From the IMG/VR virus record IMGVR_UViG_3300025889_001006, positions 1 to 22,963 of that record: DNA of 22,963 bases. One strand, written 5' to 3'. Of this stretch, positions 1-22,963 are shown piece after piece; the stretch's first letter is position 1, and every line of letters starts with the position of its first letter. The notes below the pieces were generated by a model, which saw only the letters and a list, made by a program, of their open reading frames with translations, was not told the origin of the DNA and made no database searches. This DNA is from a virus. Both the position numbers and the translations under genes were made by a program.

Positions 1-1182
1 TGCAAGCGGAAAAATCCCCGGTTCGCCTACATTGCGCCATTCTACCGCCAAGCGAAGGACGTGGCTTGGCAGATTCTCCAGGACCACACCGAAGCAATAC
101 CGCAGCGCGTCGTGTCGCAAGCGGAACTCTCGGTAACGCTTCCCAACGGCGGGCGCGTCCGGCTCTACGGGGCGGACAACCCTGACAGTCTTCGCGGCAT
201 CTACCTCGACGGCTTGGTGGTCGACGAGGTCGCCGACCTGCGGCCCAATGTCTGGGGCGAGGTGCTGAGGCCAGCACTGGCTGACCGCAAGGGCTGGGCC
301 ATCTTCATCGGCACGCCTAGGGGCATCAACCTGTTTAGCGAGCTGTACTACGCCGCAGTCGAAGATCCGGCATGGTTCGCAGGCCATTATCCCGTGTCGC
401 GCACAGGCATTTTGGATGCTGATGAGCTGGCTATGATTCGGGCAACCTCGACCGACAGCCAGTATGCGCAAGAGATGGAATGCGACTTCAACGCTGCGGT
501 CGATAACGCGCTGATACCGCTCGACCTCGTGCTGCGCGCGTCAGGCAAGCACATGGCGCTGCAGGACGTGGCGGGGGCGCCGAAAGTGCTGGGCGTCGAT
601 GTGGCGCGCTATGGCGACGATCGCAGCGTCATCTTCCCCCGCCAGGGGCTGGTGGCGTTTAAGCCACGGGTGATGCGCGGGGTCAACAACATGGACCTTG
701 CCGGCATGGTGGCGGCGGCGATTGACAAGTGGAAGCCAGACGCGGTGATGGTGGACGCCGGCCGGGGGGAGGGCGTGATTGACAGGTTGCGGCAGCTGGG
801 GCATGAGGTCCACGAGGTAAACTTCGGCGGGAAAGCGGGCGACCCGCACTACGTCAACAAGCGTGCAGAGATGTGGGACAGCATGCGCCGATGGCTGGAG
901 GCCGGGGCCTGTATTCCCAACATGGTCGAACTGAAAACGGACCTGTGCGCCCCGACCTACTCATACGCCAACGCGGCCAACCGATTCGAGCTGGAGAGCA
1001 AAGACAAAATGAAGGAACGCGGGCTTTCCTCGCCAGACGTTGCCGATGCGCTCGCGCTGACGTTTGCGCACCCAGTGGCCCCCCGCCCTATAGAACTGCG
1101 GGAGTCCCAGCCCAGGGGGAGCTATAACCCTATCCGCGACAGATTAAACGTTGCGAAGTCCCCAGCCGCTCGGCTAAACTAA
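1..1182 (+). CDS. Phage terminase large subunit, C-terminal part (5' end outside window)
   Basis: This protein is the DNA-packaging motor: an ATPase that pumps DNA through the portal and a nuclease that cuts concatemers. The frame is open from base 1, so the start and the Walker A region lie upstream; 393 residues are visible. A Walker B element (LDGLVVDE, nt 205-228) is followed by the IFIGTPRG motif typical of terminases. The RNase H-like nuclease domain shows its acidic residues: Asp200 in GVDVARYGDD, Asp252 in VMVDAGRGEG and Asp346/Asp349 in SSPDVADA, counting from the first visible residue. Both halves of the enzyme therefore look intact. The portal gene follows two genes' width downstream, the usual packaging order. 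The gene is GC-rich (39 of 60 bases at 721-780). Its stop codon lies inside the first unit of an 11-bp repeat array. The assignment is secure; the exact subfamily is not resolved. Confidence 0.95.
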   Translation, partial: CKRKNPRFAYIAPFYRQAKDVAWQILQDHTEAIPQRVVSQAELSVTLPNGGRVRLYGADNPDSLRGIYLDGLVVDEVADLRPNVWGEVLRPALADRKGWAIFIGTPRGINLFSELYYAAVEDPAWFAGHYPVSRTGILDADELAMIRATSTDSQYAQEMECDFNAAVDNALIPLDLVLRASGKHMALQDVAGAPKVLGVDVARYGDDRSVIFPRQGLVAFKPRVMRGVNNMDLAGMVAAAIDKWKPDAVMVDAGRGEGVIDRLRQLGHEVHEVNFGGKAGDPHYVNKRAEMWDSMRRWLEAGACIPNMVELKTDLCAPTYSYANAANRFELESKDKMKERGLSSPDVADALALTFAHPVAPRPIELRESQPRGSYNPIRDRLNVAKSPAARLN

Positions 1183-1222
1183 TAACAGCTTATAAACAAT
1201 TTATTAACAGGTTATACACAGG
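1179..1222 (+). repeat. 11-bp tandem repeat array with DnaA-box-like 9-mers
   Basis: Four consecutive 11-bp units are visible: CTAATAACAGC (1179), TTATAAACAAT (1190), TTATTAACAGG (1201) and TTATACACAGG (1212). The first nine bases of the last unit, TTATACACA, match the DnaA-box consensus TTATNCACA exactly; the two units before it each differ by one base. The 11-bp period puts the units on nearly the same helix face. The array starts in the terminase stop codon and ends in the ribosome binding site of the next gene. The repeat is seen directly; binding by DnaA or another protein is inference. Confidence 0.7.
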
Positions 1223-1231
1223 AGTTAATAT

Positions 1232-1432
1232 ATGTGTATCGGACCTAAAGCGCCCAAGATGGCGCCGCCCCCACCTCCGCCTCCGACTATGAGTGATGCC
1301 GCCATGCAGGGCGCATATAGCGGCGAAAAGCGCCGGCAGCGTGCTATGTCTGGCCGTGGCTCGACCATCCTGACGGGCGGCTCGGGGATCATGGGGGCCG
1401 CCCCAACGGGTAAGACGGTACTTGGCGGCTAA
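1232..1432 (+). CDS. Small proline- and glycine-rich phage protein
   Basis: A 66-residue product lies between terminase and portal. Its N-terminus begins MCIGPKAP and is followed by a run of seven prolines; its C-terminus is Gly/Thr-rich (TILTGGSG, then GKTVLGG). Small proteins with an MC start, a disordered middle and a (K)TLLG-like end are common at this spot in podovirus-like genomes, but I know of no established function. The ATG at 1232 is preceded by AGGAG at 1220-1224, a good ribosome binding site, which also abuts the 11-bp repeat array. The protein looks largely disordered and basic in the middle (EKRRQRAMSGRG). It could be a virion component or an assembly factor; this is inference from position only. 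Confidence 0.75.
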   Translation: MCIGPKAPKMAPPPPPPPTMSDAAMQGAYSGEKRRQRAMSGRGSTILTGGSGIMGAAPTGKTVLGG

Positions 1433-1489
1433 CGAAGTCGCGGCTAGGGTAGGCACACGCGAAGGGCACGCACGCATGGCGGTAAACTT

Positions 1490-3178
1490 ATGGCGATAGA
1501 CGAAAAGAAGCTAAAAGACCGCGTTTTTAATCGTCGCCGTGTTCTGCGCGATGAGCGGGACCATTACGCGACGGACTGGCGCGAGCTGTCTGATTTCGTC
1601 ATGGGGTCGCGTGGGCGCTTCCTGCCTGGGGATGGAGATAATCAGGACGAAGCTACGCACCGTCGAAACGAGCGGCTATATAACGAAGTCGCAAAGATGT
1701 CGGCTAACATCCTGTCTGCGGGCATGATGGCGGGCATAACGTCGCCCGCTCGCCCGTGGTTCAAGCTGACCCACCCCGACCCGGAGTTAGAAGAATACGC
1801 GCCGGTTAAGCTTTGGCTTGATGACGTGCAGCGGGTAATCCTGCAGATATTCGCGCGTTCGAATTTCTATAACACCATGCAGAATATTTACCTTGAGCTG
1901 GGGATATTCGGCACGGCGTGCATGTGCGCGTATGAAAATTTCGATAACGTCCTGCGTTACGAACCCTACACCATCGGGTCGTTCACCCTGGCGCTGGACG
2001 GCGAGCGCAACGTCGACACCATGTACCGCGAATATCGGACGACGGTGGGCAGCGTGGTTAAGCGTTTCGGGACCGATGCCGTCAGCCGCACGGTTAAGAA
2101 CCTGTGGGACCGTGGCGATTACGACTCCAAGCTGAACGTGATACACGCTATCGAGCCTAACGTAGACCGCGATTATGGCTCCCCACTGGCGCGTAACATG
2201 CCGTACCGCAGCGTGTACTACGAAGAAGGCGGCGACGGGTATAAGCCGCTCCTGATATCGGGGTTCCAGGAAAAGCCATTCATGGCGCCGCGGTGGTCGG
2301 TGATTGCCGAGGACGTATACGCCACGTCCTACCCCGGCATCGATTCGCTGGCGTCGAATAAGTCTCTGCAAATAGAAGAACTCGATAAGGCTATCGCTAT
2401 CGAGAAGATGCACAACCCGCCGCTGGTGGGGGATAGCTCACTGAAGCAGGCGGGCGCAGAACTCATCGCGGGCGGGATTACTTATATCCCGAACATGGCC
2501 GCGACGGGTAAGGCGGGGCTGTCACCCGTATACGATGTCAACCCGCGCATCATGGAGCTGGTGCAAAGCATCCAGGAAAAAGAAGAGCGCATCCGGCGGT
2601 TTTTCTACGCTGACCTGTTCCTGATGGTCACTGAGCTGGACCGTGCGCAGATTACGGCAACCGAAATTGCCGAGCGCAAAGAAGAAAAGATGCTGATGCT
2701 CGGGCCGGTTCTGGAGCGCCTGAATAACGAGCTTCTGGACCCTGTGATCGACCGCACGTTCGCAGTCGCTCAGCGTGCCGGAATATTGCCCCCGCCTCCG
2801 CCAGAGCTGGAAGATGCAGACCTGCGCGTGGAATACGTCAGCGTACTGGCCCAGGCTCAGCGCGCGGTGTCCACGGCATCGGTTGAAGCCACGATCGCGT
2901 TCGCGGGGAATATGTCGCAGATATGGCCGGAAGCGCGCCATAAGATTGACCCGTATCAGGCGATTGACGATTACGCCCGCGCGAAGGGCGCCTCACCGAA
3001 GATTATCCGCACCGACGACGAAGCGCAGGAAGCCGCCGCAGCAGAGCAGCAGATGATGCAGATGCAGCAAGCCGCGGCGATGGGCGCTGGTGCCGCTGAG
3101 TCTGCGAGGACACTGAGCGAGACGGACACGGGGAACCCGGATAGTGCGCTGGCGATGCTGTCGGGAGCGGTGGCGTGA
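1490..3178 (+). CDS. Portal / head-to-tail connector protein
   Basis: The 562-residue product resembles the head-tail connecting protein family of short-tailed phages (T7 gp8-like). The portal is a ring at one capsid vertex through which DNA enters and leaves and onto which the tail adaptor is built. Supporting features are the N-terminal segment rich in charged helices, the SANILSAGMMAGITSPARPWFKL stretch split around residues 65-87, and the C-terminal half with LFLMVTELDRAQITATEIAERKEEK, a sequence pattern typical of these portals. The C-terminus is Gln/Met/Ala-rich and ends LAMLSGAVA. The length is usual for the family. The ATG at 1490 is the only start after an in-frame TAG at 1445, although its ribosome binding site is weak. 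The stop overlaps the GTG of the next gene (GTGA), suggesting translational coupling. Confidence 0.92.
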   Translation: MAIDEKKLKDRVFNRRRVLRDERDHYATDWRELSDFVMGSRGRFLPGDGDNQDEATHRRNERLYNEVAKMSANILSAGMMAGITSPARPWFKLTHPDPELEEYAPVKLWLDDVQRVILQIFARSNFYNTMQNIYLELGIFGTACMCAYENFDNVLRYEPYTIGSFTLALDGERNVDTMYREYRTTVGSVVKRFGTDAVSRTVKNLWDRGDYDSKLNVIHAIEPNVDRDYGSPLARNMPYRSVYYEEGGDGYKPLLISGFQEKPFMAPRWSVIAEDVYATSYPGIDSLASNKSLQIEELDKAIAIEKMHNPPLVGDSSLKQAGAELIAGGITYIPNMAATGKAGLSPVYDVNPRIMELVQSIQEKEERIRRFFYADLFLMVTELDRAQITATEIAERKEEKMLMLGPVLERLNNELLDPVIDRTFAVAQRAGILPPPPPELEDADLRVEYVSVLAQAQRAVSTASVEATIAFAGNMSQIWPEARHKIDPYQAIDDYARAKGASPKIIRTDDEAQEAAAAEQQMMQMQQAAAMGAGAAESARTLSETDTGNPDSALAMLSGAVA

Positions 3179-3585
3179 CCTCGCCGCGTGAATCTGGCGA
3201 AGTTGGCGAAGTGGTGGTCGTAACCTCGCCATGGGGGGGTCGTAAATTGAGCGGATGGCTCACAGGTTGGGAAACGTGGCTGGAGCACGGCGTCGCCTGC
3301 TTGGCATTTCAGGCGCTTGTGGGTTGGATGGTGGGTAATTACCTGTGGCCGGCTGTCGTGGCGGTTGCGTTTTTCATGGGGCGCGAAGTGGCGCAGGTCG
3401 AGGATAAAGGCCGCAGCGAACTGGTTAAGTGCGCGGACGGTAAATATCTGCGCTGCCACGTAAACACCCTGAACTCGCTAGGGTTTGGGTATGCGTTCCT
3501 GAGCCCGCGGGAGTGGTCCTTCGATTCGATTATGGACCTCGTTGTCCCGGTGGTTATGTGTATTCCTTTAATGGTGTGGGTATGA
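3175..3585 (+). CDS. Predicted small membrane protein, unknown role
   Basis: A 136-residue product starting GTG at 3175, overlapping the portal stop. Hydrophobic segments at about residues 39-53, 56-69 and 119-136 suggest two or three membrane passes, with a hydrophilic loop holding Cys86 and Cys94 between them. I do not recognise a family. Membrane proteins in a phage late block can be holins, spanin parts or superinfection-exclusion proteins, so lysis is possible but unproven. The start is uncertain: a TTG at 3247, seven bases after a run of seven Gs (3233-3239), would remove the 24 hydrophilic N-terminal residues. The G run also makes this spot prone to indels. The motif CCTCGCC occurs twice in the first 60 bases. 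The protein ends inside a 14-bp tandem duplication at 3574-3601. Confidence 0.65.
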   Translation: MTSPRESGEVGEVVVVTSPWGGRKLSGWLTGWETWLEHGVACLAFQALVGWMVGNYLWPAVVAVAFFMGREVAQVEDKGRSELVKCADGKYLRCHVNTLNSLGFGYAFLSPREWSFDSIMDLVVPVVMCIPLMVWV

Positions 3586-3601
3586 GCGTGTGGGTATGAG
3601 C
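3574..3601 (+). repeat. Perfect 14-bp tandem duplication at a gene junction
   Basis: GTGTGGGTATGAGC is present twice back to back, at 3574-3587 and 3588-3601. The first copy carries the stop codon of the upstream membrane-protein gene. The second copy pushes the next start (ATG 3603) 14 bases further away. Because 14 is not a multiple of three, the event also changes which frame the ATGAGC triplets open. It looks like a recent replication-slippage event. Confidence 0.85.
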
Positions 3602-3602
3602 C

Positions 3603-3869
3603 ATGGCATCAAGCGACGAAACGATAATCAGCAGAGTGGCGGAGAAGATAGAGAGAAATGGCTACAGCGGCCCGGACCGACGTACTCCGCCACCCTCCTC
3701 TCCATCGGACCTACTGAAGTGGGTGCCCCTGCTCGTCGTCGCGACCAGTGGATACAGTGGCTACGTCGCGATGCAGCACGACGTTGAGCGATTGCAGCGC
3801 GATGTGTCTGAGATACGCGCCGATATGAAAGACAGCCACAGTGCGCTCTGGAGGAAGGTTACCGAATGA
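3603..3869 (+). CDS. Predicted single-pass membrane protein with coiled coil
   Basis: The 88-residue product has an amphipathic N-terminal segment, the motif GYSGPDRR followed by a Pro/Ser-rich linker (residues 20-35), one hydrophobic segment at about 37-57 and a C-terminal coiled-coil stretch (59-76, heptad-like VERLQRDVSEIRADM). It has no signal-peptidase site that I can see. The architecture, with a short cytoplasmic N-terminus, one membrane span and a helical tail, would fit a small holin or spanin-like protein, but I recognise no specific family. The ATG at 3603 sits just after the 14-bp duplication and has a poor ribosome binding site. An overlapping frame at 3590-3787 is less protein-like. 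The stop overlaps the next ATG (ATGA). Confidence 0.6.
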   Translation: MASSDETIISRVAEKIERNGYSGPDRRTPPPSSPSDLLKWVPLLVVATSGYSGYVAMQHDVERLQRDVSEIRADMKDSHSALWRKVTE

Positions 3870-4210
3870 GTCGCAGCGGTTCGTCGAATGTTTCGCCGCA
3901 CGCGCGGAACTCAGAGAAGGAGATACGGGAGCGCGAAAAAGAATTGCAGCAGGAAAAGCATAAGCAGCAGCAGCTCCATAACGACCGGGTAGCGTTGCTG
4001 AAGATGCCAGAGTTCCAGCGCGTAATGGCAGATGTAATTGCAAAAGGGGGGATGTTTCGGTCAGTGATGACGGGAAACTCCACGACCTACCACCTCTCGG
4101 GGCGGCAGGATTTTGCGAGGGAGATATGGGCCGATATGGCCCGCGCAAACCAAGACTTGGCTTTTGATTTGTTAAAGCCAAAGTGGGATTGGGAGGATGT
4201 TGTTAATTAA
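3866..4210 (+). CDS. Bbp19-like phage protein
   Basis: The 114-residue product has a highly charged helical N-terminal half (EKEIREREKELQQEKHKQQQ, residues 17-36) and a compact C-terminal half with the pattern FRSVMTGNSTTYHLSGRQDFAREI (split here as MTGNSTTY and SGRQDF). That second part resembles the Bbp19 family of BPP-1-type phages, found between portal and capsid genes. The family's biochemical role is not established; its position suggests a minor head or assembly protein. A strong ribosome binding site (GGAGGAAGG, about 3850-3858) precedes the ATG, which overlaps the upstream stop as ATGA. Family assignment is from recalled motif similarity. Confidence 0.75.
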   Translation: MSRSGSSNVSPHARNSEKEIREREKELQQEKHKQQQLHNDRVALLKMPEFQRVMADVIAKGGMFRSVMTGNSTTYHLSGRQDFAREIWADMARANQDLAFDLLKPKWDWEDVVN

Positions 4211-4234
4211 TGTTTGGGTTTGTTTTTGATTTTT

Positions 4235-4239
4235 GGAGA
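4235..4239 (+). promoter_or_regulatory. Ribosome binding site fixing the scaffold gene start
   Basis: GGAGA lies five bases upstream of ATG 4245. A TTG at 4233 in the same frame would place this site inside the gene, so the ATG is the better start. The upstream stretch 4211-4234 is almost all G and T on the + strand. Confidence 0.7.
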
Positions 4240-4244
4240 ATTCG

Positions 4245-4883
4245 ATGACTGACGAATACAGCGGACAGAATGACACCGAATCCGCAGGTGAAAGTCAGGC
4301 AGCGGATACTGCAAGCGGAGACAGCACGTTACTGACGGGGAGCGAAAGCCAACCGCAGGACGCGCCAGTCGAGGCGAGCAGTGCTGATGCTGACGGTAAT
4401 GAAGAACCAGCACCTGAGATACCTGAGAAGTACGAGTTCAACATGCCAAATGGCATGGAAGTGGACCAGTCACTGGCTGATGAAGCCTTGCCTGTGTTCA
4501 AGGAACTCGGCCTGTCTCAGGAGCAAGCGGACAAGCTGACCGGCCTAATGGTCGCAAAGGCTGAACGTGATTCTCAGATGATGGCTGATGCTTACCAGAA
4601 GCAGATAAGCGATTGGGCTACTGAGTTGAAAAACGATAAGGACGTGGGCGGAGAGGCGTTTGAAAAGAATGTTTCTGTTGCTCGCGAGGCCATCGATAAG
4701 TTCGGGTCTCCCGAATTGAGAGATGCACTTAATAGCACGGGCATGGGAAACCACCCGGAAGTTTTTAAGTTTGCTCTCGCTGTTGGTAAATACCTTGTCG
4801 AGGACCAACCAGGCTCAGGTGAACCCGCCAAGATGGAGTCGGTGATTGAAAGTCGCCTGTACCCCAACGAGGCACGACACTAA
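4245..4883 (+). CDS. Scaffold-like capsid assembly protein
   Basis: The 212-residue product begins MTDEYSGQND. The first third is acidic and low in complexity (Glu, Asp, Ser, Ala), and the rest is mainly helical, with the segment YEFNMPNGMEVDQSL followed by FKELGLSQEQADKLTGL. This pattern is common in podovirus scaffold proteins, which fill the procapsid and guide coat assembly, then leave or are degraded. Its place immediately before the major capsid gene supports that role. No serine-protease signature is obvious, so I do not call a maturation protease. The TTG at 4233 is rejected as the start because the ribosome binding site GGAGA overlaps it. Confidence 0.8.
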   Translation: MTDEYSGQNDTESAGESQAADTASGDSTLLTGSESQPQDAPVEASSADADGNEEPAPEIPEKYEFNMPNGMEVDQSLADEALPVFKELGLSQEQADKLTGLMVAKAERDSQMMADAYQKQISDWATELKNDKDVGGEAFEKNVSVAREAIDKFGSPELRDALNSTGMGNHPEVFKFALAVGKYLVEDQPGSGEPAKMESVIESRLYPNEARH

Positions 4884-4897
4884 ATCATTCTGTCCGT

Positions 4898-4904
4898 AAG
4901 GAGA
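4898..4904 (+). promoter_or_regulatory. Strong ribosome binding site of the major capsid gene
   Basis: AAGGAGA ends seven bases before ATG 4912. It is the best match to the Shine-Dalgarno consensus I noticed in the window, as expected for the most abundant virion protein. It rules out the TTG at 4906, which is in the same frame but too close to the site. Confidence 0.8.
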
Positions 4905-4911
4905 TTTGACT

Positions 4912-5928
4912 ATGGCTACTTTGGGAAATAACTATCCCACGCTGGCGGACCTCGCCAAGCAGATGGATGGTCAGGGGAATGTCGTATCCGACATCATTGA
5001 GATTCTGAGTGATACCAACCAGATTCTCATGGATATGCCGTTCTTTGAGTGCAACAACGGAACCAAGCACCTGACGACGATTCGCAGCGGTATCCCGACG
5101 GGTACGTGGCGTCGTCTGTATCAGGGCGTTCAGCCGTCGAAGGCTACCAACACGCAGGTTGAAGATGCGTGCGGCATGCTGGAGTCTTGGTCCGAAGTTG
5201 ATTCCAAGCTGATTGACCTCAGCAACAACCCGGCTCGTTTCCGTCTGAACGAGGCCCGTGCTTTCCTTGAAGGCATGAACCGTCAGATGGCAACAGCTGT
5301 TTTCTACGGCAACACCGATACCGACCCCGAGCAGTTCCACGGACTTGCTCCGCGTTTTGACAGCCTGTCCGCTGAGAATGGCGGCCAGATTGTAAACGCA
5401 GGCGGCTCTGGCGCTGACAACACCTCCATCTGGATGGTTGTCTGGGGCGAGCGTACTTGCCACGGTATCTATCCGAAAGGCAGCAAAGCTGGGCTTGCGC
5501 GTGAGGACAAGGGCAAGACCACCAAAGAAGTCTCGGATGGTTCGCTGTATGACGTCCATCGTGAGAAGTTCATGTGGGACTGCGGCCTGTCGGTTCGTGA
5601 CTGGCGGTATATCGTTCGCATCGCAAACATCGATGTCAGCGACATGCAGGCAGGAAACACCGATATGTTTGCTCTTCTGCGTCAGGGCTACTGGAAACTG
5701 AAACAGCGGGAAATCAGCGGTGGCCGTGCGGCTATCTACTGCAACGCTGACGTTCTTGAGGCTCTGGATGCACAGGCAACGCCGACGGTTTCGACCAGCA
5801 CCACCACGTCAAGCGGCAACGTCCGCCTGCGTGTAAGCGAAGTCGAAGGTCGTGAGGTGATGACCTATCGCGGCATGCCTTTGCGTGAATGCGATGCCAT
5901 CCTGAACACCGAAGCTGCGGTGTCTTAA
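4912..5928 (+). CDS. Major capsid protein (epsilon15 gp7 / Bbp17-like)
   Basis: The 338-residue product forms the icosahedral shell. It resembles the GP7-type coat proteins of epsilon15 and BPP-1 Bbp17, which have an HK97-like fold. Typical segments are the N-terminal helix with YPTLADLAKQMD, then ILMDMPFFECNNGTKHLTTIRSG split around residues 43-65, GTWRRLYQGVQPSK, and the central AVFYGNTDTDPEQFHGLAPRF split around residues 129-149. The length is normal for the family and no N-terminal delta domain is apparent, so scaffolding is expected to be supplied by the separate upstream gene. The start ATG is set by the AAGGAGA site. A cement-protein gene follows after 27 bases, the same order as bbp17-bbp16 in BPP-1. 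Confidence 0.92.
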   Translation: MATLGNNYPTLADLAKQMDGQGNVVSDIIEILSDTNQILMDMPFFECNNGTKHLTTIRSGIPTGTWRRLYQGVQPSKATNTQVEDACGMLESWSEVDSKLIDLSNNPARFRLNEARAFLEGMNRQMATAVFYGNTDTDPEQFHGLAPRFDSLSAENGGQIVNAGGSGADNTSIWMVVWGERTCHGIYPKGSKAGLAREDKGKTTKEVSDGSLYDVHREKFMWDCGLSVRDWRYIVRIANIDVSDMQAGNTDMFALLRQGYWKLKQREISGGRAAIYCNADVLEALDAQATPTVSTSTTTSSGNVRLRVSEVEGREVMTYRGMPLRECDAILNTEAAVS

Positions 5929-5955
5929 TCGGAATCAACTGACAGGAGAACCGTT

Positions 5956-6408
5956 ATGATTCTTGATACTTACTCCTTGCTGTCCGATGACCAGGATTTG
6001 GCTCAGGCAGCGGGCACGTACTACAGCAATGTGCTGAACCTTTATGGTGACCCGGGGTACACCACCTCGGCAGACGCGCCTAACGGTGTCGCTCAGTCCC
6101 TTGGCAAAGGCTACCCTGTGGAGCTTCTTGTCCAGATTACTGAGACCTTCACCTCTGGCGGTGCTGCAACTCTGGTTGTGTCGCTGGAAGTTGACGACAA
6201 TGAGTCGTTTACTTCGGCAACCACCGTTGTTTCCAGCACGACGTTTGCTCTGGCTGGCCTTGTTGCCGGCACCTACCTCCTGCCGCAGCATGTTCCTTAT
6301 GGCGTAGACGAGCAGTATGTTCGTATTAAATACACCATCGGGACGGCTGCTACCACGGCAGGCAAGGTGACCGCTGGCATTGTCATGGGTCATCAGTCCA
6401 ACCGCTGA
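5956..6408 (+). CDS. Bbp16-like capsid cement protein
   Basis: The 150-residue product starts MILDTYSLLSDDQ and is beta-rich with many Val, Thr, Gly and Ala residues. It resembles the Bbp16 cement protein, which binds the outside of the BPP-1 capsid and stabilises it. The conserved features recalled for this family are the N-terminal DxxSLLSDxQ, the NVLNLYGDPGY-like segment, and the central segment describing a jelly-roll-like strand pattern with VQITETFTSGGAATLVVSL split around residues 57-75. A ribosome binding site AGGAG precedes the ATG. The gene is the last before a strong terminator, so capsid and cement proteins probably share one abundant transcript. Confidence 0.85.
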   Translation: MILDTYSLLSDDQDLAQAAGTYYSNVLNLYGDPGYTTSADAPNGVAQSLGKGYPVELLVQITETFTSGGAATLVVSLEVDDNESFTSATTVVSSTTFALAGLVAGTYLLPQHVPYGVDEQYVRIKYTIGTAATTAGKVTAGIVMGHQSNR

Positions 6409-6415
6409 TAAGACT

Positions 6416-6443
6416 GGGAGGGGGCTTCGGCTCCCTCCCTTTT
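6416..6443 (+). terminator. Intrinsic (Rho-independent) terminator with UUCG tetraloop
   Basis: A 10-bp stem GGGAGGGGGC / GCTCCCTCCC, with one G-U pair, closes on the very stable TTCG loop and is followed by TTTT. It begins seven bases after the cement-protein stop and ends 13 bases before the next ATG. It is the only convincing terminator in the window and would lower expression of the downstream tail genes relative to the capsid genes. Confidence 0.9.
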
Positions 6444-6456
6444 AACTGGAGGCTTT

Positions 6457-6699
6457 ATGGCCGTTCGTTATCGGGTGACCAAACCCTGCTTCTATCAAGG
6501 CTGCTTCCGCGAGCCTGGGAACAAACATGAAATTGTTGTTCTTCCTGAGAAATTAGCTGCGAAAGACACGCCAAGTTATTTAGAGTTTGTTCCAGAGCCT
6601 AAGCCTGAGACAACTCGCGGGCGTAAAAAAGAAGATGTTGTCGAGCCAGAACCTGTAGAATACGAGGCAGTCTCGATTGCTGACACTGATGTAATTTAG
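6457..6699 (+). CDS. Small acidic phage protein, Bbp15 position
   Basis: The 80-residue product begins MAVRYRVTKPCFYQGCFREPG, which has a short beta-like head with two cysteines (Cys11, Cys16), then HEIVVLPEK and PSYLEFV. The C-terminal half is low complexity with many Glu, Pro and Lys (KPETTRGRKKEDVVEPEPVE). Small proteins with a compact basic head and a charged Pro-rich tail are common between capsid and adaptor genes in these phages; I know of no firm function. The ribosome binding site CTGGAGG lies just after the terminator. The last codons form the first copy of a short direct repeat (6682-6714). Confidence 0.7.
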   Translation: MAVRYRVTKPCFYQGCFREPGNKHEIVVLPEKLAAKDTPSYLEFVPEPKPETTRGRKKEDVVEPEPVEYEAVSIADTDVI

Positions 6700-6714
6700 C
6701 GACACTGAGGTAAT
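6682..6714 (+). repeat. Short direct repeat spanning a gene junction
   Basis: GACACTGATGTAAT (6682-6695) and GACACTGAGGTAAT (6701-6714) match at 13 of 14 positions with a 19-base period. The first copy encodes the C-terminus of the small acidic protein; the second lies between genes and its GAGG forms the ribosome binding site of the adaptor gene at 6720. Confidence 0.8.
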
Positions 6715-6719
6715 CTGAA

Positions 6720-7406
6720 ATGGCAACGTCAGTGGATATCTGCAACCTAGCATTAAGTCGGGTGCGGGCCGGAAGTATTGGCAGTTTGACGGAGAATTCT
6801 CCGCAATCTGTGCAGTGCAATATCCTGTACGGGCAAGCCCGCGACCATCTGCTGACCTTGTTTTCGTGGCCGTTTGCTAAAGAGACCCGCGCACTCAGCT
6901 TGACGGGGAATACGCCGGTCGAATGGCTGTATGAGTACGATTACCCCAACGATTGCCTGCGGGTGCATTACATCATCCCGCCGGAAAGTGGGAAAAACAT
7001 AGTCACGGGCACTGGCATAGCTACGCCACGGATTGACTATGAACCCATCCCGTATGAGATAGGCACGGGCGACGGCGGCACGCGGGTCATCCTGACTGAC
7101 TATGATGACGCCTATATCAGCTATACGAAGTCAGTAACGGACACTAACCTTTTTGACCCGCTGTTTGTGCAGTGCCTAGCGTGGCTTCTCGCTAGTGACC
7201 TCGCCATCCCATTAGGCGGCGATAGCGGTAGATCTTACCGTGATGCGGCACGACAGGCTTTTGGTGACGCGATTCAGCAGGCCATAGCGCACGCTTCCAA
7301 TGAAGGCGAAGATGGGCGTCCAAGGCTACCGCGCTCCATACAGGCACGTCACGGCGCTGTAGACCGTGACTATTTTTACGGTGATTTGGCATATCGGAGA
7401 TACTGA
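6720..7406 (+). CDS. Tail adaptor (tail tubular protein A-like, Bbp14 position)
   Basis: The 228-residue product resembles the adaptor proteins that form a ring between portal and tail nozzle in short-tailed phages (T7 gp11-like). The N-terminal pattern SVDICNLALSRVRAGSIGSL, split as SVDICNLALSRV and the following helix, then YGQARDHLLTLFSWPFAKE, is characteristic: paired helices, a conserved W-P-F-A, then a beta region with LYEYDYPNDCLRV. Its length is close to usual. The ribosome binding site GAGG comes from a short duplication. The stop overlaps the ATG of the nozzle gene (TGATG), consistent with coupled production of two parts of the same tail tube. Confidence 0.85.
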   Translation: MATSVDICNLALSRVRAGSIGSLTENSPQSVQCNILYGQARDHLLTLFSWPFAKETRALSLTGNTPVEWLYEYDYPNDCLRVHYIIPPESGKNIVTGTGIATPRIDYEPIPYEIGTGDGGTRVILTDYDDAYISYTKSVTDTNLFDPLFVQCLAWLLASDLAIPLGGDSGRSYRDAARQAFGDAIQQAIAHASNEGEDGRPRLPRSIQARHGAVDRDYFYGDLAYRRY

Positions 7407-9922
7407 TGCCTCGCGATATGCAGACATCGTTTTCGGGCGGGGAACTGTCTCCAAGCCTGCATTCGCATGCAGACTTGGCGAAATACAGAACTGGGCTGGC
7501 TAAGTGCGAGAATTTTTTTGTGCTGTCTCAAGGCGGCGCGATTACTCGCCCGGGGTTTGAGTATATCGCAGAGGTAAAATCTAGCACGTCTTTGGCTCGC
7601 GTTATCCCGTTTCAGTTCAATACAGAGCAAGCCTATGCACTAGTCCTGACCAACCAGAGAATGCGGATTATTAGGGATGGCGGCGTTGTCCTGGAAGCAA
7701 CTAAAACCATCACTGGCGCAACTCAAGCTAACCCTGTCCAGATAACGGTCGCGTCACACGGCTACTCGACCGGCGACGACGTATATATCGCAAGCGTCGG
7801 CGGCATGACAGAGCTGAACGGGCGGTTTTTCAAGGTTACGAACACTGGAACTAACACGTTTACGCTGAATGGCGTAGACGGCACAGGCTACACCGCATAC
7901 ACGTCTGGGGGGACGTCGGCCAGAGTCTACACAGTGACGACCCCCTGGGTTCAGGCTGATTTATTTCGTTTGAAATACACGCAGTCTGCAGACGTGATGA
8001 CCATAACTCATCCTGACTATGCGCCGCGAGATGTATCACGCACAGCGCATAACAACTGGACAATATCGACTATTAGCTTTGGAACGTCTGTCACAACGCC
8101 AACTGGTGTGGCTGTGGCGCCAATAGGCACGGCAACATCGTTTCCTTTTAAGCAATATCGCTATCGAGTGACCGCTGCCGACGACACAGGCGATGAATCG
8201 CTGCAATCTGCTGTTGTTAGCACCTCTCAGAATGCGATGGATGCGACGTATGGCGCCAAAATAACTTGGACTCAGGTAGCCGGCGCTGCTTATTACAACG
8301 TCTACAAAGAATACTCGACAGGCTCTGATTTGTATTATTTTTTGGGGGAAGCCCAAGAAAATGCATCGCCTGAATTCCAAGATTACAATTTCGCGCCAGA
8401 CTTATCGCAATCTACGCCTCAAGCGCGCAATCCTTTTAATGGGGCAAATAAATATCCAGCATGCGTTACATATCATCAGCAACGCAAAGTATTTGCTAGT
8501 ACAAACAATAATCCTCAAACAGTCTGGTTCACGCGCACAGCGGACTTTGACAACATGAACGAGTCACGTCCGCTTAGGGCTGATGATTCGATTGAGGCAA
8601 CACTTGCAGCTAAGCAAGTCAACGAAATACGCCACCTTGTTTCCCTGGATGAGCTGATTGTCTTTACATCTGGCGGCGAGTGGAAGGTTGTTGCCGACCA
8701 AGACGGCGTTATCACGCCGCTAAACATTAATTTTAAGCCACAAGGTTTTCGTGGCTGCTCTCACGTAGTTCCTTTGATTATTGGCGGCACGGCGCTGTAC
8801 ATACAGGAAAAAGGCTCGCGCGTGCGAGACCTCCGCTACGTATTTGAAGATGATAAATACATGGGCGACGACATGACTGTGATGTCGCGCCATCTGTTTG
8901 AAGGACACACCGTCGTTGACTGGTGCTACTCACAGGAGCCTTACTCAATTATTTGGGCTGTGCGTGATGATGGCGTCCTGCTTTCGTTCACCTATCTCCG
9001 CGAGCATAACGTCTATGCCTGGGCGCGACACACGACTGATGGCACGTTTGAGTCCGTTTGCTCTATCTCAGAAGGCAATGAAGACGTTGTTTACGTCGTG
9101 GTTAAACGCACGATTAACGGCTCTGACGTGCGCTACGTAGAAAGACTGCATGAGCGCTATTTTACGGACATACAGGACGCGTTCTGCGTAGACTCAGGGC
9201 TTACCTATACTGGCTCGACAGGAACGATTACAGCGGCAACCAAAGCGTCTCCGGTTGTTGTTACGTCAACGGGGCACGGGTTGTCGGATGGAGACGTTAT
9301 CTGGATACGTGATGTTGTCGGGATGGTGGAGCTGAACGACATTCAGTACAAGGTCGCCAACTCCACGGCGAATACGTTTGAATTGACAACGCTAAACGGC
9401 TACGACATAGACGGCACGAACTTTACGGCCTATGCGTCCGGCGGCACGTGGTACGCCTGCACCAGTACCATCAGTAATCTGTACCACCTTGAAGGCGAGA
9501 ATCTGGTGGCGCTGGCAGACGGTAACACGGTCAATTCGCTGACCGTCTCTGACGGCGCCGTTACCCTGCCAAACCCTGCTTGGAAGGTGCATGTTGGCCT
9601 GCCTTATAACTGCGACATACAGACCCTTGAGGTATCGATACAGGGCGCAGTAATGCAGTCGCGCAAAAAACAGGTTGCGCGGGTTTCGATACGCTTGCTG
9701 GATGGCCGCGGACTGAGTGTAGGTCGCGACCCGTCCAGCCTGTATGAGATTAAAGAACGCACGCCTGGGATGAACTACGGGAATATCCCGTCTCAGACAA
9801 CTGAAGAAAGACTAGAGGTTTTGCCGACGTGGACTGACTACGGGCAAGTCTATATCCGTCAGTCATACCCACTCCCGGCTACTGTGCTTGCAGTAATACC
9901 GGAGTTGGTAGTCGATGCCTAA
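7406..9922 (+). CDS. Tail nozzle (tail tubular protein B-like) with two FCCH-like inserts
   Basis: The 838-residue product resembles the Bbp13 / T7 gp12-type nozzle, the end of the tail tube below the adaptor. The N-terminus MPRDMQTSFSGGELSPSL, followed by KCENFFVLSQGGAITRPGF, is a typical opening of this family. Two related segments stand out. Residues about 102-176 carry NPVQITVASHGYSTGDDVYI, GMTELNGRFFKV and YTSGGT. Residues about 606-685 carry SPVVVTSTGHGLSDGDVIWI, GMVELNDIQYKV and YASGGT. Both fit the FCCH-type beta domain often annotated in phage tail proteins. Between them lies the beta-rich platform region (residues 350-560). A GGAGA site precedes the ATG. The length is at the upper end of the family because of these inserts. 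Confidence 0.88.
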   Translation: MPRDMQTSFSGGELSPSLHSHADLAKYRTGLAKCENFFVLSQGGAITRPGFEYIAEVKSSTSLARVIPFQFNTEQAYALVLTNQRMRIIRDGGVVLEATKTITGATQANPVQITVASHGYSTGDDVYIASVGGMTELNGRFFKVTNTGTNTFTLNGVDGTGYTAYTSGGTSARVYTVTTPWVQADLFRLKYTQSADVMTITHPDYAPRDVSRTAHNNWTISTISFGTSVTTPTGVAVAPIGTATSFPFKQYRYRVTAADDTGDESLQSAVVSTSQNAMDATYGAKITWTQVAGAAYYNVYKEYSTGSDLYYFLGEAQENASPEFQDYNFAPDLSQSTPQARNPFNGANKYPACVTYHQQRKVFASTNNNPQTVWFTRTADFDNMNESRPLRADDSIEATLAAKQVNEIRHLVSLDELIVFTSGGEWKVVADQDGVITPLNINFKPQGFRGCSHVVPLIIGGTALYIQEKGSRVRDLRYVFEDDKYMGDDMTVMSRHLFEGHTVVDWCYSQEPYSIIWAVRDDGVLLSFTYLREHNVYAWARHTTDGTFESVCSISEGNEDVVYVVVKRTINGSDVRYVERLHERYFTDIQDAFCVDSGLTYTGSTGTITAATKASPVVVTSTGHGLSDGDVIWIRDVVGMVELNDIQYKVANSTANTFELTTLNGYDIDGTNFTAYASGGTWYACTSTISNLYHLEGENLVALADGNTVNSLTVSDGAVTLPNPAWKVHVGLPYNCDIQTLEVSIQGAVMQSRKKQVARVSIRLLDGRGLSVGRDPSSLYEIKERTPGMNYGNIPSQTTEERLEVLPTWTDYGQVYIRQSYPLPATVLAVIPELVVDA

Positions 9923-10376
9923 TGCCTATGTCATAGACGCCAAGGAAGAGCACATCGAGCATATTGCTCAGCATATGCGTTCGGCAGACGTTCTCGAAGT
10001 AGAAGCCAGTGGCGTTTGGTCTCCAGAACAAGCGCTTTACAACGGCCTGATTTCTTCTAGCAAAGTCTGGACAGCTCTAATTGATGACGAACCAATCCTG
10101 ATGTTTGGAGTTGTCCCGGTATCTGTTCTAGGCGGGGTGGGCAGTCCCTGGCTATTAGGCACAGATAGAGTTCTCGACATTAAACGGCAGTTTATCAAGG
10201 AATGCAGGCATTACGTTGACGAAATGCTTAAACTATATCCGAAGCTGACTAACTATACCGATTGCCGTAATACCGTCAGTCACCGCTGGTTAGCTTGGTT
10301 GGGGTTTGAGCTAGAAGACGCGTTCCCGATAGGTATGAACAACGAACCGTTTTATCGGTTTTCAAAGAAGGCATAG
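9915..10376 (+). CDS. T7 gp13-like internal virion protein (GNAT-like fold)
   Basis: The 153-residue product resembles the T7 gp13 / DUF2833 family, small proteins near the internal core genes that appear to use a GNAT-like scaffold. Visible features are the opening strand-helix pattern AYVIDAKEEHIEHIAQHM, a central hydrophobic strand segment with MFGVVPVSVLGGVGSPWLLG split around residues 56-76, and the end RWLAWLGFELEDAFPIG, the typical last turn of the family. I do not see a clear acetyl-CoA P-loop (Q/RxxGxG/A), so it is more likely a structural or assembly protein than an active acetyltransferase. It overlaps the nozzle gene by eight bases. Confidence 0.78.
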   Translation: MPNAYVIDAKEEHIEHIAQHMRSADVLEVEASGVWSPEQALYNGLISSSKVWTALIDDEPILMFGVVPVSVLGGVGSPWLLGTDRVLDIKRQFIKECRHYVDEMLKLYPKLTNYTDCRNTVSHRWLAWLGFELEDAFPIGMNNEPFYRFSKKA

Positions 10377-10379
10377 GCT

Positions 10380-10919
10380 ATGTGTACACCTGCCATCATG
10401 AGTGGTTTAACTGTAGCAAGCACGCTATTTGGCGCTTACACGCAGTACCAGCAAGGCCGCTATCAGTCCCAGGTTGCTAAGAACAACGCGATGATTCAGC
10501 AGCGCATGGCGCAGGACGCTCTCGCGCGCGGGACACGCGAAGAGCAGATGATGAGAATTAAAGTCGCTCAAGCGAAAGGCCGACAAAGAGCGCAGTTCGG
10601 CGCATCTGGCGCGGAAGTCGGTTCTGGTTCTTCTCTATCGGCGCTTGCCGATACGGCGATGATGGGCGAGCTGGATGCACTGACGCTGAGGTCTGGCGCT
10701 CAACGCGAGGCTTATGCACAACAGATGCAGGCGTCTCAGTATCAGGCGCAGTCTAAGCTGGATCGTGCAGCGGGGCTATATGGCGCTGCGGGGACTTTGT
10801 TAGGTGGGGCAGGTCGCGTGTCTGAGCAGTGGTATAAGTACGGGAAGAGCAATAAAAAGCCGTCTGGTACGGGTAGCTACTCGTTTAATCCTATGAGTGG
10901 CTACGTGACAGAGTATTAA
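10380..10919 (+). CDS. Internal virion / core protein, T7 gp14-like
   Basis: The 179-residue product has an N-terminal hydrophobic segment (MSGLTVASTLFGAYTQYQQG, about residues 8-27), a long Ala/Gln-rich helical middle and the typical segment GASGAEVGSGSSLSALADT, which contains a conserved Gly-Ser-rich turn. Proteins with this layout form the smallest of the three ejected core proteins in T7-like and BPP-1-like phages and are thought to insert in the outer membrane during DNA entry. It begins four bases after the gp13-like gene and precedes the two large internal proteins, the expected order for a core cassette. Confidence 0.8.
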   Translation: MCTPAIMSGLTVASTLFGAYTQYQQGRYQSQVAKNNAMIQQRMAQDALARGTREEQMMRIKVAQAKGRQRAQFGASGAEVGSGSSLSALADTAMMGELDALTLRSGAQREAYAQQMQASQYQAQSKLDRAAGLYGAAGTLLGGAGRVSEQWYKYGKSNKKPSGTGSYSFNPMSGYVTEY

Positions 10920-10934
10920 TTTAGGGCGACTGAA

Positions 10935-12521
10935 ATGCCAAAAGTACAGCCATACGAACCTCAAGTTCGTCCTAGCCCGCTTCAGATTCCAGCGCAGCGG
11001 CTGGACCCGCGTGGCGCTTTTGGCGAGGCGCTGGTTGAGGGCGCTAGTCGATTTGCCAGCTCAATGGAGCGCATTCAGGACGAGGATGATAAGGCGGTTG
11101 TTAAGGACAGGATTAATCAGTATCGCGAGCGGTCGCGTGCACGTATGTTTGGCGACGACGATGCTTTCCTTAACAGGCAAGGTAAAGCTGCCTACGATTC
11201 CAGGAACGATGCCCGCGATGAGCTTAGTAAATACAGGGATGAGCTGTCTAAGGGCTTAAACGGCAACCAGCAGCGCATGTTCAGCACGTTGTCGCAGGAA
11301 TATCTTGACCGCGATTCTGAAAACATTGCAAAGCATGCTCAGAAGTCTCGGATATCCTGGCTGAACAGCGAAGATGAAGCGGGCGTTGAGTCTGCAAAAA
11401 ATGACGTTGCTCTTTACTGGAACAATCCTGCTCCCTACACCGCGCAGATACGCGGACTCGTTAATAACATTGCGCAACGAAACGGCTGGGGGCCGGAACA
11501 AAAGGAATTAAAGCTAGAAGAGGCGCTAACATCGGCTCACGCCAGCGCGATCGACAACATCCTGACTGATAACCCGCGAGGCGCAGAAGCGTATTTTCTG
11601 GAACATAAAGGCGAAATATCACCGAAGGTTTGGGATGATATAAGCAAAAAGATAGACACCGCTAAGACAAACGGACTGGCGCAGTATACTGCTGATGAAG
11701 CGATGCTACAGCCGGATTTGTCTCAGGCTCGCGAGTACATAAAAAACAAATTAGGAGACGAACCAGAAGCCCGAGAAAAGGCTAACAGGATTGTTGCTGA
11801 AGAGTATCGAATTCGAGAGCATCAAGAAAACGAACTTCGCAACGATTGGTTTACTGAAGGAGATTTATTTCGTCGCGACTTAAACCAATCTATTGAGCAG
11901 TGGAAAAGTCAAAACCCAGACAAATGGGCTTTTTTGACGCCCCAGCAGCGAGCCTATTTAGAAAGTAAGCCAAGTGTGGAAACAGACTTGCGAGCTTATT
12001 ATGAAGTTAAAGCTTTGATTGCTAGTGGTGACAATAATGGCGCTCTTAAGATAATTAGTCAGGCAAGATTTTCAGACTCAGACTCTAAGAAACTTATAGA
12101 TTCCATGTATAAGGCAAAGCCTGAAAGGAAAAATTTACAGACAGATTTGGCTTATGGTAAAGACAGAATAATAGACGCGGTTGGTCCGCAGCCACCTAAA
12201 AGTAAACCAGAAGCATACCGTCTTTGGCAAGCTCGGAACAATGTATTGATAGGTTGGTATCAGGAAGAGCTAGATAAATGGTACGAAGACAACCCTAACA
12301 AAGAAAATATTGATAACAATTCCAGAAAGGAAATTTTAGATAGGCTTAATATTGAGGTTCTGGTGGAAGACGCAGGGTGGTTTTATTTTGACGCTTTTCA
12401 AGGTATTCGGGATATTCCTGCACAAGACTATGTTGATATTGTTAGAGAATTAGAAACAGAAGGCCTATTAGCAAGTCCAGAAAACGTTCTTAAAACGTAT
12501 CAAATTAGAAAATCTCAATAA
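10935..12521 (+). CDS. Internal virion protein (528 aa, helical, gp15-like position)
   Basis: The 528-residue product is rich in charged helices. The N-terminal part has LDPRGAFGEALVEGASRFA, then RMFGDDDAFLNRQGKAAYDS, a pattern recurrent in podovirus internal proteins encoded between the small core protein and the largest ejection protein. The middle and C-terminal parts are Lys/Glu/Asn-rich and I recognise no enzymatic motif. It probably joins the ejected channel. The second half of the gene differs sharply in composition from its neighbours: 15 of 60 bases are G or C at 12301-12360, and AT-rich codons dominate from about 11870 on. Its last base overlaps the next ATG (TAATG), and there is no separate ribosome binding site for that gene. 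Confidence 0.75.
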   Translation: MPKVQPYEPQVRPSPLQIPAQRLDPRGAFGEALVEGASRFASSMERIQDEDDKAVVKDRINQYRERSRARMFGDDDAFLNRQGKAAYDSRNDARDELSKYRDELSKGLNGNQQRMFSTLSQEYLDRDSENIAKHAQKSRISWLNSEDEAGVESAKNDVALYWNNPAPYTAQIRGLVNNIAQRNGWGPEQKELKLEEALTSAHASAIDNILTDNPRGAEAYFLEHKGEISPKVWDDISKKIDTAKTNGLAQYTADEAMLQPDLSQAREYIKNKLGDEPEAREKANRIVAEEYRIREHQENELRNDWFTEGDLFRRDLNQSIEQWKSQNPDKWAFLTPQQRAYLESKPSVETDLRAYYEVKALIASGDNNGALKIISQARFSDSDSKKLIDSMYKAKPERKNLQTDLAYGKDRIIDAVGPQPPKSKPEAYRLWQARNNVLIGWYQEELDKWYEDNPNKENIDNNSRKEILDRLNIEVLVEDAGWFYFDAFQGIRDIPAQDYVDIVRELETEGLLASPENVLKTYQIRKSQ

Positions 12522-14878
12522 TGGCCGAAGAAAACAAATATAAAAACGCTGTTCAACAGTTAAAATCTCAGCTTGGCAACAAGCTAGACAATTCTCTGAA
12601 ATACAGCGTTGAGTCTGACCCCAATCGATGGGCTAACATTGATGCGCTGAACAGAAAGACCGGCGTTCCACACGACACGATTGACAGTAATTTCACGCGC
12701 ATTCGCGCTGAGAGTAAATACAAAGATATCGACCTACGCAAAATCTTTGAAGATTCCCCTAAAACTGCAGATTGGCTTTCTAACCCTTATAACGCCCGTC
12801 AAGCTCACGACGACATAGAAAAACTCAGCAAACTGGAACGCATTACGTCATCGTTTGGGCGCGGCGTAGACCAGATGCAGGGCATGATGTACAGCTCTGC
12901 AGAAGCGTTTGGTGAAGCAATTGATAGCGAGGCGATTACTGAATTTGGTAAAGCCGGTCGTGAAGAGAACATCAGGCAGGCTAGTCAGTATGGCATGCGC
13001 CAGCAGTTTCTTGAGATTACAGATGCCAATGATTTCACTAACTGGTTAGCTGAGGGGTTAAGCGAACAATTACCCATGATGGCGCCTAGTCTGGCCGGAG
13101 GACTGGGTGGTGCCGCTGCGGGCAGTGTGTTTGGGCCAGTGGGCACGGTTGCCGGCGGTGTCGCGGGCGCATTCTTCCCGTCACTTGTTCTGGGCGTTGG
13201 CGAAACCCAGATGGCGATTAAAGAGAAGGCCCCTGAAGTTGAAGCGCCCGGCGTTGCCTTTGCTGCAGGTGGCGTTATAGCTGCATTAGACAGCGCTTTG
13301 CCCGGAAAGGTCGGTTCGCGTCTCGCCAAAAGTTTTGGTCTGGACCCTGCGTCTCAAATTGCTGAAGAGGTGGTGTCCGCTACCTTAACTCAGGCCGCAA
13401 AGAAGGTTGCGGTTCAAACCGTAAAAGGCGCCACGACCGAAGGCATAACAGAAAGCCTGCAGGAAGCAATTAGCGAAGTGTCGGCGTCGTATGCGGTAGG
13501 GCAAGATGTTAACGTGCCGGACCTTGCGAGGCAGATGATTGAAGCCGGCGCTTTGGGCGCTGTCATGGGCGGCGGGGTGGCTGGCTCTGCAGAGGTTATA
13601 TCGCAGTACAAAACCGCCAGAGACCAGCAGCGCCTGAATGGCATCTCCGAGCAGCGCAAAGGCAATAAGTTTGCAGACAACAACCCTGAGGCCTTCAGGG
13701 AGTTTATGTCGGATACAGGCACCGTTTATCTCGACCCTAACACTGCTCAAGTGTTTTTTCAGCAAGGGAAAATTCCGCCTGAGTTAGAAGGAAACGCCAC
13801 GCTCCAGAAAATTAAAGATGACATCCCAAAAGCAATTTATGAAGGCCGCGATATAGAGATATCTGTATCAGATTACACGACCGACCTTGCTGGGACGTCT
13901 GTTCATGAAAATTTAGCGGGGGGCATGCACATGGACCCCATGACTCTTTCTCCTCAAGAGCAAGAAGAGTTAGCTCGGATAAAAGCAGAGACAGACTCTG
14001 ACTCGCGCCCCGCAGAGCAGAACCAGATTTTCTCTGACGCATATGGGCAAGTGCTATCTTCTGGCTACAACGAATCTACCGCAGAGACGCACGCAATTGC
14101 TGCAACCGCTTTCTTTGAAACACTAGGCCAAAGGGTTCAAGAAAAAGCCATTGATATCTACAAGAAAATTAACCCGACTATTGGCCGGCAGATTGACCCG
14201 CGCCTCAAGCAAAAACTAGAAGCCGTGTCTCAGTTTGATGTGGCGCTAAACAAAGTCAGAAGCGGAAATATCCCCACAGAGAAAGAGGCGTTTGGACCGT
14301 CAATTATCGATTTCATAATCGAGAAAGGCGGCATCAAAGACGAAGGCGGCGAACTTTCTGCGATGGACGCTGATGTTGGCAGGGTCGGCAAAAACAGGCT
14401 AACTCGGAAAGATGGCCGCACGCTAGACGACATAGCTGAAGTTCTGGTTGAAGAAGGGTACATCCAGGAGCGCTCTGAAAACGCTGTTGTTAATGCAATA
14501 CAAAAAGAGCTATCCGGCATGCCTGTGTACTCTCCTAAAAACGAAAACATTAAGGCTGCCAATGAGCGCCAATCCCTTGATGAATTAGAAGCGGCAATTA
14601 CGGAAGCCAATATAAACCTCGATGAAATGACCAACGCTGAGGTTCAAAAAATATTGCTTGGCGAACCTAGCCCAGATGTTCTTCGCCAGTTCCAGGCCGC
14701 CGCTGGCCCTGCGCCTGCCGCAGAGCAGCAAGACTTTGGTGACATAAAGCTAACAGAGGAACTTACCACCCCTCTCGGGAAGCGCACGCGCACGATGTCG
14801 GCGCAGAAAGAGTTCGACAAAAACATGGCGCGGCGCAATGTTCTGCAACAGATAAAGGACTGCCTCAATGCCGCGTGA
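12521..14878 (+). CDS. Large ejection protein of polyvalent type, no enzyme domain seen
   Basis: The 785-residue product is the last and largest internal protein. Residues about 165-220 contain FTNWLAEGLSEQLPMMAPSL followed by a Gly/Ala-rich hydrophobic hairpin, the pattern found in ejection and large polyvalent phage proteins. A second membrane-compatible Gly/Ala segment occurs near residues 240-260, and a third near 335-360 (QMIEAGALGAVMGGGVAGSA). The C-terminal part has GGIKDEGGELSAMDAD and LDDIAEVLVEEGYI, also typical, and it ends in a basic helix (EFDKNMARRN, then KDCLNAA). Related proteins often carry transglycosylase or other enzymes; I see none here. It probably forms part of the trans-envelope channel. 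Confidence 0.75.
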   Translation: MAEENKYKNAVQQLKSQLGNKLDNSLKYSVESDPNRWANIDALNRKTGVPHDTIDSNFTRIRAESKYKDIDLRKIFEDSPKTADWLSNPYNARQAHDDIEKLSKLERITSSFGRGVDQMQGMMYSSAEAFGEAIDSEAITEFGKAGREENIRQASQYGMRQQFLEITDANDFTNWLAEGLSEQLPMMAPSLAGGLGGAAAGSVFGPVGTVAGGVAGAFFPSLVLGVGETQMAIKEKAPEVEAPGVAFAAGGVIAALDSALPGKVGSRLAKSFGLDPASQIAEEVVSATLTQAAKKVAVQTVKGATTEGITESLQEAISEVSASYAVGQDVNVPDLARQMIEAGALGAVMGGGVAGSAEVISQYKTARDQQRLNGISEQRKGNKFADNNPEAFREFMSDTGTVYLDPNTAQVFFQQGKIPPELEGNATLQKIKDDIPKAIYEGRDIEISVSDYTTDLAGTSVHENLAGGMHMDPMTLSPQEQEELARIKAETDSDSRPAEQNQIFSDAYGQVLSSGYNESTAETHAIAATAFFETLGQRVQEKAIDIYKKINPTIGRQIDPRLKQKLEAVSQFDVALNKVRSGNIPTEKEAFGPSIIDFIIEKGGIKDEGGELSAMDADVGRVGKNRLTRKDGRTLDDIAEVLVEEGYIQERSENAVVNAIQKELSGMPVYSPKNENIKAANERQSLDELEAAITEANINLDEMTNAEVQKILLGEPSPDVLRQFQAAAGPAPAAEQQDFGDIKLTEELTTPLGKRTRTMSAQKEFDKNMARRNVLQQIKDCLNAA

Positions 14879-15212
14879 TGTAACTATGGCAGAGCTGGTT
14901 AAAATGCTCGAAGAGGGCGACCAGCTTTCTAACGATAGCCCGGTTACTATCAACGGGCTGGATGAAATAATTGCTCAGCTCAAGGTGGTCGCTGCGATAA
15001 ACAGCGAGCTACTTAAAAAAACGACTGAGCTGTCTGAGCTGATTGTTGATAAAATAGCAACGCTTCAGCAGTCCAATACTGCGGAGATGCGGAACATCAT
15101 CAATACGGTAACAGCGAGCCAAGCTCAGCCGAAGCCGGATTATACGTTCCACGTGGAACGTGACGGTAACGGACAGATGAGCAGCATCCGCGCAGTTAAG
15201 AACGTGCATTAG
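14868..15212 (+). CDS. Small helical phage protein (contains parS-like palindrome)
   Basis: The 114-residue product overlaps the ejection-protein gene by 11 bases. It is mostly helical with heptad-like stretches (LKVVAAINSELLKKTTELSEL, split over residues 37-58), followed by a Gln-rich linker and a C-terminal YTFHVERDGNGQMSSIRAV-like tail. Phage proteins ending in a Y-F-V-x-RD-xx-G-x-I pattern are common in virion gene blocks, with no firm role known. A ribosome binding site AAAGGA lies about nine bases before ATG 14868; a second ATG at 14886 would also be possible. The codons for TFHVER form a perfect 18-bp palindrome (15144-15161). Confidence 0.7.
   Translation: MPRDVTMAELVKMLEEGDQLSNDSPVTINGLDEIIAQLKVVAAINSELLKKTTELSELIVDKIATLQQSNTAEMRNIINTVTASQAQPKPDYTFHVERDGNGQMSSIRAVKNVH
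15144..15161. promoter_or_regulatory. Perfect 18-bp palindrome with parS-like core
   Basis: ACGTTCCACGTGGAACGT equals its own reverse complement. Its inner 14 bases, GTTCCACGTGGAAC, agree with the chromosomal parS consensus family (TGTTNCACGTGNAACA) bound by ParB; only the outermost T/A pair differs (C/G here). It is inside a coding sequence. The palindrome is seen directly; ParB binding is inference. Confidence 0.5.
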
Positions 15213-15219
15213 GTGGTTT

Positions 15220-15411
15220 ATGTCTCACTACTACGTTCTCAAGCAGGACACGTCCCCGCCGTTGTATGTGTTTACGACAAAGGGTCGCGTTTTGTTGACC
15301 TTTAGCGCTGACGACGCACAGTTCTACGAGACGGTCGAACTAGCTAATCAGGTTCTCAATCAGGCACCAGACCTTGCCGCATTTTCTGCGGTGGAAATTG
15401 AGGAAGCCTGA
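15220..15411 (+). CDS. Small phage protein, unknown function
   Basis: The 63-residue product starts MSHYYVLKQDTSPPLYVF and ends in an acidic helix (VEIEEA). The pattern is strand-rich at first, then helical (FYETVELANQVLNQAPDL). I recognise no family. The ribosome binding site AGGTGG at 15211-15216 precedes the ATG, and the stop overlaps the start of the 636-residue fibre gene (TGATG), so it is likely coexpressed with the fibre proteins. It may be an assembly helper or a minor tail part; this is from position only. Confidence 0.65.
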   Translation: MSHYYVLKQDTSPPLYVFTTKGRVLLTFSADDAQFYETVELANQVLNQAPDLAAFSAVEIEEA

Positions 15412-17321
15412 TGGCCGCGACAGTTACCAACGCACTGACCTCAGTCTCACTAGTCAACGACAACACGGGATTTACCGTTTGGAAACGAGACGGCACAGGC
15501 GGCACGCCAAGCGCGATTTCGGAAACTGACGTTTATTTGCAGGGCACGGGCGCCTGCTCTATCAAGGTTTCAAACCAAGGCATTGTTTTAGCCTATGGCA
15601 CAGGCGGTTTAAATCTGTCAGCCACGGGCACGCACGTCTACATTTGGGTGAATATGTTGGCCGGCGGCCTGATGGCGACTCGGGCAAACAATGGGCTGTG
15701 TGTATGCCTGTCCAGCGACGCGACCCTTAGTTCCGGGAGTAACTATTCCTTCTGGGCAGTTGACGGAAGCGACACCTACCCCGGTGGTTGGGTTCGCTAT
15801 GTCATCGACGTTTCTAAGACGCGAACGACGGGCGCGGGTACGTTAAATTTAAGCTCCGTGCAGCACATTGGGATGTACTGCGACACGCGTCCGAATGTCG
15901 CCAAGTTCGACAATCTGGTAATCGACCGCATTGACTACACTACTCATGGCACTGGATTGCGTGTTTATGGGACGTCAACGACAGACGCAACATGGGCGGA
16001 CATTCTTGCCGCTGACGAAGGAACGATTGGCAACAAGTACGGTGTCGTGACCAGTAAAGAAGGCATTATCTACGTCCGGGGAACAATTGAACTTGGCGAT
16101 GATGTTGGTACAAACGCCGCAACCCTGACCGACACAGACTCTATTGTCGTATTTGAAAGCCCCCAATACTACAACGGTACTAGCGTTGTTGACGCTGTAT
16201 CGACGTCATTCCAGCAGTTTAAGGTTGTCGGGAACGGGACTGGCGCAACCAGTGTTACCTTTGGGGCCAAGGTTGGCAGCGGCGACACGGCATCTGGCCG
16301 AAACGGCGTTACGTTTGTTCAGTCTGGCGCCCCGGTTACAATCGACTTTGATGACGGAAACGCCAACACTGTTCTTGTTTATGGTTCGTCTTTTCAAGGA
16401 ATTAGCGGTGGGTTGAGCTGGGGCACAAACACTAATCATGAATCTATCGGTAACAGCTTTTCGGGCTGTACAACGTTTGACCCTGTAGGCGGGATTGTCA
16501 TCCGTGATTGTAGTTTTATCGGTGTTTACGATGACGGCACAGCAGACGCCAGTACGCGCGCGGCGCTTCTGTGGAACTCGTCAATGGATATTAAAAATTC
16601 TAATTTTATTGCGAATAGCCACAGCAGTTCAGACGTAGCTTATGGCGTGGAACATGACGCTATTGATAGCGTGGCTTTTGGAACAGTTACCACGGCAGAT
16701 GCAACTGGCACGACGCTGATTGATTCAGCCGCGTCGTTTTTATCTACCGTAGCAGTAAATGATTACGTTTATAACGAAACAGATAGCTCATACGGACAAG
16801 TATCGTCTGTTGACTCAAATACACAAGTCACATTAAGCGCGCTGACTGGCGGCACAGATAACGATTTTGACATCAGCGACGCCTATTCGATTAGTCCCGC
16901 AGTGACTTATGACGGGCTAACTTTTAGCTCAAATGAGAAGGATGTGTACAACAGCACGACAGATGCGCTGTTTGTTTCTAAGTCAAATGGCAGCAATCCA
17001 GCCACAAATGACGGCATTGTCCAGTTTTTGGGCGCTGTGACAGTGACAATTACTGTTCTAGATGTTAACAACAGTCCAGTTCAGAACGCTCAGACAACTG
17101 TAAGGTTATCAAGCGATAACAGCAGCATATTAAACACAGACACAAACGCTTCTGGTGTAGCAAGCACAAGTTATACCGGGGCGACGCCTGCGACGGTCTT
17201 AATTAAAGTGCGTAAGTCGTCCCCAGGCGATACTAGATATCAGAACTACTCAACCACTGGTACAATTGGCACTGGTGGACTCGACGTTACAGTCGTCCTT
17301 GTTGAAGATGGAGTATTGTAA
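15411..17321 (+). CDS. Tail fibre/spike-like modular beta protein (636 aa)
   Basis: The 636-residue product is rich in Gly, Ser, Thr, Asn and Asp, as in exported fibre and spike proteins. Four parts are visible: a jelly-roll-like N-terminal region (about 1-175, ending FDNLVIDRIDY); a repetitive parallel-beta-like region (about 180-415, with GNSFSGCTTF and IRDCSFIGV rungs); a module at 422-494 (TLIDSAASF, NDYVYNETDSSYGQV, DSNTQVTLS) that recurs in the next two large proteins; and a C-terminal Ig/CarboxypepD-regulatory-like domain (about 545-636, with VLDVNNSPVQNAQTTVRL and TDTNASGVAS). The fold and cell-surface binding are inferred from composition. A good ribosome binding site (GAGGAAG) precedes the ATG. 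Confidence 0.7.
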   Translation: MAATVTNALTSVSLVNDNTGFTVWKRDGTGGTPSAISETDVYLQGTGACSIKVSNQGIVLAYGTGGLNLSATGTHVYIWVNMLAGGLMATRANNGLCVCLSSDATLSSGSNYSFWAVDGSDTYPGGWVRYVIDVSKTRTTGAGTLNLSSVQHIGMYCDTRPNVAKFDNLVIDRIDYTTHGTGLRVYGTSTTDATWADILAADEGTIGNKYGVVTSKEGIIYVRGTIELGDDVGTNAATLTDTDSIVVFESPQYYNGTSVVDAVSTSFQQFKVVGNGTGATSVTFGAKVGSGDTASGRNGVTFVQSGAPVTIDFDDGNANTVLVYGSSFQGISGGLSWGTNTNHESIGNSFSGCTTFDPVGGIVIRDCSFIGVYDDGTADASTRAALLWNSSMDIKNSNFIANSHSSSDVAYGVEHDAIDSVAFGTVTTADATGTTLIDSAASFLSTVAVNDYVYNETDSSYGQVSSVDSNTQVTLSALTGGTDNDFDISDAYSISPAVTYDGLTFSSNEKDVYNSTTDALFVSKSNGSNPATNDGIVQFLGAVTVTITVLDVNNSPVQNAQTTVRLSSDNSSILNTDTNASGVASTSYTGATPATVLIKVRKSSPGDTRYQNYSTTGTIGTGGLDVTVVLVEDGVL

Positions 17322-19828
17322 TGGCAGACACAATTCTTAGCGGCGACGTCACGATTGCCTATCTGGACGAAAGTCGGCAAAAACGTATTTACTGGTCAGG
17401 CGGCGCGTCCACCACCTATACCATGAATCAGCTTTATTCGGCGCTCATGGACCACTTTGATGAGCCGCTGAGGATGGATAACCCGTCCCCAATGTCTGCT
17501 CAGACGCCCGTGGAATATACCACTGGCCTGATTGACACTGGCGACGCTGAGCCGTGGTATATCACCTACGACCTGATGGAACACATGACCGGCGGCGCTT
17601 TGCGTACTTCCGGCTGGACACGTACTGTAACGTCAGCCACGGGCGTGGTAGTCGTGCCTGTAACGTCAGGAACCAGCACGATTGTCGCTGCAGATGCCGG
17701 CAACACCATTAGTCACAGCGACGGCGACGCAGGCACGCTGCTTGAAGTTATTTCTGACGGTGGGGCGACCGACTATCTGGTTATACGCCCTAACAGCAGC
17801 GCAGCAGCAAATAATTTTGACTCGACTTCTGGGACGCTGACCGAGGCCGGCACGTCACATACAGCCACGCAGACCGCCGCCTCCACAACGGGCGAGCAGA
17901 TTTGGGCGAACCTTTATTCTATCGGCACGATTGAGGACGACACTCATATCTATTTGTATCAGGGTGATGCTGCCGACAACAGCAAGGCGCATTTTTACAG
18001 CGTCAACGATAATACCCAGGATTACTGGGGTGACGGCCAGATTGACGTCTGCGTTCCAATTCGTGACTGGAAGTCGGCCAGTAACCCGCTTATTGATGGG
18101 GGCTACCTGACGGCGTTTGCGCGCAAAGCGACGACGGAATACTCGTTCTTCGAGACAGCGACCTCGACTACTTCTGGCGGTCGCAACCCTATTCCGCTCG
18201 GCACCAAGGCCGACCTGAATAACACGACAGGGAACAAGTCCATTACGACCACAGCGGTTGGCACTGACGACTTTTCGGTTGGAGATGAAATTGAAGGCGC
18301 CACCTCTGGCGCGCGCGGAATTATCACCCTGATTACCGGGTCTAGCCCAACCTACACGTTTCATTATTATCTAGTAGGCGACCCGCTAACTGATTTTCAG
18401 ACTGCGGCAGAAACCATCACTAATAACGATGCAACTGGCTCCGCAACGAAGGACGGCTCTGCTCCGTCAAATCAAGGTCCGGCATTAGCGACTTGGTTCA
18501 CGAACAATGCGTTCCCGTCCATATCGTTTACGGCTCAAGCATTTGACGTTGATGATGACGGCACTGACGAATACTACGGTATTGACATCGACTGTAATTC
18601 AAACCCGCTGTCTGAGGTCTATGAGTGGCTGAAATTCATCACTCGGCGAGGGGAGACCAGCACCACTAACTCTGATGGTATCGAGGGCGAGCAGTATATC
18701 GGCGGCACGGTATATCTGGCGTTCTCAGGTTCTGTTACTGGGACAGTGGCTGAGGGAGCTGACGTTACGCAGGCAACCACGGGCGCGGTGGGGACAATCA
18801 TTTCCTACGACGCGACCAATAAAATCCTGCTTCTCAGAAGCACCCGAGGAACCTTCAATACCACTAATGTCATTACAGATAATGACAATGGCGGCACGTT
18901 CACGCCAAACACTGCAGCAGTCGCATTCGCGCCTAACGCAGTGTCACCGTTTGGAACCTATGCTGGTGGAACGTTCTTTGGTGCTAGGGGTGTTTTGCTG
19001 TCTAACTGGGTGGCTGCGGATGAAAACTCATTCCAGCTTACCCCGATTCCTGGCGGCACCAAGCAACGGCCCACAGCTATTACGCTGACAGTCTCCAACC
19101 TTGTCGGCACCAGCGAAGCGACATCGACTGATGACCGGGTGGCTATCTTCCGTCTGACTGGCCCTGGCGGAGACATCGACAAGACTGAATACTCGGCGGC
19201 GGGCGGCGAGGCTATTGGCGATGCGACGCTGACTGTGGATACGACAATTGCTCAGGATGTTCCAGGCAAAACCACAGGTGGCGTTCTGCGTATTCGCGAT
19301 AACAGCAGCAATAATCAAGACTATCGACTGCGTTATAGCAGTTGGTCCGGCTCTGTGTTTACGCTGGCGAACACGACAGGCACGGCTACGGCAGGGACTA
19401 ACACCACGACTCTTATTGACTCAGGTGCTTCGTTTTTGACCACGGCAAAGCGCGGAGACCTTGTTTATAACACGACAGGCGGCGGCGCTGGTCGGGGTTA
19501 CGCTTATGTCGAAACGGTTGATTCAGACACCCAGCTTACATTGGCGACTGCTATTACAGGTCAGGTATCAACTGACACTTATGAGCTGAACTGCATCCCA
19601 GTGGCAATCAATACTTTGGATGATGTATATGTGCCGCTTCTGGACCAGTACGCAACAGCTTCTACAGCATCGGTTAGCTTGATTTATAGCAGTCCGATTT
19701 TCTTTAGGGTTGTCGCGCGTAACTCGGCGAATGCGACTAAAATCATTCCGTTCACGACGGATGACACGACTAGCGGAACTGACAGGAGTAACTCGGTTGT
19801 CAGAAACACCGACACAATCGTCACGTAG
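17321..19828 (+). CDS. Large beta-rich virion/tail protein (835 aa)
   Basis: The 835-residue product starts MADTILSGDVTIAYLDESRQ, then has a short helical segment (MNQLYSALMDHFDEP) before a long Thr/Gly/Asp-rich beta region. I recognise it as resembling uncharacterised proteins in other short-tailed phages but know no function. Modules visible: about 307-379 (VGDEIEGATSGARGIITLI), about 475-530 (GADVTQATTGAVGTIISYD) and 682-757 (TLIDSGASFL, RGDLVYNTTGG, VDSDTQLTLA), the last clearly related to modules in the flanking genes. The sequence DVDDDGTDEYYGID is Asp-rich and could bind calcium. The start overlaps the previous stop (TAATG) with GGAG just upstream. It is probably a fibre or baseplate part. 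Confidence 0.68.
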   Translation: MADTILSGDVTIAYLDESRQKRIYWSGGASTTYTMNQLYSALMDHFDEPLRMDNPSPMSAQTPVEYTTGLIDTGDAEPWYITYDLMEHMTGGALRTSGWTRTVTSATGVVVVPVTSGTSTIVAADAGNTISHSDGDAGTLLEVISDGGATDYLVIRPNSSAAANNFDSTSGTLTEAGTSHTATQTAASTTGEQIWANLYSIGTIEDDTHIYLYQGDAADNSKAHFYSVNDNTQDYWGDGQIDVCVPIRDWKSASNPLIDGGYLTAFARKATTEYSFFETATSTTSGGRNPIPLGTKADLNNTTGNKSITTTAVGTDDFSVGDEIEGATSGARGIITLITGSSPTYTFHYYLVGDPLTDFQTAAETITNNDATGSATKDGSAPSNQGPALATWFTNNAFPSISFTAQAFDVDDDGTDEYYGIDIDCNSNPLSEVYEWLKFITRRGETSTTNSDGIEGEQYIGGTVYLAFSGSVTGTVAEGADVTQATTGAVGTIISYDATNKILLLRSTRGTFNTTNVITDNDNGGTFTPNTAAVAFAPNAVSPFGTYAGGTFFGARGVLLSNWVAADENSFQLTPIPGGTKQRPTAITLTVSNLVGTSEATSTDDRVAIFRLTGPGGDIDKTEYSAAGGEAIGDATLTVDTTIAQDVPGKTTGGVLRIRDNSSNNQDYRLRYSSWSGSVFTLANTTGTATAGTNTTTLIDSGASFLTTAKRGDLVYNTTGGGAGRGYAYVETVDSDTQLTLATAITGQVSTDTYELNCIPVAINTLDDVYVPLLDQYATASTASVSLIYSSPIFFRVVARNSANATKIIPFTTDDTTSGTDRSNSVVRNTDTIVT
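19784..19788 (+). promoter_or_regulatory. Ribosome binding site selecting a TTG start
   Basis: AGGAG lies eight bases before TTG 19797, inside the end of the 835-residue gene. The nearest in-frame ATG (19845) has no ribosome binding site, so this TTG is the better start for the small coiled-coil gene. Confidence 0.6.
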
Positions 19829-19982
19829 CTATGACATCGATGCCATGCGGGCGGCTATTAAAAAATGTGATGAAAATATCCGCACGTTTGAGCAGGCCAT
19901 TGAGATGGAGCAGGCGACCAAACGTGACTATGCGCGCATTGTTAGAGAGCTAGAGGCTAAGTCTGATGGCGCTAACAGTTGA
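19797..19982 (+). CDS. Small coiled-coil protein with TTG start
   Basis: The 61-residue product overlaps the end of the 835-residue gene by 32 bases and the start of the 849-residue gene by 17. After a short Ser/Thr-rich start it reads SYDIDAMRAAIKKCDENIRT and continues as one helix with heptad-like spacing (FEQAIEMEQATKRDYARIVRE). Small helical proteins of this kind recur in phage structural regions and resemble head-tail joining or assembly-chaperone proteins in size, but I cannot assign a family. The TTG at 19797 is chosen because AGGAG precedes it at a good distance; using ATG 19845 would give 45 residues and cut off the protein-like SYDIDA. Translation is probably coupled with both neighbours. 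Confidence 0.6.
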   Translation: MSETPTQSSRSYDIDAMRAAIKKCDENIRTFEQAIEMEQATKRDYARIVRELEAKSDGANS

Positions 19983-22515
19983 TGCTGAGCGTTCGCCACG
20001 ACTGATATTTATTGATTCGGCCACCGATGAGATAACCGTTCAGGAACTGGTGGACCAGCTTCGCGACTGGGAAGATGACCCATCAGGGGGCATGGTCTAC
20101 CCGTTTATTGTTGCCGCTGCCGGGAAAGAAGATCTTGGCGGCGGCGTCAAGGTTGGTATTACTGCTACGCTTCAGAATGCCCAGATAGCGTTTGAGCCAA
20201 GCCCAACGACAACCTCAGATGGTTCGGCTACGTCTAACTCTTTAGACGGCCAAACACTTACTGACACCAGTGCGACATTTCAGACGGACGGCGTGACGCA
20301 AGGCGCTAATGTCACCAATGTTACTACAGGGTCGTTTGGGACAGTGCTGTCAATTGACAGCGAAACTCAGCTAACTATCCTCACGCTGAACGGTGGGACA
20401 AGACAAGACTGGCAAATAGGCGACTTGTACTACGTTCACAATGTCGTGCAAAAGAATCTTAGCGGTGGCAATCTGGTTGCTGTTGATTCTGTCGGTGCTG
20501 AGCTTGACCCGATTTATCCTACGGCGTTTACTCAGGTTGTTCGAGTTAGCTCGTCTTCTGCAACTTTAAGTAATCAGTTTGCTTTGGAGTTTGCTACTTA
20601 CGAAGGAGCTGTCTGGGTTAACCCGTCTAGTTCATATACAGGAACATTGTATCCTGTTGGAACGCTTATTAATCCAGTTAACAATTTTGCTGATGCTTTA
20701 GCTATTGCGAACGAGCGTGGCCTTTCTGAATTCAAAATTCTTGAGGCTGCGACTTTGCCAAGTACAGGCAACTTCAGCGGCAAAAAGTTTAGCGGAGCTG
20801 TTGGCGCAGTCCCGTTTACGATATCGGCTGGCGCAACTGTAGATAATTGCAACTATGAAGTCTTGCAGCTTAGCGGCCCGTTGGGAGGAAAAAGTCTCAT
20901 TAGGGATGCCGCTGTTGTCAGCGTGACAAATTTTAACGGCATCATGGAGAACAGTGTAATTATAGGTTCCGTCGCTATGTCGGGGTCTGCTGATTGTATT
21001 TTTATTAATTGCTACTCAAGTGTTGATATCGTGGCTCCGCCAAGCATTGACTTAGGCGGTGCATCTGGGCCAAGCACAGTTTTCCGTGGCTACATTGGCG
21101 ACGTTGAGTTTACTAATTTAAATAACGCCAGCGCTAAAATTTCGATGGACTTACTTAGCGGTAGTGTAGAAGTAAGTTCTACAGTTACTGCTGGCACAAT
21201 TGTTATTCGTGGCAGTGGCACAATAGTTAATAATGCCACTGCAGGCGTCGTGCAAGACAGTTTGTTGCAGGTTGAGGACGTCCAGTTTGGGTCATATGAT
21301 GAAGGCAGCGTCTGGATTGACCCGACTTCTGGTAACTCTGGAACAAAGTACCCCGTTGGCACGACGCGCTCTCCTGTTGATAACGACTCAGACGCCCAAT
21401 TAATCGCTGACGCGCGCGGCTTATACAACTTAACTATTCGAGGAAATACGACGTTTACCGGGACTCATAGCGGCATGAAATTTCTTGGCCGCAGTCCAAG
21501 AACAACACAGCTTACTATTGACGCCGCTGCAACACTTTCTGGGTGTGAATTTGAAGGTTTGCTACTTAGCGGAGACTTGGGTGCCAATGGTTCTGCCTAT
21601 TACACGCGAGTTGCCTTAAAAAATGTCACGGGCATTTTTGGGCACTTAGAAGCATGCGTGTTGCGTGAAGGCACTAATACGCTTTCAACGCCAAGCGGAT
21701 TCGTCATGCTTAATAAGTGTGCGGCTGTCAGTGCGGTAAACCCAGGAACAGATATTCCTATTTTGGATATGAACGGCAGTGGCCGAATGGCTGCTCGTTC
21801 GCTTGATGGTGAAATGATTATTCAGAATAAGTCTTCAGGCGGAGACTGCTCGCTTCACCTTCAAGGCTGCGTTATTACGCTAGACTCTACCATTACGTCA
21901 GGCACATGGCGGTTCCATGGCGTCGGCACGGTCATTGATAATTCAGTTGGTGCTACCGTAATCACAACGGACTTGGTGGCACCTCTATCTGTGGCTGACG
22001 CTGTGTGGGATGAGACAGTCAGTCAAACAGAACATAACGGCGCGCAGTCCGCTGGTCGTCAACTACGCCAAGCCGGAACCATCGTCGCTGCAGACGGAGA
22101 GGTCAATGACGGGTCTCCAGGGGCTTCTACTTTCATAACTAACCTTACTGAAACAACTGACGACTTTTACGTTGACCAGACCATCATATTTACGGGCGGT
22201 GCTCTGGAAGGTCAGGCGCGCATTATTACTGGGTACAACGGCACGACTAAAGCTATTACTGTCGAAGAGCCGTTCTCTTTTGCGCCGGCAAACACAGACG
22301 ACTTTGACATTACGGCACAGCATGTTCATCCCGTTAGTCAAATTGCTGATGCGGTTGGGGATAATACAAAGATAGTTGATATTTTTCGTCGGCTTGACTT
22401 GGATGTTGCTGTGCCAAACACACATAAAAATGACAATTCTGAAATTACCAATTCGGAATTTAATTTGACAACTAGCGATAACGGGGACGGCACTTATACG
22501 GTTCAAAGGTCTTAA
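19966..22515 (+). CDS. Tail fibre/spike-like protein with tandem internal duplication (849 aa)
   Basis: The 849-residue product has an N-terminal domain (1-80) with VDAERSPRLIFIDSATDEIT and a helix VQELVDQLRDWED, a pattern seen in phage neck/tail proteins. A shared module follows at 86-159 (LTDTSATF, DSETQLTIL, IGDLYYVHN). Two tandem copies of a beta-helix-like domain occupy 213-435 and 446-670: each opens EGxVWxxP, then TxYPVGT, and later SGxLG and GTxxNxxxG. Next comes VADAVWDETVSQTEHNGAQSAG, a phage tail motif recalled from many genomes, then a second module (705-782) and a C-terminal segment ending DNGDGTYTVQRS. Cell-surface binding is inferred. No active-site residues of a depolymerase can be assigned. 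Confidence 0.72.
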   Translation: MALTVDAERSPRLIFIDSATDEITVQELVDQLRDWEDDPSGGMVYPFIVAAAGKEDLGGGVKVGITATLQNAQIAFEPSPTTTSDGSATSNSLDGQTLTDTSATFQTDGVTQGANVTNVTTGSFGTVLSIDSETQLTILTLNGGTRQDWQIGDLYYVHNVVQKNLSGGNLVAVDSVGAELDPIYPTAFTQVVRVSSSSATLSNQFALEFATYEGAVWVNPSSSYTGTLYPVGTLINPVNNFADALAIANERGLSEFKILEAATLPSTGNFSGKKFSGAVGAVPFTISAGATVDNCNYEVLQLSGPLGGKSLIRDAAVVSVTNFNGIMENSVIIGSVAMSGSADCIFINCYSSVDIVAPPSIDLGGASGPSTVFRGYIGDVEFTNLNNASAKISMDLLSGSVEVSSTVTAGTIVIRGSGTIVNNATAGVVQDSLLQVEDVQFGSYDEGSVWIDPTSGNSGTKYPVGTTRSPVDNDSDAQLIADARGLYNLTIRGNTTFTGTHSGMKFLGRSPRTTQLTIDAAATLSGCEFEGLLLSGDLGANGSAYYTRVALKNVTGIFGHLEACVLREGTNTLSTPSGFVMLNKCAAVSAVNPGTDIPILDMNGSGRMAARSLDGEMIIQNKSSGGDCSLHLQGCVITLDSTITSGTWRFHGVGTVIDNSVGATVITTDLVAPLSVADAVWDETVSQTEHNGAQSAGRQLRQAGTIVAADGEVNDGSPGASTFITNLTETTDDFYVDQTIIFTGGALEGQARIITGYNGTTKAITVEEPFSFAPANTDDFDITAQHVHPVSQIADAVGDNTKIVDIFRRLDLDVAVPNTHKNDNSEITNSEFNLTTSDNGDGTYTVQRS
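20602..21975 (+). repeat. Tandem duplication of a ~225-residue domain within the 849-aa gene
   Basis: Copy 1 (20602-21270) and copy 2 (21301-21975) start 699 bases apart and align along their whole length at protein level: EGAVWVNP/EGSVWIDP, TLYPVGT/TKYPVGT, LLQLSG-like steps, SGPLGG/SGDLGA, and GSGTIVNNATAG/GVGTVIDNSVGA. The DNA copies have diverged, so the duplication is old. Confidence 0.8.
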
Positions 22516-22545
22516 CCGGCGTTTATAAAAAGCAAGAGGCGAGGC

Positions 22546-22963
22546 ATGAGCTGCATTACGGTATTAGTTCTGAAGGAAGGGACCAACGAAGTCATTGGAT
22601 ACCAGTCCGGCGGCGTAGCCACACCCCCTGACGGGAACGGTAAGCGTTATGTCGAGGTTACGGACGCTGAGTGCGCCCAGTGGCGCGCGGCAGCGCAGGT
22701 GGCGTCCTCAGCACGGCACGGCAAGCGGACTATCTGGGACGACGGTTCCCGGACGGTCGGACAGCCCGCAGACGAGCGTGAGGAGTTCAGCGTCGAAGTG
22801 GAAGGCGGTATTATCGACCTTTCCGCGAATTCCCCTGTCAGGCTGAACGTCACATGCGTCTCGGACCCGTCTTACACGGGCCCGGTCGTGTTTGACTTGG
22901 ACTCCCGGCGCATACAGGTGCCCATGGTCAACGGGTCGGGGACTAAAGTCCTGTCTGCCCCCA
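22546..22963 (+). CDS. Unidentified phage protein, 3' end outside window
   Basis: The frame opens at ATG 22546 and runs without a stop to the right edge, giving 139 residues. It begins MSCITVLVLKEGTNEVIGYQ, and its middle is polar with an Ala-rich helix (ECAQWRAAAQVASSARHG). The last third is beta-like, with VEVEGGIIDLSANSPVRLNV. I recognise no family. GAGGCGAGGC just upstream supplies the ribosome binding site, and 30 bases separate it from the preceding fibre gene. Its base composition is strongly GC-rich (43 of 60 bases at 22681-22740), unlike the fibre genes before it but like the terminase end of the window. It may belong to the tail or to a following functional block. Confidence 0.65.
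   Translation, partial: MSCITVLVLKEGTNEVIGYQSGGVATPPDGNGKRYVEVTDAECAQWRAAAQVASSARHGKRTIWDDGSRTVGQPADEREEFSVEVEGGIIDLSANSPVRLNVTCVSDPSYTGPVVFDLDSRRIQVPMVNGSGTKVLSAP

Follow-up and report, generated by a model that had tools for sequence, protein, structure and literature searches.

Why would the start of a head-gene operon in a virus hold a row of apparent binding sites for DnaA, the replication initiator of the host? The question is raised by the window analyzed here, i.e., the whole 22,963-bp stretch of the record IMGVR_UViG_3300025889_001006, which IMG/VR classes as linear and in which the early region lies outside the 23-kb fragment. The gap of 49 nt between the gene coding for the large terminase subunit (terL) and a 66-aa gene is mostly occupied by a tandem array of 11-bp units. 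The array belongs to a familiar class of site; its location is unusual, and it was found in a single lineage. Our best explanation, to which we give a probability of about 40%, is that the array is a lineage-specific operator of the head operon recognized by host DnaA, i.e., a triple DnaA box in a regulatory slot. The presence of DnaA boxes in a phage has a precedent, since they are marked in the origin predicted by Ori-Finder for a Pseudomonas phage (PMC11512268). Tandem DnaA boxes in phage structural operons are the subject of no report found among the titles and abstract openings searched, a search outside which most subscription journals lie.

The Array and Its Gene Neighborhood

The genes of the window lie on one strand in the order terL, 66-aa gene, portal, protease-like gene and major head protein, followed by tail and internal virion genes (Table 1). 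A phrog_831-like gene between terL and portal is present in most relatives examined, and a search with the 66-aa protein gave matches in three phage records. By portal identity, the nearest named phages are epsilon15-like podoviruses, namely Vibrio phage PS25B.1 (47%) and epsilon15 itself; a megablast of window positions 1-12000 against the phages collection returned no match to named phages. Six of the 20 window proteins scanned match no family. Downstream of the major head protein region, the intrinsic-terminator-like hairpin is the best of 12 terminator-like sites in positions 1-12000, a stretch in which shuffles yield 11.1 such sites, and it could be the end of the head operon. Elsewhere in the window, a perfect 14-bp tandem duplication (two copies of GTGTGGGTATGAGC, 3574-3601) spans the end of the ORF at 3175-3585 and the start of the ORF at 3590.

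Table 1. Coordinates of the genes, array units and putative signals discussed in the text (window positions).
Feature	Position	Strand	Evidence and remarks
terL, terminase large subunit	1..1182	+	phrog_2, E 8.7e-36; ORF open at 5′ end, cut by window edge
Weak sigma70-like candidate TTGCGA-18-TAAACT	1151..1180	+	8/12 matches; RNA would start near 1187, just before unit 2
Unit 1, degenerate, CTAATAACAGC	1179..1189	+	3 mismatches to TTATNCACA (by eye); overlaps terL stop
Unit 2, TTATAAACAAT (box TTATAAACA + AT)	1190..1200	+	1 mismatch to TTATNCACA
Unit 3, TTATTAACAGG (box TTATTAACA + GG)	1201..1211	+	1 mismatch to TTATNCACA
sigma70-like candidate TTAACA-16-TAATAT	1204..1231	+	9/12 matches; abuts ATG
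Unit 4, TTATACACAGG (full DnaA box TTATACACA + GG)	1212..1222	+	0 mismatches to TTATNCACA
Shine-Dalgarno-like AGGAG of 66-aa gene	1220..1224	+	read from sequence; overlaps unit 4; 7 nt before ATG
66-aa gene, function unassigned	1232..1432	+	phrog_831, E 2.5e-16
Portal / head-tail adaptor	1490..3178	+	phrog_332, E 6e-154; epsilon15 portal 43%
Protease-like gene	4233-4883	+	phrog_458
Major head protein (MCP)	4906-5928	+	phrog_212
Intrinsic-terminator-like hairpin + TTTT	6416..6443	+	10 pairs, 8 G-C; downstream of major head protein region

The earlier note on this DNA described four successive 11-bp units, the last of which holds a full DnaA-box match with two single-mismatch neighbors in phase. 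The second part of this description is exact, and the first holds for units 2 to 4; unit 1 is degenerate, its 9-mer CTAATAACA differing from the box at three positions (by eye) and the terL stop codon (1180-1182) lying inside it. The array therefore consists of three good units and one degenerate unit. The three boxes (TTATAAACA, 1190-1198; TTATTAACA, 1201-1209; TTATACACA, 1212-1220) all lie on the + strand, exactly 11 bp apart, with spacers of 2 bp throughout, and the single mismatch of TTATAAACA and of TTATTAACA falls at position 6, where positions 5-6 read AA and TA, respectively.

In + strand RNA of positions 1209-1246, base pairing is possible between unit 4 (GGUUAUACACA) and the opening codons of the 66-aa gene, with the Shine-Dalgarno site in the loop. 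The leader fold containing this hairpin is no better than that of shuffled sequences (z -0.67, 48/200), the slot RNA matches no Rfam family at the gathering threshold, and no IHF consensus is found near the slot of the window.

Likeness to Known DnaA Sites

The strong boxes of oriC follow the consensus TT(A/T)TNCACA (PMC6070618). TTATACACA fits this consensus. In vivo, E. coli DnaA occupies box pairs separated by 2 or 3 bp, among them a 7/9 box beside a perfect box at purH, where shortening the spacer from 3 to 2 bp is tolerated and an inserted base pair strongly lowers DnaA binding (PMC11317965). The window array resembles these double boxes (purH, mutH/DARS2 and the region upstream of polA), in which 9-mers lie 2-3 bp apart, and it resembles purH in particular in setting a good box beside poorer ones (PMC11317965). 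On the other hand, it differs from the E. coli double boxes in having three good boxes, for which binding is putative, in belonging to a phage and lying at the start of a head-gene operon, and in reading AA and TA at positions 5-6 of two boxes. Within oriC, weak sites are grouped by four, 2 bp apart, into sub-arrays between strong R boxes (PMC6727663, PMC6070618), and the window array is like such a sub-array in its 2-bp spacers next to a strong box. It is unlike oriC in that no separate unwinding element or second arm was found at the array, and no replication gene adjoins it. Two features mark a DnaA array, namely at least two boxes near TTWTNCACA in the same direction and a spacer of 2 or 3 bp between them, and the window array shows both.

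The repeat itself is real. Tandem Repeats Finder reports it at 1184-1222 with period 11, 3.5 copies, 75% matches and a score of 43, and its period-11 self-match extends over 21 of 28 columns. When the whole window was shuffled by dinucleotides, 4/300 shuffles attained this value at some period between 8 and 25; base shuffles of 1179-1231 attained it once in 20,000 (periods 8-15). Two or three tandem copies of TTATNNACA with a 2-bp spacer arose in none of 200,000 base shuffles of the latter segment. The bare repeat is thus only moderately rare for a 23-kb window and very unusual for its slot. The window contains eight copies of TTATNNACA where 2.14 are expected, a number reached by none of 100 shuffles, and three of the eight form the array. 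Only two full TTWTNCACA boxes are present in the 23 kb, and no other 40-bp span of the window contains three sites with at most one mismatch to TTWTNCACA. The record does not hold many equal copies at random places, an outcome that would have spoken against the array in the earlier note.

Conservation among Relatives

Relatives were drawn from the best 80 of 115 confirmed portal loci and the best 80 of 202 confirmed terL loci. A portal hit preceded by at least 650 nt is present in 119 loci, of which 106 are distinct (hits at E <= 1, so that a few distant ones are possibly misplaced), and a tandem pair of boxes at 2 or 3 bp was found in only one of these 106 upstream regions. The carrier, L017, is the same contig as L203, and it is likewise the only one among 48 relatives' records searched whole. 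A comparison of the same region in related phages thus finds the genes without the repeat in 105 of the 106, the other outcome named by the earlier note as speaking against the array, and the conservation among relatives expected of an iteron array is absent. The contig L203 differs from the window by 129 mismatches and nine gap openings in 2114 aligned columns (93% DNA identity). Its array is unchanged, and a single deletion lies in the leader after the array, outside the boxes; this is weak evidence of selection since positions 1050-1700 are already 95% identical, most of the remaining 5% being gaps. IMG sample 3300018424 is the source of L001, L017 and L203; given the 97-99% identity between L001 and the window, the latter may stem from this sample as well.

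The slot itself is small in most of the group. The gap between terL and the 66-aa gene is at most 12 nt in 49 of the 67 relatives measured, and 12 gaps exceed 100 nt, several of which reflect a partial terL alignment and no true gap; five non-carriers (L003, L206, L216, L223, and L224) have gaps of 13-100 nt. Among genome contigs, six relatives were found, the best of which, a Methylophaga MAG with 60% portal identity, has a slot of 2 nt without array. Eight slots were compared with that of the window. The 44-nt slot of Vibrio phage 1.185.O (L444, 1332-1375) has CTAATAAC and TAAACAATTT in common with the window (6/2000 shuffles) and no boxes at DnaA spacing, and the slot of its relative PS25B.1 (L443, 1180-1225) has CTAATAAC and TAAACAATTT (or TAAACAATT) in common with it (10/2000 shuffles); these words are shared although portal identity is only ~47%. 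The other six are not notable. The relative 1.021.A has TGAATAATTT in its slot instead.

These comparisons lend weight to a reading in which nothing binds the array: chance and slippage would have produced box-like words from short duplications in an AT-rich leader that aids access of the ribosome to the start of the 66-aa gene. The array is missing from all relatives examined except one close variant, unit 4 merges with the Shine-Dalgarno site, the words found in Vibrio phage 1.185.O suggest that some of the AT-rich sequence may be older than the array, and, viewed as a bare repeat, the array is of only moderate rarity in the window (4/300 shuffles). However, the units agree with a recognized binding site both in their words and in the spacing that it favors, base shuffles of the slot produced no tandem pair or triple, and the boxes of L203 have stayed intact, a point that counts for little given the local identity. 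We regard this reading as plausible, though less probable than our best explanation.

Tandem Boxes across Virus Contigs

Across the IMG/VR virus contigs, triple tandem TTATNNACA occurs in 14 stretches at a spacer of 1 bp, at least 120 at 2 bp, at least 120 at 3 bp and six at 4 bp, vs. 18 stretches at 2 bp and five at 3 bp for a mirrored-pattern control. These counts include duplicates; distinct arrays number 52 among the 80 listed 2-bp loci, nine of the 14 for 1 bp and nine of the 18 for the 2-bp mirror. Of the at least 120 stretches for each spacer, 80 loci were examined for 2 bp (L083-L162) and 80 for 3 bp (L164, L315-L393). The peak at 2 and 3 bp is the rule of the DnaA double boxes and supports the DnaA reading, and the class of element that the window array resembles is very probably the DnaA array. 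Within this class the window copy stands at the weak end: 28 of the 52 distinct 2-bp arrays among the 80 listed loci have C at position 6, which the pattern leaves free, in each of their three boxes, while the window has one C of three, as few as 10 of the 52, which have one C or none. The commonest 2-bp spacer is GG (81/170). In five loci (L110, L112, L123, L124, and L132), the array is followed by GGGAGTTTGGGAGTTTG-like text.

By shared 15-mers, the 80 listed 2-bp loci reduce to 63 distinct ones. Flanking genes, taken as naive ORFs of 80 aa or longer, could be scored at 39 of these; of the others, eight have an ORF that crosses the array, and 16 lack a second flanking ORF within 800 bp or have none there. 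Of the 39 arrays, 24 have codirectional, 13 divergent and two convergent flanks, which places them at gene starts rather than between gene ends. Intergenic location is by itself no evidence of function, since 71 of 104 real-pattern matches fall outside naive ORFs of at least 50 aa and all 23 mirror matches do so too. The neighbors of the arrays are mixed and include genes for replication initiation (L104) and single-strand DNA binding (L122) proteins, a RecE-like gene (L099), HNH, terminase, portal and head protease. In a PHROG tally of the 116 ORFs adjoining or crossing arrays at the 63 loci, terminase, HNH, portal, scaffold and replication families are among the 25 of 99 families listed, and a Pfam tally is equally mixed.

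One group of loci bears a particular likeness to the window. In L117/L130/L144, the gap between portal and protease holds a three-box array with a TATAAT 8 nt downstream of it; as in the window, the spacers are 2 bp, one box is consensus and two have A at position 6, and the surroundings are a block of head genes. The gap is a different one, the direction of the array relative to the genes is opposite and no match to any window protein was found. L117/L130/L144 are thus a second, separate case of DnaA-type boxes inside a head-gene block.

Packaging, Replication and Titration

The earlier note listed a pac-like site and a replication origin among the possible roles of the array, and neither gains support here. 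A packaging site of the pac/cos type would adjoin terL as the array does; 27 of the 80 listed array loci match the TerL of the window by tblastn (duplicates included), and among the 26 records of at least 20 kb searched for TerL with phrog_2 or PF03354, 17 have a hit and five of these carry an array within ~2.1 kb upstream of terL. For these five records, a link to packaging is suggestive only. Such a site would be expected to be kept with its cognate terminase, but L204-L207, the TerL proteins of which are 55-67% identical to that of the window, have no array, and the site lies downstream of terL and not at terS. Furthermore, in 90 ORFs located more than 2.5 kb from arrays (48 of the 63 loci), terminase and head families are at least as frequent as near arrays, and for this reason a general link between arrays and packaging is not claimed. 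A packaging role is extremely unlikely.

As a DnaA-dependent origin, or an accessory part of one, the array would have in its favor a geometry that is the same as that of the oriC sub-arrays (PMC6727663, PMC6070618), as well as the virus-contig arrays that flank genes for replication initiation, single-strand DNA binding and RecE-like proteins. Against this, GC skew shows no sustained change of sign around 1.2 kb in the fragment, single 500-nt bins elsewhere being near zero or slightly negative, nor in the 2.1 kb of extra upstream sequence available in L203. AT-rich DNA is limited to ~60 bp (1174-1233, 77% AT), mostly the array itself, rather than a separate unwinding element; neither a replication protein nor a linked rep gene is found among the 20 window proteins scanned (a 23-kb fragment, with the early region outside); and relatives do not keep the array. 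We hold an origin at this place to be unlikely.

DnaA boxes on plasmids titrate DnaA (PMC5835720), and the array could in the same way be a sink that titrates host DnaA in favor of the phage. Two full TTWTNCACA boxes in 23 kb are few for this purpose unless the copy number is very high, and a sink does not need a fixed place at a gene start, so that titration appears very unlikely as the role of the array.

Candidate Regulatory Signals in the Slot

The annotation of epsilon15 (AY150271.2) places a terminator and sites for RNase III, IHF and a repressor between terL and gp3. The gene order around the slot is the same as in the window. The two slots differ in these IHF, RNase III and repressor sites and in an extra gene that epsilon15 carries on the opposite strand, and the text of the epsilon15 slot is not alignable to the window slot beyond chance (1241/2000 shuffles). 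Three of the five other relatives with gaps of 13-100 nt, their gaps being 57-59 nt long, have sigma70-like promoters in the slot with 9-10 of 12 matches: L003 (TTGATA-17-TAAAAT), L216 (TTGCGA-17-TATCAT) and L224 (TTGCCA-17-TATGAT). A score of 9/12 is reached in 2-6% of 1000 draws of random 140-nt stretches from these three loci, and in 1.8-7.5% across the loci of the five relatives (140-nt pieces). For L223, Vibrio phage 1.185.O and epsilon15, the best score in the slot is 8/12, and for L206 it is lower; Vibrio phage MZH0603 has a TTGACA in its 71-nt gap. In L216 (3694-3751) and L224 (1821-1880), the -10-like hexamer ends ~7 nt short of the start codon (ATG) of the phrog_831-like gene, so that the transcript would be nearly leaderless. 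From the epsilon15 annotation and the promoters of these three relatives, the slot looks regulatory, a place for head-operon control signals in this phage group when any exist. The regulatory role that the earlier note had entertained for the repeat fits this slot.

The window has two promoter candidates of its own (Table 1). The better-scoring one is unlikely to serve the 66-aa gene, the ATG of which it abuts. The weaker one would place the boxes at about +3 to +33, from where a bound protein would be expected to repress.

A control site in this slot might also be read by a protein of the phage itself, i.e., the array might be the operator of a phage-encoded repressor or late activator that uses the 11-bp repeat. 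The epsilon15 repressor operator and IHF site, annotated in the same slot, are a precedent. However, the words of the array fit DnaA, the epsilon15 slot aligns with that of the window no better than chance, the repeat is not common to the relatives and no regulator gene is found among the 20 window proteins scanned, a gene that would be expected in the early region, outside the record. We consider a phage regulator quite unlikely.

A Possible Host-DnaA Operator of the Head Operon

Binding of a DnaA-type protein to the array, though putative, is likely. The cooperative binding of a protein that had been proposed for the array gains support, for DnaA in particular, from the spacing (PMC11317965), the quality of the boxes and the spacer peak of the virus contigs. 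E. coli DnaA represses or activates promoters that have boxes nearby (PMC8203912, PMC5835720). At the window array, the strong box of unit 4 would anchor DnaA, and the weaker boxes, 2 bp upstream, would fill cooperatively; bound DnaA might then block RNA polymerase that starts in the 49-nt slot or runs through it. With DnaA-ATP plentiful, expression of the head genes would be low; as copies of the phage DNA dilute DnaA over many sites, it would rise. The terminator-like hairpin at 6416 could end the regulated unit. We infer from the sequence that host DnaA binds here, that a promoter or read-through transcription is present and that the effect is in this direction.

In favor of a host-DnaA operator are the full box and two one-mismatch boxes on the same strand with 2-bp spacers, the spacer rule of the virus contigs together with the mostly codirectional or divergent flanks of their arrays, the regulatory slot of epsilon15 and the promoters of relatives, and the similar array in the portal-protease gap of L117/L130/L144. 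Against it, conservation fails, as only a close variant keeps the array; most relatives are almost gapless (49/67 with at most 12 nt); two of the three boxes have no C at position 6; the promoter candidates of the window are poor (8 and 9 of 12), the better one being badly placed; and the spacing rule is that of E. coli DnaA and may not be that of the host's DnaA.

Significance

Beyond the window, a broader proposal may be made: several unrelated tailed-phage groups would repeatedly have placed oligomer sites for host DnaA at the 5′ ends of structural operons, so that head-gene expression is set by the amount of free DnaA-ATP relative to the number of phage DNA copies, a switch from replication to assembly operated by the host initiator. 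The window would be one lineage-specific case, and the virus-contig arrays spaced by 2 or 3 bp would make up the general set. In this general form, we regard the proposal as speculative and rather improbable. For this phage, the element is small, its role is putative and it is not conserved in relatives. If DnaA binds the array, the replication initiator of the host would be a transcription signal for capsid genes, and the replication state of the host and the copy number of the phage would be linked to assembly. Independently of the window, the spacer spectrum of the virus contigs, high at 2 and 3 bp and low at 1 and 4 bp, suggests that viral tandem DnaA boxes are real DnaA sites, and the contigs that carry them point to phages in which a possible engagement of host DnaA can be tested directly.
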